Below the pieces are notes generated by a model that saw nothing but the letters and a program-made list of their open reading frames with translations, was not told where the DNA came from and made no database searches. From Phycicoccus sp. (GTDB lineage: Bacteria; Actinomycetota; Actinomycetes; Actinomycetales; Dermatophilaceae), in assembly GCA_017993715.1 (NCBI GenBank), contig JAGOME010000004.1:1-64000 (forward strand): a DNA stretch of 64,000 nucleotides. Reading direction: 5' to 3'. A program made the translations under genes and the position numbers. How positions within the stretch are numbered: position 1 is the first letter of the stretch; the number at the start of each line of letters is the position of its first letter. Positions 1 to 64,000 of this stretch are shown here, in pieces.

Positions 1-3000
1 CACCAGGGTGGGCAGGGGTGCGGACGGGGGTTGGCCCTTGCCCGCCACCCAGGCCACGGGCCGTCGGCTGGCCGCGTGTGCCCACGCGAATCGCCGCAGC
101 GTGCTGGTCCGACCAGAGCCGGCCGCCCCGACGACGAGGATCCGGCGGCCGTCGCGCGATGGCAGCCAACCGAGGGTTGATCGTGGTTCGGCGGACAAGG
201 CAATGGGCCACCCCTGCGTGACTGGAGGGAGATCGCTGGCGAGGAGCCGGTCGGGCAGCTCCGCCAAGACCAAGGCCGTGCGGAGCCCAGGCAGCGGAGC
301 GCGCGTCCCGGGCAGGGCTACCTGCGCCTGGACCCACGCATCATGTGGACCCCGCAGCAGCATTCGGCCAGGCGGCCACGGAGTCGGGGCGTCGCTCGTG
401 CGGATTCCCACGAGGGCACGGTCAGCGACATCGTCGAAGGCCAGGACCAGGAGCCGGGCCGCATGCCGACCGAAAGGGCTCCCGGCGGCAGCCCTCCCTC
501 CAGTGGCGATCACGCTGACATGACCGAGATCGGCGCCCGCCAACCGGGTGAGCAGGTCACGCAGATCGGTCGGCTCAAGGCGCTGGGGACCGTCCAAGGC
601 CTCCAGGTCATCGACCACCAGCACCACATGCGGCGCCAAGTCCGACGACCGCGGGGTGTCGTCGAGCAGGCGTTGAAGCAGGGTGCGTGCGCGCCGAAGG
701 TCCCCTGTCGTGGTGCCGAGGTGGGCGAGCCGGGAGTCGGCGATCCGTTCAGGGTGGGCGGCCAGCACGTGGACGTGCACCCGATCGGGGGAATGCCGAT
801 GTGCGATGGCTTCGACCAGGGTTCGCAGGGCCGTGGTCCGACCCGATCGGGCACCGCCGATGATCAGGACCGATCCGTCTCCTGGCCTCCACGCCAAAGG
901 TACCTGGCGCTGTTCGTCAGGGAGGTCGCAGAGCGCGAAGGCTCCTGGGTCCGCCAACGCGGCGCTCTCCACCTGTTCCTCGAGGGGTGGGAGCCAGATC
1001 CGGGGAGGGCGTGGCGACTCCCGGCGCCCGGCCTCGGCGCAGATCTCGTCGACCAGGGCATCCAACTGCGTCGGCGTCCCGACGGCGACCTGGGGGATCG
1101 CGGCATCGGCCCATCGGATGGCTGGCCCGACGCCGGGCCGAGGCAGGCAAAGGGCAATGACATTGAAGGGTACGAGCTCCCCGTCGCCGGTCCTGGCCAA
1201 CGCATGGCCCGGCTCCGCGGGGAGGGTGGCGGCATCGGGGGCGTCGATGACGTCCAGCGAGTCATGACGGTCGCGCACGCGCAGCGCGATGCGCAGATTG
1301 ACGTTGGCGCGGATGTCGGGACCGATGACGCCTCCAGGTCGCTGGGTGGCCAGCACGAGGTGGACTCCGAGCGAGCGACCGACCGCAGCCAGGTGGATGA
1401 TGCCGGCGAGCACGTCGGGCTGATCCTGCGCGAGCGCACGGAACTCGTCGATGACGATGACGAGCCGGGCGACTCGGGCCCGCTCGGCAGGGTCATCGAC
1501 GGACGCCAGGTAGGCCGCTCGGTCACTGACGCCGTGCTCGGCGAGGACCCGTTCGCGTCGGGTCACTTCGGCGCGCAGGGCGCGCAGGGCGCGGGACGCG
1601 AGCCCGGGGCCGAGATCCGTGAGCAGTCCGGCTGTGTGAGGGAGTCGTGCACACGCCCCAAACGAGGCGCCTCCCTTGTAGTCCACCAGCACGAACGACA
1701 GGTCCTCCGGTGGCAGCTGGGCGGCGAGAGCGGCGATCAGGGTCCGCAACAACTCGCTCTTGCCTGATCCTGTCGTGCCGCCGACCAGGATGTGTGGCCC
1801 GTCGCGGTCCAGATCGATCTGCCAGGGACCGGTCGCCTGGACTCCGATCGTGGCGATCGCGCGGTCGGGTCCGACCTGCCTCTCGGCCCAGTCGACAGCC
1901 AAGGCTCGGCTCCGATCGGCGGATCTGGGCGCAGCCCTCCGCCGGCGGCATTCGGGGTCGGCCAGAGGTGCCAGGGCCCGCGTGATTCGATGGACCCACG
2001 CCAGGCCAACTCGATCCGGGTGGAGAGGTGTCCGATCCTCGCCGACCTGCAGAATGCCGCCGACGGGGTCGACCTCGAGCACGGGGACATCGGCCGGGAC
2101 TGCGAGGGCTTCGCAGCCCGCGATGGCGATGAGCCCTGCTGCGTGGGCGTCGGCCAGCAGTGTTGTGAGCTCGCTGACCTCGGTGACTTGCGGCACAACG
2201 ACGACATACTGGCCGGTCTCGGGCGTCGGCTGTGCCCACGAACGCCGTCGCGTCCGGAGTTGCGAGGCGATCGATCGGTCGACTCGAGGCACGTCGGGGC
2301 TGTGGGGGAGCCAGCGCCAGGGTTGCTCGGGACCGTCGACGACATCGATCGTGAGGTCCGCGGGCCGATGGCGCACCGCGAGCTGGCCGACGAGGCCGTC
2401 AATGACGCGTCGCACGTGTTCGGGGTGGCCGCGGACGACGAGCGCGCCGGCAGCCAACAGATCCAGGACAACGGGTGCGTCACTGTGGCGCAACGGCATC
2501 CGGAGCCCCGGGGGTGTGGGAGATCGAGGGCGTCCGGGCTGCTCGAGCGTGATGCGCGCCTGAGGGTGGCCCCAGCCGAGGCGCAACGTCGCGAAGCCCG
2601 GCTCCGCCCTGGCCGTGCCCCATAGGGGCGCGGTCCGACGCAGCGCGCAGTCGAGCAGCCGCGCGGGGTCGGGGAAGGTCTCATCCAGAGTGCGCGACTG
2701 GGCTTGGAGTACGGCGGCGACCTGGGCCCTGACCTGCTCCAGCGTGGCGCGGTCAGCCGCGCACGCCAGCCGGTGGCGTCGTCGGGACAACCACCGCTCA
2801 GCGCTGGCCCCACCCAGCGCGAGGAGCGGTCCCATAATGGCGAGCCACAGGAGAGCCGGGCCGACCACGAAGGCGAGCACCGCGGCCAGCGGAATAGACA
2901 TCAGCGCAGCCGCCCAAGGGATCCGAGGAGGTGCCGGGGAGCCCGGAGCCTCGGGAAGGGTGATCGTGGTGGTCGCGAGTGTTGGTCCTGGACTGCGAGC

Positions 3001-3579
3001 GGCGGCGACGTCGATCCACCCGTCGCCCAGGGACGACGCCGGTAACGGTGCCGTGGCAGGAGGCGCGAGGCGCAGCCGACTTGATCCCACCGTGACCAGG
3101 TCCCCGTCGCGGACCTGCGAGACGCCGCGGGTGCCGTTGGTCGAGCCCAGGTCGTTCAGGTGGATCCCGGTGCGCTCGACGGTGATCGCGACATGGGCGC
3201 GGCTCATGGCCGGGTCGGCAATCTGCAGGTCGCAGCCACTGCCGCGGCCGACGACCGTGGTGCCGGTCAGGCCCCGGACGTGACCGGCATCGGGGCCGCC
3301 GGCCACATGGAGGCGGATCACCGACTCCGCCGTCCCGCGCCCGCTACCGATCTCGAACCCGAGCTCAGCACCATGGAGCAGAGGGGCCAGGCCGAGGCGC
3401 ATGGTGGGGTCGATCGGTTTGCCGTTGATGAAGAGTCCGCGGACCGGGCGGCCGCGCAACAGTGCGAGCTCCTCGATCAGCTCGCCAGCCGTGCGCACGC
3501 GGTCGAGCTCGATGATGAGATCCCGACCGCGCGCGGCCGCCGGCTCAAACACGGTGACCGTCATCTCCATGCCCGGCAC
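1..3579 (-). CDS. FHA-domain FtsK/SpoIIIE multi-ATPase (EssC/EccC-like), C-terminus beyond left edge
   Basis: The minus-strand frame is open from a GTG at 3579 to the window edge, giving at least 1193 residues. An FHA domain lies near residues 120–190 (SRAHVAI and DLGSTNGT are visible). A hydrophobic hairpin follows at about 220–260. The first ATPase domain has a clear Walker A, GGTTGSGKSELL, near residue 600. Two more domains carry weaker P-loops, GGARSGRT near 900 and GAAGSGRTS near 1145. This order (FHA, membrane hairpin, three FtsK-type ATPases) is that of type VII secretion motors (EssC/EccC). The GTG is chosen because GGGGAG lies seven bases upstream; ATGs at 3570 and 3564 are alternatives. 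It is transcribed away from the Tad operon. No WXG100 substrate or other ESX component is visible, so a secretion role is inferred from the family only. Confidence 0.85.
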   Translation of the reverse strand, partial: MPGMEMTVTVFEPAAARGRDLIIELDRVRTAGELIEELALLRGRPVRGLFINGKPIDPTMRLGLAPLLHGAELGFEIGSGRGTAESVIRLHVAGGPDAGHVRGLTGTTVVGRGSGCDLQIADPAMSRAHVAITVERTGIHLNDLGSTNGTRGVSQVRDGDLVTVGSSRLRLAPPATAPLPASSLGDGWIDVAAARSPGPTLATTTITLPEAPGSPAPPRIPWAAALMSIPLAAVLAFVVGPALLWLAIMGPLLALGGASAERWLSRRRHRLACAADRATLEQVRAQVAAVLQAQSRTLDETFPDPARLLDCALRRTAPLWGTARAEPGFATLRLGWGHPQARITLEQPGRPRSPTPPGLRMPLRHSDAPVVLDLLAAGALVVRGHPEHVRRVIDGLVGQLAVRHRPADLTIDVVDGPEQPWRWLPHSPDVPRVDRSIASQLRTRRRSWAQPTPETGQYVVVVPQVTEVSELTTLLADAHAAGLIAIAGCEALAVPADVPVLEVDPVGGILQVGEDRTPLHPDRVGLAWVHRITRALAPLADPECRRRRAAPRSADRSRALAVDWAERQVGPDRAIATIGVQATGPWQIDLDRDGPHILVGGTTGSGKSELLRTLIAALAAQLPPEDLSFVLVDYKGGASFGACARLPHTAGLLTDLGPGLASRALRALRAEVTRRERVLAEHGVSDRAAYLASVDDPAERARVARLVIVIDEFRALAQDQPDVLAGIIHLAAVGRSLGVHLVLATQRPGGVIGPDIRANVNLRIALRVRDRHDSLDVIDAPDAATLPAEPGHALARTGDGELVPFNVIALCLPRPGVGPAIRWADAAIPQVAVGTPTQLDALVDEICAEAGRRESPRPPRIWLPPLEEQVESAALADPGAFALCDLPDEQRQVPLAWRPGDGSVLIIGGARSGRTTALRTLVEAIAHRHSPDRVHVHVLAAHPERIADSRLAHLGTTTGDLRRARTLLQRLLDDTPRSSDLAPHVVLVVDDLEALDGPQRLEPTDLRDLLTRLAGADLGHVSVIATGGRAAAGSPFGRHAARLLVLAFDDVADRALVGIRTSDAPTPWPPGRMLLRGPHDAWVQAQVALPGTRAPLPGLRTALVLAELPDRLLASDLPPVTQGWPIALSAEPRSTLGWLPSRDGRRILVVGAAGSGRTSTLRRFAWAHAASRRPVAWVAGKGQPPSAPLPTLV

Positions 3580-3610
3580 GGTAAGTCTCCCCGCCGTCAG
3601 CCCTTCAGAC

Positions 3611-3619
3611 TTATCCACA
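3611..3619 (+). promoter_or_regulatory. DnaA box TTATCCACA
   Basis: A perfect TTATCCACA lies in the divergent gap between the FHA–FtsK gene and the tad operon. It is the classical strict DnaA box. A second box in opposite orientation lies about 70 bases away. Function is unproven: it could titrate DnaA or tie one of the two divergent genes to replication. Confidence 0.5.
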
Positions 3620-3687
3620 GCTCTCCCCGCGCAGGGTCCCCTCGCCTCATCAAGTTCGGACCCTTTCCGCCCGTGCAGGGGAGGACT

Positions 3688-3696
3688 TGTGGACAA
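3688..3696 (-). promoter_or_regulatory. DnaA box TTGTCCACA (minus strand)
   Basis: The plus strand reads TGTGGACAA, so the minus strand carries TTGTCCACA, the form preferred in high-GC actinobacteria. It faces the TTATCCACA at 3611. The surrounding 215-base gap holds no gene, only these boxes and a C5/G5 hairpin near 3737–3749. Confidence 0.5.
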
Positions 3697-3794
3697 AGCG
3701 CCTGGTCAGCAGCCCCTGATGTGGTTCCATGGGCCGACCCCCGACGGGGGTGAGGGGTGTCGGGGCACGCCGAGCAACGGTTCAGGGGGGATCA

Positions 3795-5060
3795 ATGGTG
3801 TCGGGTCAATCAGCGGGCGTCGTGGCGACGTCTGCCCAGTCGATCGATGCCGAGGTCCGTGAGTTGCTGCGTCGCTCACGCCTGGACCCCGCCACAGAGG
3901 ACCTTTCCGTCAAGAGGCTGATCTCCGACGCTGTCCGCGACTACGACGAGCGGTGTCTGCGCGACGGCCGACCCCTGCTTGACGATCCCGAGGCGGCCGC
4001 TAAGCGACTCTGGGACGCGGTCGCCGGGTATGGACCACTGCAGCCTTATCTCGACGACCCGACCATTGAGGAGGTCTGGATCAACCAGCCGTCCCGCGTC
4101 TTCGTCGCGCGAGGAGGCATCTCTGAGCTGACCAACACGATCCTTACCCGCGACGAGGTCCGTGACCTGGTGGAGCGGATGCTCAAGACCAGTGGCCGGA
4201 GGGTCGACCTGTCTTCTCCCTTCGTCGATGCCACCCTCCCCGACGGATCTCGGCTGCACGTCGTCATTCCCGACATCACCCGCGAAGACTGGGTTGTCAA
4301 CATCCGCAAGTTCGTCGTGCGGGCCGACTCGCTGGAGGACCTCGTGCGGCTCGGCACGGTGACGCGGCAGGCGGCGGCATTCCTGTCGGCGGCCGTGGCG
4401 TCCGGGCTCAACATCCTCGTCGCCGGCGGCACCCAGGCCGGCAAGACCACCATGCTCAATTGCCTCGCCTCTGCCATCCCGCCGCGCGAACGCGTGGTCA
4501 CCTGCGAGGAGGTGTTCGAGCTCAAGGTGCCCCTGCGAGACGTGGCGTCCATGCAGTGTCGCCAACCCTCCCTGGAGGGCACCGGGGAGGTGCCTTTGCG
4601 GCGCTTAGTCAAGGAGGCACTGCGGATGCGGCCCTCGCGCATCATCGTCGGTGAGGTGCGGCAAGCCGAGAGTCTCGACCTGCTCATCGCCTTGAACAGC
4701 GGCCTGCCGGGCATGTGCACCGTCCATGCCAACAGCGCCCGCGAAGCCATCACGAAAATGTGCACGCTTCCCTTGCTGGCGGGGTCCAACGTCAGCAGCT
4801 CGTTCGTGGTCCCCACCGTCGCATCCTCGATCGATGTCGTCGTCCACATGGCCTTGGAGGCGTCCGGGCGCCGCGTGGTTCGCGAGATCGTGGGAGTCCC
4901 CGGTCGGGCAGAGGATGATGTCGTCGAGATTGCCGAACTCTTCACGACACGTAGCGGGCGGCTCGTGCGCGGCGATGGCTACCCGCCGCATCGCGACCGC
5001 TTCGAGCGCTCCGGGTACGACGTGGTCGCGCTCCTGGCGCACAGTTCCGAGTCGGGATGA
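3795..5060 (+). CDS. tadA: TadA/CpaF secretion ATPase
   Basis: This 421-residue cytoplasmic ATPase should power assembly of the Flp/Tad pilus. It has the secretion-ATPase signature: Walker A GGTQAGKTTML near residue 211 and the Walker B/His box region IIVGEVRQAESLD followed by TVHANSAREA near 285–315. The P-loop has Gln-Ala where Gly-Ser is usual, which is common in actinobacterial members. The start is the ATG at 3795, preceded by a G-rich ribosome-binding site; the GTG at 3798 is possible, and the frame is open further upstream. The next gene overlaps its stop by four bases, so the tad genes form a translationally coupled operon. Confidence 0.93.
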   Translation: MVSGQSAGVVATSAQSIDAEVRELLRRSRLDPATEDLSVKRLISDAVRDYDERCLRDGRPLLDDPEAAAKRLWDAVAGYGPLQPYLDDPTIEEVWINQPSRVFVARGGISELTNTILTRDEVRDLVERMLKTSGRRVDLSSPFVDATLPDGSRLHVVIPDITREDWVVNIRKFVVRADSLEDLVRLGTVTRQAAAFLSAAVASGLNILVAGGTQAGKTTMLNCLASAIPPRERVVTCEEVFELKVPLRDVASMQCRQPSLEGTGEVPLRRLVKEALRMRPSRIIVGEVRQAESLDLLIALNSGLPGMCTVHANSAREAITKMCTLPLLAGSNVSSSFVVPTVASSIDVVVHMALEASGRRVVREIVGVPGRAEDDVVEIAELFTTRSGRLVRGDGYPPHRDRFERSGYDVVALLAHSSESG

Positions 5061-5923
5061 CCGGCCTCATGCTCGGGTTGGTGTTCGGCGTCGGACTGTT
5101 CCTCATCTGGCGGAGCTTCTGGGTGACCGAGCCCTCGGTCAAAGGCCGCCGTCGGCCCGCGTTTGTCCTGCGCTTCGAGGACGACATCGTCCAGTCGGGC
5201 CTGCGCGGCGTCTCCGTTGGCGGAGTGGCGGCCAGCATCGTCTGCCTGTTCTTGCTGACCTTCCTGCTCGGGTATGTGCTGGTCGGGACCGCCTCGATCG
5301 CCGCAGCATTCGCCGCGATCGTCGCAGCAGTGCCCTGGTGGTTCGTCCGGCACCAAGCCCGCGCGCGCCGCACGCGCCTGCGCGACGTCTGGCCGGACGC
5401 GATCGATCACGTCACCTCGGGGGTCAGGGCCGGTCTCGCTCTCCCCGAAGCCCTTGCTCAGCTCGGCGTCCGAGGGCCCGAAGAGCTACGACCGGCCTTC
5501 ATCGCGTTCGGTGAGGACTATCGCCTTACGGGGCGGTTCAACGAGTGTCTCGATCGGCTCAAGGCCCGCCTGAGTGACCCCGTCGGCGACCGGCTCGTGG
5601 AGTCGCTGCGGATCGCTCGCGAGGTCGGCGGCTCAGACCTGGGTCGCCTGTTGCGGACCTTGTCTGGGTTCCTGCGCGAGGATGCGCGCACCCGCGCCGA
5701 GCTCGAAACGCGGCAGTCGTGGACCGTGAATGCCGCGCGCCTCGCCGCCGCCGCCCCATGGCTCCTCCTGGCGGCGCTGTCGACCCGACCCGAGGCAGTT
5801 GCGGCCTATTCGAGTGTCACCGGCGGGCTCGTCCTGCTCAGTGGTGCTGCGATGTCCGCCCTGGCCTACTGGCTCATGCTCCAACTCGGTCGACTCCCCG
5901 AGGACGAGCGGGTGATCTCGTGA
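5057..5923 (+). CDS. tadB: TadB, type II secretion F-domain membrane protein
   Basis: This 288-residue inner-membrane platform protein of the Tad pilus overlaps tadA by ATGA. It has an N-terminal membrane segment (about 4–20), a double hydrophobic segment (about 55–95), a cytoplasmic T2SSF domain (about 105–230, with VTSGVRAGLALPEAL and RIAREVGGSDLG) and a C-terminal membrane pair. TadB and TadC normally form the heteromeric platform on which TadA acts. Length and order match actinobacterial tad loci. Confidence 0.88.
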   Translation: MTGLMLGLVFGVGLFLIWRSFWVTEPSVKGRRRPAFVLRFEDDIVQSGLRGVSVGGVAASIVCLFLLTFLLGYVLVGTASIAAAFAAIVAAVPWWFVRHQARARRTRLRDVWPDAIDHVTSGVRAGLALPEALAQLGVRGPEELRPAFIAFGEDYRLTGRFNECLDRLKARLSDPVGDRLVESLRIAREVGGSDLGRLLRTLSGFLREDARTRAELETRQSWTVNAARLAAAAPWLLLAALSTRPEAVAAYSSVTGGLVLLSGAAMSALAYWLMLQLGRLPEDERVIS

Positions 5924-6858
5924 CTGCAGATGTGCGCACCGGTGTCTTGATCGGGCTCACCGGCGGATTGGGGCTGCTCCTCATCTGGCTCGGTCTCCCT
6001 CGGCACCGCCGGGTCGGGCTGGCCGACCGGGTCCTGCCGTATGTCCGGGACACCGCAACACCGACCGCGCTCGGACCCATGCGACCTCTGCGGCGAGGGG
6101 CGGCGCCGATCACGGTCATCGGGGCGACCGTGGTCGCCCCCTTGGCTCGCGGGGTGGAGCGAGTTCTCGGAGGAGCGGGCTCGGTGCGCCGGCGACTCCT
6201 GCGGGCTGGGCACGCGCCGGATGTCGAGCGGTTCCGTGCGGAGCAGGTCGTCTGGGGTGCGATTGGTGCTGCCGCGGCCCTGGCCATCGGCCTGGTCGGG
6301 TTCGCCACGGGGTCCGGCAATGCCCTGCTCGCTGTGTCCGGTGTCCTCGGCGCGGCGGCATTCGGGGTGCTGGCCCGGGACTGGTGGCTCAGCCATCAGG
6401 CGCGACGCCGGGAGGAGCGCATGCTCTTGGAGTTCCCGACCATCGCGGAGCTGCTGGCGCTCTCAGTCTCGGCCGGCGAGGGTGCCATCGCTGCCCTGGA
6501 GCGGGTCACGCGGCTGTCCCACGGCGAGCTCGCCGATGAGCTCCGTCGCTGCCTGGCCGACGCGAGAGCCGGGGCCAACCTGCCCACGGCACTCGCCGGA
6601 TTGGCCGACCGCAGCGGTCTGCCGAGCCTGACTCGATTTGTGGACGGGATCATCGTGGCTGTTCAGAGGGGCACCCCTCTGGCCGAGGTGCTGCGAGCAC
6701 AGGCTCAGGATGTGCGCGAGGCGGGGCGTCGAGCGGTCATGGAGGAGGCAGGCCGCCGCGAGATTCTCATGATGGTGCCCGTCGTCTTCCTCATCCTCCC
6801 GATCACCGTGGTGTTCGTGGCCTTCCCTGGCCTGAGCTTCCTGGACTTTCAGTTCTAA
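5920..6858 (+). CDS. tadC: TadC, type II secretion F-domain membrane protein
   Basis: This 312-residue partner of TadB starts at the GTG overlapping the tadB stop (GTGA). The frame is open further upstream, but that extension would lie inside tadB. Membrane segments lie near residues 6–22, 108–150 and 285–310. The T2SSF core shows LALSVSAGEGAIAALERV and VAVQRGTPLAEVLRAQA, followed by the typical C-terminus PVVFLILPITVVFVAFPG. It is expected to complete the pilus platform complex. About 40 bases separate it from the pilin-like gene. Confidence 0.88.
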   Translation: MTADVRTGVLIGLTGGLGLLLIWLGLPRHRRVGLADRVLPYVRDTATPTALGPMRPLRRGAAPITVIGATVVAPLARGVERVLGGAGSVRRRLLRAGHAPDVERFRAEQVVWGAIGAAAALAIGLVGFATGSGNALLAVSGVLGAAAFGVLARDWWLSHQARRREERMLLEFPTIAELLALSVSAGEGAIAALERVTRLSHGELADELRRCLADARAGANLPTALAGLADRSGLPSLTRFVDGIIVAVQRGTPLAEVLRAQAQDVREAGRRAVMEEAGRREILMMVPVVFLILPITVVFVAFPGLSFLDFQF

Positions 6859-6900
6859 GACAACCGGTCCACAGCCGTGGGCATCATGAAAGGAACGACC

Positions 6901-7092
6901 ATGACCGACCTCTTGACCCGGCTCTATCTGACCGGCATCGACCGGGTGACCGGGGGGCGCTCCGAGCGGGGCGACGTCCCCGGCTGGGTCCTGGTGACGC
7001 TCATGTCCGCCCTGTTGGTCGTGGCCTTGCTTGCCGCGGCCCAGGATCGACTGGTCGCGCTCTTCGAGCGTGCCATGGCTGAGGTCGGGTGA
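6901..7092 (+). CDS. small Flp-pilin-like membrane protein
   Basis: This 63-residue protein starts at the ATG preceded by AAAGGA at good spacing. It has a short charged N-terminus, then ERGDVPGWVLVTLMSALLV and a single hydrophobic helix, then a short amphipathic tail. Size and position (after tadC, before the TadE genes) suggest the major Flp pilin. The usual Flp processing motif (Gly, then Glu-Tyr at +5/+6) is missing: after the candidate cleavage Gly the +5 residue is Trp. It could be a divergent pilin or an assembly factor. The next gene overlaps its stop (GTGA). Confidence 0.65.
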   Translation: MTDLLTRLYLTGIDRVTGGRSERGDVPGWVLVTLMSALLVVALLAAAQDRLVALFERAMAEVG

Positions 7093-7511
7093 CGCTTGAT
7101 CGTTGCGGGCCAGGCCGCTCGCCACTCCTGAAGCAGCGCCGCGATGAGCGGGGCGCCGCAGTAACCGACTTCGTCATGGTCAGCGTCCTGCTGATGCTCG
7201 TCTTCGTGCTGACCATCCAGGTCGGCCTCGCGCTGTGGACCCGCAACACCCTGATCGCCGCCGCACAGGAAGGCGCCCGGGTGGCCGCACGCGCGGACTC
7301 CTCTCTGGCCGAGGGGGAGGCCCGGACGCGCGATGTCGTTGCCGCACAACTCGCTGACCGGTATGCCGACGACGTCACCGCCTCGACTGACGTAGTTGGT
7401 GGGGTCCAGGTCGTGGTGGTCACGGTCCGGGCGCCCTTGCCCGTCCTCGGACCCTTTGGCCCCGACCGCGCCCTGGAAGTCCGGGGCCGCGCCTATGTGG
7501 AGTCCCAGTGA
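7089..7511 (+). CDS. TadE-like pseudopilin
   Basis: This 140-residue protein is translationally coupled to the pilin-like gene. After about 24 residues comes RGAAVTDFVMVSVLLMLVF, a type IV prepilin-like segment in which Asp-Phe takes the place of the usual Glu-Phe/Tyr. A single membrane helix and a periplasmic or exported domain follow (NTLIAAAQEGARVAARAD is typical of TadE). It is likely a minor pseudopilin of the Tad system. Confidence 0.8.
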   Translation: MTLDRCGPGRSPLLKQRRDERGAAVTDFVMVSVLLMLVFVLTIQVGLALWTRNTLIAAAQEGARVAARADSSLAEGEARTRDVVAAQLADRYADDVTASTDVVGGVQVVVVTVRAPLPVLGPFGPDRALEVRGRAYVESQ

Positions 7512-7966
7512 TCGGCCGACTGCGCCCGGACCGGCGGCATTCCGGGGAGCAGGGCAGCGCCGTCGTCGAGTTTGTGACCCTTGGCGTCCTGCTCCTGGTG
7601 CCCCTGATCTACCTCGTGCTGACCGTTGCCCGGATCCAAGCGGGCGCGTATGCCGTGAGCATGGCGGCGCGTGAGGCGGGCCGGGCCTTCGTGACCGCCG
7701 CCGACGAGGGCAGCGCCTTTGCCAGGGCGGACAGCGCTGCGACCATCACGCTGGAGGATCACCGCTTTCAGCCGGAGGAGGCGGAGGTGTCGATCATGTG
7801 CTCCACCTCGCCGTGCCTGACCCCCGGCGCGACGGTCCGGGTCGAGGCCCGAGTCTCCGTCCCCTTGCCGTTGATCCCGCTGTTCGCCCGGGATGTCCTG
7901 CCCCTCGAAGTGCCGGTGTCGGCCGATGCGGTGGCCACCGTTGATTCCTACCGGGCGGCGCCATGA
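7508..7966 (+). CDS. TadE-family pseudopilin
   Basis: This 152-residue protein overlaps the previous stop and the next start. The N-terminus has EQGSAVVEFVTLGVLLLVP, a canonical pseudopilin processing site (Gly, then Glu-Phe at +5/+6). A membrane helix and a beta-rich exported domain with two cysteines (MCSTSPC) follow; the cysteines may form a short disulphide loop. It is likely the second minor pilin. Confidence 0.8.
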   Translation: MIGRLRPDRRHSGEQGSAVVEFVTLGVLLLVPLIYLVLTVARIQAGAYAVSMAAREAGRAFVTAADEGSAFARADSAATITLEDHRFQPEEAEVSIMCSTSPCLTPGATVRVEARVSVPLPLIPLFARDVLPLEVPVSADAVATVDSYRAAP

Positions 7967-8454
7967 CAGGCCGATCGCTGGTCCGGCGAGCGCTGGCCGG
8001 CCGGCTGCTGGATCGACGCGACGAGAGCGGGTCAATCACCCCGCTGATCATCGGACTGTTCGTTATCGCCGCCCTGGTCATCACGACTGGCATCGCCATT
8101 AGCGCGGTCCAGCTCGAGCGGATGCGGCTCTTCGACGCCGCTGATGGGGCGGCCTTGCGGGCAGCCAACGCGCTCGATGACACGGCATACCAGGGGGGCG
8201 TCGCCGGCGCGGTCCCGATCAGCGACGCCTCGGTTCAGGATGCGGCTGCGGGCTACCTCAACGAGATCGGCCTTCCCCGGGGCGTCGAGTCCTGGGAGCT
8301 CGGCGGCGACACGGGCACCCCGGACGGCGTGACCGCCGTCGTCGTGCTGACAGGCCAGGTGAGCGTGCCGCTCGTTGGCCCGGCGATCAACCGGCTCGGC
8401 GGATCGGTCCAGGTGACTGTCGTGTCTCGCGCCCGTGCCGAGCTGACTCCCTAG
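7963..8454 (+). CDS. TadG-like (TadE/G) pilus protein
   Basis: This 163-residue protein starts four bases inside the preceding gene. The segment DESGSITPLIIGLFVIAALV is the N-terminal membrane helix typical of actinobacterial TadG-related proteins. LFDAADGAALRAANALDD resembles the conserved AADAAALAAA stretch after that helix. It is much shorter than proteobacterial TadG (no von Willebrand domain), as is usual in actinobacteria. It ends the recognisable Tad operon; no tadZ/ssd or prepilin peptidase gene is present in the window. Confidence 0.75.
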   Translation: MTGRSLVRRALAGRLLDRRDESGSITPLIIGLFVIAALVITTGIAISAVQLERMRLFDAADGAALRAANALDDTAYQGGVAGAVPISDASVQDAAAGYLNEIGLPRGVESWELGGDTGTPDGVTAVVVLTGQVSVPLVGPAINRLGGSVQVTVVSRARAELTP

Positions 8455-8463
8455 AGTGGACAG

Positions 8464-8754
8464 ATGAGCCCCCGCAGCCGCTGGTCCATCGCCTCTCGCG
8501 ACTCGTTCCTGTCCATCGGCTCGGTCGGATCGACGCTGTCGATCGGCAGCGTCGGGTCCTTTTTGTCCATCGGGAGCATCGGGTCGTTCGCCTCGGCCTT
8601 CAGCGTCGGCTCGTCCCTGAGTGCGTTCTCGTTGCTGTCCAATGGGTCGCTGCTGTCGGTGATGACCCATCGTGGGAGCCGGTCGATCATGGCTGGGCCG
8701 GACAGCGCCCACGGCGACCCTGGCGAGCTGACAGCCCCGCCCCCTTCGGGATAA
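8464..8754 (+). CDS. short Ser/Gly nonapeptide-repeat protein
   Basis: This 96-residue frame starts nine bases after the TadG-like gene. Residues about 12–62 are built of nine-residue units close to SFLSIGSVG (SFLSIGSVG, STLSIGSVG, SFLSIGSIG, SFASAFSVG, then degraded copies). The regular Ser/Gly spacing suggests a beta-solenoid or amyloid-like fold, but that is inference. I recall similar short SIGS-rich proteins in other actinobacteria, with no known function. The antisense frame 8451–8690 is also open with a matching period (DPTLPID units), so the coding strand is not certain. The ribosome-binding site is weak. Confidence 0.5.
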   Translation: MSPRSRWSIASRDSFLSIGSVGSTLSIGSVGSFLSIGSIGSFASAFSVGSSLSAFSLLSNGSLLSVMTHRGSRSIMAGPDSAHGDPGELTAPPPSG

Positions 8755-8819
8755 CCCCACCATCACGGGGGAGGCTGCCTCATCGCGGCGGCCTGGACAG
8801 GTGGGCGAGGGTGGCCAGC

Positions 8820-9492
8820 ATGGCTACAGCACATCCTCAGCGCCGACGGCGCCTCACCCAGCTCGTCGCCACCGTCCTGTGCCTGGGCGTCGGCGCTTAC
8901 GGCATGGTCCTCGTCGGGTCCGGTTTCTCGCTGATCCCCGATCCGGTGTGCGGCAACACTTTTCCGCTCGCCCTTCGCATGCACGTTGCGGCCTCGAGCC
9001 TGGCGCTGCTCTTGCTTCCCCTCCAGGGGGTGCCAGGGCTGCGCCGGCGCGGGTCGCCGTGGCACCGGTGGGTCGGACGCGGGTATGGCGCGGCCGCCAT
9101 CGCCGGGGGAGCGAGCGGGACTGCGGCCGCCTTCACGACGACCAGCGGGCCGGTCGCCGCGGCCGGCTTCACGGTGCTGGGAGTGGCGTGGGTCGCGACG
9201 ACGCTGGCGGCATTCGGCCACGCTCGTCTGGGTCGTCGCGCCGCGCACCAGGCTTGGGGCGCTGCGGTCGGCGGCACTCGCCTTCGCTGCTGTCACCCTG
9301 CGCATCGAGCTGCCGCTGGCCAGCGCTCTCGGCATCGGCTGGGACGTGGCCTACCCCGCCATCGCCTGGCTGTGCTGGATCCCCAACCCCCTCGTGGCGC
9401 AGCGGCTCATCGCCCGGTCCCCGAACCGCAGCGCGACCAGCGTCAGCGGCCAACGGCTCCCCAGCAGCGCGGTCACCTCCGCGCGGCTATGA
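8820..9492 (+). pseudogene. DUF2306 membrane protein, frameshifted
   Basis: The reading frame from the ATG at 8820 encodes a multi-pass protein (LVATVLCLGVGAYGMVLVG, LRMHVAASSLALLLLPLQG, WHRWVGRGYG). It matches the family up to AAHQAW near 9255, then becomes arginine/histidine-rich junk. The conserved C-terminal part (LAFAAVTLRIELPL, AYPAIAWLCWIPN) continues in the +1 frame to a stop at 9490. One extra G in the run at about 9255–9259 explains the shift. Either the gene is recently broken or the assembly has a homopolymer error. The restored protein would be about 224 residues. Its end overlaps the end of the convergent transpeptidase gene. Confidence 0.75.
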
Positions 9493-11430
9493 CGTGGCCA
9501 GCCTGGTCAGGAATGCCGTGAGGATCGGCCCCGCCGTCGCCGCACCGCCGGAGCCCTCGTCGACGAAAACGGTCACCGCCAGGTCGCCCTGGATCGCGAT
9601 CATCCACGCGTGCGACTTCGGGGGGCTGTCCGTCCCGAACTCTGCCGTCCCGGTCTTGGCCATGACGGGGTCGCCGGGGATCTCCATGAGGAACGTTGCT
9701 GTCCCGTCCGTGACGACCTTGCGCATGAAAGCCTGGAGCTGGGTGGCCTCGTCCGCTGTGACGGGGGAGCCGACCGGGCCCTCCGATGGCGCGGCGCTGG
9801 GCGTGACGCTGGCCGGGTCCGTGACCAGGACCGGCGTGACGGTGCGACCCCCAGCGATGCTCGCCGCGACCGTGGCCATCCCGAGCGGCGTGCTGACGAT
9901 CCTGCCCTGTCCGATCATGGACGCCGCGTGGTCGGTCTGACCCTGCGTGACCGGGACCGAGCCCATCGCCGCCGGAATGCCGAGCGCTGGCTCCGCGGCG
10001 AGGCCCAAACTGGCTGCCGCGTCGGCAAGGGCTTGCGGCGCAAGCTGATCCCGCGCGTTGATGAAGCCGGTGTTGCACGAGTTGGCGAAGACGTCCGCGA
10101 GCGGAATCTCCCCGAGGCGGGCGGCGGGGTAGTTGTCGTAGTTCTTGAACGTCAGCCCGTCGACCACCGTGGTCGCCGTGCAGTTCATGGCCGATTCGGG
10201 GGTGAGCCCGGCACGGAGCAGGGCGAGGGTGGTCACCGTCTTGAACGTCGATCCCGGCGCGTACTGCCCCAGGGTCGCCGTGGAGTAGCCGTCACTGCCG
10301 GGGCCGCTTGCGGCGGCGAGCACATGCCCGTCCGAGGGACGCAGGGCGACCAGAGCGCTCGCGGGCCCGATGTCCTGCAGGGCCTCCTCGGCCGCCAACT
10401 GCGTCACCAGATCCAGGCTGACGGTCACGTCCTGGCCGGGCTCAGGGTCCACGCGCGACAGCGTGCGGCCCTGACCCTGCGAGGCGGGGATGGCTTCGAT
10501 GGTGTACCCGGCCACGCCAGCGAGCCGGTCGTTCAGGGACAACTCCAGGCCGGACAGGCCGACGACGTCGCCGGCGCGGATCGCGCCGTTGGACTTCTCG
10601 ACGATCTCCGCCGTTGCCTCACCGACCCGACCGAGGATCGGCGCGGCGAACGAGGCGGTCGGGGCGAGCATGCGGGTGCCGGGGACGGCGGCCGCTCCCG
10701 GAATGCCGTCCAGCGCGCTGCTGAAGAGCGCCGCCCACTCCGGGCTCGGGTCCCGATAGACGATGGCCTCGACAAAGGCCTCCGGGCCGGAGCCGGCCAC
10801 TCGAGCGGCGAACGCCTCAGCATCGACGTCCACGAGCGCGGCGAGCAGCCTCGCCGACTCCTGGGCCTGCTCCACCGAGTCCGTGTCCGGGCGGTTGATG
10901 CCAATCCGACGCACACTGCGCTCGATGACCAACGGCGTGCCGTCATTGCCGATGATCGATCCACGCGTCGCGGACAGCCGGGTCGCGCCCAACCTCTCGC
11001 TGTCGGCCAGCCAGGGTGCGACGACGGCATTCGACCACGTCCCGCGCCAGGTCTGCTCGGTGCGCGTGATCGGCATCGTCGTCTGGTAGGTCCACGGCTC
11101 CTTGTCGGCGTGCACGGACCAGGTGTGCGTGAACGTGACCGTGCCCGTCTCCTCGGGGTCGTCGAGAACGACCTCGGCGACGGTCACCTCGTGGGGGATG
11201 CTGCCCATCCCCGCGAGCGTGGCAACCAGGGCTTCGTCGGCGGCGGCAGCGTCGGGGACGTCGCTCGGGACAGGTACGGTGCCGCCGGACAGGCTGGTCG
11301 CGGCGGCCTCGGCATAGGCTCGGGCCCGCTCCAGGTGACCGCTGTCACGCAGGAAGACCACGTAACCCCCGACCGCCAGCGCGATCGCCACGACCGCAGC
11401 CACCAGGCTGATCCAGGTCCTGCGTGTCAT
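9487..11430 (-). CDS. PBP2-type penicillin-binding transpeptidase (MecA_N-like)
   Basis: This 647-residue membrane-anchored D,D-transpeptidase should crosslink peptidoglycan outside the cell. It has an N-terminal anchor ([22 protein letters not shown]), an NTF2/MecA-like domain to about residue 145 and a dimerisation domain starting near [12 protein letters not shown]. The transpeptidase domain carries SxxK (GSTFK, near 392), SxN (SCN, near 448) and KTG (KTGTAEF, near 590). The start is the ATG at 11430, with AGGTGA seven bases upstream; an in-frame ATG at 11463 is less likely. It is divergent from prfB across a 134-base promoter gap. MecA_N-type PBPs often have low beta-lactam affinity; that is family knowledge, not seen here. 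Confidence 0.9.
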
Positions 11431-11564
11431 GTCTGTGTCACCTGCATTGCTGCCCTTCCCCATGGAACGCCGCGATCGCCCCCGGCCAGGGCCGCCGTCG
11501 CGCTGTCTGGCTCCATCTTGCCTGCGGCCCCCGTCCGACCGGGCCTCGCGTAGGGTTGACCCTC

Positions 11565-12677
11565 GTGGCTGTCGACTTCTCTCAGGAGATCAAGGACCTG
11601 CGCTCGACCATGGCGTCGGTGCGTGAGGTGACCGATCTGGAGGCCCTGGCCGCCCAGATCACCGACTTGGAGAACCAGGCCGCCGAGCCGACGCTCTGGG
11701 ATGACCAGGAGCGGGCCCAGCAGGTCACGTCCAACCTCTCTCGTGCCAAGGCCGAGCACGACCGGATCGTCAGCATGGACAACCGGATCGATGACCTCGA
11801 GGCTCTCGTCGAGCTCGGCGAGGAGGAGCACGATGCCGAGACGCTTGCCGAGGCTGAGCGCGAGCTGGTCGGAGTGAAGAAATCCGTCGGCGAGCTTGAG
11901 GTCCGCACCCTGCTCTCCGGGGAGTACGACGAGCGCGCCGCCGTCGTCACCATCCGCTCCGGCGCCGGCGGCGTCGATGCGGCCGACTTCGCCGAGATGC
12001 TCATGCGGATGTACCTGCGGTGGGCCGAGCGACACGGCTACCCGACGACGGTCATGGACACGTCCTATGCCGAGGAGGCCGGCCTGAAGTCCGCGACCTT
12101 CGAGGTCAACGTGCCCTACGCCTACGGCAACCTCTCCGTCGAGGGCGGCACCCACCGGCTCGTGCGGATCAGCCCGTTCGACAACCAGGGGCGCCGGCAG
12201 ACCAGTTTTGCGGCCGTCGAGGTCATCCCGCTCATCGAGTCCACCGACTCGATCGACATCCCCGAGAACGAGATCAAGGTCGACGTCTTCCGGTCCTCGG
12301 GCCCCGGGGGCCAGAGCGTCAACACCACCGACTCGGCGGTGAGGATGACCCACATCCCCACCGGCACGGTCGTGTCGATGCAGAACGAGAAGTCCCAGAT
12401 CCAGAACCGCGCGGCCGCCCTGCGCGTCCTGCAGTCTCGGCTCCTGCTCCTGAAGAAGGCCGAGGAAGCCGCCGCCAAGAAGGAGTTGGCCGGCGATATC
12501 AAGGCCAGTTGGGGGGACCAGATGCGTTCCTATGTGCTGCAGCCGTATCAGATGGTCAAGGATCTGCGCACCGAGTACGAGGTCGGCAACCCGCAGGCGG
12601 TCTTCGACGGCGACATCGACGGCTTTATCGAGGCCGGGATCCGCTGGCAGGTCGGTCAGCGCAAGAACGCCGACTGA
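11565..12677 (+). CDS. prfB: peptide chain release factor 2
   Basis: This 370-residue class-I release factor recognises UGA and UAA and triggers peptidyl-tRNA hydrolysis on the ribosome. The anticodon-like tripeptide SPF is in ISPFDNQG near residue 203, and the catalytic GGQ is in [20 protein letters not shown] near 248. The start is the GTG at 11565 (MAVDFSQEI), which gives normal family length. No programmed +1 frameshift site of the E. coli type is needed, as in most actinobacteria. In related genomes prfB is followed directly by ftsE; here two extra genes intervene. Confidence 0.97.
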
Positions 12678-12985
12678 TCCACGGCCACGGCCACGGCCAC
12701 GGCCAGGTGCCGTGCCGAATGCCGCCAAGCCGGGTGTCGTTGTGTGAGGCGCGCTCCAAGCGCTTGTCTGAGAACGACTGAGGCCCGCCTGAGACGGGGG
12801 GCGCCGCTGGAGATGCTGGAAACCGTCGGGCACAGCAGGCTTGCGGACATGACGATCAACGGCCTCGCCCTCGCGGTGGCCCTTGTCGTCTGCTCGCTAG
12901 GGGCGAGCCGCACGGGGACGATCGCGCAGCCGATCGTGGGTCGCAGGTGGGCGACCCTCTACCCCGGGATAGGCTCCCCCGACCG
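12678..12985. other. gene-poor interval with GCCACG hexamer repeat
   Basis: This 308-base gap after prfB holds no convincing gene. It begins with a six-base tandem repeat (about four copies of CCACGG, 12679–12704), followed by one copy of the dispersed octamer GAATGCCG (12717–12724). A short plus-strand frame over 12744–12989 has one hydrophobic stretch but no ribosome-binding site or family resemblance, so it is not called. Confidence 0.5.
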
Positions 12986-13900
12986 GTGAGGGCCAGCGTC
13001 GTCATCCCCTCGTGGGGCGGAGCTGAGCGACTACCCCAGGTCCTGGGGTGCCTCACGGTGCAGACCCATCCTGATGTCGAGGTCATCGTGGTGATCGACG
13101 GGGACATCGATGGGTCACGTGCAGTCGTGCAGACGTGGCAAGAGCGCCTCAACCTCACCATCATCGAGTTTCCCGAGAACCGAGGCCGGGTGGCGGCCTT
13201 GAACGCCGGGCTCACCGCAGCCACCGGTGAGGTCCTCATCCGATGCGATGATGACCTGCTCACGCCACCGACCCATGTCGCTCGGCACGTTGCTCATCAC
13301 GAGCACGCCGTAGACGCGATCGGGGTGATCGGATTGTGCCCCAACGACTTTCCAGACACGCCCTATGCCCGGGTCTACGGACGGAAGTGGGACAGCCGCT
13401 TTCGTCAGTTCGCACTGGGTCTGGCCGCAGACGAGTTGTGGCGCCTGTGGGGAGCCAACGTTTCAGTGACCCGCGCGACCTGGGAGCGCGTCGGGCTCTA
13501 TGACTCGACCTACCAGGGTTACGGATTCGAAGACGTGGACTGGGGCTACCGCCTCCACGAGCAGGGCGTGCCCATCGTGCTTGACCCCGGGCTGGACGCC
13601 CTTCATCGCGGGCCTGCGACGAGCACGGAGGCCAAGGTCGGGCGAGCCGTGGCGTCGGGTGCTGCCAGTACCACCTTTTCTCGCCTGCATGGTGATCACG
13701 CGTTGGGGGAGTCGGCAGCGCCCTCGGACATGTGGGGCCGGATGGTGCACGCGGCTGGTCATCATCTCCAGCCCGAGCAGATCAAGACGCTGGCGAGAAT
13801 GGCGGACCACGTGGTCGGACACGTGCCCGTCCGCGTCGGTGAGAAGGTCATCGCCTTTGCCGTCGAGAGCGCTTCGATCGTGGGACGGGCGCACGCCTGA
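12986..13900 (+). CDS. GT2 family glycosyltransferase
   Basis: This 304-residue GT-A fold transferase uses a nucleotide-sugar donor. The N-terminus is ASVVIPSWGGAERLPQVL, with a metal-binding DXD-type stretch IRCDDDLLTPP and an acceptor-side acidic motif FEDVDWGYRL. The GTG at 12986 is chosen since the domain begins at once; its ribosome-binding site is weak. It strongly resembles the glycosyltransferase at 50284 in the polysaccharide locus (shared LIRCDDDL, HVAHH, IGVIG, FPDTPYA), so it is probably a displaced paralogue. Acceptor and donor are unknown. Confidence 0.85.
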   Translation: MRASVVIPSWGGAERLPQVLGCLTVQTHPDVEVIVVIDGDIDGSRAVVQTWQERLNLTIIEFPENRGRVAALNAGLTAATGEVLIRCDDDLLTPPTHVARHVAHHEHAVDAIGVIGLCPNDFPDTPYARVYGRKWDSRFRQFALGLAADELWRLWGANVSVTRATWERVGLYDSTYQGYGFEDVDWGYRLHEQGVPIVLDPGLDALHRGPATSTEAKVGRAVASGAASTTFSRLHGDHALGESAAPSDMWGRMVHAAGHHLQPEQIKTLARMADHVVGHVPVRVGEKVIAFAVESASIVGRAHA

Positions 13901-13948
13901 GGCGTGGAGGTCGCGCGCGATCCGTCCCTCCCGAATACGGTGAGGGGT

Positions 13949-14446
13949 ATGCCGCCCGCAGACGCGCTCTTCGTGCCCGACGCCAGCTGGATGGAGCTCC
14001 GTGATCACCTCGCGAAGGCAATTGGGGGGCTGGCCAACGGGGACGTGGTGCTCGTCGACCTGCCCGACCTGGCCCGGAGGACCTCGCCTCGTCGCGGCCG
14101 GCTAGGCCGACTCCTTGGGACCTCGCACGTCATGGTCGCGCCCTGGGTGCGCCTGCAGCGGCAGGACGATCACCTTCGCGTCGAGGCGCTGCGCGGAGAG
14201 GCCCGTCGGGGACCCGGCACTCGCGACCGCTTCCCGATGAGTCGCGAGGAGGCCGACATCATCGTGGGCCTGGGCTGGCACGAGACGAGGATGGAGGAGT
14301 CCGGCAACTACGTGCGGTGGTGGCCCGATGACGTCGCCGGCGCGGCATTCCTGCCCGATCCGGAGGTCCACGCCGCGGCGGAGGCGGTCCTGCGGCTGCT
14401 CCGCGAAACCTACGGGGCAACTCCCGGGCAGGTCCGGATCGGTTGA
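13949..14446 (+). CDS. TY-Chap-like domain protein (putative)
   Basis: This frame of about 165 residues from the ATG at 13949 could instead start at GTGs at 13940 or 13904; no start has a good ribosome-binding site. The middle has DDHLRVEALRGE, FPMSREEADIIVGLGW and NYVRWW. That resembles the YxxAE / LGW / NWW pattern of the actinobacterial TY-Chap (type III secretion chaperone-like fold) domain. The match is by eye and tentative. It is soluble, with no signal peptide. A terminator-like hairpin follows at once. Confidence 0.55.
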   Translation: MPPADALFVPDASWMELRDHLAKAIGGLANGDVVLVDLPDLARRTSPRRGRLGRLLGTSHVMVAPWVRLQRQDDHLRVEALRGEARRGPGTRDRFPMSREEADIIVGLGWHETRMEESGNYVRWWPDDVAGAAFLPDPEVHAAAEAVLRLLRETYGATPGQVRIG

Positions 14447-14451
14447 GAGGC

Positions 14452-14473
14452 GGAGGCCGGAGCGTCGGCCTCC
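14452..14473 (+). terminator. hairpin after the TY-Chap-like gene
   Basis: GGAGGCCG and CGGCCTCC form a perfect 8-bp stem with a 6-base loop directly after the stop at 14446. There is no clear U-run, as is common in high-GC actinobacteria. About 170 further gene-free bases lead to ftsE and likely hold its promoter. Confidence 0.5.
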
Positions 14474-14647
14474 ATGCGCTGCGAGGCATCACGGCACAGC
14501 AACCTCACAGATCACACCCGCCACACGCCGACACGGTCGGCAATGCCCGGCGCGCGGCCCCGTGGACCGTACGCTCGAAGCGGCCGTGCTGTCGGCATGT
14601 GTCGTCCTGTCAAGACCCCGTTCCAGCCGTGAGGCCTGCTGCCCGTC

Positions 14648-15487
14648 ATGATCCGATTCCAGAACGTCACCAAGATCTATCCGCGGTCCCTGCGCCCCGC
14701 GCTGGATGACGTGAGCCTCGAGATCGACCGCGGAGAGTTCGTCTTCGTGGTCGGGCAGTCCGGGTCCGGGAAGTCCACGTTGCTGCGCATCGCCCTGCGC
14801 GAGGAGCTCGCGACCTCCGGTGAGGTCCTGGTCAGCGGCCAGGATCTGGCCGGCCTGGGCGCCCGACAGGTCCCCCGACTGCGCCGGACGATGGGAGCGG
14901 TCTTCCAGGATTTCCGACTCCTGCCGGGCAAGACAGTCCATCAGAATGTGGCGTTCGCGCTGCAGGTGATCGGCAAGCCCAACCACGTGATCCGCACCGC
15001 CGTCCCGGAGACGCTCGAGATGGTCGGCCTCGAGGGGCTCGGCAAGCGGCTGCCCAACCAGCTCTCCGGCGGCGAGCAGCAGCGCGTGGCCATCGCCCGC
15101 GCGGTCGTCAACAAGCCTCAGATCCTGCTGGCCGACGAGCCGACCGGAAACCTCGACCCCCGGATCAGCCTCGACATTGTGCGCCTGCTCGAACGCATCA
15201 ACCAAGCCGGCACGACGGTGTTGATGGCCACGCATGACGCGGCCATCGTCAACGCGCTCGGCAAGCGGGTCATCGAGCTCGGCGATGGCACGGTCCTGCG
15301 CGACGAGGCAAGAGGGCACTATCAGCCGGGCCCGCAGGCATCGTCGGTGTCGCCCGAGGTCGTCCCGGGATCGACCTGGGATCCGGTCGATGACGAGCTG
15401 GCGGACCTGCTGCCCCCGGACGATGCCATCGAAGCGGCCCAAGCCGCCGAGCAACGCTCCGAGAAGGATGAGGAGGAGCAGCGATGA
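14648..15487 (+). CDS. ftsE: cell division ATP-binding protein FtsE
   Basis: This 279-residue ABC-type ATPase pairs with FtsX at the septum and gates a peptidoglycan hydrolase. It has Walker [10 protein letters not shown] (residue 36), the Q-loop region [10 protein letters not shown], signature [14 protein letters not shown] (near 139), Walker [13 protein letters not shown] (near 160) and H-loop MATHDA. The C-terminal tail of about 55 residues, rich in acidic residues, is longer than in E. coli FtsE. It overlaps ftsX by ATGA, so the two are coupled. Confidence 0.96.
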
Positions 15488-16389
15488 GGGTGCGCTTCCT
15501 CCTGGGGGAAATCTGGAACGGTCTGCGCCGCAACATGTCGATGGCGATCTCCGTCATCCTCGTCACGATGGTCTCGGTGTTCCTCCTCGGACTCGGTCTG
15601 CTCGCCCAGCGCCAGGCCGACACCATGAAGGGCTACTGGTACGAGCGCATCCAGGTCTCCATCTTCTTGTGCATGGAGGGCTCGCCGGACCCCAACTGTG
15701 AAGGCGCCGCCGCCACCGAAGCACAAAAAGACACCCTGCGCAGTCAGCTCGAGGCACTGCCTGAGGTCGACACGATCTACGAAGAGGACTCGCAACAGGC
15801 CTACGACCGGTTCGTCGAGCAGTTCCGCAACAACGCGATCGTGGACTCGGTGCGGGTCGGCGACATCCCCGAGAGCTTCCGGATCAAACTCCAGGATCCG
15901 ACGAAGTATGCCGTCGTCTCTAGCCAGTTCGACGGGGCTCCAGGGGTCGCCAGCGTCCAGGATCAGGAGCGGATCCTCGGCCCGTTCTTCACGATCATCG
16001 ACTACATCACCCGGTTTGCCATCGCGCTTGCCGGTCTGATGGCCATCTGCTCGGTCCTGCTTATGGCCACGACGATCAGGCAGGCGGCATTCGTGCGGCG
16101 ACGAGAGATCAGCATCATGCGGCTGGTCGGAGCCAGCGCCTGGACCATCCGCATGCCCTTCGTTGTCGAGATGATCCTCGTGGCCTCCGTCGGTGTGGGT
16201 CTTGCAGTCTGGATGCTGTGGGGGCTGCTGCAACTGGTCTTCAACCTCGGCATCAACCGACTCGAATCGACCCAGGCCTGGATCGGCACCTCAGACGTGT
16301 GGGTCGTCGCCCCGTGGTTGTTCGGCGGCGTGGGGGCTCTGGCTTTCCTCACGTCGGTGCTCACCTTGCGCCGCTACCTGCAGGTGTGA
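15484..16389 (+). CDS. ftsX: cell division protein FtsX
   Basis: This 301-residue permease-like partner of FtsE has one N-terminal membrane helix ([21 protein letters not shown]). An extracellular domain follows, with the two cysteines [10 protein letters not shown] also seen in mycobacterial FtsX. Three more helices lie near 178–200, 225–248 and 278–295. The extracellular domain normally binds and activates a coiled-coil hydrolase; a suitable one is encoded immediately downstream with a GTGTGA overlap. Confidence 0.95.
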
Positions 16390-17750
16390 CCGTGCGCCGC
16401 TCACGACTCGGTGCCGTCCTCGCCGCACCCTTGGCCCTGGCCTTGTTCGCCGGCCCCGCGAATGCCGCGGGCGCCTCCGTGATGTCCGCACCCGCGATCC
16501 CGCGGGTCGCCTCGGGCATCGCCCCCGCCGTCGACGACCCCGACGCGGCCAAGCGGGACGTCGACGCGCAGATCTCCCAACTCGAAGCCGACTTGCACGA
16601 CACCGATGCGGAGTTCGCTCAAGCGGTGCTGGATCTGCAACGTACCGAGGCGTCACTGGCCACGGCCACCACTGCCCTGGCCAGTGCCGAGGCAAGCGCC
16701 GTCGCCGCCGAGAGCGCCCACCGGCAAGCTCTGCAGGACCTGGCCGTCGCCGAGGCCAATGAGGCCAAAGCGCAGGAGGAGTTATCGCTCACGCGCGAGG
16801 AGATCGCCACGGGGCGCCAGGATGTGGCTCAGTTCGCTGCCCAGCTGTGGATGGACCAAGGGGCCGGCCCCCTTCAGGCGGCTGCCACGGCCGCCAATCC
16901 CACCCAACTCGTGGATCGTCTCAGCTTGGTCGACACCGTCACCAACCTGCGCGCGGGATCCCTCAGCCGGCTCGCTGCGGCCCAGGCCAGTCAGGTCTCG
17001 ATCGAGAGTCACCTGACAGCGGTGCGTACTGATGGCGAGCGTGCCGAGCAGGCCGCCGCTGACGCCCAGGCCCAAGCCGCAGCAGCGCGCGACTCGGCCG
17101 CAGCGGCCAAGGCCGAGCTCGAGACCCTCACCGCGACCCAGCGTCAACAAGCCGCCAGCGTGCAGGCGCGCAAGGCCGACGAAGAGGCGCGTCTGGCGAG
17201 CATGCGCGACGAGTCGGCGCGCCTCGAGCAAGTCCTCGCGGAGCGGGCTGCGGCGGCCGTGGCCGCTGCCGCGGCGGCAGCGGCCGCCGCGCCAGCCCCC
17301 GCTGCGGGCTCCGCCTCGGGATCAGGCTCGTCGGGTTCGTCGGCAACGGCGAGCGGCGCCACGCTGGCGTGGCCGTTGCCCGGCGGGATTGTCACCAGCG
17401 AGTTCGGCTGGCGGATCCACCCGATCACCGGCGTGGGCCGGCTGCATGCGGGCCGCGACATCGCCACGCCCTGCGGGCAGCCCGTCATCGCCGCAGCCGA
17501 TGGGGTCGTGGTCTCGGCCGGGGACGCGGGCGGCTATGGCAACCGGGTGGTTGTCGACCACGGGGTCATGCGCGGCGTGGGTCTGGCGACCAGTTACAAC
17601 CACCTGCAGTCCATTGCCGTCTGGGGCGGCTCGGTCCGGCGTGGACAGGTGATCGGCTACGAGGGGACGACGGGCTTCTCGACCGGCTGTCATCTGCACT
17701 TCGAGGTCTACGAGAACGGCGCGCCAGTCGACCCGCGCGGCTGGCTATGA
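16386..17750 (+). CDS. M23 peptidoglycan endopeptidase with coiled coil (FtsEX partner)
   Basis: This 454-residue secreted hydrolase has a signal peptide ending near AGPANA and a long alanine-rich coiled coil (about 55–300). An Ala/Ser/Gly linker follows, then a LytM/M23 domain. Zinc ligands are visible in RLHAGRDIA (His near 352, Asp three residues on) and CHLHFEV (near 436). The coiled-coil plus LytM plan is that of EnvC-like regulators, but the intact HxxxD and HxH motifs suggest it is catalytically active. Overlap with ftsX indicates a FtsE–FtsX–hydrolase unit for daughter-cell separation. Confidence 0.9.
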   Translation: MTVRRSRLGAVLAAPLALALFAGPANAAGASVMSAPAIPRVASGIAPAVDDPDAAKRDVDAQISQLEADLHDTDAEFAQAVLDLQRTEASLATATTALASAEASAVAAESAHRQALQDLAVAEANEAKAQEELSLTREEIATGRQDVAQFAAQLWMDQGAGPLQAAATAANPTQLVDRLSLVDTVTNLRAGSLSRLAAAQASQVSIESHLTAVRTDGERAEQAAADAQAQAAAARDSAAAAKAELETLTATQRQQAASVQARKADEEARLASMRDESARLEQVLAERAAAAVAAAAAAAAAAPAPAAGSASGSGSSGSSATASGATLAWPLPGGIVTSEFGWRIHPITGVGRLHAGRDIATPCGQPVIAAADGVVVSAGDAGGYGNRVVVDHGVMRGVGLATSYNHLQSIAVWGGSVRRGQVIGYEGTTGFSTGCHLHFEVYENGAPVDPRGWL

Positions 17751-17819
17751 GCGCGCCCGTCGGCCACGCCGGGTAGCCTGAGCCACGCATCATCCCGGCT
17801 GACGACGAGGAGCGTGACC

Positions 17820-18296
17820 ATGGCCAAGCAGGAGGGTCGCAAGCTCATCGCGAGCAACCGCAAGGCGCGGCACGACTACCTCATCGAGGACACCTATGAG
17901 GCTGGCCTGGCGCTGACCGGGACCGAGGTCAAGGCACTGCGGATGGGGCGTGCCTCGCTCGCCGACGGTTGGGCGGGCTTCGACTCCGACGGCGAGTTGT
18001 GGCTTGAGGGCGTCTACATTCCCGAATACACCCAGGGCACCTGGACCAACCACACGCCACGGCGCAAGCGCAAACTCCTGCTGCACCGGCGCGAGTTGAC
18101 CAAGATTCAGCATGAGACGCGCGAGTCCGGCCACACGATCGTCCCGCTCGCGCTCTACTTCAAGGATGGCCGGGCCAAGGTCGAGATCGCGATCGCCAAA
18201 GGCAAGCGGGCCTACGACAAGCGGCATTCGCTGCGCGAGCGTCAGGACCTACGCGAGACCGAGCGGGCGCTGTCGGCTCGGGTCCGCGGCGAGTGA
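17820..18296 (+). CDS. smpB: SsrA-binding protein SmpB
   Basis: This 158-residue tmRNA-binding protein delivers tmRNA to stalled ribosomes. It has [23 protein letters not shown] and [16 protein letters not shown] at the N-terminus and the basic tail [14 protein letters not shown]. The ATG at 17820 is chosen over the GTG at 17814 because GAGGAG lies seven bases before it. The cognate tmRNA gene lies about 6 kb downstream on the same strand. Confidence 0.97.
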
Positions 18297-20269
18297 CGGC
18301 GGTGCGCATGCGGCGGCTGGTCGCGGTGCTGGCCTTGGCGTTGGGGACCCTCGGGCTCCTCGCCCCGGGCGCTGCGGCACAGACGGCATTCGGTGTCGTG
18401 GGGGCTGGCACCTCGCCGAATGCCGCCCGCGCCCCGATCGCGGTGACGACCGAAGACGACGCAGATGCCTACGCGGCGGACTACCACCTCAACGAGGACG
18501 GCTCGGTCGACGTCACCCAAACGCTGACCTGGGTCTTTCCCGATGGGGAGGACAAGCACGGCATTCTGCGCACGGTCACCGTCCGGGCCGGCTACCAGGA
18601 CAGCGAGGACGTCTACCGCTACTACGAGCTGAGCGAGGTGTCGGTCAGTTCCCCGACCGGCGCCCCCACCGACATCGCGATCACGGACATGGGGGCGATG
18701 AAGCAGATCCGCATCGGGTCCCCGTCCCAGACGGTGACCGGGACCCAGACCTACGTCGTGGCATTCCGGCTGGCGCACGTGGTCAACGACATTGGGGATG
18801 GCACCGCCGAGTTCTACTACGACCATGTGTCGGTCTCCAACAACTATGTCTATCGCGGGGTGAGCGCGACCGTGACCGGACCGGTCGCCGGGACCCGCGC
18901 GGCCTGCTTCTACGGGCCCCAAGGATCCACGCAGGCGTGCACGGCGACGGCGGGGGAGACCTCGACGTTCCAGGTGCCCGACCTGGGGCCCGGCGACGGC
19001 GCGAGCATTGTGGTCAGCTATCCACGCGAGGCGTTCGGTGACCTGTCGCCGGACCTGCGCGAGGGTTCGGCGACGGCAACGACGGGATCGTCGCTTAGTC
19101 CCTCCCAGGCACACGCTGCGGGCCTGCTGACCATGGGGGTCGGGGTGCTGCTCCCGCTCATCGCCGGGGGGCTGATGGGCATGCTCGTGTGGACGCGCGG
19201 CCGGGACGAGTGGTTCGCGGGACTCACGCCCGGTCTGACGCCAGGGGCTGATCAGCAGGGCACGCCGGTCGTGCGCGCGGCCCGAGGACCGGCCGTGGCG
19301 GTGCAGTTCACCCCACCGGCCGGAGTGCAGCCCGGGATGGTGGGCACCATCATCGATGAGGAGGCTGGGGTGCTCGATGTGAGTGCCACCCTCATCGACC
19401 TCGCCGTCCGCGGGTACCTCACGATTGAGCCGACCGGTCAAGACTCGATCTGGCGCAAGGACGACTGGGTGCTCACTCTGCGCCAGCCGCCGGCCGGCGC
19501 CGGGCCCCTCATCGGGTACGAGCAGACCCTCATCAGTGGGATCTTCGCCAGGGTCGACCAGGTGCGGCTCTCCGACCTCAAAAACACCTTCGCGTCCACG
19601 CTGAAGTCGGTGCAGAGCCAGATGTACACCGAGGCGATCGTCCGCGGCTGGTTCCGGCGCTCACCCCAGGCGGTCCGGGCGGGGTTCCAGGGACTGGGCT
19701 TCGCCCTGATTGTCCTATCGGTCATCGGCTTCATTTTCAGCACGGGGCTCTTCGCCGGGATCTTCACCGACTCCGGCCTTCCGATCAATCCGGGCTTCGT
19801 CCTCGGGGGTGGGGGCGTCATCGCGGGCATCGTCGTCGCGGTCCTCGGGCGTCGAATGGCCTCGCGCACGGCGGTCGGGACCGCGGTCCTGGCCCAATCG
19901 CGTGGGTTCGAGCGCTACCTGTCGACCGCCGAGGCCGGCCAGATCCGTTGGGAAGAGGCGCAGGACATCTTCAGCCGCTACCTCCCCTACGCGATCGTCT
20001 TCGGGGTGGCAGAGCGGTGGGCGTCGGTGTTCGAGGAAGTGGCCGCGGCGGCCGCAGCCGCCGGTCGGTCCATCGGCTCCCCGACCTGGTACATCGGTCC
20101 GTGGACCGCCGACTCGTTCTCGCACGTCGCGGCCGACATGGACTCGTTCTCGACCCAGGCGGCGGGCACGTTCGTCAGCACCCCGGGGTCGAGCGGCTCC
20201 AGCGGGTTCAGCGGTGGCGGTGGCTTCTCCGGCGGGGGTGGCGGGGGCAGCGGCGGCGGCTCCTGGTAG
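18293..20269 (+). CDS. DUF2207 membrane protein
   Basis: This 658-residue protein overlaps the smpB stop. A signal peptide ending near APGAAAQ is followed by an extracellular beta-rich domain ([18 protein letters not shown], typical of DUF2207), a membrane helix near 277–300, a cytoplasmic stretch and two more helices near 467–520. The C-terminus is almost pure Gly/Ser/Phe ([12 protein letters not shown]). Function of the family is unknown; envelope localisation is inferred. The gene is unusually rich in the dispersed octamer (18384, 18418, 18559). Confidence 0.85.
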
Positions 20270-20311
20270 GTGGCGGCGGCATTCCGGCCCGGCTCGGCAG
20301 AGGGCACCATC

Positions 20312-20356
20312 ACGTGCGGGTTCGCATGGGTGAACGACCCTAACGAACCCGCACGT
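20312..20356. terminator. bidirectional terminator between DUF2207 gene and pyc
   Basis: ACGTGCGGGTTCG (20312–20324) and CGAACCCGCACGT (20344–20356) form a perfect 13-bp inverted repeat with a 19-base loop, placed between two convergent genes. The second arm ends eight bases before the pyc stop. It probably stops transcription from both sides. Confidence 0.7.
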
Positions 20357-20363
20357 TCGCGCT

Positions 20364-23300
20364 TTAGACGGGAGCGCTGACCACGAGGAGGAGGTCGCCG
20401 CCTTCGACCTGCTGGTGCGCCCCAATGGCCAGGCGCGCCACAGTGCCGGCGACCGGGCTGGTGATGTTGGCTTCCATCTTCATAGCCTCGATGGTCGCGA
20501 CGACGCCGCCGGCCTCCACCGCATCTCCCTCGGCGACGACGGGAGTGACCACGCCCGCGAAGGGGGCCGGGATCTGACCAGGCTTGGTCGTGTCGGCCTT
20601 CTCGGCGGCCTTGACCTCGACCTTGGCGGTCAGGTCGCGCACCGTGATGGGCCGGAACTGGCCGTTGAGGGTGCACATGACGGTGCGCATGCCCTTGGGA
20701 TCGGCGTCGCTGATCGAGGCGATGCCGAGCAGGAGGCGCTTGCCGGCCTCGATCTCGACGTCATACTCGGTCTCGGGCTCCAGGCCATGGAGGAACTCGA
20801 CGGTGCCGAGGACCGACAGGTTGCCGTAGGTCTCTCGGCTGGTCTCGAAGTCGCGGGTCGGTCCCGGGAAGAGCAACTGGTTGAGCGTGCGCTTGGGGTC
20901 CTGCGCGAGGGCCTGCTCCTGCTCGGGGGTGAGTTCGGTCGTCCGTGGCTTGGCCTGGCGGCCCTGCAGCGCCTTGGTGCGGAACGGCTCGGGCCACCCC
21001 CCGGGCGGGTCGCCGAGCTCGCCCTCGAGGAAGCCGATGACCGAGTCGGGGATGTCGTACTTGGTGGGGTTCTCCTCGAAGTCCGCTGGGTCGGCCTTGG
21101 CGCCTACGAGGGCGAGGGCGAGGTCTCCGACGACCTTGGAGGAGGGCGTGACCTTGACCAGGTTGCCCAGGATCCGGTTGGCCGCGGCGTACATGTCCTC
21201 GACCGCCTCGAAGCGGTCGCCGAGCCCAAGCGCGATGGCTTGTTGGCGCAGGTTGGAGAGCTGACCACCAGGGATCTCGTGGGTGTAAACACGACCCGTG
21301 GGCGACGCGAGCCCGGACTCAAACGGCGTGTAGAGCGAGCGCACCGCCTCCCAGTAGGGCTCGAGTGCGAAGACCTTGTCGATTTCGAGGCCGGTCTCGC
21401 GGGCGGTCCCGTCCGTGGCAGCCACCAGGGCCGACAGCGACGGCTGTGACGTGGTGCCCGCCATCGACGAGCAGGCGGCGTCGACGGCGTCGACCCCCGC
21501 GTCGATCGCGGCTAGCAGGGTGCCGATCTGACCGCCGGCGGTGTCGTGGGTGTGCAGGTGCACGGGCAGGTCGAAGCGCTCACGCAGCGCCGTGACCAGG
21601 ATCCGCGCCGCGGGCGCCCGCAACAAGCCGGCCATGTCCTTGATCGCCAGGATGTGCGCGCCGGTGTCGACGATCTGCTCGGCGAGCCGCAGGTAGTAGT
21701 CGAGGGTATAGAGCTTCTCGCCGGGATCCGTCAGGTTTCCGGTGTAGCACAACGCAACTTCGGCGACAGCGGTCCCTGTGTCGAGGACTGCTTCGACGGC
21801 CGGCCGCATCTGGGAGACGTCGTTGAGGCTGTCGAAAATCCGGAAGATGTCCAGCCCCGTGCGGGCCGCCTCGTGGACGAACGCGTCAGTGACCTGGGTC
21901 GGGTAGGGCGTGTACCCGACCGTGTTGCGGCCCCGGAGCAGCATCTGCAAAGGGATGTTGGGCATGGCCTCGCGCAGCAGCGACAAGCGCTCCCACGGGT
22001 CCTCGGAGAGGAACCGCAGGGCCACGTCGTAGGTCGCCCCGCCCCAGGCCTCCATCGACAGCAGCTGCGGGGTCAGGTGCGACACATGCCGAGCCACGTG
22101 CATGAGGTCCCTGGTCCGCATCCGGGTCGCGAGCAGACTCTGGTGGGCGTCCCGGAACGTCGTGTCCGTCACCGGGACGTCCGTGCGTTCGCGCAACTGC
22201 CGGGCGAATGCCGCCGGGCCCACCTCGAGGAGGAGGTCGCGGGAGCCGCGGGGTGTCGGGGCATCGGCGGCGAGCGCCGGCAGCTTGGCGCGGGGCTTGA
22301 CCCGGGTCGTGGCCGGCCCGTGCGGCTGGTTGACCGTGATGTCGGCCAGGTAGGTCAGGAGCTTGGTGCCGCGGTCCGCCGGCATCCGAGCGGTGAGGAG
22401 CTCGGGACGCTCATCGATAAAGCCCGTCGTCGCCGTCCCGGCCTGGAAAACCGGGTCCGCCAGCACCGCCTCGAGGAACGGGATGTTGGTCGAGACGCCG
22501 CGGATGCGGAACTCCGCCAGCGCTCGACGAGCCCGGCGCACCGCCATCGGGAACGTCCGTCCCCGGCAGGTGAGCTTGACGAGCATCGAGTCGAAGTGGG
22601 CGCTCACCTGGGCCCCGACGAAGACCGTGCCGCCGTCGAGGCGCACCCCGCTGCCGCCCGCTGAGCGGTAGACGGTGATCTGACCGGCGTCCGGGCGGAA
22701 GCCATTGGCCGGGTCCTCGGTGGTGATGCGGCACTGGATCGCGCTGCCGCGCACCTGGATGTCGTCCTGGGTGAGGTTCATGTCCGGGAACGAGTCGCCG
22801 GAGGCGATCCGCATCTGCGCGACGACGAGGTCAACGTCGGTGACCTCCTCGGTCACGGTGTGCTCGACCTGGATCCGCGGATTCATCTCGATGAAGACGT
22901 AGCGGCCGTCCTCGCCGAGGAGGAACTCGACGGTCCCGGCGTTGCGATAGCCGATCGCCTGGGCGAACCGGACGGCGTGCGCGCACATGCTCGCCCGGGT
23001 CTGCGGGTCGAGGTTGGGGGCGGGGGCGATCTCAACGACCTTCTGGTGACGGCGCTGGACCGAGCAGTCGCGCTCGTAGAGGTGGAAGACGGTGCCGTCC
23101 GCGTCGGCGAGGATCTGGACCTCGATGTGCCGCGGCCGGACGACCGCCTCCTCGAGGAAGAGGGTGGGGTCGCCGAATGCCGCGTCGGCCTCACGCTGGG
23201 CGGCCTCCAGCGAGTCGCGCAGCTGCGCCGGGTCGTCCACCCGACGCATGCCGCGCCCGCCGCCCCCGCTGACGGCCTTGACGAAGACGGGGAAGCCGAT

Positions 23301-23750
23301 CTCGTGCGCGGCTCGCTCGAGCGCGTCGAGGTTGGTGGTCGCCTCTGCGCCGCGCAGCGTCGGTAGGCCGGCGGCCCGGGCCGCAGCAATCGCTCGCGAC
23401 TTGTTGCCGGTCAGGTGCAGCACCTCGGCGGGCGGGCCGATGAAGGTGATGCCGTGAGCGGCGCATTCCTCGGCGAGCAGGGGGTTTTCTGAGAGGAAGC
23501 CGTAGCCGGGGTAGATCGCGTCGGCCCCGCATTCAACGGCGACCCGCACGATGTTCGCGTGATCGAGGTAGGCCCGGACCGGGTGCCCCTCCTCGCCGAT
23601 TTGGTAGGACTCGTCGGCCTTGAGGCGGTGCTCGGACTTGCGGTCCTCGAAGGGGAACACCGCGACCGTCTTGGCGCCGAGCTCGGTGGCGGCGCGGAAG
23701 GCGCGGACGGCGATCTCGCCTCGATTGGCAACGAGGATCTTCTGGAACAC
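20364..23750 (-). CDS. pyc: pyruvate carboxylase
   Basis: This 1128-residue biotin enzyme makes oxaloacetate from pyruvate and bicarbonate (anaplerosis). The biotin carboxylase domain (about 1–450) has KAVSGGGGRGMR and FIEMNPRIQVEH. The carboxyltransferase domain (about 525–800) begins at VTDTTFRDAHQSLLATRM. A biotinyl domain at the end has EAMKME, with the biotin lysine near residue 1091. The start is a GTG preceded by GGAGG at eight bases. It is full-length single-chain type and monocistronic. Confidence 0.97.
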   Translation of the reverse strand: MFQKILVANRGEIAVRAFRAATELGAKTVAVFPFEDRKSEHRLKADESYQIGEEGHPVRAYLDHANIVRVAVECGADAIYPGYGFLSENPLLAEECAAHGITFIGPPAEVLHLTGNKSRAIAAARAAGLPTLRGAEATTNLDALERAAHEIGFPVFVKAVSGGGGRGMRRVDDPAQLRDSLEAAQREADAAFGDPTLFLEEAVVRPRHIEVQILADADGTVFHLYERDCSVQRRHQKVVEIAPAPNLDPQTRASMCAHAVRFAQAIGYRNAGTVEFLLGEDGRYVFIEMNPRIQVEHTVTEEVTDVDLVVAQMRIASGDSFPDMNLTQDDIQVRGSAIQCRITTEDPANGFRPDAGQITVYRSAGGSGVRLDGGTVFVGAQVSAHFDSMLVKLTCRGRTFPMAVRRARRALAEFRIRGVSTNIPFLEAVLADPVFQAGTATTGFIDERPELLTARMPADRGTKLLTYLADITVNQPHGPATTRVKPRAKLPALAADAPTPRGSRDLLLEVGPAAFARQLRERTDVPVTDTTFRDAHQSLLATRMRTRDLMHVARHVSHLTPQLLSMEAWGGATYDVALRFLSEDPWERLSLLREAMPNIPLQMLLRGRNTVGYTPYPTQVTDAFVHEAARTGLDIFRIFDSLNDVSQMRPAVEAVLDTGTAVAEVALCYTGNLTDPGEKLYTLDYYLRLAEQIVDTGAHILAIKDMAGLLRAPAARILVTALRERFDLPVHLHTHDTAGGQIGTLLAAIDAGVDAVDAACSSMAGTTSQPSLSALVAATDGTARETGLEIDKVFALEPYWEAVRSLYTPFESGLASPTGRVYTHEIPGGQLSNLRQQAIALGLGDRFEAVEDMYAAANRILGNLVKVTPSSKVVGDLALALVGAKADPADFEENPTKYDIPDSVIGFLEGELGDPPGGWPEPFRTKALQGRQAKPRTTELTPEQEQALAQDPKRTLNQLLFPGPTRDFETSRETYGNLSVLGTVEFLHGLEPETEYDVEIEAGKRLLLGIASISDADPKGMRTVMCTLNGQFRPITVRDLTAKVEVKAAEKADTTKPGQIPAPFAGVVTPVVAEGDAVEAGGVVATIEAMKMEANITSPVAGTVARLAIGAHQQVEGGDLLLVVSAPV

Positions 23751-23954
23751 GTGAGGGACCTCCGGTGGGGGGTGAATGCCCTCTGAGCCTAGTGACGTGA
23801 GTCATACCTGCGCGCGTTCGCCCGGACCCCGGCATTCGAGGTGGCAGGCGCGCCGGGCGGCTCCAGCCAGGGTGGGCCCCGACCCTGTGGATGACGTCCG
23901 AGCGCCAGGGCCCCAGTCGGCCAGGCCGTGGTCATGACGACCGAAGGGGGCACC

Positions 23955-24206
23955 ATGGGTGCCATGAGCGTGCCGATCATGCCCAGCCACGACACCTGGA
24001 GTGCGCAGGACCTGGCTGGGGCACCCGATGACGGGCTGCGCTATGAGTCTTCGACGGGAGTTTTGTTGGTGACGCCGGCACTGGCCGTGCTGCGTCAGCA
24101 AGTGCTCCGCCGACTGGTCCGGTTCCTGGAGAACGGCTGCCCACCTGACCTGGAGCGGCAGCCCGCCCTACCCCGTGACGATCAGCCAGCGGACCTGTTG
24201 CCCTGA
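23955..24206 (+). pseudogene. Uma2-family (PD-(D/E)XK-like) remnant
   Basis: The frame encodes HDTWSAQDLAGAPDDG and LRYESSTGVLLVTPA, then FLENGCPPDLE. This follows the opening of Uma2 (DUF820) proteins, which normally read LPDDGxRYELIDGxLLVTPAP and run to about 190 residues. Here the frame stops after about 80 residues and the catalytic acidic residues further on are absent. The Glu-Leu-Ile pattern is already changed to ESST. It is read as a decayed 5' fragment. It lies directly upstream of the tmRNA promoter. Confidence 0.6.
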
Positions 24207-24230
24207 CCTGCGGACGGTCGGGAATCTGTT

Positions 24231-24259
24231 TGGCCCGCTTCGCGTTGGCTGCGATACTG
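24231..24259 (+). promoter_or_regulatory. putative ssrA promoter
   Basis: TTGGCC (24231–24236) and GATACT (24254–24259) are spaced by exactly 17 bases, giving a start near 24266. The mature tmRNA end at 24300 would then need 5' processing, as is normal for tmRNA (RNase P). Confidence 0.5.
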
Positions 24260-24299
24260 CAGGTGCACAACTGAACAGCGTGGGACGAGCCCCCTTCTG

Positions 24300-24663
24300 G
24301 GGGGTGATCGGTTTCGACATTGGCCGTTGAGCCAGGAGAAGCGGGTCGAGGATGCACGGTTATCTCGTTAACGATCCGTGCAAACCAATAGGTGCCAATT
24401 CCAAGCGCACCGACTTCGCCCTCGCCGCCTGAGCGAGCCCGGAGTCCGTTGGCCTATGTGTGATCTCGGCATAGTTACCAGCGTCATCTAGAGATCTTGC
24501 TGCGTCGTCATGTCGGGGGACGGCGCGGGACTCTTACTCGACTGGGCCTGTCAGCGAACGTGTGCGCTCGCGCGCTGGGGCCGAGAAAATCCTTACGCGC
24601 ACTGCGCCCGGAGAAGTCCTGGTCTGCCGTCAGTGGACGCGGGTTCGATTCCCGCCACCTCCA
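24300..24663 (+). ncRNA. ssrA: tmRNA
   Basis: The 5' end GGGGGTG pairs with CACCTCC at 24656–24662 to form the acceptor stem. The 5' side continues ATCGGTTTCGAC. The 3' side has the T-arm GCGGGTTCGATTCCCGC. The tag frame starts at GCC 24394 and ends at TGA 24430–24432, encoding ANSKRTDFALAA, with the usual ALAA degradation end. The terminal CCA appears not to be fully encoded beyond position 24663. It works with SmpB to rescue stalled ribosomes. Confidence 0.95.
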
Positions 24664-24693
24664 CCCTCGCGGCTCGTCCCACGCTCGTTCACC

Positions 24694-25278
24694 TCAGCCT
24701 GTGACGGGCGTCAGGAGCCGCTCGATCGCCCATGCGGCGCGCTCTCGAACCCGCGCCTCGTCCATCGGGTCATAGAGCAGTTGGGTGGCGATCCCTTGCG
24801 CCAGCGCGAGGAACGCCCAGGCGACTAGCTCCGCATCGACCCCAGCCGCGACCTCGCCCTCGGCCACCGCCCGGCTTACCAGCGCCGTCAGCAGGACACG
24901 GATTCCGCTGTCCGACAGAGCGATCGCTTCGCCGATGACGGAGTCGTATGCCGCCCGCTCGGCGAAGGCGGCCCCGTGCAGCTGGGTGGCTCTTCTGGCC
25001 TCGTCGATCGGCAGGGTCGCGAGGAGCAGCTCCACGAGCCACGCCCGCAGGGTCGGACGCCCTGGTTCGACGGCCGGGCCGGCGGCGGCTCCAGCCCGCA
25101 GCCGCGCGAACATCGCATGCACGAGGGCGTCCTTGGTGGGGTAGGCCTTTTGCACCGCCCCGAGGCTCCAGCCGGACTCCGCCGCGACCGACCGGAACGT
25201 GACGGCGGACATCCCCTCCCGAGCGACGATCCGCAGTCCGGCGTCGGCCAGCTCGCTCTGGCGAGGGGTGAGGTCCAC
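24694..25278 (-). CDS. TetR-family transcriptional regulator
   Basis: This 194-residue repressor-type protein has an N-terminal helix-turn-helix (TFRSVAAESGWSLGAVQKAYPTKDALVHAMFARL) and an all-helical ligand-binding C-domain (TetR_C). It starts nine bases after the stop of the CPBP protease gene, so both are one operon, protease first. The two palindromes upstream of the protease gene are the likely operators, giving autoregulation. The ligand is unknown. Confidence 0.9.
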   Translation of the reverse strand: MDLTPRQSELADAGLRIVAREGMSAVTFRSVAAESGWSLGAVQKAYPTKDALVHAMFARLRAGAAAGPAVEPGRPTLRAWLVELLLATLPIDEARRATQLHGAAFAERAAYDSVIGEAIALSDSGIRVLLTALVSRAVAEGEVAAGVDAELVAWAFLALAQGIATQLLYDPMDEARVRERAAWAIERLLTPVTG

Positions 25279-25287
25279 GGCGTCACT

Positions 25288-26058
25288 CTAGGCAGCAGTG
25301 CCGGGTGAGCCGACGGTGTGGGGCAGACGTATCCAGAGCCGGCGGCCGTACCACGTCAGCATGACGACGCAGGCCGTGAGTCCGACCAGGGCCGCACCGG
25401 TGAGCTGGTCGCCAGCGAGGTAGTTCACGGCGTCCCAGGCGAAGTGCCAGAGCAGGGCCGGCCAGAGGCTGCCGGTGAGGATGGTTAGCAGGGCCGCGAC
25501 GAGCCCGAACAACACGGCGAAGAGCAGTTGCAGAACGGCATACGCCGGGCTCTTGCCGCCGGCGAGATTGGTCAGGTGCAGGACGCCGAAGAGGACGGCC
25601 GTGCCGACGACGGCAGAGCGCGGGCCCCTTCCGCGCAGCCGGTCCAGGACGAGCCCGCGGAACCAGACCTCCTCGTTGACCGCGGCGGCCGCCGCGAGCC
25701 ACACCAGCCCGGGCACCGTGACGGCGGCGGCATTCGGGGGAGTGGTGGCAAGGACGACGACAGGGGTGGCGGCGATCGGGACCAGCCACCACACGGCGCG
25801 CAGCCGTACTGTCGAGGGAAGGCGCAGGAGGTCCAGCCGGCCTCGCGACCTCAGCACGACCAGGCCTGCCAGTCCGCTCAAGGTGAGGATCCCAGCGACG
25901 ACCAGCGCGGTGGCCGTCGCGGACAGCTGGACGGCGCCGGCCACTACGTAGGCGGCCACCGTCACGAGGACGGGCACGAGCGCCAGGCCGAATGCCGCGA
26001 TGCGGGCGCGGCGGACCGTCGCGGTGAGTTCGGGTGCGGCCGGGCTCAGGGTGGTCAT
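25288..26058 (-). CDS. CPBP-family intramembrane metalloprotease
   Basis: This 256-residue multi-pass membrane protein has the Abi/CAAX-protease motifs: NEEVWFRG (EExxxR, near residue 129), FGVLH and HFAWDA. The family cleaves substrates within the membrane or acts in bacteriocin immunity and peptide processing; the substrate here is unknown. The ATG at 26058 has AAGGAG eight bases upstream. It is co-transcribed with the tetR gene and controlled by the promoter–operator region at 26094–26149. Confidence 0.88.
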   Translation of the reverse strand: MTTLSPAAPELTATVRRARIAAFGLALVPVLVTVAAYVVAGAVQLSATATALVVAGILTLSGLAGLVVLRSRGRLDLLRLPSTVRLRAVWWLVPIAATPVVVLATTPPNAAAVTVPGLVWLAAAAAVNEEVWFRGLVLDRLRGRGPRSAVVGTAVLFGVLHLTNLAGGKSPAYAVLQLLFAVLFGLVAALLTILTGSLWPALLWHFAWDAVNYLAGDQLTGAALVGLTACVVMLTWYGRRLWIRLPHTVGSPGTAA

Positions 26059-26093
26059 GGCTCACGCTCCTTGAAGGTGAGGATGAGTGAAGA

Positions 26094-26109
26094 GAATACG
26101 ATTGTATTC
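26094..26109. promoter_or_regulatory. TetR-type operator, proximal
   Basis: GAATACGATTGTATTC is a 16-base interrupted palindrome (6-bp arms, 4-base centre). It lies 36 bases before the protease start and just downstream of the inferred transcription start. It is one of two copies; centres are 32 bases apart, about three helical turns, so dimers could bind on one face. Confidence 0.75.
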
Positions 26110-26119
26110 CCGCGAGTTC

Positions 26120-26149
26120 ACCATAGAATACGACTGTATTCAGTGTCAA
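26120..26149 (-). promoter_or_regulatory. promoter of the CPBP–tetR operon
   Basis: On the minus strand TTGACA (26149–26144) and TATGGT (26125–26120) are separated by 18 bases. The spacer is almost entirely filled by the distal operator, so bound repressor would exclude RNA polymerase. Confidence 0.6.
26126..26141. promoter_or_regulatory. TetR-type operator, distal
   Basis: GAATACGACTGTATTC repeats the proximal operator, with identical arms and one difference in the 4-base centre. It sits between the -35 and -10 hexamers. The AT-rich arms contrast with the surrounding 70 % GC sequence. Confidence 0.75.
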
Positions 26150-26198
26150 CGAGGGTGGGGCGGCTCCCTGTCGCGGGCAGCCACGTTGGCCCGGCAGA

Positions 26199-26945
26199 AT
26201 GCCGCCTATGCCGACGCCCGGACCCGACTCACCTGCCCGAGATCTGCCACCTGGGGGGCCGGTCGATACGGTCGCGCGCGACCCCAAGGCCTCCACAGCA
26301 TTCCTCCTCACGGTGCTGGTCGGTGCAGCCGTCGTCCTCGCGGGCACGATCGGCGCTGGGGAGGTCTACGAGGAGGTTGTGGAGAGTAACGGCATCACCC
26401 CCATCGACCAGATTGTCCTGGACTGGGTTGTGGCGCAACGTAAACCAGCCCTGAATGCCGTAGCCGCTGGTCTCGCCTACGTGGGTGGGACGGTGGGCTG
26501 GACTCTCGTCACCATCACGATCGGCCTGGTCTTTGCGCGGGTGCTTCGTTCGTGGCTGCCCGTGCTGCTCTTTGCGGTGGCCACCGCCGGCTCGGTAGCC
26601 ATGACGGTGGTGGGAAAGGACCTGCTGGGTCGGACAAGGCCACCGGAGGGCCTGGCCTTGCCGCCGTTCGAGCACTCACCGAGCTTCCCATCAGGTCACA
26701 CCCTCAACACCACGGTCGTGGTGTTCGTCGCGGCCTACCTCGTCACGCTGTGCACGACCTCCCAGGCGGCCCGAATCGGGGCCCTGGGGGCCGCACTGGC
26801 CTTCGCCGGCGCGATGGGGCTGTCCCGGGTCTACCTCGGCGCCCACTGGCTCACCGATGTCGCCGCGGGCTGGCTCCTCGCGGTTGCCTGGACCGGGCTG
26901 GTGGTTCTCGCCCACCGGACCTACCTCCACCTGCAGCGGTCCTAG
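26199..26945 (+). CDS. PAP2-family membrane phosphatase
   Basis: This 248-residue multi-pass lipid phosphatase has all three acid-phosphatase motifs: KDLLGRTRP, FPSGH and SRVYLGAHWLTD. It may dephosphorylate undecaprenyl pyrophosphate or phosphatidic/phosphatidylglycerol phosphate; the sequence does not decide. ATGs at 26199 and 26208 are both possible starts. It is divergent from the protease operon. Confidence 0.88.
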   Translation: MPPMPTPGPDSPARDLPPGGPVDTVARDPKASTAFLLTVLVGAAVVLAGTIGAGEVYEEVVESNGITPIDQIVLDWVVAQRKPALNAVAAGLAYVGGTVGWTLVTITIGLVFARVLRSWLPVLLFAVATAGSVAMTVVGKDLLGRTRPPEGLALPPFEHSPSFPSGHTLNTTVVVFVAAYLVTLCTTSQAARIGALGAALAFAGAMGLSRVYLGAHWLTDVAAGWLLAVAWTGLVVLAHRTYLHLQRS

Positions 26946-27088
26946 CGACCCGCCTCGGTCCGAGTCTCGCCTCCGCGCGTCTATCACCAGCGGCGAGAGG
27001 CCACCGCGACAACTCCGCATTCACCACGTTCGGCCTGGCCGCAGGAATTGCTGCACGGACAGGTGTCATCAGCCACTTCGGGCTGTAC

Positions 27089-28753
27089 TCACCCGGTGGG
27101 CTCCTCACGCAGGGCAAAGTACGCAATGTCGTCGGTGCACCGAAACTCGTAGGCCGATCTGAACTCGTCACTCGTCAGCAGCTCGCCGAAGATCTCCCCG
27201 AGGAGAGGATTGGCCACGAACTGGTCTTCGTCGCAGGAGGCAACCCGAGGAAGCATGAGTTCTGGTGGCGAACTCCAGAAGACGGTGCTGTTGAACGCCA
27301 GATGCCCAGCCGGTCGCTGCGTTGCCTCGCGTGGAGCGTGAGCCATCTCCACCCAGTTCAAGCCCACCAGGTCCTTGATCTCGCCCGGATATGTCATCCG
27401 AATGCCGCCTGCAGCGACGATTCCGATGCTGGGTGAATCCCCGTTGTACTCCCGAGCCAAGACCGAGCCGACATGACGCCCGGTGTCAGCGACGGCGTAC
27501 TCCACCGCCATGTTGTCACCATCATCCAAGAATCGAATGCCGGGTGGGGCGACGGCGAGCCCCGCGAGGGCACCGACCGACACGAGAAGGATTCGTCGCT
27601 TTGGTGGAGGTAGTTGCCTCGCGGGGTCGCCCTGAATCCCGTGCATCACATATGCGAAACCCGCGAGGATGAATGGTAGGACTAGAGTGATGGAGGGGAG
27701 GAGCAATCGAAAGCCCGCGAAATGGTCGCCTCCTAGGCCCGCATAGAGAGCAAGGAGACCGAGGACACAGATTGCGGTGAAGGCGCCAGCGCGAGGAATC
27801 AGCGGGCTCTGGCCGCGAAGCCACACCGAGGTGACGGCGACCAGGGCCGCCAGAACAAGGGCGACGGTGACGGGCCCCCACGTCAGGAAGCCGGCGACGT
27901 ATCGGATTCCCTCCAGCAGTTGAGCCCGGAGATCTCCCCGCGCTTTGGCGTAGTAGGTGTTGGGGAAGGGCATCCCGAAGTAGGCCAGCCGCCAGGCAGT
28001 CGCGATGGCGAGCGTCAGCGCAGCGCCGAGGACGCCCAAGCCCGCTATGCGCGCTCGAGCGCGTCGGTCAGCAGCTGGCGAGGCGACGACCATGGCGCAT
28101 GCCAAGAGGCAGACCACAAACGACCCCTCCGGTCGCACCAGTGGCAGGACTGCCCAAAGCGCGATGAGGCTGAAAGCTCGGGACCGGGGGCAACGATTTG
28201 TAAGCAGTGCGAGGCTTATGAGTGCCGACGCCGTGATCCAAAATACCCACAACGTGACGTCAAGCAAACTCCACAGTAACCACCCGAACATGCTCGGGAA
28301 CGCCAGTGATGCGACGAAAAGACCGGTGCGAATATGCCGGTCAGTTACGTGCGGAACAACAAATCTGGCGATGCCGATGATCATCATGAGGATGGCGCCC
28401 GTCAGGATGAAAGCGAAGCAGAAGAGGCCAATGAAAGGAGTGTCGGAGACGAGGAAGAACGGAACGTTGAGCAGGGTCCAAAGAAGGGACGTCGAGCCTT
28501 CGACGTGCTCTCCGCCCACGTTATAGACGTACCCAACCCCTTCTGCAATGTTCCGTGCATAGGCATGCGTAATCTCAGCGTCGTCGGTGCCCACCTCGGG
28601 CCTGAGTTTGTATGCCGTGATCAGTCCTTGGACCGTCAGGATCATGGCAACGATGGCAAGGTCGTACAGGAGTCGTCGACGAGCTGTGTGGGCCAACGTT
28701 TCGGTTGCGGACGGCCCGGGCATCCGGTCCCTTCGGTCATGCTGAGGTGACAC
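27089..28753 (-). CDS. GT-C fold membrane glycosyltransferase, AftB-like (putative)
   Basis: This 554-residue protein has about ten membrane helices. The first loop has DDAEITHAYARNIAEGVGYVYN, then GEHVEGSTSLLWTLL. That is the pattern of GT-C enzymes such as the mycobacterial arabinofuranosyltransferase AftB, with the catalytic Asp pair after helix 1. A later GGDHFAGFRLLLP also fits. A soluble C-terminal domain follows the last helix. It probably uses a polyprenyl-phosphate sugar outside the membrane; donor and acceptor are unknown. Base composition is visibly less GC-rich than its neighbours. The start is a GTG after GGGGG. Confidence 0.7.
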   Translation of the reverse strand: MSPQHDRRDRMPGPSATETLAHTARRRLLYDLAIVAMILTVQGLITAYKLRPEVGTDDAEITHAYARNIAEGVGYVYNVGGEHVEGSTSLLWTLLNVPFFLVSDTPFIGLFCFAFILTGAILMMIIGIARFVVPHVTDRHIRTGLFVASLAFPSMFGWLLWSLLDVTLWVFWITASALISLALLTNRCPRSRAFSLIALWAVLPLVRPEGSFVVCLLACAMVVASPAADRRARARIAGLGVLGAALTLAIATAWRLAYFGMPFPNTYYAKARGDLRAQLLEGIRYVAGFLTWGPVTVALVLAALVAVTSVWLRGQSPLIPRAGAFTAICVLGLLALYAGLGGDHFAGFRLLLPSITLVLPFILAGFAYVMHGIQGDPARQLPPPKRRILLVSVGALAGLAVAPPGIRFLDDGDNMAVEYAVADTGRHVGSVLAREYNGDSPSIGIVAAGGIRMTYPGEIKDLVGLNWVEMAHAPREATQRPAGHLAFNSTVFWSSPPELMLPRVASCDEDQFVANPLLGEIFGELLTSDEFRSAYEFRCTDDIAYFALREEPTG

Positions 28754-28946
28754 GGGACCCCCAATAATCGCCGTCTACTTTCTGGGACTTCGGCATCCTG
28801 AGCAGCCCCGTTTGCAGCGTAGGGGTCTGACCCACATCGTGCACGTGATTGAGCCCAACGGGGTTTCGCGATCACTCTCTCTGAGCCGGCCGTGCGCGCC
28901 CTCAGAGGGTCATCGCTGGCCACGATTGGCTAGCGCCGCGCTGGCG

Positions 28947-29147
28947 TCACCCTCGAGACTGGCCGTTGCCTCGTGGGGCATGTCGATGGTGTGCCTCCTG
29001 GACGCGGGAGACGACGGCGACGATCAGGATGAGCACGAGGAGTCCGGTCAGCGCGTAGACCTTGGGCAGCCCGGCCATCCGCAGGGCAACGACGAGCATG
29101 GTCGCCAGCAGGGCTGCCTGGATGATGACCCAGTGCCGTCGGGTCAT
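28947..29147 (-). CDS. small two-helix membrane protein
   Basis: This 66-residue frame from the ATG at 29147 encodes HWVIIQAALLATMLVVALRM and a second helix ALTGLLVLILIVAVVS, ending in a His/Arg-rich tail. It follows the YgjV-like gene on the same strand; a longer start would overlap that gene. No family is recognised. The 193 bases between it and 28754 show nothing. Confidence 0.5.
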   Translation of the reverse strand: MTRRHWVIIQAALLATMLVVALRMAGLPKVYALTGLLVLILIVAVVSRVQEAHHRHAPRGNGQSRG

Positions 29148-29179
29148 GGGTGATCGGCTCGTCCTGCCAGATCGTCGCG

Positions 29180-29797
29180 TCATGCCAGGGCGAGGATCCA
29201 ATGATCACCCTCGCGCGTGAAGCCGATCCGGCCGTAGTACGGGTCAACCATGCCCGCAGGAGTCTGCACGCTGCGAAAGCCTTTGTCCCGCAACATGTCT
29301 GACTCTCGGAAGACGTATTCGCCAGGGGCGAAGTCGCGATAGGCGGGGGTGACGTAGTCAAGTTCGACGCGGGCGATGTGATCGCCGGTATCGCGCACGA
29401 TGACGACGCCGGCCGTTTCATTGCCGTGCTGAATCAGGTAGGCCGTGCGCTCCGGCGACTCCGCCAACCCGCCGAACTGTGGAAAGAACGTCGCGATGTC
29501 TTCGCGCTCGGTGGCCAAGAAGTGCTGCAGGTAGGCATCGGTGTCGCCCACCTGCAACACCGTGTAGGCGCCGCCCTGACGTCGCTCACGCAGAATCTGA
29601 ACGATGAAGTAGATGTTGATCGCGGCCAGGGCGATGTTCATGGCGACCATCGGCCAGACGCCGATGATGCCGTTGAAGATCGTCAGGATCACCGAGGCAA
29701 TCGCGCTGAGGATGCGGAGCCGCAGGATCCTGGTCTGCAGCACCGAAAAGATGAGCAGCGCGGAGCCGAACCAACCCAGGGCGTCGAGTGCGCTCAC
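29180..29797 (-). CDS. YgjV-like membrane domain fused to GNAT-like domain
   Basis: In this 205-residue protein residues 1–70 form three membrane helices of the YgjV type (LGWFGSALLIFSVLQ, IFNGIIGVWPMVAMNIALAAINIYF). Residues from about 75 on form a soluble alpha/beta domain ending in YYGRIGFTREGDHWILAL, the usual end of a GNAT acetyltransferase. The cytoplasmic domain would thus be membrane-tethered. Substrate and role are unknown. Confidence 0.7.
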   Translation of the reverse strand: MSALDALGWFGSALLIFSVLQTRILRLRILSAIASVILTIFNGIIGVWPMVAMNIALAAINIYFIVQILRERRQGGAYTVLQVGDTDAYLQHFLATEREDIATFFPQFGGLAESPERTAYLIQHGNETAGVVIVRDTGDHIARVELDYVTPAYRDFAPGEYVFRESDMLRDKGFRSVQTPAGMVDPYYGRIGFTREGDHWILALA

Positions 29798-29807
29798 GTC
29801 ATCCTCC

Positions 29808-30425
29808 TCACCGCAACGCCCACCGGACGCGCAACATCACGCTAACGGCCGACTCCCCGGCCTCGATCGGCATTCCGGCTGCTTCGGCCCGCATGGCGAA
29901 CATCCGCGACTGCGGGCCAGAACCTTCCGCCTCCCCTTCCGTGACGAACGTGACTGCCGCCAATGCGCGCCCGGCCAGGACCGCCAACTGTTCGGCGGTG
30001 GCACGGGCATCGGCGAACGCGCGCTCTCGAGCCAAGACGCGCAGGGGGCCGGGATCGGCGAGCTCGAGCCCCAGTCCCTCGATGGCCACCTCGTTCCCGC
30101 CCGCCTCGGCGATCGCGGTGAGGACCTTGCCCACGTGGTCCACCGCCCGGCAGACCAGCCGGATGGTCTGAAACCCGGTGTGCCCGACCACCTTTTGGCC
30201 CTGGTGGTCATAACGCTGATGAATGCCGATCGTCACGGTCTGCCGGTCGGCGGCAGCGATCCCGTGGTCCTGCGCTGCCGCCAAGACGGCCGCCGTTCGC
30301 GCGGCGACGGCGGAGAGGACGACGGCGACATTCGCCGCGTCATGCTGGACCCGGATGGTGATCACGACGACGTCGGGGGTTGCGCTCGCCGAGCCGGTGC
30401 CGGTCACCTCGATGTGGTCGGACAT
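29808..30425 (-). CDS. SIMPL-domain (DUF541) protein
   Basis: This protein of about 205 residues is built on one SIMPL domain: IEVTGTGSASATPDVVVITIRV at the start and MRAEAAGMPIEAGESAVSVMLRVRWAL at the end are typical. It lacks a signal peptide, unlike periplasmic Gram-negative members. The ATG at 30425 is chosen; a GTG nine bases upstream is possible. Family members have been linked to oxidative-stress tolerance and signalling, but the biochemical role is unknown. Confidence 0.82.
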   Translation of the reverse strand: MSDHIEVTGTGSASATPDVVVITIRVQHDAANVAVVLSAVAARTAAVLAAAQDHGIAAADRQTVTIGIHQRYDHQGQKVVGHTGFQTIRLVCRAVDHVGKVLTAIAEAGGNEVAIEGLGLELADPGPLRVLARERAFADARATAEQLAVLAGRALAAVTFVTEGEAEGSGPQSRMFAMRAEAAGMPIEAGESAVSVMLRVRWALR

Positions 30426-30527
30426 GAGAGTCACTGTATGCCGCCGTGGAACGCTCGGTCGGGCGTGGCCGCGGCGTCAACGGCACTGAGTGGGACCCTC
30501 CGGGGAACGACAGGGTTGAATCGAACC

Positions 30528-30914
30528 ATGGTCGCTCAGACTGCAGTCCTCGATCGCTGGCTGACCCCCGGGGTGCTCCGGGTGCTGCGGTGGGCGTTCG
30601 TCGTGGCCCTCATCGGACAGTTGGTGGTGCTCTACCTGCCGCGAACCCCCGACGCTGTCCCGGAGGTGGCCGGCGTGGACAAGGTCGTCCACGTGGGGAT
30701 CTTCGCCCTGCCCGTCGTCCTGGCCGTGCTGCTCGGGGCCACGCGCTGGGTGATCCCTTTGCTCGTGCTGCATGCGCCTGTCTCAGAGCTGGTTCAGGGG
30801 TATCTGCTGCCGGCCCGGGGCATGGATGCCAGGGACGTCATAGCCGATCTGGTCGGTGTCGTGCTGGGGTGGGGGATCGGCGCGCTCCTCCTGCGTTGGC
30901 GGTCACGAACCTGA
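30528..30914 (+). CDS. VanZ-family membrane protein
   Basis: This 128-residue protein has four predicted helices and the VanZ-like signatures VDKVVHVGIFALPVVL and SELVQGYLLPARGMDARDVIADLVG. VanZ-like proteins are linked to low-level teicoplanin resistance in enterococci; most actinobacterial members have unknown roles. A second VanZ-like gene lies at 40329. Confidence 0.8.
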   Translation: MVAQTAVLDRWLTPGVLRVLRWAFVVALIGQLVVLYLPRTPDAVPEVAGVDKVVHVGIFALPVVLAVLLGATRWVIPLLVLHAPVSELVQGYLLPARGMDARDVIADLVGVVLGWGIGALLLRWRSRT

Positions 30915-31056
30915 GGCCGCGGTCCGGCTCTCCGCTCGACACTGGTAAGATGAGGAGTTCTGCGCGCTCGCGCAGCCGTGGCTCGTTCACTTTCGGTCTC
31001 CCCAAGGCGTGAGGCCCTCGAAACGGGTCAGTCGATCCGTCCCCAGTGAAGAGACC

Positions 31057-33330
31057 ATGTCTGAGAAGAAGTCTGCCCAGGGCCCGAAGAAGGCTCGTTG
31101 GACTGCGAGCCAAAAGGCCGATGCCAAGAAGTCCCCGAAGTTCAAGAAGTCGGCTACCGGCGCAAGCCGGGACGCGAATGCCGTGCGCGACAAGCGTCCT
31201 CGGTCGGAGCGTGCCCCCCGCTGGGATGCCGCTGACCCCCGCCGCGGTAGTCGTCCGGCCCGAGATGACCGTCGTCCGGAGCGCGGCGAGTGGCGTGACC
31301 GTCCGGCGCGTGATGACCGTCGTCCCGAGCGGACCGAGTGGCGTGACCGCCCGGCCCGCGACGACCGTCGCGACCGACCGTCGTGGAGCGACCGTCCCGC
31401 CCGTGATGACCGTCGTCCCGAGCGCGGCGAGTGGCGTGACCGTCCGGCGCGTGATGACCGTCGTCCCGAGCGCACGGAGTGGCGTGACCGCCCGGCCCGC
31501 GACGACCGTCGCGACCGACCGTCCTGGAGCGACCGTCCCGCCCGTGATGACCGTCGTCCCGAGCGCGGCGAGTGGCGTAACCGTCCGGCGCGTGATGACC
31601 GTCGTCCCGAGCGCACGGAGTGGCGTGACCGCCCGGCGCGTGATGACCGTCGCCCTGAGCGGACGGAGTGGCGTGACCGCCCGGCTCGCGACGACCGGCG
31701 GGACCGATCATCCTGGAGTGACCGTCCCGCCCGTGATGACCGTCGTCCCGAGCGGACCGAGTGGCGCGACCGCCCGGAGCGTGACGACCGACCGCGCCGC
31801 TTCGACAGTCGAACCTCGGGCTATGGAGCCCCTCGCAAGCCGATGAACCATCGCGTCGCTGACCCGCGCCGTCGGGACCGGCATGAGCCCCCGATGACGC
31901 CGGACCTGGACCGTCCTCGCACCTTCGAGGAGGCCGAGGCCGAGCGCGCGGAGGCCGACACCTGGACGCGCTACAGCAGCGCCAAGGCTGGCGGCCCCGC
32001 GGTCGTGACGGCCGACAACGGCTTCGCCGCCCTCGGGCTGCCCGAGCTCCTGGTTGAGCGGCTCGCTCGCGACGGCATCACCGAGCCCTTCCCCATCCAG
32101 GCCGAGGCCATCCCGGACGCGCTCGCAGGACGTGACATCCTCGGCCGGGGTCAGACCGGCTCGGGCAAGACCCTGGCCTTTGGGCTCCCGACGATCGCGG
32201 CTCTGTCCGACGGTGTCCGCCCGGCCAGCACCCGCCCGCGGGCTCTGGTCATGGTTCCGACCCGTGAGTTGGCCATGCAGGTCAGCGATGCCCTCGAGCC
32301 GCTCGTGCACGTCAGCGGCCTGCGCCACAAGCTCGTGGCCGGTGGCCTGTCGTATGACCCGCAGATCAAGGCTCTCGCCAAGGGCATCGACCTGCTCGTG
32401 GCCACGCCCGGCCGGTTGGTCGACCTGCTCGACCGCGGTGCCGTCTCCCTTGAGGACGTCCGGATCGTCGTCCTGGACGAGGCCGACCACATGGCCGACA
32501 TGGGCTTTTTGCCCGAGGTCACCAAGATCCTGGACCAGGTGCCCGAGGGCGGGCAGCGACTGCTGTTCTCCGCGACCCTCGACAAGGGCATCGACACCCT
32601 CGTGGAGCGCTATCTGGTCGACCCCGTGACCCACGAGGTGGACGAGGCCCAGGCCGCGGTCACCACGATGAGCCACCACGTCCTGCTCATCGACCCGCAA
32701 CACAAGAAGACGCTGACCGCCCAGTTGGCCGGACGTGACGGGCGCGTCGTGATCTTCGTGCGTACCCAGCTGGGTGCCGATCGGGTGGCCCGTGAATTGC
32801 GTGAGCGTGGCGTCCTTGCTGCGGCGCTGCACGGCGGCCTGTCGCAGTCGGTCCGCAACCGCGTCCTCGGCGCCTTCCGGGACAACCGACTGCCGGTCCT
32901 GGTCGCCACCGACGTGGCCGCGCGCGGCATTCACGTCGATGACATCGGCATGGTCATGCAGGTCGACCCGCCCCGGGACCACAAGGACTACCTCCACCGC
33001 GCCGGCCGCACGGCCCGCGCCGGGGAGGAAGGCGCCGTGGTGACCTTCGCGCTGCCGCACCAGAAGAAGATGCTCGAGAAGCTCATCGAGTCGGCCGGCG
33101 CCGATGCGACGATCGTGCGCGCACAGCCCGGCGACGATCGCGTGGCGAGCCTTGGCGGACGGGAGTTCTCCGGGGTCGAGGTCCCCGAAGAGCAGTGGCG
33201 CGCCCTGCTCGAAGCGCCCCGTCGCCCGTCGCGTGGCCCGCGTCAGGGTGGGGGCCGCCCGACGACACGAAGTGGACCACGTTCGGGCGGCAGCCGCCGT
33301 CCGCGGGCAGAATGGCAGCGTGAGCGCTGA
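31057..33330 (+). CDS. DEAD-box RNA helicase with repetitive Arg/Asp-rich N-terminus
   Basis: In this 757-residue protein residues about 65–250 are charged repeats of RPARDDRRPERTEWRD type. The helicase core follows: Q motif FPIQAEAIP, Walker A GQTGSGKT, DEAD in VLDEADHMADMGF, SAT in LLFSATLDKG, and HRAGRTARAGEEG. A basic Arg/Gly tail follows. It should unwind RNA duplexes in ribosome assembly or mRNA turnover. A 140-base leader with a 7-bp hairpin (30960–30975) precedes the ATG; such leaders are common for helicase genes. The stop overlaps the next start. Confidence 0.93.
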   Translation: MSEKKSAQGPKKARWTASQKADAKKSPKFKKSATGASRDANAVRDKRPRSERAPRWDAADPRRGSRPARDDRRPERGEWRDRPARDDRRPERTEWRDRPARDDRRDRPSWSDRPARDDRRPERGEWRDRPARDDRRPERTEWRDRPARDDRRDRPSWSDRPARDDRRPERGEWRNRPARDDRRPERTEWRDRPARDDRRPERTEWRDRPARDDRRDRSSWSDRPARDDRRPERTEWRDRPERDDRPRRFDSRTSGYGAPRKPMNHRVADPRRRDRHEPPMTPDLDRPRTFEEAEAERAEADTWTRYSSAKAGGPAVVTADNGFAALGLPELLVERLARDGITEPFPIQAEAIPDALAGRDILGRGQTGSGKTLAFGLPTIAALSDGVRPASTRPRALVMVPTRELAMQVSDALEPLVHVSGLRHKLVAGGLSYDPQIKALAKGIDLLVATPGRLVDLLDRGAVSLEDVRIVVLDEADHMADMGFLPEVTKILDQVPEGGQRLLFSATLDKGIDTLVERYLVDPVTHEVDEAQAAVTTMSHHVLLIDPQHKKTLTAQLAGRDGRVVIFVRTQLGADRVARELRERGVLAAALHGGLSQSVRNRVLGAFRDNRLPVLVATDVAARGIHVDDIGMVMQVDPPRDHKDYLHRAGRTARAGEEGAVVTFALPHQKKMLEKLIESAGADATIVRAQPGDDRVASLGGREFSGVEVPEEQWRALLEAPRRPSRGPRQGGGRPTTRSGPRSGGSRRPRAEWQRER
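31251..31795 (+). repeat. 141-base higher-order tandem repeat inside the helicase gene
   Basis: Three in-register copies of a 47-codon unit occur, each made of sub-units RPARDDRRPERGEWRD, RPARDDRRPERTEWRD and RPARDDRRDRPSWSD. The offset between equivalent positions (31401 and 31542) is 141 bases, with near-identical DNA. The third copy has an extra T-type sub-unit, evidence of slippage or unequal crossover in frame. Confidence 0.85.
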
Positions 33331-33877
33331 GCGGACCACCGGACGACTCCTGGTGTCGACCCCGGCCATCGAGTCCGGGGTCTTTCACCGCAGCGTCATC
33401 CTGATCCTGCAGCACGATGATGCCGGCGCCCAGGGCGTCGTGATCAACAAGCCGCTCGAGGCCGAGATCGAGGCAGTGCTGCCCGGCTGGGGCGAGCACG
33501 TGAGCGAGCCGTCGACGCTTTTTCATGGTGGGCCCGTCCAGGTCGACTCGGCCCTATGCCTGGTGGATCTGCGGGATCGGGCGGTGCCCAAGGGTGTCGA
33601 GCGACTCTTCGACGGCGTCGGCGTTGCCGACCTCGATCAGGACCCGGAGGCCGTTGGCCCGGGCGTGGACCATCTGCGGATCTTTGCTGGCTACGCAGGT
33701 TGGTCTGCGGGGCAGCTCGAGGGCGAGTTGCGTACGGGCAGTTGGTTCGTTGTCGATGCGCACCCGGATGACGCGTTCACCACCGATCCAGACGTTCTGT
33801 GGCAAGGGGTCCTTGCGCGCCAGCCGGGTCAACTCGCCTGGGTCGCCCTCCTCCCCGACGACCCGTCGGTCAACTGA
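33320..33877 (+). CDS. YqgE/AlgH family protein (UPF0301)
   Basis: This 185-residue protein starts at the GTG inside the end of the helicase gene. It has GRLLVSTPAIESGVFHRSVILIL, VVINKPLEAEI and the late motif AGYAGWSAGQLEGELRTGSW, all diagnostic of the family. The molecular function is not established; AlgH was named for an effect on alginate production. Coupling to the helicase gene suggests co-expression. Confidence 0.92.
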   Translation: MSAERTTGRLLVSTPAIESGVFHRSVILILQHDDAGAQGVVINKPLEAEIEAVLPGWGEHVSEPSTLFHGGPVQVDSALCLVDLRDRAVPKGVERLFDGVGVADLDQDPEAVGPGVDHLRIFAGYAGWSAGQLEGELRTGSWFVVDAHPDDAFTTDPDVLWQGVLARQPGQLAWVALLPDDPSVN

Positions 33878-33955
33878 GCCGCCGGACCGCCAGAGGCCGG
33901 GTCGCTCTTGCGTCCGGCACTCGAGCGGGCGACAACGCGACATACCATTTCCGGC

Positions 33956-34258
33956 ATGAGCGATCCGTACGGCGCACCCGGCGCGCCCGACGAGCCGATG
34001 ACCCAGCCGCAGACGGGCACCGCCGTGCTCGAACGGACCGAAGTCCAACCCGAGGTTTACGAGCCCGGCGACCACGAGCGCTTCTCGCACTATGTGCGCA
34101 AGGAGAAGATCCTCGAGAGCGCGCTGTCAGGTGAGCCGGTCACGGCCTTGTGCGGCAAAGTGTGGGTCCCGGGTCGGGACCCCAAGAAGTTCCCGGTCTG
34201 CCCGACCTGCAAAGAGATCTACGAAGGGTTGCGTCCGCCCCAGGACGGCGACGAATAG
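33956..34258 (+). CDS. DUF3039 family protein
   Basis: This 100-residue soluble protein has an acidic, Pro-rich N-terminus, then HERFSHYVRKEKILESALSG and CGKVWVP…FPVCPTCKEIYE. The Cys pattern (one Cys, then CPTC) suggests a small zinc-binding module. The family is restricted to actinobacteria and often precedes the helicase gene found next here. Function unknown. Confidence 0.85.
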   Translation: MSDPYGAPGAPDEPMTQPQTGTAVLERTEVQPEVYEPGDHERFSHYVRKEKILESALSGEPVTALCGKVWVPGRDPKKFPVCPTCKEIYEGLRPPQDGDE

Positions 34259-34279
34259 ACCACCCGGACCGAGCGACGG

Positions 34280-34309
34280 GCGCAGGGCGCACCCAGGTGC
34301 ACCCTGCGC
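34280..34309 (+). terminator. hairpin after the DUF3039 gene
   Basis: GCGCAGGGCGCACC and GGTGCACCCTGCGC form a 14-bp stem with one mismatch and a very short loop. No U-tract follows. It lies 21 bases after the stop, before the next helicase gene. Confidence 0.55.
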
Positions 34310-34406
34310 CTCGCTGATGAGGGCCTAGCACACCGACCCGACCCAAGAGAGCAACACTCGCGCGCTTGGGCATGTCGCTGCGAGCCGGGCTATCGTGACC
34401 GGGCCC

Positions 34407-36164
34407 ATGAGTACGTCTGCCGCCTCGCACCTGTCACCCGCCTTCCCCGAGCGGGCCGCTTGGGGCACCGCCGGCAAACTGCGCGCCTGGCAGCAGGAGG
34501 CGCTCGCGGCCTACCTGGCCGGAGAAGCCCGCGACTTCCTCGCCGTCGCGACCCCGGGCGCTGGGAAGACCACCTATGCCCTGCGCGTGGCCACCGAGCT
34601 CCTCGAACGGGGGATCGTCGACGAGGTGACCGTCGTCGCCCCGACCGAGCACCTCAAACACCAGTGGTCTGAGGCGGCTGCCCGGGTCGGCATCGACCTC
34701 AACCCGAGCTTCTCCAACTCGGTCGCCGCGCACTCTGGCGACTACCACGGGGTCGCCCTGACCTATGCCCAGGTCGCCTCACGTCCAGGACTGCATCGCC
34801 AGCGCACGCAGTCGCGCCGCACTTTCGTCATCCTCGACGAGATCCATCACGGTGGAGACGCCAAGTCCTGGGGCGACGCGATTCGCGAGGCGTTCACCCC
34901 GGCGGAACGACGCCTCGCCCTCACCGGTACACCGTTCCGGTCGGACACAAGTCCGATCCCGTTCGTCCGCTACGAACTCGACGAGCTCGGCATTCTGCGG
35001 TCAGCAGCGGACTACACCTACGGGTATGCCGAGGCCCTGCGAGATGGCGTTGTCAGGCCGGTCATCTTCCTGGCCTACGGCGGCGAAATGCGGTGGCGCA
35101 CTAAGGCCGGTGACGAGATCAGCGCCCGGCTCGGCGAGCCCTTGACCAAGGACGCCATGGCTCAGGCCTGGCGCACGGCCCTGGATCCCAAGGGTGAGTG
35201 GGTGCCCTCGGTGCTCGTTGCCGCCGATACCCGGCTCACCGAGGTCCGGCGGCACGTCCCCGATGCCGGTGGCCTGGTCATCGCCTCCAACCAGACCCAG
35301 GCGCGGGCCTATGCCCGCCAGTTGCGCGACCTCACTGGGGAGGCACCCACGGTCGTCCTCTCCGACGATGCCGGCGCGAGCTCTCGCATCGAGGAGTTCG
35401 CGGCTGGGAAATCGCGCTGGATGGTCGCCGTCCGGATGGTATCCGAAGGGGTTGACGTGCCGCGCCTCTGCGTCGGGGTCTATGCCACCTCAACCTCGAC
35501 GCCGTTGTATTTCGCCCAGGCGGTCGGCCGTTTCGTGCGGGCTCGCCGGCGCGGAGAGACGGCATCGGTGTTCCTGCCGTCGGTGCCAGTCATCCTCGAA
35601 CACGCCTCCTCCATGGAGGTCGAGCGCGATCACGCCCTGGATCGAGTTCGGGACGATGGCTCTGCGTATGCTGCCTGGACCGCGGACGAGCCCGAGCAGG
35701 CGCTCATCGCGCAGGCCAATCGCGAGGAGAAGGCGCTGGGCCCAGAGGGGGCCTTTGAGGCGTTGGAGTCGGAGGCGCACTTCGACCATGTGCTCTTCGA
35801 CAGCCAGGCCTTCGGGCTCCATGCGGCCGTCGGCTCGCAGGAGGAGCAGGACTACCTCGGGCTCCCGGGACTGCTCGAGCCTGACCAGGTCGCCGTCCTG
35901 CTCCACGAACGCCAGGCCAAGCAGGTGGGATCGAGCCGCAAGCCGGCGCCCGCACCGGTCTCGGCCCACCGTGCCCTGGCCGCACAGCGCAAAGAACTCA
36001 ACAAGCTCGTCGCCGCATACGCCAAGAAGACCGCGACCCCGCACGCGACCGTGCACCTGGACCTGCGGCGTGCCTGCGGCGGACCGGACCTGGCTCAGGC
36101 CAGTACCGAGGAAGTCGCCGCCCGGATCAGCAAGATCCGGCAGTGGTTCGTCGGGCGGCGCTGA
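34407..36164 (+). CDS. DEAD/DEAH-box superfamily II helicase
   Basis: This 585-residue helicase has LRAWQQEAL (Q-like), Walker A ATPGAGKTT, DEIH in ILDEIHHGGDA, TGT in LALTGTPFRSD, and motif VI QAVGRFVRARR. A C-terminal extension of about 150 residues has no recognised domain. It resembles the type of actinobacterial helicase often found next to DUF3039. A DNA or RNA substrate cannot be told from sequence. An in-frame GTG at 34395 is an alternative start. Confidence 0.88.
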   Translation: MSTSAASHLSPAFPERAAWGTAGKLRAWQQEALAAYLAGEARDFLAVATPGAGKTTYALRVATELLERGIVDEVTVVAPTEHLKHQWSEAAARVGIDLNPSFSNSVAAHSGDYHGVALTYAQVASRPGLHRQRTQSRRTFVILDEIHHGGDAKSWGDAIREAFTPAERRLALTGTPFRSDTSPIPFVRYELDELGILRSAADYTYGYAEALRDGVVRPVIFLAYGGEMRWRTKAGDEISARLGEPLTKDAMAQAWRTALDPKGEWVPSVLVAADTRLTEVRRHVPDAGGLVIASNQTQARAYARQLRDLTGEAPTVVLSDDAGASSRIEEFAAGKSRWMVAVRMVSEGVDVPRLCVGVYATSTSTPLYFAQAVGRFVRARRRGETASVFLPSVPVILEHASSMEVERDHALDRVRDDGSAYAAWTADEPEQALIAQANREEKALGPEGAFEALESEAHFDHVLFDSQAFGLHAAVGSQEEQDYLGLPGLLEPDQVAVLLHERQAKQVGSSRKPAPAPVSAHRALAAQRKELNKLVAAYAKKTATPHATVHLDLRRACGGPDLAQASTEEVAARISKIRQWFVGRR

Positions 36165-36206
36165 CGCACGTACCTCTAGAGGTGCGGGCTCTGCGGCGGT
36201 GGCGAG

Positions 36207-36710
36207 TCAGGCGCGAGAGTCAGGCTCTGTCGTCCCGGCCGCTGAGGTCACCAAGGGACCCGTGCGGTGGTCCAGGTGCGAGACCAAGCACATCGCCGTG
36301 CTCGCGCGCAGCACATGCACGTCGTCGATCATCTCGTCGATGACCCGACCCAGGTCCGCGTTGTCCCGCGCGACCACCCGGACCAGAAGGTCACCGTCCC
36401 CGGTGATGGAGTGGATTTCCAGCACCTCCGGGATTGCGCTGAGGTGAGCGACAACGGGGGCGTGCCCTTGGCGCTGGCGGATCTCCAGCGTGCAGAAAGC
36501 AGTGACGGGATAGCCCAAAGCCCTGGGGTCGATCTCCGGTCCGAACGAGCGGATTACTCCGCGGGCGACGAGCTTGTCGAGCCGAGCCTGGACCGTTCCG
36601 CGGGCGACCCCGAGTCGGCGGGAGGCGCCGAGGACGCCCAGGTGTGGCTCCGTGGTGAACAGGGCGATGAGGTCGGCGTCGAGGCGGTCGATGCGTGGTC
36701 CGGACGGCAT
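36207..36710 (-). CDS. Lrp/AsnC-family transcriptional regulator
   Basis: This 167-residue protein has an N-terminal winged helix (RIDRLDADLIALFTTEPHLGVLGASRRLGVARGTVQARLDKL) and a RAM ligand-binding domain (VLEIHSITGDGDLLVRVVARD). It likely senses an amino acid or related metabolite. The start is the ATG at 36710. It is divergent from the RDD gene, across 39 bases. A 12-base palindrome ACCTCTAGAGGT (36172–36183) lies between its end and the convergent helicase gene. Confidence 0.9.
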   Translation of the reverse strand: MPSGPRIDRLDADLIALFTTEPHLGVLGASRRLGVARGTVQARLDKLVARGVIRSFGPEIDPRALGYPVTAFCTLEIRQRQGHAPVVAHLSAIPEVLEIHSITGDGDLLVRVVARDNADLGRVIDEMIDDVHVLRASTAMCLVSHLDHRTGPLVTSAAGTTEPDSRA

Positions 36711-36749
36711 GCGGCCATTGTCCCCCGGGGCATGAGAGGGTTGGCTGTC

Positions 36750-37568
36750 GTGACCGATGCACCCAGCCCACCGCCGCCGGAGACCCCGGGTTGGTATGAC
36801 GACCCCGAAGATGCCGGGCAGCTGCGCTACTTCGACGGCATTCTGTGGACTCGCAATGTCACCCCACGGCGCACAACGACTCTGGCCGCCAACCCGGCGC
36901 AGATCAACCCCGCGGGCCCGCCGCCCGCGGCATTCCTCGCCGGGGTGACGACCACGCCCGGCGCCCACCGCGTCCAGCCGACCCTCGGGTACGCCCCGCG
37001 TTCAGGCCCGCACACCGCGGACGGCGTGCCCTTGGCGGGCTACGGCGCCCGCGCCGCGGCCTACGCGATGGATGCGGTGCTCATCAACATCCTCGCGATG
37101 ATCCTCGGGGGCTACTTCCTCTACCGCGCGGTCGAGCCGATGTTGCTCCCGCTCGACGCCGCGATGAGGGCGGGTGACGCTGCCGCGATCAACGCGACGG
37201 CCAACCTCATGGATGTCCGACAGCTCGGGATCTACACGGTGATCAAGCTGGTGATCGCCCTGACCTACCAGCTCATCTTCCTCACTCGATGGAGTGCCAC
37301 CCCGGGCAAGCTCCTCGTGGGCATCTCGGTGCGACGGGTCGACCGACCCGGAGTGCTCGGCTGGGATGCGGCCTCACGGCGGGCGGCATTCCTCGTGGGC
37401 GTGGACGCCCTGACCAATCTGCCCCTGGTTTCCCTACCTGCCTTAGTGGTCAAGGTTGTCGACCTGGCCTGGCCGTTGTCGGACCAGCGGCGGCAGGCGT
37501 GGCACGACAAGGTGGCCGACACCGTTGTCGTGCAGGGCCGGCAGTCGCGCCCGACCTCGCTCCCCTGA
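36750..37568 (+). CDS. DUF2510 plus RDD-family membrane protein
   Basis: This 272-residue protein has an N-terminal DUF2510 motif (PGWYDDPEDAGQLRYFDGILWT), a Pro/Ala linker, then an RDD domain. The RDD part has AGYGARAAAYAMDAVLINILAMIL, TPGKLLVGISVRRVD and three membrane helices. Its role is not known; RDD proteins include proposed ion transporters. The GTG at 36750 follows GAGAGGG. Confidence 0.85.
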   Translation: MTDAPSPPPPETPGWYDDPEDAGQLRYFDGILWTRNVTPRRTTTLAANPAQINPAGPPPAAFLAGVTTTPGAHRVQPTLGYAPRSGPHTADGVPLAGYGARAAAYAMDAVLINILAMILGGYFLYRAVEPMLLPLDAAMRAGDAAAINATANLMDVRQLGIYTVIKLVIALTYQLIFLTRWSATPGKLLVGISVRRVDRPGVLGWDAASRRAAFLVGVDALTNLPLVSLPALVVKVVDLAWPLSDQRRQAWHDKVADTVVVQGRQSRPTSLP

Positions 37569-37590
37569 CGGATCCCGTTGTCGATGAGAC

Positions 37591-38841
37591 TCAGTGGGCA
37601 GGGACGACCCGGCCGATGCACTCGCCGAAACCAATAGCGCTGCCACCCTCGCCAGGAGCCGTGGCGCGCAACGTGACGACGTCACCGTCCTCGAGATAGG
37701 AACGGATCGAGCCGTCCGCAAGGGTCACGGGCTCCTGGCCTCCCCACGTCAGGTCGAGCAGCGTGCCACGGGTGTCGGCCATCGTGCCGGAGATGGCCCC
37801 CGATCCCAGGAGATCCCCGGATCGCAGGCCTGCTCCTGCCACCGTCAGGTGGGCGACCAACTGCGCAGGGGACCAGGCATTGTGGGCGGCTTCGGGCTGA
37901 CTGACCAGGGTCCCGTTGATCTCGAAGTCGACGGTCACGTCGTAGCCGTAGGGTGCCCGGGGCTGGCCGTCCGGGTGGCGGGTGCGCAAGTAGGGCAGAA
38001 GATCCGGGTTCTGGGCCGGGAGCGGCACTCGGGCTGCGGACAGAGCGGCGGTCGTCACGACCCAGGGCGAGATCGAGGTCGCAAAAGAGCTGCCGATGAA
38101 AGGCCCGAGGGGGACGTACTCCCAATAGAGAATGTCGCGGGCAGCCCAGTCGTTGAGCAGGACGACTCCGAAGATGTGCTGGTCGGCATCCCCTGCGCTC
38201 ACGCGGGTTCCTTGCGCCGTAGGGGCGCCGATGACATAGCCCAACTCCACTTCGACGTCGAGCCGCCGTGTCGGCCCGAAGGCCGGCTGAAGCCCGTCCG
38301 TCGGAGTCAGCTGGCCGTAGGGACGCACGATGTCGGTTCCGGAGACGACGACCGTGCCTGCCCGACTGTGCTGACCCATCGGCAGGTGCTCCCACAGCTC
38401 TGACGGAGCCTCGGTCCCCGGCCGGAACATGCGCGACATGTTGCGGGCGTACTCGCGGCTGGTATCGAAATCGACGAAGTCGGCGACCGCGAAAGGGAGA
38501 TGCAGCCTGACGTCGGCGAGCGCGACGAGGTAAGGCCGCGTGGCGGCTTCGTGCTCTGGGTGCGCGAACACCTCCTGTAGCCACGTCCGGGCCGCGGACC
38601 AGGCCGTGGGGCCGAGGTCGAGAAACGCGTTCAGGGAGTTGCTTTCCCAGGCGGCGATGATGGCCGTGAGGTCGTCGTTGCGAGCGGCATTGGGAATGCT
38701 GCGGGCGACCTGGCTCACGTCGGCCACCCAGGACCCGATCCGGACTCCGACGCGGGGCGGCGTGCCCGCCGTGGAGAACACACCGTAGGGCAGGTTGGCC
38801 GGGCCAAAAGGGTCGTCACCGGAGAGGCCGAGCCACGTCAT
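37591..38841 (-). CDS. fumarylacetoacetase homologue with altered active site
   Basis: This 416-residue protein has the two-domain FAH fold. Metal ligands are conserved (DFVDFDTS, DVEVELGYVIG, LLNDWAARDI). In true fumarylacetoacetases the catalytic His sits in a stretch such as SSRQHATNVG; here the same place reads TSREYARNMS, with Tyr. The usual GYHGR is GQHSR, and the region after SGAISG that should carry the dyad Glu reads TMADTR. No homogentisate dioxygenase or other tyrosine-catabolism gene is adjacent. It may act on another beta-diketone-like substrate or be inactive. Confidence 0.8.
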   Translation of the reverse strand: MTWLGLSGDDPFGPANLPYGVFSTAGTPPRVGVRIGSWVADVSQVARSIPNAARNDDLTAIIAAWESNSLNAFLDLGPTAWSAARTWLQEVFAHPEHEAATRPYLVALADVRLHLPFAVADFVDFDTSREYARNMSRMFRPGTEAPSELWEHLPMGQHSRAGTVVVSGTDIVRPYGQLTPTDGLQPAFGPTRRLDVEVELGYVIGAPTAQGTRVSAGDADQHIFGVVLLNDWAARDILYWEYVPLGPFIGSSFATSISPWVVTTAALSAARVPLPAQNPDLLPYLRTRHPDGQPRAPYGYDVTVDFEINGTLVSQPEAAHNAWSPAQLVAHLTVAGAGLRSGDLLGSGAISGTMADTRGTLLDLTWGGQEPVTLADGSIRSYLEDGDVVTLRATAPGEGGSAIGFGECIGRVVPAH

Positions 38842-38975
38842 GACCCGGCTCCGTCGACGAGCAGGGACGGGGGAGGCTCATCGAGCATGACGCGACGCTA
38901 TCCCGACCCCCCGGGCGAGGCAGGCCCCTCGTCGTGGCGAGCACCCGCCACCTCAGCGGCACGCCACGGCGAGCG

Positions 38976-39311
38976 TCACGCGGGCACGCCAGCGGTCCGA
39001 CGGTCCTTGACCCACTCGTCCACGAGTCGCCGGGCAGCGGGGTCATCGGTCGCGAGGTGGACGAGCCAGGCTCCGGCGAGGTCCGGTATGGACAGCGGGC
39101 GGTTGAACCAGCGGAAGCGGTGTTCGACGAGGAGGTCGAAGAGGTCGTCGCATAAAGCTGGGGCGACGACGATGACCGTCATCGGGCTCCCCGCCAGGCT
39201 GTGGACCCGGGAGGCTGCCAGCGGCCCGCCACCGACGACGAGGACATGCCGTCCGGGCGCGGGGAGGTCGAGCAGCCGCATCCGTGCAGGGATCGATACA
39301 GGCTTAGGCAT
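38976..39311 (-). CDS. stand-alone siroheme-synthase N-domain-like Rossmann protein
   Basis: This 111-residue protein starts with LDLPAPGRHVLVVGGGPLAASRV, the NAD-binding opening of CysG/Met8-type precorrin-2 dehydrogenases. It continues with VIVVAPALCDDL and LVHLATDDPAARRLVDEW. It stops where those enzymes continue into their dimerisation and catalytic parts, so it is about half the usual length. The ATG at 39311 has a strong GGGAGG. It could be a truncated relic or a redox-binding module of its own. Confidence 0.6.
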   Translation of the reverse strand: MPKPVSIPARMRLLDLPAPGRHVLVVGGGPLAASRVHSLAGSPMTVIVVAPALCDDLFDLLVEHRFRWFNRPLSIPDLAGAWLVHLATDDPAARRLVDEWVKDRRTAGVPA

Positions 39312-39412
39312 GGGTCCTCCCTTGGGGCGTCTGACCCATCGTGGGGGCCCGGCGTTTCCGTCCGGAGTCCGGATGTGAACTCTGTGTGACATTGCCACCT
39401 ATCGTGGGACCT

Positions 39413-39703
39413 GTGTCGATCGCGCCCGTTCAGGAGGAGACCACCTCTGTCGATGCCCACCAGGCGCCAGATATCCCGTGGGTCACGTTGGTGTGGAACG
39501 ACCCGGTGAATCTCATGAGCTACGTGACCTTCGTCTTCGAGTCCTACTTCGGCTACTCACGAGAGAAGTCCGAGCGGTTGATGATGGATGTCCATACCAA
39601 GGGGCGGGCAGCGGTCTCTCACGGGCCACGGGAGAAGATGGAGCTCGACACCGAGGCCCTCCAGGGCTACGGCCTGTGGGCGACGTTCCAGAAAGACACC
39701 TGA
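39413..39703 (+). CDS. clpS: ATP-dependent Clp protease adaptor ClpS
   Basis: This 96-residue N-recognin delivers N-degron substrates to ClpC/ClpP. WVTLVWNDPVNLMSYVTFVF has the Asn-Asp-Pro motif of the N-degron pocket. VHTKGRAAVSHGPREKME matches the rest of the ClpS core. The GTG at 39413 gives normal family length. Coupled to the next gene by TGATG. Confidence 0.95.
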   Translation: MSIAPVQEETTSVDAHQAPDIPWVTLVWNDPVNLMSYVTFVFESYFGYSREKSERLMMDVHTKGRAAVSHGPREKMELDTEALQGYGLWATFQKDT

Positions 39704-40332
39704 TGGCGCACGGTTTTCGACGGCAAGGAAAGGGAGCTGCCGAACGCTTCACGGCCAAACTCGACCCCTCCGAACGCGACCTGCTCGTCTCGCTGCTCTC
39801 GCAGACGCACGACCTGCTTGACCCCCCGGACGTGAGCGGCGGTCCCGACGTCGATGCGTTCACGGCCCTGACCGCGCCCTTGGCCGGGCTTCCCGGGTTT
39901 GCAGCGCCGCGAGCGATGACCCCGGAGCCGGCCGTCGAGGATGACCGTGATCCAGCCCTGGCACGGTTGCTGCCCTCCGCCCATCGCACAGATGAGGCGG
40001 CCGCCGCCGAGTTCCGTCGGCTCACCGAGGCTGGACTGCGCCGACGCAAGGCTGACACGATCGAGACGGCCATCACGGGCTTGCGTCGCAACCCCGGTGG
40101 CATCGACCTGGATCGGCCCACCGCCATCGCCGTGCTTACCGCGCTCACCGATGTCCGACTGGTGCTGGGGGAGCGAATGGGTCTGCAGGACGATGTCGAC
40201 GTTGAGAGGGTCGAGGAACGGGCGAGTCAGTTGCCGGACGGCCATCCGTTGGTCTATCTCGTGGCGGTGTACGACTTCCTCACATGGCTGCAAGAGACCC
40301 TCGCTCATGCGCTTCTGCGCACCCGGCGATGA
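39703..40332 (+). CDS. DUF2017 family protein
   Basis: This 209-residue, mostly helical soluble protein (MAHGFRRQGKGAAERFTAKLDPSERDLLVSLL) is translationally coupled to clpS by TGATG. The clpS–DUF2017 pair is conserved across actinobacteria, suggesting a role with the Clp system, but the function is unknown. Confidence 0.85.
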   Translation: MAHGFRRQGKGAAERFTAKLDPSERDLLVSLLSQTHDLLDPPDVSGGPDVDAFTALTAPLAGLPGFAAPRAMTPEPAVEDDRDPALARLLPSAHRTDEAAAAEFRRLTEAGLRRRKADTIETAITGLRRNPGGIDLDRPTAIAVLTALTDVRLVLGERMGLQDDVDVERVEERASQLPDGHPLVYLVAVYDFLTWLQETLAHALLRTRR

Positions 40333-40763
40333 GGCGCCGACCACCGGTCTGGGCGCTGCTGATCGTGATCGGCTATGCGAGTGCCCTGGCGGCTTTGCTG
40401 CTCTGGCCGTCCGGCATTCAGGTGCGCCGGATCCATCTCGAGATCTACTTGTTCGGACTGCAGAAGCTCGGCTTGCCTCTGTGGGTCACGCCTGAGTGGT
40501 ACGCCGCAGTGGGAAACGTGATCGCTCCGGCCGGGTTGTCGGCCGCCCTGACCGGCCTGGATCCGCGGTCACGATGGCTGCGGTGGGCTGGACTTGTGGC
40601 TGTGGCCTGCGTGCTCGCCGAAGTGGGACAGTTGGTTTACCTGCCCGGCCGCGACCCTGAGGTCTCCGACGTGATCCTGAATGCCGCGGGCGCGTTGATG
40701 GGGGCGGCCGGCGTGGCTATGGCTCGTCGCCGTCGTCGAGCCGGATCAGGCCGAGGTCGCTGA
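40329..40763 (+). CDS. VanZ-like membrane protein
   Basis: This 144-residue protein has four helices and a VanZ-like arrangement (ACVLAEVGQLVYLPGRDPEVSDVILNAAGALMG). It overlaps the DUF2017 stop by ATGA. Its 3' end overlaps the end of the convergent PqqD gene by about 47 bases. Confidence 0.7.
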   Translation: MRRRPPVWALLIVIGYASALAALLLWPSGIQVRRIHLEIYLFGLQKLGLPLWVTPEWYAAVGNVIAPAGLSAALTGLDPRSRWLRWAGLVAVACVLAEVGQLVYLPGRDPEVSDVILNAAGALMGAAGVAMARRRRRAGSGRGR

Positions 40764-41043
40764 GGTCAGTGAGAAAGGCTCGGACCTCGTCGCCGATCTG
40801 GCCCGCCGCGAGGCCTGCCTGGTCGGCAGCCTCGGCGATGACTTCCGAGACTCGGCGATGGTCTCCAATCGCCTCCCAGATGATGGCGCCGGCACCCTCC
40901 AGAACCCGGATCGGCCCCTCGGGGACGACGGCCACGTAGACGGCATCGTCATCGAGCACGTAGGCCACGTCCGGGGAGAGAATGATGCGCGGATCGTGCG
41001 TCAACGCGCGGTCCCCGGGACCAGGTTGCGCGGCCCGCGGCAT
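40717..41043 (-). CDS. PqqD-family protein
   Basis: This 108-residue small domain reads AYVLDDDAVYVAVVPEGPIRVLEGAGAIIWEAIGDHRRVSEVIAE, the winged-helix-like PqqD/RRE fold that binds precursor peptides. No radical-SAM enzyme or precursor peptide is nearby. Stand-alone PqqD-like proteins also occur beside polysaccharide clusters, as here. Its 5' side faces the tyrosine autokinase gene across 120 bases that likely hold both promoters. Confidence 0.75.
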   Translation of the reverse strand: MPRAAQPGPGDRALTHDPRIILSPDVAYVLDDDAVYVAVVPEGPIRVLEGAGAIIWEAIGDHRRVSEVIAEAADQAGLAAGQIGDEVRAFLTDLSDLGLIRLDDGDEP

Positions 41044-41163
41044 GCGCGCCCTGAGCGCAACCTAATACGCAGCATGCCGTCAGGGTACGACCCCGGCGGT
41101 AAACTCACGATGGCGTGTCCGCTGCGCTGACCGACGTTCCCCGCACCCTCAGGTTGGATTCGC

Positions 41164-42657
41164 GTGACCCTCATCGAATTTGTCCGCCTCAGCCGGGCCT
41201 ACATGTGGCGACTGATATTGGCGACCCTGGTGGGGGCCGCATTGGCCTATGGCTACGCCCTGACCTTGCCCAAGCTCTACGCAGCGGATGCCAGCGGCTA
41301 CGTCACCTCCTCAGCGGCGGCTCAGACAACCGGTGAGGCGTTCGCCAACCAGAGCCTGGCGGGCACCAAGGCCGACTCCTACCTGCCATTGGTGGGCAGT
41401 CGAGCAGTCGCAGCCAAGGTCATCGAGAAACTCGGTCTGCAGACGTCGCCGTCGGACGTGAGCGGGCGCGTGTCGGGCAGCGTGACGCAAGGCTCCGTCA
41501 TCATGCGGGTGACCGCGGTGGCTGGCTCCCCCCAGGAGGCCCGCGACATCGCCGATGCCACGATCCAGGCTACGGCCGAGGAGGCCAACCGGCTCGAGAA
41601 TGGCGGGACCGTTGTCGAGGGACAGAGCGCCGTCGTCAAGATCATTCCCATCGAAGACGCGGTCCTCCCAAGCGCGCCCTTCGCGCCCAACATGCAGAAG
41701 TACGCGCTCATCGGTGCCGCCGCCGCCCTCGCCCTCGCCTACACGTTCCTCATCGGGCGTCGGCTCCTCGATACCCGGTTGCGGACCTCCAAGGATGTCG
41801 AGGACCTCGCCTCCACCTCGGCGCTTGGCATCATCCCCGCTGTCCCCGAGCTGCGTGTCAAGGCGGGTCGTGGGCGGATCGGGCGACTGGGTATTGCGGC
41901 CGAGGGCTTCCGGCAGTTGCGCACCAACCTGCGGTTCGTGTCGGTGGACAACCCGCCGCGGAGCATCGTCATCACCAGTGCCAATCCCAGCGAGGGCAAG
42001 TCGACCGTCTCGTCGACGCTCGCGCGGGTGCTCGGTGAGGCCGGCCAGCCGACGATCATCATCGACGCTGACCTGCGCAAGCCGACCCTCTCCACGATCT
42101 TTGAGCGTGATGGCACGCTGGGACTGAGCCAGATCCTCAGCGGCCAGATCGACATCGAGGACGCACTGCAGGAGACCGACCAGCCCAACCTCAAGTTCAT
42201 CGCGTCGGGTCGGATTCCGCCCAACCCCAGCGAGCTGTTGGGCTCACAGCGCATGCGTGCGCTCGTGGACGAGCTGACCGTCGACCACATCGTCATCATG
42301 GATGCGCCCCCGCTGCTTCCGGTCACCGACGCGGGCCTGCTCTCGGGCTTCAGCGACGGGACCCTGCTGGTGTTTGCCGTCGGCAAGACCCACAAGGACC
42401 AGGTCGCGTTCTGCGCCAAGATCCTCAACCAGGTGGGTGGGACGATCCTTGGAGCTGTGCTGAATATGGCGCCCAAGAAGGGCATGGGCGAGGTGGCCTA
42501 CGGCGCCGGCGGTTATGGCGGTTATGGCGGTTATGGCGGCTACGGCTACGGTTACACGTCCGAGTACCGACAAGAGGGTGGGCGACGACGCAAGCTCAAG
42601 GGCCGGGCCGCACGCAAGGCCGCCAAGGACCGTGAGTTGGTCGACGACCCCCGCTGA
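41164..42657 (+). CDS. Wzz-like chain-length regulator / bacterial tyrosine autokinase
   Basis: In this 497-residue protein residues 1–210 are a Wzz domain between two membrane helices (LILATLVGAALAYGYAL; YALIGAAAALALAYTFLIG). The kinase domain follows, with Walker A SANPSEGKST, Walker A' IIIDADLRKPT and Walker B VIMDAPPLLPVTDA. The C-terminus has a tyrosine cluster (GGYGGYGGYGGYGYGY), the autophosphorylation tail. It controls polymer length and export. It is single-chain, as in most actinobacteria. It opens the polysaccharide locus. Confidence 0.93.
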   Translation: MTLIEFVRLSRAYMWRLILATLVGAALAYGYALTLPKLYAADASGYVTSSAAAQTTGEAFANQSLAGTKADSYLPLVGSRAVAAKVIEKLGLQTSPSDVSGRVSGSVTQGSVIMRVTAVAGSPQEARDIADATIQATAEEANRLENGGTVVEGQSAVVKIIPIEDAVLPSAPFAPNMQKYALIGAAAALALAYTFLIGRRLLDTRLRTSKDVEDLASTSALGIIPAVPELRVKAGRGRIGRLGIAAEGFRQLRTNLRFVSVDNPPRSIVITSANPSEGKSTVSSTLARVLGEAGQPTIIIDADLRKPTLSTIFERDGTLGLSQILSGQIDIEDALQETDQPNLKFIASGRIPPNPSELLGSQRMRALVDELTVDHIVIMDAPPLLPVTDAGLLSGFSDGTLLVFAVGKTHKDQVAFCAKILNQVGGTILGAVLNMAPKKGMGEVAYGAGGYGGYGGYGGYGYGYTSEYRQEGGRRRKLKGRAARKAAKDRELVDDPR

Positions 42658-42821
42658 GGGGCAGCCTGCGCCTTGTGGCGCCTCGGCGCGGTCTTCCTCA
42701 TGTCACCCCGACACCCCGGCCACGTACCCAGTCACCCGAGGCTGGACACCTAGCGGATAACTGCTCAAAGCGCATGGTGCATTCGCAAAGCCGCAGCGGA
42801 GGGCGGCTGTATCGTGGCGCC

Positions 42822-43955
42822 GTGCGTGTGGTCCATTTCAGCCCGGCGCCCCTCTACCGGGATGGGGACACCGTCGGCGTCGCGGCTCGGACCGTGGCCG
42901 GGCTGATAGAAATGGCCAATCACTGGGATGGGGACGTTGTTGTCGTCGGCCCCACCAAGCCCTGGTCATCGGCTGCAGTACCGAGGGTGGTACCGATTGC
43001 CCCAGGCTCGATGCCCTTCTCCGTTGTCGCGTCAGTCAACCCCTTTGATGCCCTCAGAGAGCTCGCGCCCGACGCGGTGACAGGCCTACACGGCCCCGAG
43101 GCCGGTCCGCTGCTCGACTGTGGCATCCCCGCCGTGCTGACATCCGAAGTCAATGCCTCGGTCAGGCTCGGCCAACTCCGGGCGTCGGTCGCCCTCGGGC
43201 CTTCGTGGGTGCGGATTCTTGCTGGTCAAGCGCGGGTGGAGGCCCGGATGAGGGCGTCGGCCGGTCGCGCCGTCGGACTGCAATGCAACGGTCCGGCCGC
43301 AATGGAGTCGTATGGCCCGCATAACCGCTCCTCGATGATGTTCCATGACCATCGCATCCGCACCGCAGACCTTGCAGCGGCAACGAGCCGGGACCTCTGG
43401 GATGGGTCCCGTCCCCTGCGCCTGGCGTTCTCTGGCCGACTCACCGCGATCAAGGGAATCGGCGACGTGCTGGAATTCGCTAGGGAGGCCGAGCGTCGGC
43501 ACCTCCCTGTGGAGATATCAATCTTTGGCGACGGAGAGCTGCGGGGCGCGGTGCAGGCGCAGGCCCCCTCGAACACCTCCGTTCGGGGTTTCTTGCCCTT
43601 CGACCCGGAATGGCTGCAGCATTTTCGCGAGGCCGTCGACGTTGCCATTCTGCCGCACCCCCAGGGAGACCCGTCGATGACCTACTTCGAGGCTCTGGGG
43701 TGCGGTGTGCCCGTGCTCGGATACGCAAACGCGACCTGGGGGATGATGGCGCGCCTGACCGGGGGCGGTTGGGCGCTGCGGCGGCGCGGTGGTGTTGCGC
43801 TCGCGGAGCAGGTGGAGGTCCTCGTCAAGGACCCTGGTCAGGTGCAGTCCGCAGCCCTCGCCGGGCTGGAATTCATGCGCTCGCGTACCTTCGAGCAGAC
43901 GTTCCGTTTGCGCATGCAGCATCTCCGCGAGTCGGTTATGGGCCACCTCGGCTGA
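42822..43955 (+). CDS. GT4-type glycosyltransferase
   Basis: This 377-residue GT-B fold enzyme has LRLAFSGRLTAIKGIGDVLEFA, VEISIFGDGELRG and the C-terminal PSMTYFEALGCGVPVLGYAN with the nucleotide-sugar-binding acidic residue. The GTG at 42822 is chosen (MRVVHFSPAP). It lies between the kinase gene and a decayed copy of that gene's 3' end. Donor and acceptor unknown. Confidence 0.85.
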   Translation: MRVVHFSPAPLYRDGDTVGVAARTVAGLIEMANHWDGDVVVVGPTKPWSSAAVPRVVPIAPGSMPFSVVASVNPFDALRELAPDAVTGLHGPEAGPLLDCGIPAVLTSEVNASVRLGQLRASVALGPSWVRILAGQARVEARMRASAGRAVGLQCNGPAAMESYGPHNRSSMMFHDHRIRTADLAAATSRDLWDGSRPLRLAFSGRLTAIKGIGDVLEFAREAERRHLPVEISIFGDGELRGAVQAQAPSNTSVRGFLPFDPEWLQHFREAVDVAILPHPQGDPSMTYFEALGCGVPVLGYANATWGMMARLTGGGWALRRRGGVALAEQVEVLVKDPGQVQSAALAGLEFMRSRTFEQTFRLRMQHLRESVMGHLG

Positions 43956-43991
43956 CGCGCGCTACATGGACTCTGTGGAGCGGTACTGAAG

Positions 43992-44126
43992 GTGGCACCC
44001 CTGAAGGGCAGGGGCGAGGTGGGCGATGGCGCCGGCAACCACGGGGACACGCCCGACTACCGATAAGCCGACGTCCGACGACGCAAGTTCAAGGGCCGGA
44101 TCGCACGCAAGGCACCTCAAGGTCCC
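43992..44126 (+). pseudogene. remnant copy of the tyrosine-kinase 3' end
   Basis: DNA here matches the 3' part of the kinase gene at about 42469–42635 with substitutions. Matching blocks include GAAGGGCA.GGGCGAGGTGG, CGACGACGCAAG, TCAAGGGCCGG and CGCACGCAAGGC. The Gly-Tyr repeat is mostly deleted and the frame is broken by a stop after GACTACCGA. It marks either a second kinase gene that was lost or a duplication that accompanied insertion of the glycosyltransferase gene. Confidence 0.8.
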
Positions 44127-44482
44127 GTCCGTGTTTCAGGACTACTTCGACGCCGCTGCTCCGTAGCCGATAGGACCCAACTGTTCACCGGTGCCCCAAC
44201 TCGGAGCCAAGGAACCGTATGGGCTCAGTCGTTTGCAGTGCGGCCAGCAGGAAGCGAGTCTGCAGCACCTTCGACAGAGCGCGTCTCACCCGCGGTTGAA
44301 GGGCCACGCGCCGCACGCCGGGCATGCTGCCCAGTCGGCGCACCGAATTCATGACATCCACGACCCAGCCCCTTGATAGTCCCCGCCGAGGCTATCGCAG
44401 CACAGCGCTGTCCACGCTCCCTCAACCGGACCTGCGCGAAGCCACGCGCTGAACCCCCCGGGATATCCCGTGACGGTGGTCG
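44127..44482. other. gene-poor interval with possible decayed ORF
   Basis: About 355 bases separate the kinase remnant from the end of the phosphotransferase gene. A minus-strand frame 44352–44185 encodes 55 residues with normal-looking composition (MNSVRRLGSMPGVRRVALQ…). It could be a fragment of a lost gene; no family is recognised. No promoter or strong hairpin was seen. Confidence 0.4.
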
Positions 44483-46024
44483 TCAGTACGCCCCGCCGCC
44501 GCCGAGGACGGCGCGCACGGTACGCGAGAGGATCACCAGGTCCTGCAGGACGGACCAGTTGTCGACGTAGTAGAGATCGAGGCGGACAGAGTCCTCCCAG
44601 GACAGGTCAGAACGTCCAGAGACCTGCCAGAGCCCGGTCATACCGGGACGGACAGCCAATCGGCGTCGTGCGTCCTCGTCGTAGCGGGCCACTTCGCGGG
44701 GCAGCGGCGGTCGCGGTCCTACCAGGCTCATCTCTCCGCGGAACACGTTGAACAGTTGGGGCAACTCATCGATGCTGAATCGCCGGATGAAGCGCCCGGG
44801 CGGCGTGATGCGGGGGTCGCGTTCGACCTTGAACAGAACATGGTCGTCGCTGTGCTTATTCTCCGTGCTCAACGTCGCCACGAGGGCGTCAGCGTCGACC
44901 ACCATGGAGCGCAGCTTGAGGCACTGAAAGACCTCACCGTCTCGTCCGACCCGACCCTGACGGAAAAGCACCGGCCCTCGGTCGTGTCGCCAGACAGCAA
45001 AGGCGCCGCCGGCGAGGAAGGGTGAGGTGAGCACGATGAGCAGGCTCGAACCCATCACGTCAAAGCTGCGTTTGAGCACGCGGGTGGCCACGTGGGCTCG
45101 CGGCCCCTCCAACTCGACGAAGGGGAGGCCGGCCGCGGGGCGGACCCGGATGCGGTCGCTGGACACGTCAGTGAGGCTGGGGACGAGCATGATGCTGGCT
45201 CCCGTGGACTCCAGCGCCCAGGCCGCGCGCCTCATGGCCTGTGCGGAACCCACGCCACCGCCGACGAAGAGGACGACGTCAATGCCGCTGACGGCAACAA
45301 TTCTGGCGGTCTCATGGGTGTTGCCGAGGATGGGAATGCCGTCCGGGGTCGTCTTGCCGTCCTGTTCTCCGCCATTGGTGACGGCACCGACGACGCTGTA
45401 TCCGAGCCACCGCTCCCGCACGAGGACCTTGGCGACCTCGTCGATCTGGCGGGGCGCGCCGACCAGGACGAGCCGCTGCGCGAGCCGGCCGCTCCTGCGG
45501 ACCCGATGCAGGATCACGCGCAGGGCAAACCGTCCGATGAGCAGGAGGGGGATGCCGGCCAGGAAGGAGATGAAGTATAGGCCGCGTGACAGAGGGAACT
45601 TGGCGAGGTAGCAGAAGATCCCGATAGCCCCAGCGGTCACCAAGGATGCCGTGAGGACGCGCTTGTACTCGGTGGTCCCGGCACCGAATGCATGGGGAGC
45701 GTAGGCCCCGAACAGGGCCAGCATGAGCATCCATCCAGCCCACATGGGCACGGCGGCTGCGGACAGGATGGCCCCGACGTCTCTAGCTTCCTGGAACATG
45801 TCCAGACCTCGCCGAGCCTGGTAGGCAATCAGGATGGCGAGCGCGACGTTGGCAGCGTCGACGAGGACGACCCACCCCACCGGGAGGCCGCGCATCTGTC
45901 CGCGGGCGCGGGCTGCGGACCGAGCGGAGGGGTTGATCCGTCCGGCCGGGGCCCTGCCGGGTCTGGGGGGTGTGGGCGTTGCCACGGGGGAACTTCCTTG
46001 GTCGCGGGCAGACGATGCGGTCAT
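44483..46024 (-). CDS. undecaprenyl-phosphate sugar phosphotransferase (polyprenyl glycosylphosphotransferase)
   Basis: This 513-residue enzyme initiates the repeat unit by moving a sugar-1-phosphate to undecaprenyl phosphate. It has four to five N-terminal helices, a central CoA-binding-like domain (about 180–300) and the catalytic C-domain. The C-domain reads KRSFDVMGSSLLIVLTSPFL, LKLRSM, RFIRRFSIDELPQLFNV, GEMSLVGPRP and RPGMTGLWQVSGRS. The likely donor is UDP-glucose or UDP-galactose by family habit, not proven. It overlaps the next upstream gene by four bases. Confidence 0.93.
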   Translation of the reverse strand: MTASSARDQGSSPVATPTPPRPGRAPAGRINPSARSAARARGQMRGLPVGWVVLVDAANVALAILIAYQARRGLDMFQEARDVGAILSAAAVPMWAGWMLMLALFGAYAPHAFGAGTTEYKRVLTASLVTAGAIGIFCYLAKFPLSRGLYFISFLAGIPLLLIGRFALRVILHRVRRSGRLAQRLVLVGAPRQIDEVAKVLVRERWLGYSVVGAVTNGGEQDGKTTPDGIPILGNTHETARIVAVSGIDVVLFVGGGVGSAQAMRRAAWALESTGASIMLVPSLTDVSSDRIRVRPAAGLPFVELEGPRAHVATRVLKRSFDVMGSSLLIVLTSPFLAGGAFAVWRHDRGPVLFRQGRVGRDGEVFQCLKLRSMVVDADALVATLSTENKHSDDHVLFKVERDPRITPPGRFIRRFSIDELPQLFNVFRGEMSLVGPRPPLPREVARYDEDARRRLAVRPGMTGLWQVSGRSDLSWEDSVRLDLYYVDNWSVLQDLVILSRTVRAVLGGGGAY

Positions 46025-47169
46025 GTCGCACCCCCCATGGCTGACCTGATGCTCTCTCGTAGTGTCGCAGCAAACGCCGTCTCGTTGAAGGTCGAGGCGT
46101 GCTGACGGATCGTGGATGGCTCCCAGGTATGTCTGGCGCGAGCGTCCAATGCTGCGGTGATGGCCTGCGGGGTGGGCTCGTCGAAGAACAGGCCGGTGAC
46201 GCCCTCGGTGATCGTGTCGAGATAGCCACCTCCCCGCAGTGCCACGGTGGGGGCACCAAACATCCCAGCTTCGAGCGGGGTCAGGCCGTAGTCCTCCACA
46301 CTGGGGGCGACAAGGGTGGTGGCGTGGGCGTAGACCCAGCGCATCTGGTCGTCGGTGAGGCCAGAGAGCAGCCGGACGTTGCTGGGGAGGCGTCGGCTCA
46401 CCTCGTCCTTAAGCGGGCCGTCGCCAATAACGACGAGGCGATCGGTGCGACCGTGCATGGCGGACACGGCGGCGTCGACGTTCTTGTACGGGAGGAGTCG
46501 GGAGACGACCAGGTGGAATCCGCTGCTCCAGTCGCTGAGCGCCGGCACGCAGGCCTGGGGTGCGCCAGGGTCCATGCTGTGCGGGGCAGGGACCACGGTC
46601 GATGCGAGTCCGTAGGTGTCGCGGATCCGGGTCTGGACCTCGCGAGAGATCGCGAGATACGGTCCAGCTTGTCGAGCGGCCCGGCGGTCCCAGACCCGCA
46701 GCGGCACCCGCAGACCAGCCAGTGCCCACCCTTGGGGTGAACTGCGCAGTGGCCGACCGAGGTACCGCTCCGACTGATAGAGCCAGCGCGCCGGGGAGTA
46801 GCAATAGACGACCCGGCGACCCGTGGTGGCGATGCCGTGCGCCCATCCGCTGCTGGAGGCAATGACGACGTCGGCGTCGATCCTCATCTGCCCGACAGCC
46901 CCAGCGAGCAAGGGGAGAGCGAGGCGGTGGTCGCGTCGCAGGGCGCCGACGGCATTGAGCGGCGAGGTGTGGATCTCGTGCTGGGCGTACTCGGGGTAAC
47001 TCGTGCGCGAGTCGTAAAGGGTCGTGTGCAGGGCCGCCTCAGGGAAGGCTCGGAGCATCGCCAGCACGACACGCTCTGCGCCACCGCGTTGGGTGACATA
47101 GTCGTGCGCGATAGCCACGCGCACTCCGGTGCGTGGATCGCGGCGGGCCGGGGGCGGCGTGCGACTCAT
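46021..47169 (-). CDS. GT4 glycosyltransferase (mannosyltransferase-like)
   Basis: This 382-residue GT-B enzyme has RVAIAHDYVTQRGGAERVVLAML at the N-terminus, FHLVVSRLLPYKNVDAAVSAM, and APSVEDYGLTPLEAGMFGAPTVALRGGGYLDT at the donor site. This form is common for mannosyl or rhamnosyl transferases fed by GDP-sugars, which fits the gmd/rmd pair just upstream. Four-base overlaps on both sides show a tight operon. Confidence 0.88.
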   Translation of the reverse strand: MSRTPPPARRDPRTGVRVAIAHDYVTQRGGAERVVLAMLRAFPEAALHTTLYDSRTSYPEYAQHEIHTSPLNAVGALRRDHRLALPLLAGAVGQMRIDADVVIASSSGWAHGIATTGRRVVYCYSPARWLYQSERYLGRPLRSSPQGWALAGLRVPLRVWDRRAARQAGPYLAISREVQTRIRDTYGLASTVVPAPHSMDPGAPQACVPALSDWSSGFHLVVSRLLPYKNVDAAVSAMHGRTDRLVVIGDGPLKDEVSRRLPSNVRLLSGLTDDQMRWVYAHATTLVAPSVEDYGLTPLEAGMFGAPTVALRGGGYLDTITEGVTGLFFDEPTPQAITAALDARARHTWEPSTIRQHASTFNETAFAATLRESIRSAMGGAT

Positions 47170-48131
47170 CGGCGCCGCGCCACGTCGGCGTCGACCATCC
47201 GACCCACGATCTCGGTGAAGCCCACCGTGGGTTGCCAGCCCAAGGCCGTCTGTGCCAAGGACGGATCGCCCACGAGGGTCGTGGGGTCCGCCGGGCGGAA
47301 GAACGCGGGGTCGACGCGCACGTGGCGTTGCCAGTCGCTGATGCCGACGCGGTCGAATGCCGTCCGCACGAAGTCCTCGACCGAGTGCGCCTGCCCGGTG
47401 GCAACGACAACATCAAGCGGGTCGGCCGCCCGGCAGGCCCGCATCATGGCGTCGACGTAGTCCGGCGCCCACCCCCAGTCACGTTCGGCAGCCAGGTTGC
47501 CTAAGGCCAACTCGCCAAGGCCCTGGTCGGCGATCCGTGCCACGGCTTGAGTGATCTTCCGGGTGACGAACGACGCTGGCCGACGGGGCGACTCGTGGTT
47601 GTAGAGGATGGCTGACGAGGCAAACAGGCCCCGCCCTCGGTAGACGCCGACGCAGTGGTGAGCGAAGGCTTTTGCTGCACCGTAGGGGCTGACCGGTCGG
47701 ACCGGGGTTCCTTCGTTCTGCGGTGCCTCGGCCGGTTCCCCAAAGATCTCGGCGCTCGAGGCTTGGAGGAACCGGACGGGGCGTGATCCGCCGCGGCGCT
47801 CCGCGAGGTCGAATGCCGCCTCGAGGAGGGTCAGGGAGGCCAGCCCAGTCACCTGCGCCGTGAGCTCGGGCTCGCGCCAGGACTGAGCGACCGAACTCAC
47901 GCCGGCGAGGTGGTAGATCTCGTCCGGCTCGACCTCGAGGATCGCGCGACGCAGGGCGTCGGTGTCGAGCAGATCCGCCTCCACCCGCGCAATCTGATCC
48001 CCGCGCTCCTCCAACGCGACCGCGTCGGCCGAGCGCACGACGGCACAGACGGTGTATCCCTCGTTGAGTAACCGGTCGAGCAGGTAACTGCCGTCCTGCC
48101 CGGAGGCTCCCGTGACCAGGGCGACCGGCAT
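47166..48131 (-). CDS. GDP-6-deoxy-4-keto-mannose reductase-like SDR (Rmd-like)
   Basis: This 321-residue extended short-chain dehydrogenase has the NAD(P) motif TGASGQDGSYL, catalytic ASSAEIFG, and [14 protein letters not shown] and FVTRKI are shared with GDP-mannose 4,6-dehydratase. As a shorter paralogue directly after gmd it most likely reduces GDP-4-keto-6-deoxymannose to GDP-D-rhamnose. A second dehydratase activity cannot be excluded. Confidence 0.75.
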   Translation of the reverse strand: MPVALVTGASGQDGSYLLDRLLNEGYTVCAVVRSADAVALEERGDQIARVEADLLDTDALRRAILEVEPDEIYHLAGVSSVAQSWREPELTAQVTGLASLTLLEAAFDLAERRGGSRPVRFLQASSAEIFGEPAEAPQNEGTPVRPVSPYGAAKAFAHHCVGVYRGRGLFASSAILYNHESPRRPASFVTRKITQAVARIADQGLGELALGNLAAERDWGWAPDYVDAMMRACRAADPLDVVVATGQAHSVEDFVRTAFDRVGISDWQRHVRVDPAFFRPADPTTLVGDPSLAQTALGWQPTVGFTEIVGRMVDADVARRR

Positions 48132-48133
48132 GG

Positions 48134-49117
48134 TCAGGCCGTCGTGCGCTCAAGTGCGGCGACGTCAGCGTCCACCATCATCTCGACCAGACCACGGAAC
48201 GTGACCTTGGGCTCCCAACCGAGCGTGGTGCGTGCCTTGGAAGCGTCTCCGATGAGGAGGTCGACCTCTGCGGGCCGCATGAAGCGCGGGTCCTGACGTA
48301 CATAGCGCTCCCAGTCAGCCAGGCCCACTCGGGCGAACGCGATGTCCAAGAGCTCGCGGATGGAGTGAGTCTCGCCCGTCGCGAGGACGAAGTCGTCGCC
48401 CTCGGGCTGCTGCAGCATGCGCCACATGCCCTCGACGTAGTCGCCGGCGAATCCCCAGTCTCGGCGTGCATCCAGGTTGCCCATGGTCAGGGCGTCCTGC
48501 AGGCCGTGCGCGATGCGTGCCACGGCCATGGTGACCTTGCGGGTGACGAACTCCGGTCCGCGACGGGGGGATTCGTGGTTGAACAGGATCCCGGAGCTTG
48601 CGTGCATTCCGTAGGACTCGCGGTAGTTGATCGTCATGTAGTGGCCATAGACCTTGGCAACCCCGTAGGGCGAGCGGGGCCACAGGAGCGTGGACTCACT
48701 CTGGGGGACCGCCTGGACCTTGCCGAACATCTCCGAGCTGCTCGCCTGGTAGAAGCGCACGCTGCTCGGATCCGAGCCGGCGTGCAGGCGAACGGCCTCG
48801 AGCATGTTGAGCACGCCATTGCCGGTGACCTGCGTGGTCACATGTGCGTTCTCCCACGAGTAGGCCACGAAGGAGATCGCCCCGAGGTTGTAGACCTCCT
48901 CTGGGTGGCTGGCCTCGAGCGCTCGCATGAGGCTTGACATGTCGGTCAGGTCGCCCGTGTGCAGCACGACGTCCGGAAGGGTCTGTTCGACCAACTCTCG
49001 TTTGGGGTTGTTCTGCCCCCGAATGATGCCGTGAACCTCATAGCCCTTGTCCAGCAGGAGTTCGCTGAGGTAGAGGCCATCTTGGCCGGTAATGCCGGTA
49101 ATGAGGGCACGCTTCAT
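48134..49117 (-). CDS. gmd: GDP-mannose 4,6-dehydratase
   Basis: This 327-residue protein has the motifs [64 protein letters not shown] and [19 protein letters not shown], all characteristic of Gmd. It makes GDP-4-keto-6-deoxy-D-mannose. The ATG at 49117 has AGGA upstream. It heads a four-gene operon gmd – rmd-like – GT4 – phosphotransferase. Confidence 0.95.
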
Positions 49118-49290
49118 GGTCGATCCTGGCCTGGGGACGGGCGGACGCTTCTCAGAATACCGGCCAGCCCTGGCTGAGGAGGGCAAACCCCTAAGGGCTC
49201 ACTCAGAGTCTCGCAGGCAACCCAGGTGCACCAAACCAGGCTCGTTGATGGTCCGCATGCTCAGCCGATGAGGGCGTGGTTGAGCAGTCG

Positions 49291-50217
49291 CTATTCCGAG
49301 TGCCCGATCGCCCGTAGGAGACCGACTTCTTCGTGGAACGTGCTCACCGGGTGCACATCGCGCCCGAGCAGCGAACGACCGCAATTCCAGGCGAGGTTGA
49401 TCGACGAGGCCGCCAAAAGCGCAGCGGTCAATCGGCGGCGCCCGCCCGCGCCGGACCACTTCTGGGTGTAGGCGAGACGCGACTGGACCAGCCACCGGCG
49501 TCGTCGCGCATTCGGGGAGGAGCCCCCACCCTCGTGAATGAGATGCGGCTCAGCTACGACGACGGAGAGAACACCTCTCTGGCGGAGTCGGCGTTGGAGA
49601 TCGACCTCCTCGGAGTTCATGAAGAAGGACTCATCGAATCCGCCGACGGCCCGGAAAGTCGCCGTCGGGAGCAACATGGCGGCCCCGACGACCCAGTCCA
49701 CTGTCGCGGTGCGACCGCGCGCCCGCGGGTCGTGACCCACGGCCCAGTGGAGCTTGGACCGCAATCCCGCCAAGGGGTGGAGCCACTCGATGACCTGTTG
49801 GCCGATGCTGGGGAAGCGACGTCCGATCCATTCGTCCCGCCCAGTGGCGCCCGTGACTCGCGGGCTCACGACGGCGGGCAGCCACGGTTCGGCGGCTGTG
49901 ATGAGGTTTGCGACGAAGTCCTCGTCGATGATGACGTCGCTGTTGAGGATTAAGAGCAACTCATGGCGTGCCAGCGTGACCCCGGTATTGACGTTGGTGC
50001 CAAAGCCGCCGTTAGTCGCCCGCCGGATGACCTCAACGCCCGGGCGCTGAGGAAAGGGCCGCGGCGAGGCGTCATCGGCGACGATCACCTGGATTTGTGG
50101 ATGGCGCTGGCGCATTAACTGGTCGATCAACTGCTCGGTGGGCTCTGGATCACCGTAATGGGGCACCACGATGCTGATAGCAACGGGCTGCGGGATCGAG
50201 GACGACGGACCGGACAT
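49291..50217 (-). CDS. GT2 glycosyltransferase (rhamnosyltransferase-like)
   Basis: This 308-residue GT-A enzyme has ISIVVPHYGDPEPTEQLIDQL, NGGFGTNVNTGVTLARHELLLILNSDV (NSD as the DXD motif) and VGGFDESFFMNSEEVDLQRRLRQRG. This is the layout of rhamnosyl-type GT2 enzymes. It is divergent from the next GT2 gene across 66 bases. About 170 bases between it and gmd hold no gene. Confidence 0.87.
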   Translation of the reverse strand: MSGPSSSIPQPVAISIVVPHYGDPEPTEQLIDQLMRQRHPQIQVIVADDASPRPFPQRPGVEVIRRATNGGFGTNVNTGVTLARHELLLILNSDVIIDEDFVANLITAAEPWLPAVVSPRVTGATGRDEWIGRRFPSIGQQVIEWLHPLAGLRSKLHWAVGHDPRARGRTATVDWVVGAAMLLPTATFRAVGGFDESFFMNSEEVDLQRRLRQRGVLSVVVAEPHLIHEGGGSSPNARRRRWLVQSRLAYTQKWSGAGGRRRLTAALLAASSINLAWNCGRSLLGRDVHPVSTFHEEVGLLRAIGHSE

Positions 50218-50283
50218 GCGTCTACTGTAGATCCGCTTGAGGTGCTGCCAGCGGCATCAAACATCGCGAAGGGAGAGCAGGAA

Positions 50284-51279
50284 GTGCAGGCCAGTGTCGT
50301 CGTCCCCACGCACGGCGGTGCCCATCGGCTCCCCGACCTTCTGGCTGCCTTAGCCACGCAGGACTTCAATGGCGAGTGGGAGCTGCTGATTGTTGTCGAC
50401 GGAGTCGTCGACGACTCTGCTCAGGTCGTGGCGCGTTGGGCGGACCGCTTACCCGTACGCGTTCTGGTTCACCAGACTTCCGTCGGGGTGGTGGCGGCCC
50501 TCAACGACGCCTTTTCCCAAGCCCTCGGGGCTGTCCTCATCCGTTGCGACGATGACCTCACGCCCGGTCCCGACTTTGTCCGACGGCATGTGGCTCATCA
50601 CGGTGAGCGGGCCGACATAGGAGTGATCGGCCCGACCCGTGACGTCTTCCCCGACACCCCGTACGCCATCGCCTACGGTCGGCCCGCCACGGAAAGGTCC
50701 TTGCTGGCCGCATACGCCCGAGCCGACGATCAGCGATGGGTGGGCTGGGCCGCCAACAACTCGCTCCACCGCGATGCCTGGGCCTGCAGCGGCGGGTTCG
50801 ATCCGCGCTTCGTCTACGGCCAGGACTCCGAACTGGGCTGGCGGCTGGCCCACCTGTGCGGCGTCACGCTGGTCGTCGACCCCGCCCTGCAGGTGGATCA
50901 CCGCGGACCGTCAACCTCCGCGAGCACGCGCATACCTCGGGCCTATGTCTCGGGCGCCTCCAAGCGGCTGTTCTCCGTGGTTCACCCGGAGGTGCGTGCG
51001 GAGCCGCCCAGGCCCCGGGGGATGCGGGCACGGACCTGGACCTCGCTCGTCGGCGGATTCTCAAGACTGGTGACCTCGAAGCGGGGGTTCGAGAGAGTCG
51101 GGAAGGCCGTGGATCGACTCCTCGTCGTCCTTCCCGTGGCCGCCGGGAACTCCGTGGTTGCTCTGTGCGTCGAGGCGGCCGGACGATCGGGGATGCGCCA
51201 CGGATCGGATGATCTCGCCGTGTACAAGGCCCAGAAAGCCACAGAACGTTCACACGAGTTGCTTCGTGGCGTCAGATGA
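50284..51279 (+). CDS. GT2 glycosyltransferase
   Basis: This 331-residue protein has QASVVVPTHGGAHRLPDLLAAL, LIRCDDDLTPGPDF, and FVYGQDSELGWRLAHLCG as the acceptor-side acidic motif. The GTG at 50284 follows GGGAGAG. It is a close paralogue of the orphan gene at 12986. The next gene starts ten bases after its stop. Confidence 0.87.
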   Translation: MQASVVVPTHGGAHRLPDLLAALATQDFNGEWELLIVVDGVVDDSAQVVARWADRLPVRVLVHQTSVGVVAALNDAFSQALGAVLIRCDDDLTPGPDFVRRHVAHHGERADIGVIGPTRDVFPDTPYAIAYGRPATERSLLAAYARADDQRWVGWAANNSLHRDAWACSGGFDPRFVYGQDSELGWRLAHLCGVTLVVDPALQVDHRGPSTSASTRIPRAYVSGASKRLFSVVHPEVRAEPPRPRGMRARTWTSLVGGFSRLVTSKRGFERVGKAVDRLLVVLPVAAGNSVVALCVEAAGRSGMRHGSDDLAVYKAQKATERSHELLRGVR

Positions 51280-51289
51280 GGAACCTCGA

Positions 51290-52564
51290 ATGACAGATGC
51301 CAGTCCCGGAGTCGATTTCGCCATCATTGGACTCGGCTATGTGGGCTTGCCCCTCGCTCAGGCAGCTGTCGCCACCGGCCTTCGTGGCATCGGATTCGAC
51401 GTGTCGGCCCGCGTTGTGGAGGGCATCAATTCCGGGCATTCGCATGTCGACGACGTGTCCGACGCCGAGGTCTCTGAGATGGTGGCTCGTGGCTTTCGGG
51501 CGACGGGAGCGGAGGCTGAGCTCGCCGCCGCCGACGTGATCGTCATCTGTGTGCCGACGCCGCTGGCCCAGCAGGGTGGACCGGACCTGGGTGCCGTCGA
51601 GTTTGCCGCCCACGCGGTGAGTCGCAACCTGACGCCCGGAACTCTGGTCATTCTCGAATCCACCACGTGGCCCGGAACCACTGATGAGGTCCTGGTCCCG
51701 ATTCTCGAACGGTCCGGACTTCACGCTGGCCGTGACTTCCATGTCGCCTTTTCGCCGGAACGTGTCGATCCCGGCAACGCCCGCTTCGGCATCGTCAACA
51801 CTCCCAAAGTGGTGGGGGGATTCACCGCGGAGAGCACCGAGCGGGCCGAGGCCTTCTACACGAGGTTCATTGACACCGTCGTGCGCGCGGCCGGGACTCG
51901 GGAAGCCGAGATGGCCAAGCTTCTCGAGAACACCTACCGGCAGGTCAACATCGCGTTGGTCAACGAGATGGCCAAGTTCTCCCACGATCTGGGGATCGAC
52001 TTCTGGAATGTCATCGAGTGCGCCTCGACCAAGCCGTTCGGATTTCAGACCTTCTACCCCGGACCGGGGGTGGGAGGGCACTGCATCCCGATCGACCCGA
52101 GTTACCTCTCCCATCAAGTTCAAGTCCGCCTGGGCTACCCATTCCGCTTCGTCGAACTCAGCCAAGAGATCAACCGGGGCATGCCCAAGTACGTCGCTCA
52201 ACGGGCGTGGTGGCTGCTCAATGACGCCCGACTCGCGATCAATGGTGCGCGCGTGCTCCTTCTGGGCGTCACGTACAAACCTGGCATCGCGGATCAACGC
52301 GAATCGCCCGCGATTCCGCTTGAGCACGAGTTGCGTGCGCTCGGAGCAGAGGTCTCGTTCTACGACCCGTACGTGCAGACGTGGCATCCAAACTCGTCCA
52401 CGTACGAGCGGGTCGACGACCTGGATATGGCACTGCAGGCGGCGGACCTCGTGGTCCACTTGCAACCCCATCCTGACTATGGTCCGGAGAAGATCGTCGA
52501 CAGTGGCGCCCGGGTCCTGGACACGCGAGGTGCACTGTCAGGGAGCGGCATTCACCGTTTGTGA
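51290..52564 (+). CDS. nucleotide-sugar (UDP-sugar) 6-dehydrogenase
   Basis: This 424-residue NAD-dependent enzyme oxidises a UDP-hexose or UDP-HexNAc to the uronic acid. It has AIIGLGYVGLPLAQAA, ESTTWPGTTDE, SPERVDPGN, the catalytic-Cys motif GVGGHCIPIDP and LLLGVTYKPGIADQRESPA. The pattern is closer to the UDP-HexNAc dehydrogenase (WecC/WbpA) branch than to UDP-glucose dehydrogenase, but the substrate is not settled. GAGGA precedes the ATG. Confidence 0.9.
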   Translation: MTDASPGVDFAIIGLGYVGLPLAQAAVATGLRGIGFDVSARVVEGINSGHSHVDDVSDAEVSEMVARGFRATGAEAELAAADVIVICVPTPLAQQGGPDLGAVEFAAHAVSRNLTPGTLVILESTTWPGTTDEVLVPILERSGLHAGRDFHVAFSPERVDPGNARFGIVNTPKVVGGFTAESTERAEAFYTRFIDTVVRAAGTREAEMAKLLENTYRQVNIALVNEMAKFSHDLGIDFWNVIECASTKPFGFQTFYPGPGVGGHCIPIDPSYLSHQVQVRLGYPFRFVELSQEINRGMPKYVAQRAWWLLNDARLAINGARVLLLGVTYKPGIADQRESPAIPLEHELRALGAEVSFYDPYVQTWHPNSSTYERVDDLDMALQAADLVVHLQPHPDYGPEKIVDSGARVLDTRGALSGSGIHRL

Positions 52565-52590
52565 TCGTGGCCTTGCGCAGTACAGGCGCC

Positions 52591-53634
52591 TCACCTGGTG
52601 GCCGCGCTGTTCAGGTCGTCGAGGACCCGACGCAGCCGCGCGCGTCCCGCCGTCGGCGAGAAATGGCGCTCCCATCGTTCCCTGGACGCGGTGACGGTGG
52701 CGCCACGGTCTGCGGGCGACGTGCCCAGCAAGTCCCCCAGGGTGTGAGCCAGCGCTGCTGGGTCGCCGGTGGCGGCAACCCAGGGGTAGTGGCTGCCCGC
52801 TATCTCGGGCAGTGCCCCGGCATCGGATATGACGAACGGGACACGAGCGCTCATGGCTTCGGTGACGACCAGCCCGAAAGACTCGGGTACCAGGGAGGGG
52901 AACACTGCGACGTCGATCCGACCGAAGAAGTCCGAACGATCGATCCAGCCGGTGTATTGAACGCGACCATCGATCCTGGACAGGGCGTCCTCGATGATGC
53001 GCTGGTCATGAGTCGACGCAAAGCGAGCGGCGCCAGCCACGACGAGTTCCAAGGGTGGACTGACCCCTTCGCGGCTCAGTTGCTGAACGGCCGCGGCGAG
53101 GATGGGCAGACCTTTTTCGACTGTCAGCCGTCCCAGATAACCCAAGCGGACCACGGGCTGCGCTCCCGGCACGACGTGCACCGGGAATTCCGGACTCCAG
53201 TTCCACAGCACTCTGGCCCCGGGCAACGCCCGAGCCAGCGTCTCACTGGGGACGAGGGTCATCAGTGCCTGGGCGCGGGCCAACCTCGCGGCGGTGCGTT
53301 GCACGCCGCTCGGCGCCAGGTGCAGGTGGACGACGCGTTGGCGGTGGCCCGCGGTGGCCAAGGCGGGGACCAGGCCGTTGCACCACAACACACCTCTGCG
53401 GTGTCTGGTGTCCCATGACCGCAGTTGAGCCATGTAGGTGCGTCGGTCGCCGGCCAGGCGCGTGACTCGATGGCCGCGAGCCTGCCCCTGGTCGAGCACT
53501 CCACCGTCGTAGGCCGGGCCCACGAGGCTGACGTCGACCCCGAGATCGGTCAGGGCGTCCGCGATCTCCAGCAACATGACCTCACCGCCGCCAATGTCCC
53601 CGTTGTTTGCCGCGAGAACCACGGTGGGTTTCAT
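52591..53634 (-). CDS. GT4 glycosyltransferase
   Basis: This 347-residue GT-B enzyme has TVVLAANNGDIGGGEVMLLEIADAL at the start, VRLGYLGRLTVEKGLPILAAAV, and FPSLVPESFGLVVTEAMSARVPFVISD (E-x7-E donor motif). The ATG at 53634 overlaps the upstream gene's end. It is the last gene of the nonulosonate operon that runs leftward from 59760. Confidence 0.88.
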   Translation of the reverse strand: MKPTVVLAANNGDIGGGEVMLLEIADALTDLGVDVSLVGPAYDGGVLDQGQARGHRVTRLAGDRRTYMAQLRSWDTRHRRGVLWCNGLVPALATAGHRQRVVHLHLAPSGVQRTAARLARAQALMTLVPSETLARALPGARVLWNWSPEFPVHVVPGAQPVVRLGYLGRLTVEKGLPILAAAVQQLSREGVSPPLELVVAGAARFASTHDQRIIEDALSRIDGRVQYTGWIDRSDFFGRIDVAVFPSLVPESFGLVVTEAMSARVPFVISDAGALPEIAGSHYPWVAATGDPAALAHTLGDLLGTSPADRGATVTASRERWERHFSPTAGRARLRRVLDDLNSAATR

Positions 53635-54716
53635 GGGAACGCTGCCCGCTGGTAGGTCTCGGCGATCCCCTGACACATCTCTGCGATAGTCGGCCAGGCG
53701 TCAGGTAACGGCGGCCTGCGGGCAAGATCTCGCCCCTGGATAGCGATCTTGGCGGCGACAGCGGCGTGGTCGTGTCGTTCGACGAGGCAATCCGGACCCA
53801 GGATCTCCGGGTTCCCCCCGACGGGGGTGGCGACGACCCCAAGCCCGTAGACGATGGCGTCGAGAATGGAGTAGGACGTGTTCTCCCACACCGAAAGCTG
53901 AGCCAGGACGTCCGACTCTGCCAGCAAGTCCGTCGGTTCGATATGGCCGGGGAAGGCGACCCTCGAACCCACCCCGAGTCGATCCGCGCGCGCGTGCAAC
54001 TCACTCGCCAAGGGGCCGGCGCCCGCGATGGTCAGCCGAGCATCAGGGTGATCCCGCACTAGGAGAGCGAAGGCGGCGATCAGGTCCTTGAGTCCCTTCT
54101 CGGGTGCGAGCCGAGCCAGGGATGCCACGTGCAGTCCCGGTGCGCGGGCGACCGCAGGGCTGAGCCGATCGATGCCGTTGTGGATGACGACCAGTCGGGT
54201 AGCCCGCCCGGGATGCCATTTCTCCTGCACCACCTGTTTGGTCGACTGCGACACTGCGATGAGGGCATCGGCCCGACGCAGGCGGGCCGTGTGAGCCAGG
54301 GCCTTGAGTCGGGAACGCCAGATGGTGCCGTGATAGACCAAGTCGTCGCGGGCGATCCCGTGCTCAGTGGTGACCAGGCTGGTCTCGTGACCGACGGTGG
54401 CGATCGCGGCCAACAGATCGGCATACGACAGGTGTGAGTGCACGACGGCGGGCCGAACCGTCCGGATCAGTCGGCGCAGCTCCCTGACGCCGGCCGGAAT
54501 GCCGTCGGCGGGCGAGACCCGTGCGGTCACCACGGCGGCGCCCAACGTTCTCAAGCGGTCGGCCAGGGGTCCGTCGGGGCACACCACGATCAGGCGCCAT
54601 CCCGGGATCCCCTGACCCGCCACGTCGAGCACGTGCCTGGCCACTCCGCCTAGATCGGCGACCGGGATGACCCACAACGTGGTGGGTGGGGCAAGGGGTG
54701 AGCGGGCGGCATTCAT
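53631..54716 (-). CDS. GT4 glycosyltransferase
   Basis: This 361-residue GT-B enzyme has VIPVADLGGVARHVLDVAGQG at the N-terminus, HVASLARLAPEKGLKDLIAAF, and SVWENTSYSILDAIVYGLGVVATPVGGNPEIL at the donor end. The ATG at 54716 lies eleven bases after the NeuB-fusion stop; an upstream in-frame start at 54743 would overlap it. Confidence 0.87.
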   Translation of the reverse strand: MNAARSPLAPPTTLWVIPVADLGGVARHVLDVAGQGIPGWRLIVVCPDGPLADRLRTLGAAVVTARVSPADGIPAGVRELRRLIRTVRPAVVHSHLSYADLLAAIATVGHETSLVTTEHGIARDDLVYHGTIWRSRLKALAHTARLRRADALIAVSQSTKQVVQEKWHPGRATRLVVIHNGIDRLSPAVARAPGLHVASLARLAPEKGLKDLIAAFALLVRDHPDARLTIAGAGPLASELHARADRLGVGSRVAFPGHIEPTDLLAESDVLAQLSVWENTSYSILDAIVYGLGVVATPVGGNPEILGPDCLVERHDHAAVAAKIAIQGRDLARRPPLPDAWPTIAEMCQGIAETYQRAAFP

Positions 54717-54726
54717 GGTTGGTCGG

Positions 54727-56982
54727 TCAGAACCACTGCTCAAGGCGTTCGAGCGCGATCCAGAAACCCTCGCCGTCGTTGACGTGGCCCTGCCAGATCT
54801 CGGGAATGAAGCTCGCCTCGGGCGCGAGGCTGTCGAGTTGCTGGGCCAGCAGCGCCCAGTCGATCTCGCCGTCTCCGACCTGCACCCCCTCGCCGTCGAC
54901 GCCCACGGCGTCCACGAGGTGTAGGTGCTCGGCGTGAGGGGCCAACAGGTCCGTGGTCGCTGCGAAACCTAGGCCGAGATGGTTGGCGGCGAGCTTGGAG
55001 TGGGAGACGTCGAAGCAAAGGCGTCGGTTGTAGCGGGCAGCGAAGTCTGCGGTGTCGTGTGGATCGACGAAGAGGTTGCAAAAAAGCTGGCCACCCATAT
55101 ACCAGGGGTAGGGGGGCAGGGTCTGGGCCACGAGCCGCACGCCGCTGTCGTCCACGCGAGCCAGGCCGGCCGCTACCCGGGCGTACATCGCCGCCCGCTC
55201 CTCGGGCCGGACGAAGGCGTCCGTGGTGAAACCGCCGAGACTGGCGATGATGACGGGGTCTTGGTCGACCTTGGTGAAGTAGCGGCGCATCGCCCGTGTC
55301 GTGTCGACGACCCGCTGCAACTCAACGATCGAGCGCTCCCAGTGAGCGTCGTCGTCCGAGGCCAGGTTGAGCAGGAAGTCGCCGGCGAACAGGTCGGGGG
55401 AGTGGGTCGTGAAGGACATCGGCAGGCCACCGGGCCAGTCCGCGAAGACCTCATCGACGTCGAGGTCGAGGTCCTTGTAGGAGAAGTGGAACTCGAGGAA
55501 GTCAGGGGTGCAGTCGCGGGTCATCGTGTTGACGTCGTGGTAGCGCACGGCCAGTCCCCACGGGCGGCGGAACGCGAACTGTCGGCCGGTCGGAGCGGCG
55601 TCGCCGAGGTCGGTGGCGTAGAAGAAGTCGCCCGGCTCGAGGGCGCGCAGGGCTGATCGACCGACCAGTCGGTCGAAGGCGTTGGGCTGCAACCCTCGAC
55701 CGGGGCTCTTGATGTCAACGGCCTCCGCGGTGATGGTCTCGCCGGGCTCGATTCGCCGGGCGGCCACCAGGCTCTTGGCCAGGTTGACGCGGTTCATCAT
55801 CTCCCCCGTGGAGATGGAGCGAGGAGCAGCGGAGCCTAGGGACTCCTCGACCTCGCGGATTCGCTTGACCATCTCGGCGAACTCGTCGGGGAGCAGGCTG
55901 ACCTTGTGGTCGTTGCCTTCGAGCCCTCGATCGATCGTGAAGTGCTTCTCGATGATCCGAGCGCCAAGCGCCACCGCGGCGAGCGGGACGTGATAGCCGC
56001 GCTCGTGGCCGGAGTAACCGACGGGGCACTGACCGATCTCCTGCAGGCGCTTGAGGTAGGAGAGGTTCACGTCCTTGTAGGGCGCCGGATAGGTCGACTG
56101 GCAGTGCAGGAGCGCGTGGGGTGTGCCCGTGGAGCGCAGGAGGTCGACGGTCTCGCGGATCTCGCCCTCGGTCGACATCCCGGTGGACACCACGAGGGGA
56201 ATGCCGCTTGCGGCCATGTGCCGGAGCAGGGCGTGGTTGGTCATGTCGGCTGAGGCAACCTTGAGTGCTGGCACGCCGTACTCGACAAGGCGATCGACGC
56301 TGCGTGGGTCCCACGCGGTGCACATGATGTCGATTCCGACGGCGGCGCAGTGGTCGAAGACCTCGAAGAGGTGTTCGGCGTCCAGGTTGTACTTGGCCAG
56401 CAGATCGAGGGTGTATTGCGGCCCGAGGTCTTCCCCGCCGGAGCCTGCCGACCCCTGGCGATAGACCGCATCCATGTCTCGCAGTTGGAACTTGACCACG
56501 TCGGCTCCTGAGCGCAGGCTCAGGTCGACGAGTTCCTTGGCCAGCGTGACGCTGCCCTGATGGTTGATGCCGATCTCGCTGATGACCAACGTGCGGGTGT
56601 CGTCCCCGACGAGATGGCGGCCGATCTGCAGCTCGTCGCTGCGGTTGACGGCGACGGCCACGAGGTGGCCCCGCTCGTCGATGAGGGGCAAGTGGTCGAT
56701 GCCGGGAGCGAACTGCTCACGGATCACCGAGGGCGGGGACGTGATCGAGAGCGAGCGCGGTGCCCGGTTGGCGACCTCGATGGTCGCGATGTCCAGGTCC
56801 AGGGCCGCCCCCGCGCTCACCCAACGGCGGAAGTCGCCGTCGGACAGCGCCCCGTCGAGGTGCCCGTGGGCGTCGACGACAAAGATGACGCGGGCCCGGT
56901 TGGCGGTGATCTTCTCGAGGGCCCGACGCACCGGATCCTCGCCATAGACGACATAGGGCGCGAGCTGGCGTTCGATGATCAT
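54727..56982 (-). CDS. neuB: multidomain nonulosonic acid synthase: CBS – NeuB – SAF – TIM barrel
   Basis: This is a 751-residue four-part fusion. Residues 1–115 are a CBS pair (ALEKITANRARVIFVVDAHG, IDHLPLIDERGHLVAVA). Residues about 130–370 are a NeuB aldolase-like barrel (ISEIGINHQGSVTLAKELVD, VKFQLR, VSTGMSTEGEI, CQSTYPAPYKDVNL, GYSGHERGYHVPLAAVALG, EKHFTIDR). Residues about 405–465 are a SAF/antifreeze-like cap (DIKSPGRGLQPNAFDRLVG). Residues about 475–750 form a second TIM-barrel domain of xylose-isomerase type (LRFDVSH-like LCFDVSHSKLA, HLHLVDAVGVDGEGVQVGDG). NeuB condenses phosphoenolpyruvate with an N-acyl-aminosugar. CBS and barrel parts may give nucleotide sensing and an extra sugar step. 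Stand-alone NeuB is only about 350 residues. Overlaps neuA by four bases. Confidence 0.9.
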   Translation of the reverse strand: MIIERQLAPYVVYGEDPVRRALEKITANRARVIFVVDAHGHLDGALSDGDFRRWVSAGAALDLDIATIEVANRAPRSLSITSPPSVIREQFAPGIDHLPLIDERGHLVAVAVNRSDELQIGRHLVGDDTRTLVISEIGINHQGSVTLAKELVDLSLRSGADVVKFQLRDMDAVYRQGSAGSGGEDLGPQYTLDLLAKYNLDAEHLFEVFDHCAAVGIDIMCTAWDPRSVDRLVEYGVPALKVASADMTNHALLRHMAASGIPLVVSTGMSTEGEIRETVDLLRSTGTPHALLHCQSTYPAPYKDVNLSYLKRLQEIGQCPVGYSGHERGYHVPLAAVALGARIIEKHFTIDRGLEGNDHKVSLLPDEFAEMVKRIREVEESLGSAAPRSISTGEMMNRVNLAKSLVAARRIEPGETITAEAVDIKSPGRGLQPNAFDRLVGRSALRALEPGDFFYATDLGDAAPTGRQFAFRRPWGLAVRYHDVNTMTRDCTPDFLEFHFSYKDLDLDVDEVFADWPGGLPMSFTTHSPDLFAGDFLLNLASDDDAHWERSIVELQRVVDTTRAMRRYFTKVDQDPVIIASLGGFTTDAFVRPEERAAMYARVAAGLARVDDSGVRLVAQTLPPYPWYMGGQLFCNLFVDPHDTADFAARYNRRLCFDVSHSKLAANHLGLGFAATTDLLAPHAEHLHLVDAVGVDGEGVQVGDGEIDWALLAQQLDSLAPEASFIPEIWQGHVNDGEGFWIALERLEQWF

Positions 56983-57695
56983 GCGGGGGCTTCCGTCCGG
57001 GGGGCAGGGTGGGTCGCGAGGTCTCGCACGGTCGCCGCGGCGACATCGAGATCAATCTCGCTGTCCACGTCGATGCCCTCGACCTCGTCCATGACGAACA
57101 GAGCGATCCGGCCCCCCAACCGGTTGTCGAGTTGGTCATAGACCCAGGGGCGGGTCACATAGAGCGAGCCGGTCTCGCGGTACCGCAGGGTGGCAGGGGT
57201 GAGATCCTGTCGGCGCGGTCGGGCTCCAACAGCGTAGTCCGCGCGCGGCGGATCTCCCGCCCACCAGAGGAAGGGTGCCTGGGCGACAACGCCGACCATC
57301 GAATCGATCTCCGACGACGCGAACTCGGCGACCGCCCGATCCAGGGTGCCGGGGAGACGAATGGGGGAAGTGGCTTGGAGCAGCATGACGGCCGCCGGCT
57401 CACCGCGGTCCTCGCGCCACCAGTCCAAGGCATGCCGGACAACCGGCTCGGTGGCTGTGGTGTCCTGGGCCAGCTCGGCCGGCCGCAGGAAGGGCACGAG
57501 CGCGCCCGCCGCGCGTGCCACCTCGGCGATCTCGGGGTCATCGGTGGTCACCAGGACGTTCAGCCCGGACGAACACGCCAGCGCCTGCTCGATGGTCCAC
57601 ACCACGAGCGGCTTACCGCCGAGGTCGCGCAGGTTCTTTCGAGGCACCCCTTTGGAGCCGCCGCGTACGGGGATCACGCACAGCACGGATGTCAC
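56979..57695 (-). CDS. neuA: CMP-nonulosonate cytidylyltransferase
   Basis: This 238-residue enzyme activates the nonulosonic acid with CTP. It has IPVRGGSKGVPRKNLRDLGGKPLVVWTI, LLQATSPIRLPGTLD, RYRETGSLYVTRP and DVEGIDVDSEIDLDVA-like DEVEGIDVDSEIDL. The GTG at 57695 overlaps the upstream stop (GTGA). The longer frame to 57824 would run into the upstream gene and lacks family sequence. Confidence 0.92.
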   Translation of the reverse strand: MTSVLCVIPVRGGSKGVPRKNLRDLGGKPLVVWTIEQALACSSGLNVLVTTDDPEIAEVARAAGALVPFLRPAELAQDTTATEPVVRHALDWWREDRGEPAAVMLLQATSPIRLPGTLDRAVAEFASSEIDSMVGVVAQAPFLWWAGDPPRADYAVGARPRRQDLTPATLRYRETGSLYVTRPWVYDQLDNRLGGRIALFVMDEVEGIDVDSEIDLDVAAATVRDLATHPAPRTEAPA

Positions 57696-58759
57696 GACTC
57701 CATCATGGCCCGGACCTGCTGCGCGATGGCGAGCGCAGGGTTCAGGTCGGGCACAGCGGGCGGTGGCGTCGGCTCTCCGCCCCAGGGGCGCATGCCGTAG
57801 CGCACCCAAAAATCTTGCAACCAATCCGGCGGGTTCTCGAAGTGAACCCAGGCGGGTATGCCGCGTGCGGCGGCCTCGAGGACTCCTGTGCTGAACGCAC
57901 TGACGACGGGTCGTTGAAGCTCCGGCAGAGCCACGCCGCTGCGGTCGAGGGTGATCCCGGTGCGTTCCCAGCGACGGTGAATGGCACGCGAGACCCGATC
58001 GGTCTCAGCAGGGTGCGGCCGATACGTCGCGCCGGTCTCTCGGATGAAGGACTCGGCCGAGGCCACGAGCGCGCGACGGGGCAACTCTGCAGCGTGGAGC
58101 TGGCCCAGATAGGCGGGTGCACGGGCCGGATCGATCGACTGGGCGGCGGCCGGTATCCGGCCCCGGGCTTCCCACTGCAGGGAGGACCCCACCACGCGAG
58201 CCGTCACATCGCTGCGGGAGGACGTCCAGAAGTCTGCATCCTCTTGCGACCACGCCAGCAGAGTCGTCCCAGGCGCTAAAGGTGGTGCAAAGGGGGTGAG
58301 CAAGCCGTGCTGAACGGTGACAAAGGTCGCGCCAACGGTCTGGGTCGTCTCGAACGCGGCCGCGCCGATGGGCAGGAAGTGGCCGATCGCGACGGCTACC
58401 GTCTCAGCCGCGATCAGGCCGGACATTGCCTCCGCGAGAGGCTGCCGGGTGTGTCGCCACTGCCCTGCTGGCAGCAGGTCGATGATCGGCGAGGAACTGA
58501 TCAGGGTGGCATCCCGGGCGTCGAGATCGCGCAAGGGCGTCAGGACGGACTGGAGCGCCGTAGGGGACCGCGAATCCAGGACGCCGACGACACGTGCGGC
58601 TCCACGCGCGGTCATGGACGAGCGGGTGACCCAGACCTCGTGGGTCGCTGCCGGCCCGCGCATGGCCACCCAGCGCCCACGCAACCTGCGAGTCACGGAC
58701 TGTCGGCCGAGCTGCCAACGCTGCCAGGCGTCGAGATCGGCCGGGAACGTTAAGCCCAC
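57692..58759 (-). CDS. putative HP-motif glycosyltransferase of the nonulosonate operon
   Basis: This 355-residue protein starts at the GTG at 58759, with GGAG five bases upstream. TFVTVQHGLLTPFAPPLAPGT, ATYRPHPAETDR and VVSAFSTGVLEAAARGIP are visible. The RPHPAE box and a late S-x-(S/T)-G resemble the HP and S/T motifs of bacterial sialyl/polysialyl transferases. Its place directly before neuA supports transfer of the CMP-activated sugar. The assignment is by motif only. Confidence 0.6.
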   Translation of the reverse strand: MGLTFPADLDAWQRWQLGRQSVTRRLRGRWVAMRGPAATHEVWVTRSSMTARGAARVVGVLDSRSPTALQSVLTPLRDLDARDATLISSSPIIDLLPAGQWRHTRQPLAEAMSGLIAAETVAVAIGHFLPIGAAAFETTQTVGATFVTVQHGLLTPFAPPLAPGTTLLAWSQEDADFWTSSRSDVTARVVGSSLQWEARGRIPAAAQSIDPARAPAYLGQLHAAELPRRALVASAESFIRETGATYRPHPAETDRVSRAIHRRWERTGITLDRSGVALPELQRPVVSAFSTGVLEAAARGIPAWVHFENPPDWLQDFWVRYGMRPWGGEPTPPPAVPDLNPALAIAQQVRAMMES

Positions 58760-59760
58760 AAAGACTCCAAGCCCCGTGCGCGGTGCAGGAACGTGTGCTC
58801 CGCCAGCGTGCGCGCCTGGCCTCGAGCCCGCAGCTCGCGCGACCAACGATCGTCGCGAGCCGCCCGGCGAGCGAGGTCGATGGCCTCTTCGGGCGAGGTG
58901 AACACGGCGACCTCGGTTCCGGGATCGTAAAGGTCGCCGATGTCGGGGCGATCGACGAGCTGGAGCCCACCCACGCCTGGCGTCTCGAAGGTCCGCATCG
59001 TGAATCCGTCTTGGTCGAAGTGGATGTTCAGCGAGGCGGTCGCCCCGGACATCACCCCGTAGGCATCGGCTCGTGGCAGGTCGCGGGCCGACGGGAGGTC
59101 TGGGGTGGACACCCGCCAGGTGCGGGCTCGATCGGCCAGATGGTGAGACCAATCGCGTCCGTAGGCCCTTACCGGCACTCCTGCGGCATGGAGACGGCAC
59201 AGCAGGTCTTCACGCACCGGGTAGCGGGCGCCGACGAAGACCACCTCCTGAGCGGGACGAGGAGTGTAGGTCACGGTGGTGTCGAACGCGCCCGGTACCA
59301 GGAGCACATCGCGGCCGGCCTTGCGGAAGGCGGAGACGTCTAGTGGCGAGTAGCTCGCCAAAAGTCCTGCTGCATCCAGAGTGGCGGCCGTGTGGCGCGT
59401 CCGCCTGACCTCGTCGTAGAGCCACAGGGCGTGTGGGCCTGGCCGGGCGTTCAGCAGATCCCACAGGTCGGCTCCGAACGCATCGGCCTTGATGAGCAGG
59501 ACAACGTCAGGATTCGTCGTTCGGATGGCGTCAACGGCCTTGGCTGTCGCGGCCACGTCAACCGTTTCACGAGTCGACATTCGCCCGCTGACGCGATTAG
59601 CCAGCTCGCTTGCCTTGACGCGTGCCTTGGCCGCGACGGTGCTGTGCTCGTCGTACCGGTGGGTCGATGTCTCGTAACCCAACGTTGTGAAGGCGTCCTG
59701 CAGGGCGCGCCAATAGCCGTGGAAAGAGGGACTGATGATGAGGAGTCGTCGGGCGCTCAC
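58750..59760 (-). CDS. CgeB-like glycosyltransferase
   Basis: This 336-residue protein has RRLLIISPSFHGYWRALQDAF, DVVLLIKADAFG, FVGARYPVREDLLCRL and the C-terminal MRTFETPGVGGLQLVDRPD with FTSPEEAIDLARRA. This is the pattern of the CgeB/DUF3880 GT-B proteins (spore-crust maturation in Bacillus). The GTG at 59760 has GGGAGG eight bases upstream and is preferred over 59805. It heads the leftward operon of six overlapping genes ending at 52591. Confidence 0.8.
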   Translation of the reverse strand: MSARRLLIISPSFHGYWRALQDAFTTLGYETSTHRYDEHSTVAAKARVKASELANRVSGRMSTRETVDVAATAKAVDAIRTTNPDVVLLIKADAFGADLWDLLNARPGPHALWLYDEVRRTRHTAATLDAAGLLASYSPLDVSAFRKAGRDVLLVPGAFDTTVTYTPRPAQEVVFVGARYPVREDLLCRLHAAGVPVRAYGRDWSHHLADRARTWRVSTPDLPSARDLPRADAYGVMSGATASLNIHFDQDGFTMRTFETPGVGGLQLVDRPDIGDLYDPGTEVAVFTSPEEAIDLARRAARDDRWSRELRARGQARTLAEHTFLHRARGLESLWA

Positions 59761-59925
59761 CGAATGATCCTCCCCGCACGTCCGGTCGGACACATGTGAG
59801 GGCACAGACGTACTTCATCAAGGGCCACGACCAGGACGCCGCGGCGTGATCGCATGCTCCAAGGCTACTGCGTGGCCGCGGCGCACGCTCGCGCCGAGTC
59901 CGGGTGTGGGTCGTACGCTGTGGCT

Positions 59926-60900
59926 GTGACGAGGCGCATGTCCCCAGCGCGCGCGGTGCTCATCGGGCGTACAACGCTGGGCACCCTTTCCCGCACCGGG
60001 CAGCGATGGCTGACGGACCCAGGTCATCGGGCGGCGCAGGCTCTTGTCGGCGCGGGACTCGTTCTGCCGACCCTGCCCAAGCGACGCCGGGCACAGGGTG
60101 AGGTGTGGGCTATCACCATGGTCCGCGACGAGGCCGACATCCTTCCTGACGTGCTCGACCACCTCAGCCGGCAGGGGGTTGACCGGATCCTGGTCTCGGA
60201 CAACGGCTCTGTCGATGGCACGCTCGAGTTGCTGCACGAGCGCGCGCGCCGCGGCCAGATCCTTCTGGCCCGCGACAGCGAGCCTGGCTACTACCAGGGC
60301 CTGAAGATGACGCGGCTGGCACGAGCGGCCGCCCGCGCCGGCGCGGACTGGATCGTGCCGTTCGACGCCGATGAGTTCTGGTTCGGCCCGGCAACCACAT
60401 TGGTCGACGCCCTGCGGGAGACGACCGCCGACATCGTGAGCGCCCGGATGTACAACGTCTTTCCCACGATTGACGGGGGATGGGGTTTGGACCGCTCGCC
60501 CCAGTTGCACGGCAAAGTTGCCTTCCGGGCTTCGCGGATTGCGGTCCTCGCCCAGGGCAATCACTCGGTCGATGCACCCGGGGTGCGGGTGCCCCCGGCT
60601 GAGCTTGAGCTACCGATTGCCCACTTCCCTTGGCGTTCGATTGAGCAGTTCCGGCGAAAGGTGCGCCAGGGCGCTCAGGCGTACCAGAACGTGATGGGTG
60701 AGAGTCGGATCGGTGGGCACTGGCGAGAGTTGGGTGCCCTGCCTGACGCCAAGATCGACGCGGATTGGTCGGCAATGCTGCGTGGCGAGAGTGTCGAAGG
60801 GATGCACTGGTACCCGCGCGGCCCGTTGACCCCGGCGGATCCGCGCACCTGGACGAGTTGGCGGCCAGGCCTGACTGAGAGCGGACCGGCGCGCCCCTGA
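59926..60900 (+). CDS. GT2-like glycosyltransferase (DUF4422/GT92-type)
   Basis: This 324-residue protein has EVWAITMVRDEADILPDVLDHLSRQGVDRILVSDNGSVDGT, then GADWIVPFDADEFWF (DAD as metal motif) and a His-rich acceptor part (LAQGNHSV, IAHFPWRSIEQFRRKV). It is paralogous to the gene at 62110 (shared ADWIVPFDADEF, DNGSxDGT, RSxEQ). Divergent from the CgeB-like gene across 165 bases that should hold both promoters. Confidence 0.85.
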   Translation: MTRRMSPARAVLIGRTTLGTLSRTGQRWLTDPGHRAAQALVGAGLVLPTLPKRRRAQGEVWAITMVRDEADILPDVLDHLSRQGVDRILVSDNGSVDGTLELLHERARRGQILLARDSEPGYYQGLKMTRLARAAARAGADWIVPFDADEFWFGPATTLVDALRETTADIVSARMYNVFPTIDGGWGLDRSPQLHGKVAFRASRIAVLAQGNHSVDAPGVRVPPAELELPIAHFPWRSIEQFRRKVRQGAQAYQNVMGESRIGGHWRELGALPDAKIDADWSAMLRGESVEGMHWYPRGPLTPADPRTWTSWRPGLTESGPARP

Positions 60901-60964
60901 AGGGGGACTGAGCCTGCGCCTCCAGACACGGCGCGACCAGTTCCAGCGCACCTATGATCTCGCC

Positions 60965-62101
60965 ATGCAGCACGGCGAACCGAGCGACTCCCCTGCGCCG
61001 GTGAGTCATTCACGAGCCGGGGCCCATCGTTCGCGTCGGCGCGAGACCTCGGCTTCCGCGACCCCCTCACGGGGCATCAACCTGCCCAGACTGACCAGCC
61101 TCCGGGCGCTGGCAGCCCTCATCGTGTTCGGCTATCACATCGGCCATCACACGAGTTGGCTCCCCGGAGCGCGCATCACCAGCCACGGTTACGTGGGCGT
61201 CGCCTTCTTCTTTGTCCTGTCCGGATTCGTCCTGACGTGGTCCACCAGCCCGGGGACGTCTGCTCGCACCTTCTGGATACGACGCTTCGCCCGCGTGTAC
61301 CCCTCGCACGCGGCCATGTTCGCGGTGGCCTTAGCCCTCCCCGTGCTCGCGTTCCCACCAACGCTGGTGGCTGCCGGGGCAAACCTCGTCCTGCTGCAGG
61401 CGTGGTTTCCGCAGTGGGACATCGCGTTCGGCATCAATGCCGTGAGCTGGTCGCTCAGTTGTGAGGCCTTCTTTTACCTCCTCGCCCCCCTTGTCATTCG
61501 GGCGGCGCGGGCGCGCTCCTTGCCTAGAGCCGGCGCCATCCTCGGCACGTGGGCGGCAGTCTGCGCTGTGACGGCCGCGTCCCTATCCCTGCAGTCACAG
61601 GCATGGGATATCGCCCTGTATACCAATCCGCTGGCGCGCTCGGGCGAGTTCGTCCTGGGGATCCTCATTGCCATCGCCGTAGAACGGGGGGTGCGGCCGC
61701 GCCTGCACCCGGCGCTCCCTGCGGTCGGCATTCTGGGCTGGTGGTTGGCACTTACTGGTGTCGGGCTGCCGCAGACGGTCGTCGACGTGTCTTTCGTGCC
61801 CCTCTTCGCCCTGACCATCCTCTCGCTCGCGCTCGCTGATCTGGAAGGACGTCGGTCGATTTTGCGTTGGCGATGGGCCGTGTACGCGGGTGAGGTGAGT
61901 TTCGCGTTCTACCTCGTTCACGAACTCGTGATCATGAACCTGGCGGCGCTGGTTGGTGACGGGGGAACTCATGTGCAGCGCGTGGCCTACCCCGTCCTTG
62001 CCCTCGCGCTGTCAACCGTTGCCGCGATAGCCCTGCACCACGGCGTTGAGCGCCCCGCCCAGAAGTGGATCAGGGCGCGCTGGCTGAAGGCGCCGGGGTA
62101 A
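60965..62101 (+). CDS. acyltransferase 3 family membrane protein
   Basis: This 378-residue protein has ten predicted helices. The family's opening is clear: LPRLTSLRALAALIVFGYHIGHHTSW, then GYVGVAFFFVLSGFVLTWS and RRFARVYPSH. AVSWSLSCEAFFYLLAP follows. It should O-acetylate or otherwise acylate the surface polysaccharide from the cytoplasmic acyl-CoA pool. A soluble SGNH domain is absent. Confidence 0.92.
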   Translation: MQHGEPSDSPAPVSHSRAGAHRSRRRETSASATPSRGINLPRLTSLRALAALIVFGYHIGHHTSWLPGARITSHGYVGVAFFFVLSGFVLTWSTSPGTSARTFWIRRFARVYPSHAAMFAVALALPVLAFPPTLVAAGANLVLLQAWFPQWDIAFGINAVSWSLSCEAFFYLLAPLVIRAARARSLPRAGAILGTWAAVCAVTAASLSLQSQAWDIALYTNPLARSGEFVLGILIAIAVERGVRPRLHPALPAVGILGWWLALTGVGLPQTVVDVSFVPLFALTILSLALADLEGRRSILRWRWAVYAGEVSFAFYLVHELVIMNLAALVGDGGTHVQRVAYPVLALALSTVAAIALHHGVERPAQKWIRARWLKAPG

Positions 62102-62109
62102 TCACTTGC

Positions 62110-63069
62110 TCATTCCACTGGCAATTGTTCGTCGGGATCCCATGTCGGCCAGGTGAGCGGCTGGACGGTGATCATCGGGCCGACCGCGGCAAATCTGAGC
62201 CGTGGTTCCGGTCTGCCCTGAGACAGGTTGGCCCAGGCCGACGCGATGTCTTCGTCGGTCAGTGCGTTCCCTCGGATCCAGTGCTCCCCAGGCACCGTGC
62301 CGACGGCGGCGCTCGACTCCATTCCTTGACGGAATTTCCGCGCGACCTGTTCGGGGCTTCGGTAGAGGGCGTGCCCGATGTAAAGGCCCCGGATCCGACG
62401 GCCAATCCGGGTGACATCATGGTTGCCAGGGATGATCTCCATGAGCGGGTGCGACCGCGCAACCACTTTGCCCGGGAAGTCAGCGTGGGAATCCAGCACG
62501 AACGTCGTGTCGGGATCGACCAGTGCGGTGGCCGTCGTCGGCACCATGTGATGGAACGCAGCAAAGATGACGTCGGCATCGGTCTCATGCAGACAGTCGG
62601 CGAGCCGTTTGCCGCGCGCGAAGTGGAACTCGTCGGCGTCGAAGGGAACGATCCAATCTGCCCCGTGACGCCAGGCAAGGTGCGCCAGGTAGGTCATTTT
62701 CTCTGATTGATGGTGGGCCCGGTGGCGGTCGATGACGACATGGATTCGATGATCGTCCTGCGCGCGAGCCATCAGCAGTTCTCGAGTGCCATCCCAGGAT
62801 CCATTGTCGGCGATGAGGACGTGATCGATCCCCTGGCTCAAGAGGTGGTCCAGGACTGCCCCCAGGACGTCGCGTTCGTCGCGGACGACGCTCACGGCCC
62901 AAATGGCGCCCTGGCCGCGAGGTTGCTTGGGCAAGGCTGGCACGTCGAGATTGCGGATGACTTCCCATTGACGTCGCAGGCGGCTTCGAGAGGCATATTG
63001 GCGCATCGCCCACCGCAGTTGTCCGGCTTCGGCGCGCAACCGGGGTACTGACTGCCCTTTGTGTCGCAT
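62110..63069 (-). CDS. GT2-like glycosyltransferase (paralogue of the 59926 gene)
   Basis: This 319-residue protein has AIWAVSVVRDERDVLGAVLDHLLSQGIDHVLIADNGSWDGT, GADWIVPFDADEFHF, then IPGNHDVTRIGRRIRGLYIGHALYRSPEQVARKF. The ATG at 63069 overlaps the ABC gene's stop (TGATG), so it is coupled to the transporter. It converges with the acyltransferase gene, only eight bases apart. Confidence 0.85.
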   Translation of the reverse strand: MRHKGQSVPRLRAEAGQLRWAMRQYASRSRLRRQWEVIRNLDVPALPKQPRGQGAIWAVSVVRDERDVLGAVLDHLLSQGIDHVLIADNGSWDGTRELLMARAQDDHRIHVVIDRHRAHHQSEKMTYLAHLAWRHGADWIVPFDADEFHFARGKRLADCLHETDADVIFAAFHHMVPTTATALVDPDTTFVLDSHADFPGKVVARSHPLMEIIPGNHDVTRIGRRIRGLYIGHALYRSPEQVARKFRQGMESSAAVGTVPGEHWIRGNALTDEDIASAWANLSQGRPEPRLRFAAVGPMITVQPLTWPTWDPDEQLPVE

Positions 63070-64000
63070 CACGCCAGCTCGCCGAGTTCGACCAGGTGCG
63101 CGAAGGCAGGAACTGTGGCCCGAAGCTCCTCGAAGGTGCCCGTGCCCGCGACCCGACCATCCTCGAGGAACACGATCTTGTCGGCATGGCGGACCGTGGA
63201 GAGGCGGTGGGCGATGACGACGACCGTGACCGCATCGCTCAATTCGGCGATGGTCTCGGTTATGCGGCGCTCGGTCTCGTTGTCGAGTGCGGATGTTGCC
63301 TCGTCCAGAACTAAGAGATCCGGGTGCCCGTAGAGGGCCCGGGCAATACCGAGTCGTTGTCGCTGGCCGCCCGACAGTCGCATGCCGCGCTCGCCTCCAG
63401 GTGCATCGAGCTGCTGCGGAAGGGCCCGGATAGTGCCGCCGAGGTGAGCCTGGTCGAGGGCGGCCCACACGGCTGCATCGTCGATGTCCTCGCGGTCCTG
63501 CCCGTACGCCACATTGTCGCGGACGGTGCCGTCGAGCAACCAGACCAACTGGGGCACCATCCCCAGATGGCGCTGCCACCCAGCGAGGTTGGTCCGCACA
63601 TCGACCCCGTCCACCGTGACCACGCCCGAACGTGGCGTCAGCAATCCGAGCAGGATGTCGGCAATCGTCGACTTCCCAGCGCCGCTTCCCCCGACCAGGG
63701 CTACCGTCTGCCCCTTGGGGATCGTGATGTCAACGTCCCGCAGCACCTGGAGATCGGAACCGTCATAGGTGAAGCAGACCTTCTCCAGTCGGACCTCGTG
63801 CTCGAATGGCTGAGGCGTGACGGGCCCGCGGCCGGCTGCCGGCAGGTCGAGGGCGTCGTGGAGATCAGTCACCACCTTGTCCATCGAGTAGCGTCCAACG
63901 CGCACGCTGTTGATTGAGGCGATGGCGCGGACGACCGTCGGGAGGACGCGCAGGCCCGCAGCGGCGAAGACGGCGATGACACTGAAGGCCACCTTGGCGT
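63069..64000 (-). CDS. ABC exporter, membrane end plus ATPase (polysaccharide flippase candidate), 5' part beyond right edge
   Basis: The visible 310 C-terminal residues begin in a membrane segment (FSVIAVFAAAGLRVLPTVVRAIASIN). They continue into a full ATPase: Walker A GGSGAGKST, Q-loop VPQLVWLLDGT, signature LSGGQRQRLGIARAL, Walker B LLVLDEATSALD and H-loop IAHRLS. The LRVLPTVVRAI stretch before the ATPase resembles PglK-type lipid-linked oligosaccharide flippases. Context (glycosyltransferases, initiating phosphotransferase) supports that role; without the membrane half it is not certain. Confidence 0.85.
   Translation of the reverse strand, partial: AKVAFSVIAVFAAAGLRVLPTVVRAIASINSVRVGRYSMDKVVTDLHDALDLPAAGRGPVTPQPFEHEVRLEKVCFTYDGSDLQVLRDVDITIPKGQTVALVGGSGAGKSTIADILLGLLTPRSGVVTVDGVDVRTNLAGWQRHLGMVPQLVWLLDGTVRDNVAYGQDREDIDDAAVWAALDQAHLGGTIRALPQQLDAPGGERGMRLSGGQRQRLGIARALYGHPDLLVLDEATSALDNETERRITETIAELSDAVTVVVIAHRLSTVRHADKIVFLEDGRVAGTGTFEELRATVPAFAHLVELGELA

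Follow-up and report, generated by a model that had tools for sequence, protein, structure and literature searches.

The gene analysed here, which lies in a 64,000-nucleotide window of Phycicoccus sp. (the window being the whole stretch of DNA analysed), encodes a four-part chain that we read, with a probability of roughly 0.5, as a KDN-type nonulosonate synthase catalysing the committed step of a small operon for a surface glycan. KDN is a sialic acid that lacks nitrogen. In this reading, the NeuB–SAF part would form KDN or a similar nonulosonic acid by condensing phosphoenolpyruvate (PEP) with a hexose that bears no N-acetyl group on C2, most probably D-mannose. The enzyme encoded by the overlapping gene upstream would activate this acid as a CMP-sugar, and glycosyltransferases would use it. 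The ketose-epimerase-like barrel at the C-terminus may act in cis on the hexose, preparing or adjusting it as acceptor; the CBS part at the N-terminus may bind a nucleotide or CMP-sugar and so regulate the first committed step. The observations on which we draw are the domain content, the retained NeuB active-site residues, the loss of one arginine (Arg314 of Neisseria meningitidis NeuB), the absence of NeuC, LegC and PseG, the conserved gene neighbourhood and the fold of the barrel.

Pfam recovered all four parts over cut-off, bearing out the order of CBS, NeuB, SAF and xylose-isomerase-type barrel proposed in the initial annotation (Table 1). The matches were CBS at residues 9–55 (30.7 bits, cut-off 24; the only CBS copy over cut-off), NeuB at 151–385 (PF03102, 260.8 bits), SAF at 403–459 (42.2 bits) and AP_endonuc_2, the ‘xylose isomerase-like TIM barrel’ (PF01261), at 523–736 (57.8 bits, cut-off 31.1). 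An AlphaFold2 model of the whole 751-aa chain had a mean pLDDT of 86.1 and a pTM of 0.54; the single domains appear well modelled and, given this pTM, their relative placement is not reliable. The fusion ORF was the only NeuB match in its own 3.72 Mb genome.

Table 1. Coordinates of the fusion gene, its parts and its conserved neighbours in the window
Feature	Position	Strand	Remarks	Evidence
CBS–NeuB–SAF–TIM-barrel fusion	54727..56982	-	751 aa, ATG start, stop included	ORF, Pfam, model
CBS part, probable regulatory domain	56641..56982	-	aa 1-114, limits estimated from the whole-chain AlphaFold2 model	Pfam CBS, 4o9k match
NeuB (PEP-condensing) barrel	55813..56640	-	aa 115-390	Pfam, fold match, alignment
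SAF / antifreeze-like domain	55603..55785	-	aa 400-460	Pfam, alignment
S426 codon	55705-55707	-	replaces NmNeuB Arg314	Alignment to NmNeuB
C-terminal xylose-isomerase-like / ketose-3-epimerase-like barrel	54730..55587	-	aa 466-751	Pfam, model, fold search
C-terminal barrel residues noted			H527, Q620, D658, H661, H686, H688, D696, E698, E728	
CMP-nonulosonate synthetase (CTP_transf_3)	56979..57824	-	upstream of fusion	Pfam, NCBIfam, locus comparison
~340 aa protein	57692..58720	-	no Pfam match; core of ORF 57692-59200, conserved	
Glycosyltransferase (Glyco_trans_1_2)	58750..59805	-	conserved operon member	Pfam, locus comparison
GT4 glycosyltransferase	53631..54743	-	conserved operon member; TTG start as listed, overlaps fusion end	
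GT4 glycosyltransferase	52591..53676	-	conserved operon member	Pfam, locus comparison

The architecture recurs. In a domain-architecture survey of 50 confirmed related genome loci, 41 (L002–L042) encoded the fusion chain and the remaining nine (L043–L051) a plain NeuB. At 37 of the 41 loci the fusion is one uninterrupted frame, beginning at residue 1 or 3 and reaching 751, which rules out a chance join or an assembly artefact; a contig edge cuts it at L039 and L041, and the frames are broken at L036 and L040. Hosts were for the most part Nocardioides, with further loci in Phycicoccus, Ornithinimicrobium, Sinomonas and Allobranchiibius and in MAGs of Micrococcus, Tetrasphaera and Acidimicrobiaceae. 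Plasmid pT173e of Ensifer canadensis gave the sole match in the plasmid search that spans most of the fusion (47% identity, 100% of the query), and a phage gene was ruled out, as no phage sequence searched matched the C-terminal domain.

Among whole genomes sampled, the C-terminal domain was matched in 23 of 186 from the organism's own family and 4 of 396 from its phylum, as well as in 9 of 385 from the class of a Terasakiella genome (G603, Alphaproteobacteria; two of the nine matches weak and partial) and 3 of 369 from the class of a Pseudomonadales genome (G601). It was matched in none of 299 from the phylum of the Lachnospiraceae locus L043, a sample that lacks a positive control and shows little. 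CBS-less fusions of ~615–640 aa (L078, L079, L080, L087 and L088) were also recovered, and CBS-less versions were found in other phyla. In a tree of the NeuB domain (35 rows), the 20 CBS-bearing rows all fell on the same side of a single branch (99/98), and L078 adjoined them (91/89).

By its sequence, the NeuB part is a nonulosonate synthase of the PEP-condensing NeuB family. In the whole-chain model it superposes on N. meningitidis NeuB (2wqp) with Z 38.5 and an rmsd of 2.8 over 336 residues. The catalytic Glu, Lys, Gln and Lys and the two metal-binding His of the family are present, and no fusion row having the column departs from E136, K164, Q166, K241, H326 or H347. It is very probably a working PEP-condensing synthase. 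The meningococcal enzyme (NANAS; 1xuu, 2wqp) shares the PEP-condensing barrel, the SAF domain and the catalytic residues at 30–31% identity; the fusion differs from it in a Ser at the position of Arg314, in two extra domains and in the lack of a NeuC partner.

The Ser bears on the choice of acceptor. Alignment to the solved NeuB pairs Arg314 with S426, in a register fixed by the R314A and R314K entries (4ipi, 4ipj). We tabulated residues in 64 rows. L057, which is the gene of L080 again, and L075, nearly identical to L074, were excluded, and L081, which has no NeuB columns, was counted for C-terminal columns only. The Arg314 column held Ser in 50, Thr in 1 and Ala in 2 of the 53 fusion rows, and Arg in all nine plain NeuB rows (L043–L051); Arg is the residue of PseI and of the plain NeuB in the Leg-type genomes G601 and G603. 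Arg314 is described as the sole residue of the SAF domain to lie in the active site, where it contacts ManNAc and positions its N-acetyl group, and a title in its reference list (reference 13) calls it essential for catalysis (PMC6795526). Ser at this position suggests an acceptor without an N-acetyl group. Because the N-acetyl-handling position is Ser, and because the Serratia NeuB described below is tied to KDN, ManNAc is probably not the acceptor. Ser also occurs here in L089, a plain NeuB-like protein of Streptomyces, so the loss of Arg is a hint and not proof of KDN, and we dropped the view of it as near-proof. Taking these points together, we lean slightly towards a non-acetylated acceptor and a KDN-type product.

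Profile scores gave a similar picture. The best NCBIfam model for the fusion was NeuB_NnaB (TIGR03569) at 309.2 bits, under its equivalog cut-off of 399.65, and the PseI model TIGR03586 reached 222.5 bits, under its cut-off of 340.25. By cut-off, Arg314 position and partner genes, the sequence falls outside both the Neu5Ac and the Pse synthases; an ordinary Neu5Ac synthase is ruled out by the Ser, the sub-cut-off TIGR03569 score and the absence of NeuC. If the fuller version of the KDN reading set out below, with a CBS-gated chain making KDN from a ketohexose, is correct, the combination of Ser for Arg314 with a fused barrel would mark out, at the sequence level, KDN synthases that databases now label Neu5Ac synthases, and it would point to Nocardioides-, Phycicoccus- and Tetrasphaera-like bacteria as producers of KDN in soil and sludge. 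Gene-by-gene tests would also become possible with a synthase class recognised by a changed active site and a fused barrel.

A NeuB–isomerase fusion tied to KDN is already known from Serratia marcescens. The NeuB of the KL1/KL2 capsule (UMH9, gn773) has an added COG1082 domain and is required for sialic acid and capsule, with a KDN:Neu5Ac ratio in the capsule of about 20:1 (PMC9000132); a second source likewise has KDN predominant in this species (PMC12077157). The likeness, taken from the published description only, is a NeuB and a sugar isomerase/epimerase domain on one chain. The differences are that the available description mentions no CBS part and that it concerns an enterobacterial capsule, not an actinobacterial glycan operon. 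By analogy, the fusion most likely works as the Serratia fusion does, as a KDN-type synthase. The proposed reaction also resembles that of the Bacteroides and algal KDN-9-phosphate synthases, which make a KDN-type product from PEP and a mannose-type acceptor; these use Man-6-P and a phosphatase step, and no phosphatase gene was seen in the fusion operon (PMC6200933).

Kdn polymer is present in Streptomyces walls, according to one report (PMC11481543). Within the literature searched, the Serratia protein (PMC9000132) was the sole NeuB with an isomerase-type domain; no CBS–NeuB chain was found, and the available part of a Vibrio/Moritella survey held no fused NeuB of the CBS–NeuB–barrel type. 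Nor did that literature, which had subscription papers mostly outside it, contain the CBS-bearing form, its actinobacterial spread, the Arg314 change or a product from any actinobacterium with the fusion gene.

We searched for precursor pathways (NeuC, LegC, PseG, AGE and NanE) in 23 fusion genomes, comprising the organism's own and those of 22 of the 41 loci (the L032 genome not among them). The lack of a NeuC-type epimerase, which the initial annotation had noted for the window, extends to the whole genome and to the 22 further fusion genomes: none of the 23 had NeuC (TIGR03568) over cut-off, and two of five comparison genomes (G601 and G603) did. The initial annotation had also suggested that the barrel could epimerise or isomerise the precursor or product. 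A barrel replacing NeuC, making ManNAc or another N-acetylated acceptor for a Neu5Ac-like product, would account for this absence, and the barrel does belong to a sugar epimerase class; the two Epimerase_2 genes of the own genome look WecB-like (WecB 204–205 bits, cut-off 210; NeuC 47 and 21), WecB giving UDP-ManNAc, and NeuB_NnaB is the best model of the fusion. Serratia, as described, yields a little Neu5Ac too. Set against this are the Ser at the Arg314 position, the score under the equivalog cut-off, the predominance of KDN in the Serratia relative and the fold search, where none of the 50 matches listed was titled as acting at C2 of GlcNAc. With an acceptor that is probably not ManNAc, this is not the likeliest reading, and we consider it improbable.

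A second alternative, to which we give an equally low probability, is that the synthase makes a Leg- or Pse-like nonulosonic acid from precursor enzymes too distant for the models used. LegC (TIGR04181) exceeded its cut-off in both comparison genomes examined (G601 and G603) and in none of the 23 fusion genomes, and PseG (TIGR03590) in 0 of 25 genomes, the 23 included. Such a product would fit the sub-cut-off genes seen in some fusion genomes, namely LegC-like genes at 318–347 bits (cut-off 420) in 5 of 23 and a PseG match of 135.6 bits (cut-off 153.55) in G591, so that other nonulosonates are possible in those genomes. It would also fit the CMP-synthetase beside the fusion, whose best NCBIfam model is PseF (119.8 bits, below the cut-off of 205.7). 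However, the fusion has lost the Arg that PseI and the plain NeuB of the Leg-type genomes retain, and the own genome has no PseG match.

A source of mannose can be proposed. AGE-type genes (PF07221) occurred in 18 of 23 fusion genomes, the own included, and in neither of the two comparison genomes. Scored over its matched 347-residue stretch (of a 406 aa ORF), the own PF07221 protein reached 369.5 bits with a D-mannose isomerase model (cut-off 600) and 30.6 bits with the N-acyl-D-glucosamine 2-epimerase model, and its best solved relatives were YihS and sulfoquinovose isomerase. As judged from these scores, the gene points to mannose and not to ManNAc, in keeping with KDN, and free mannose is plausible. 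With a D-mannose-isomerase-like gene elsewhere in the own genome, the fused barrel is less necessary for mannose; across fusion genomes, the spread of PF07221 counts against the KDN reading in the same way, since the barrel may not be needed for this step. NanE was over cut-off in 8 of 23 fusion genomes, and its strong matches (>175 bits) in 4 of 23 likewise count against the KDN reading.

The only chains listed by a fold search with the model of the entire protein were NeuB-, KDO8P- and DAHP-synthase-like, and we therefore modelled and searched the C-terminal domain alone (pLDDT 85.3, pTM 0.88). The domain matched the Thermotoga ketose 3-epimerase 2zvr (Z 21.6, rmsd 2.8 over 239 residues), 3wqo (Z 21.3, rmsd 3.0 over 238) and 2ou4 (Z 20.5, rmsd 3.1 over 240), in line with its earlier assignment to the sugar isomerase/epimerase class. 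The fit to M. tuberculosis endonuclease IV (5zhz; Z 20.3, rmsd 2.8 over 228) is about equal, and the reaction can therefore not be read from the fold. Among solved sequences, 3wqo (MJ1311) was the nearest by profile (E 1e-12). With these ketose 3-epimerase and D-tagatose 3-epimerase-like barrels (Z 20–22) the domain shares DxxH, HxH and a late Glu; it differs in having Gln at the strand-5 Glu, in being joined to a nonulosonate synthase and in its low identity (13–14%).

Conservation of the pocket is high. In 16 C-terminal domains with 30–83% identity to that of the window, R480, E497, H499, H527, D658, H661, H686, H688, E728 and the motif W730-Q-G-H were invariant; in the larger table, every fusion row with the column kept D658 and H661 (52 of 52) and H688 and E728 (51 of 51), and L087 had Tyr at position 686. 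Metal ligands across the xylose-isomerase-like and ketose 3-epimerase class are Glu, Asp, His and Glu. A metal site on the modelled barrel stands in part: D658, H688 and E728 are kept, and the first Glu of the set, on strand 5, is replaced by Q620. This position was Gln in 49 of 52 rows (invariantly in CBS-bearing ones) and Glu in L080, L081 and L087; the His of the ‘HPGG’ motif was present in the CBS-less L080 and L087 and is S581 in the fusion under study. The barrel thus has a conserved pocket with an altered metal or acid/base set, which probably works; that it acts on the acceptor is a more tentative proposal. The Ser of L089, together with the missing strand-5 Glu and HPG His of the barrel, counts against the KDN reading.

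Two other roles for the barrel appear unlikely, and to a similar degree. It might act after the synthase, epimerising the nonulosonic acid or its open-chain form to an unusual stereoisomer. The ketose-3-epimerase fold would suit this, a nonulosonic acid being a 2-keto acid, and the strong conservation of R480, E497, H499, H527, D658, H661, H688 and E728 argues for a pocket in use. Yet position 3 of a nonulosonic acid is deoxy, leaving the usual 3-epimerase chemistry without a target; the strand-5 Glu is one of two acid/base residues of the ketose-3-epimerase mechanism, and its change to Gln takes one away; and the Serratia product, as published, is ordinary KDN. Alternatively, the barrel may have lost its enzymatic function and play a structural or regulatory role in the chain, as the Gln at strand 5, the replaced HPG His in the CBS-bearing clade and the mannose-isomerase-like gene in trans would allow. 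Decay, however, would hardly leave Q620 invariant in CBS-bearing rows, and D658, H661, H688, E728 and the WQGH motif are invariant in 16 domains down to 30% identity.

A regulatory role is probable for the CBS part. Its best solved match, over residues 14–109, was a weak one (phmmer, E 0.0012) to chain 4o9k, the CBS part of an arabinose 5-phosphate isomerase, an enzyme of the Kdo pathway; we take this structure to be a CBS pair in complex with CMP-Kdo. It is from this match that the N-terminus, with its one Pfam motif, may be a CBS pair as the initial annotation proposed. The resemblance, one weak hint, would suit feedback by a CMP-sugar, and binding of a CMP-sugar or nucleotide is a possibility that we hold with less than even confidence; a literature search on CMP-Kdo and CBS domains returned nothing useful. 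A fuller version of the KDN reading, in which the barrel turns a ketohexose into mannose for NeuB to condense with PEP, under the control of a CBS part responsive to CMP-KDN and all on a single chain, is rather doubtful.

The fusion sits in a conserved operon. At most actinobacterial loci, as in the window, the genes all point the same way and follow one another as glycosyltransferase, ~340 aa protein, CMP-synthetase, fusion, GT4 and GT4. The CMP-synthetase ORF overlaps the fusion start by 4 nt; its listed start is TTG, and the true start is probably at about 57698. A homologue was present at 47 of the 52 fusion loci examined, on the opposite strand in one (L077), and the five loci where it was missing (L018, L019, L029, L079 and L087) each have <1 kb of upstream sequence. 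Pfam and NCBIfam recognised no further dedicated nonulosonate enzyme in the operon. A synthase class of this type would show how a nonulosonate pathway can manage with just two dedicated enzymes, a synthase and a CMP-synthetase. The ~340 aa protein, for which a structure-sequence search gave no convincing solved relative, is possibly a transferase, by guess. Many actinobacterial loci carry one further gene between the two GT4 genes.

Loci L088 and L079 encode divergent NeuB-SAF-barrel chains of 616–621 aa that lack the CBS part. The gene for an NDP-sugar dehydratase adjoins each of them (GDP_Man_Dehyd in L088), and the L088 neighbourhood additionally holds a DHDPS-type gene and a CMP-synthetase. 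The two gene sets possibly represent a further route to a nonulosonate, one that starts from an unusual precursor. In L078, where a CBS domain and a GHMP kinase share one chain next to a CBS-less fusion, the CBS part is therefore found on a different enzyme in the same neighbourhood.

Coordinates of features in the window and the compared loci
Feature	Coordinates	Remark
Divergent CBS-less NeuB-SAF-barrel and neighbours	L088:3596-8138	
Divergent CBS-less NeuB-SAF-barrel and neighbours	L079:1-2393	
Open frame, 582 aa, Lachnospiraceae MAG	L051:7296-9041 (approx.)	
Plain NeuB-like protein, 355 aa, Streptomyces plasmid	L089:7992-9059	
CBS domain and GHMP kinase on one chain, 505 aa	L078:5525-7042	adjoins CBS-less fusion
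Conserved operon protein, ~340 aa	window:57692-58720	
tmRNA gene	window:24300-24665	tag ANSKRTDFALAA
D-mannose-isomerase-like AGE-family gene, window's own genome	G000:C79:17374-18414 (= L090:1758-2978)	

Judged by eye, the start of the L051 frame resembles a CMP-sugar synthetase; the frame closes with NeuB and looks like a pathway fusion of a different type. Alignment of the Streptomyces plasmid protein placed Ser at the position of Arg314, the Neisseria NeuB residue that positions the N-acetyl group of ManNAc; its neighbourhood resembles, also by eye, a secondary-metabolite cluster.

The conserved ~340 aa operon protein had no Pfam or NCBIfam match, and a PDB search returned no convincing one. 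Its kept stretches (QHG, LGQLH, YRPHPSE and FSTGVLEAA) suggest a transferase, which is our guess from sequence.

PF07221, the AGE-type family of the D-mannose-isomerase-like gene, was found in 18 of the 23 fusion genomes (the window's own and 22 others), a count taken among fusion genomes. The fusion frame is broken in L036 and L040 (Phycicoccus sp. HDW14 and Ornithinimicrobium sp. INDO-MA30-4); several neighbouring genes of L040 were likewise matched only partially, a picture that resembles sequencing error.
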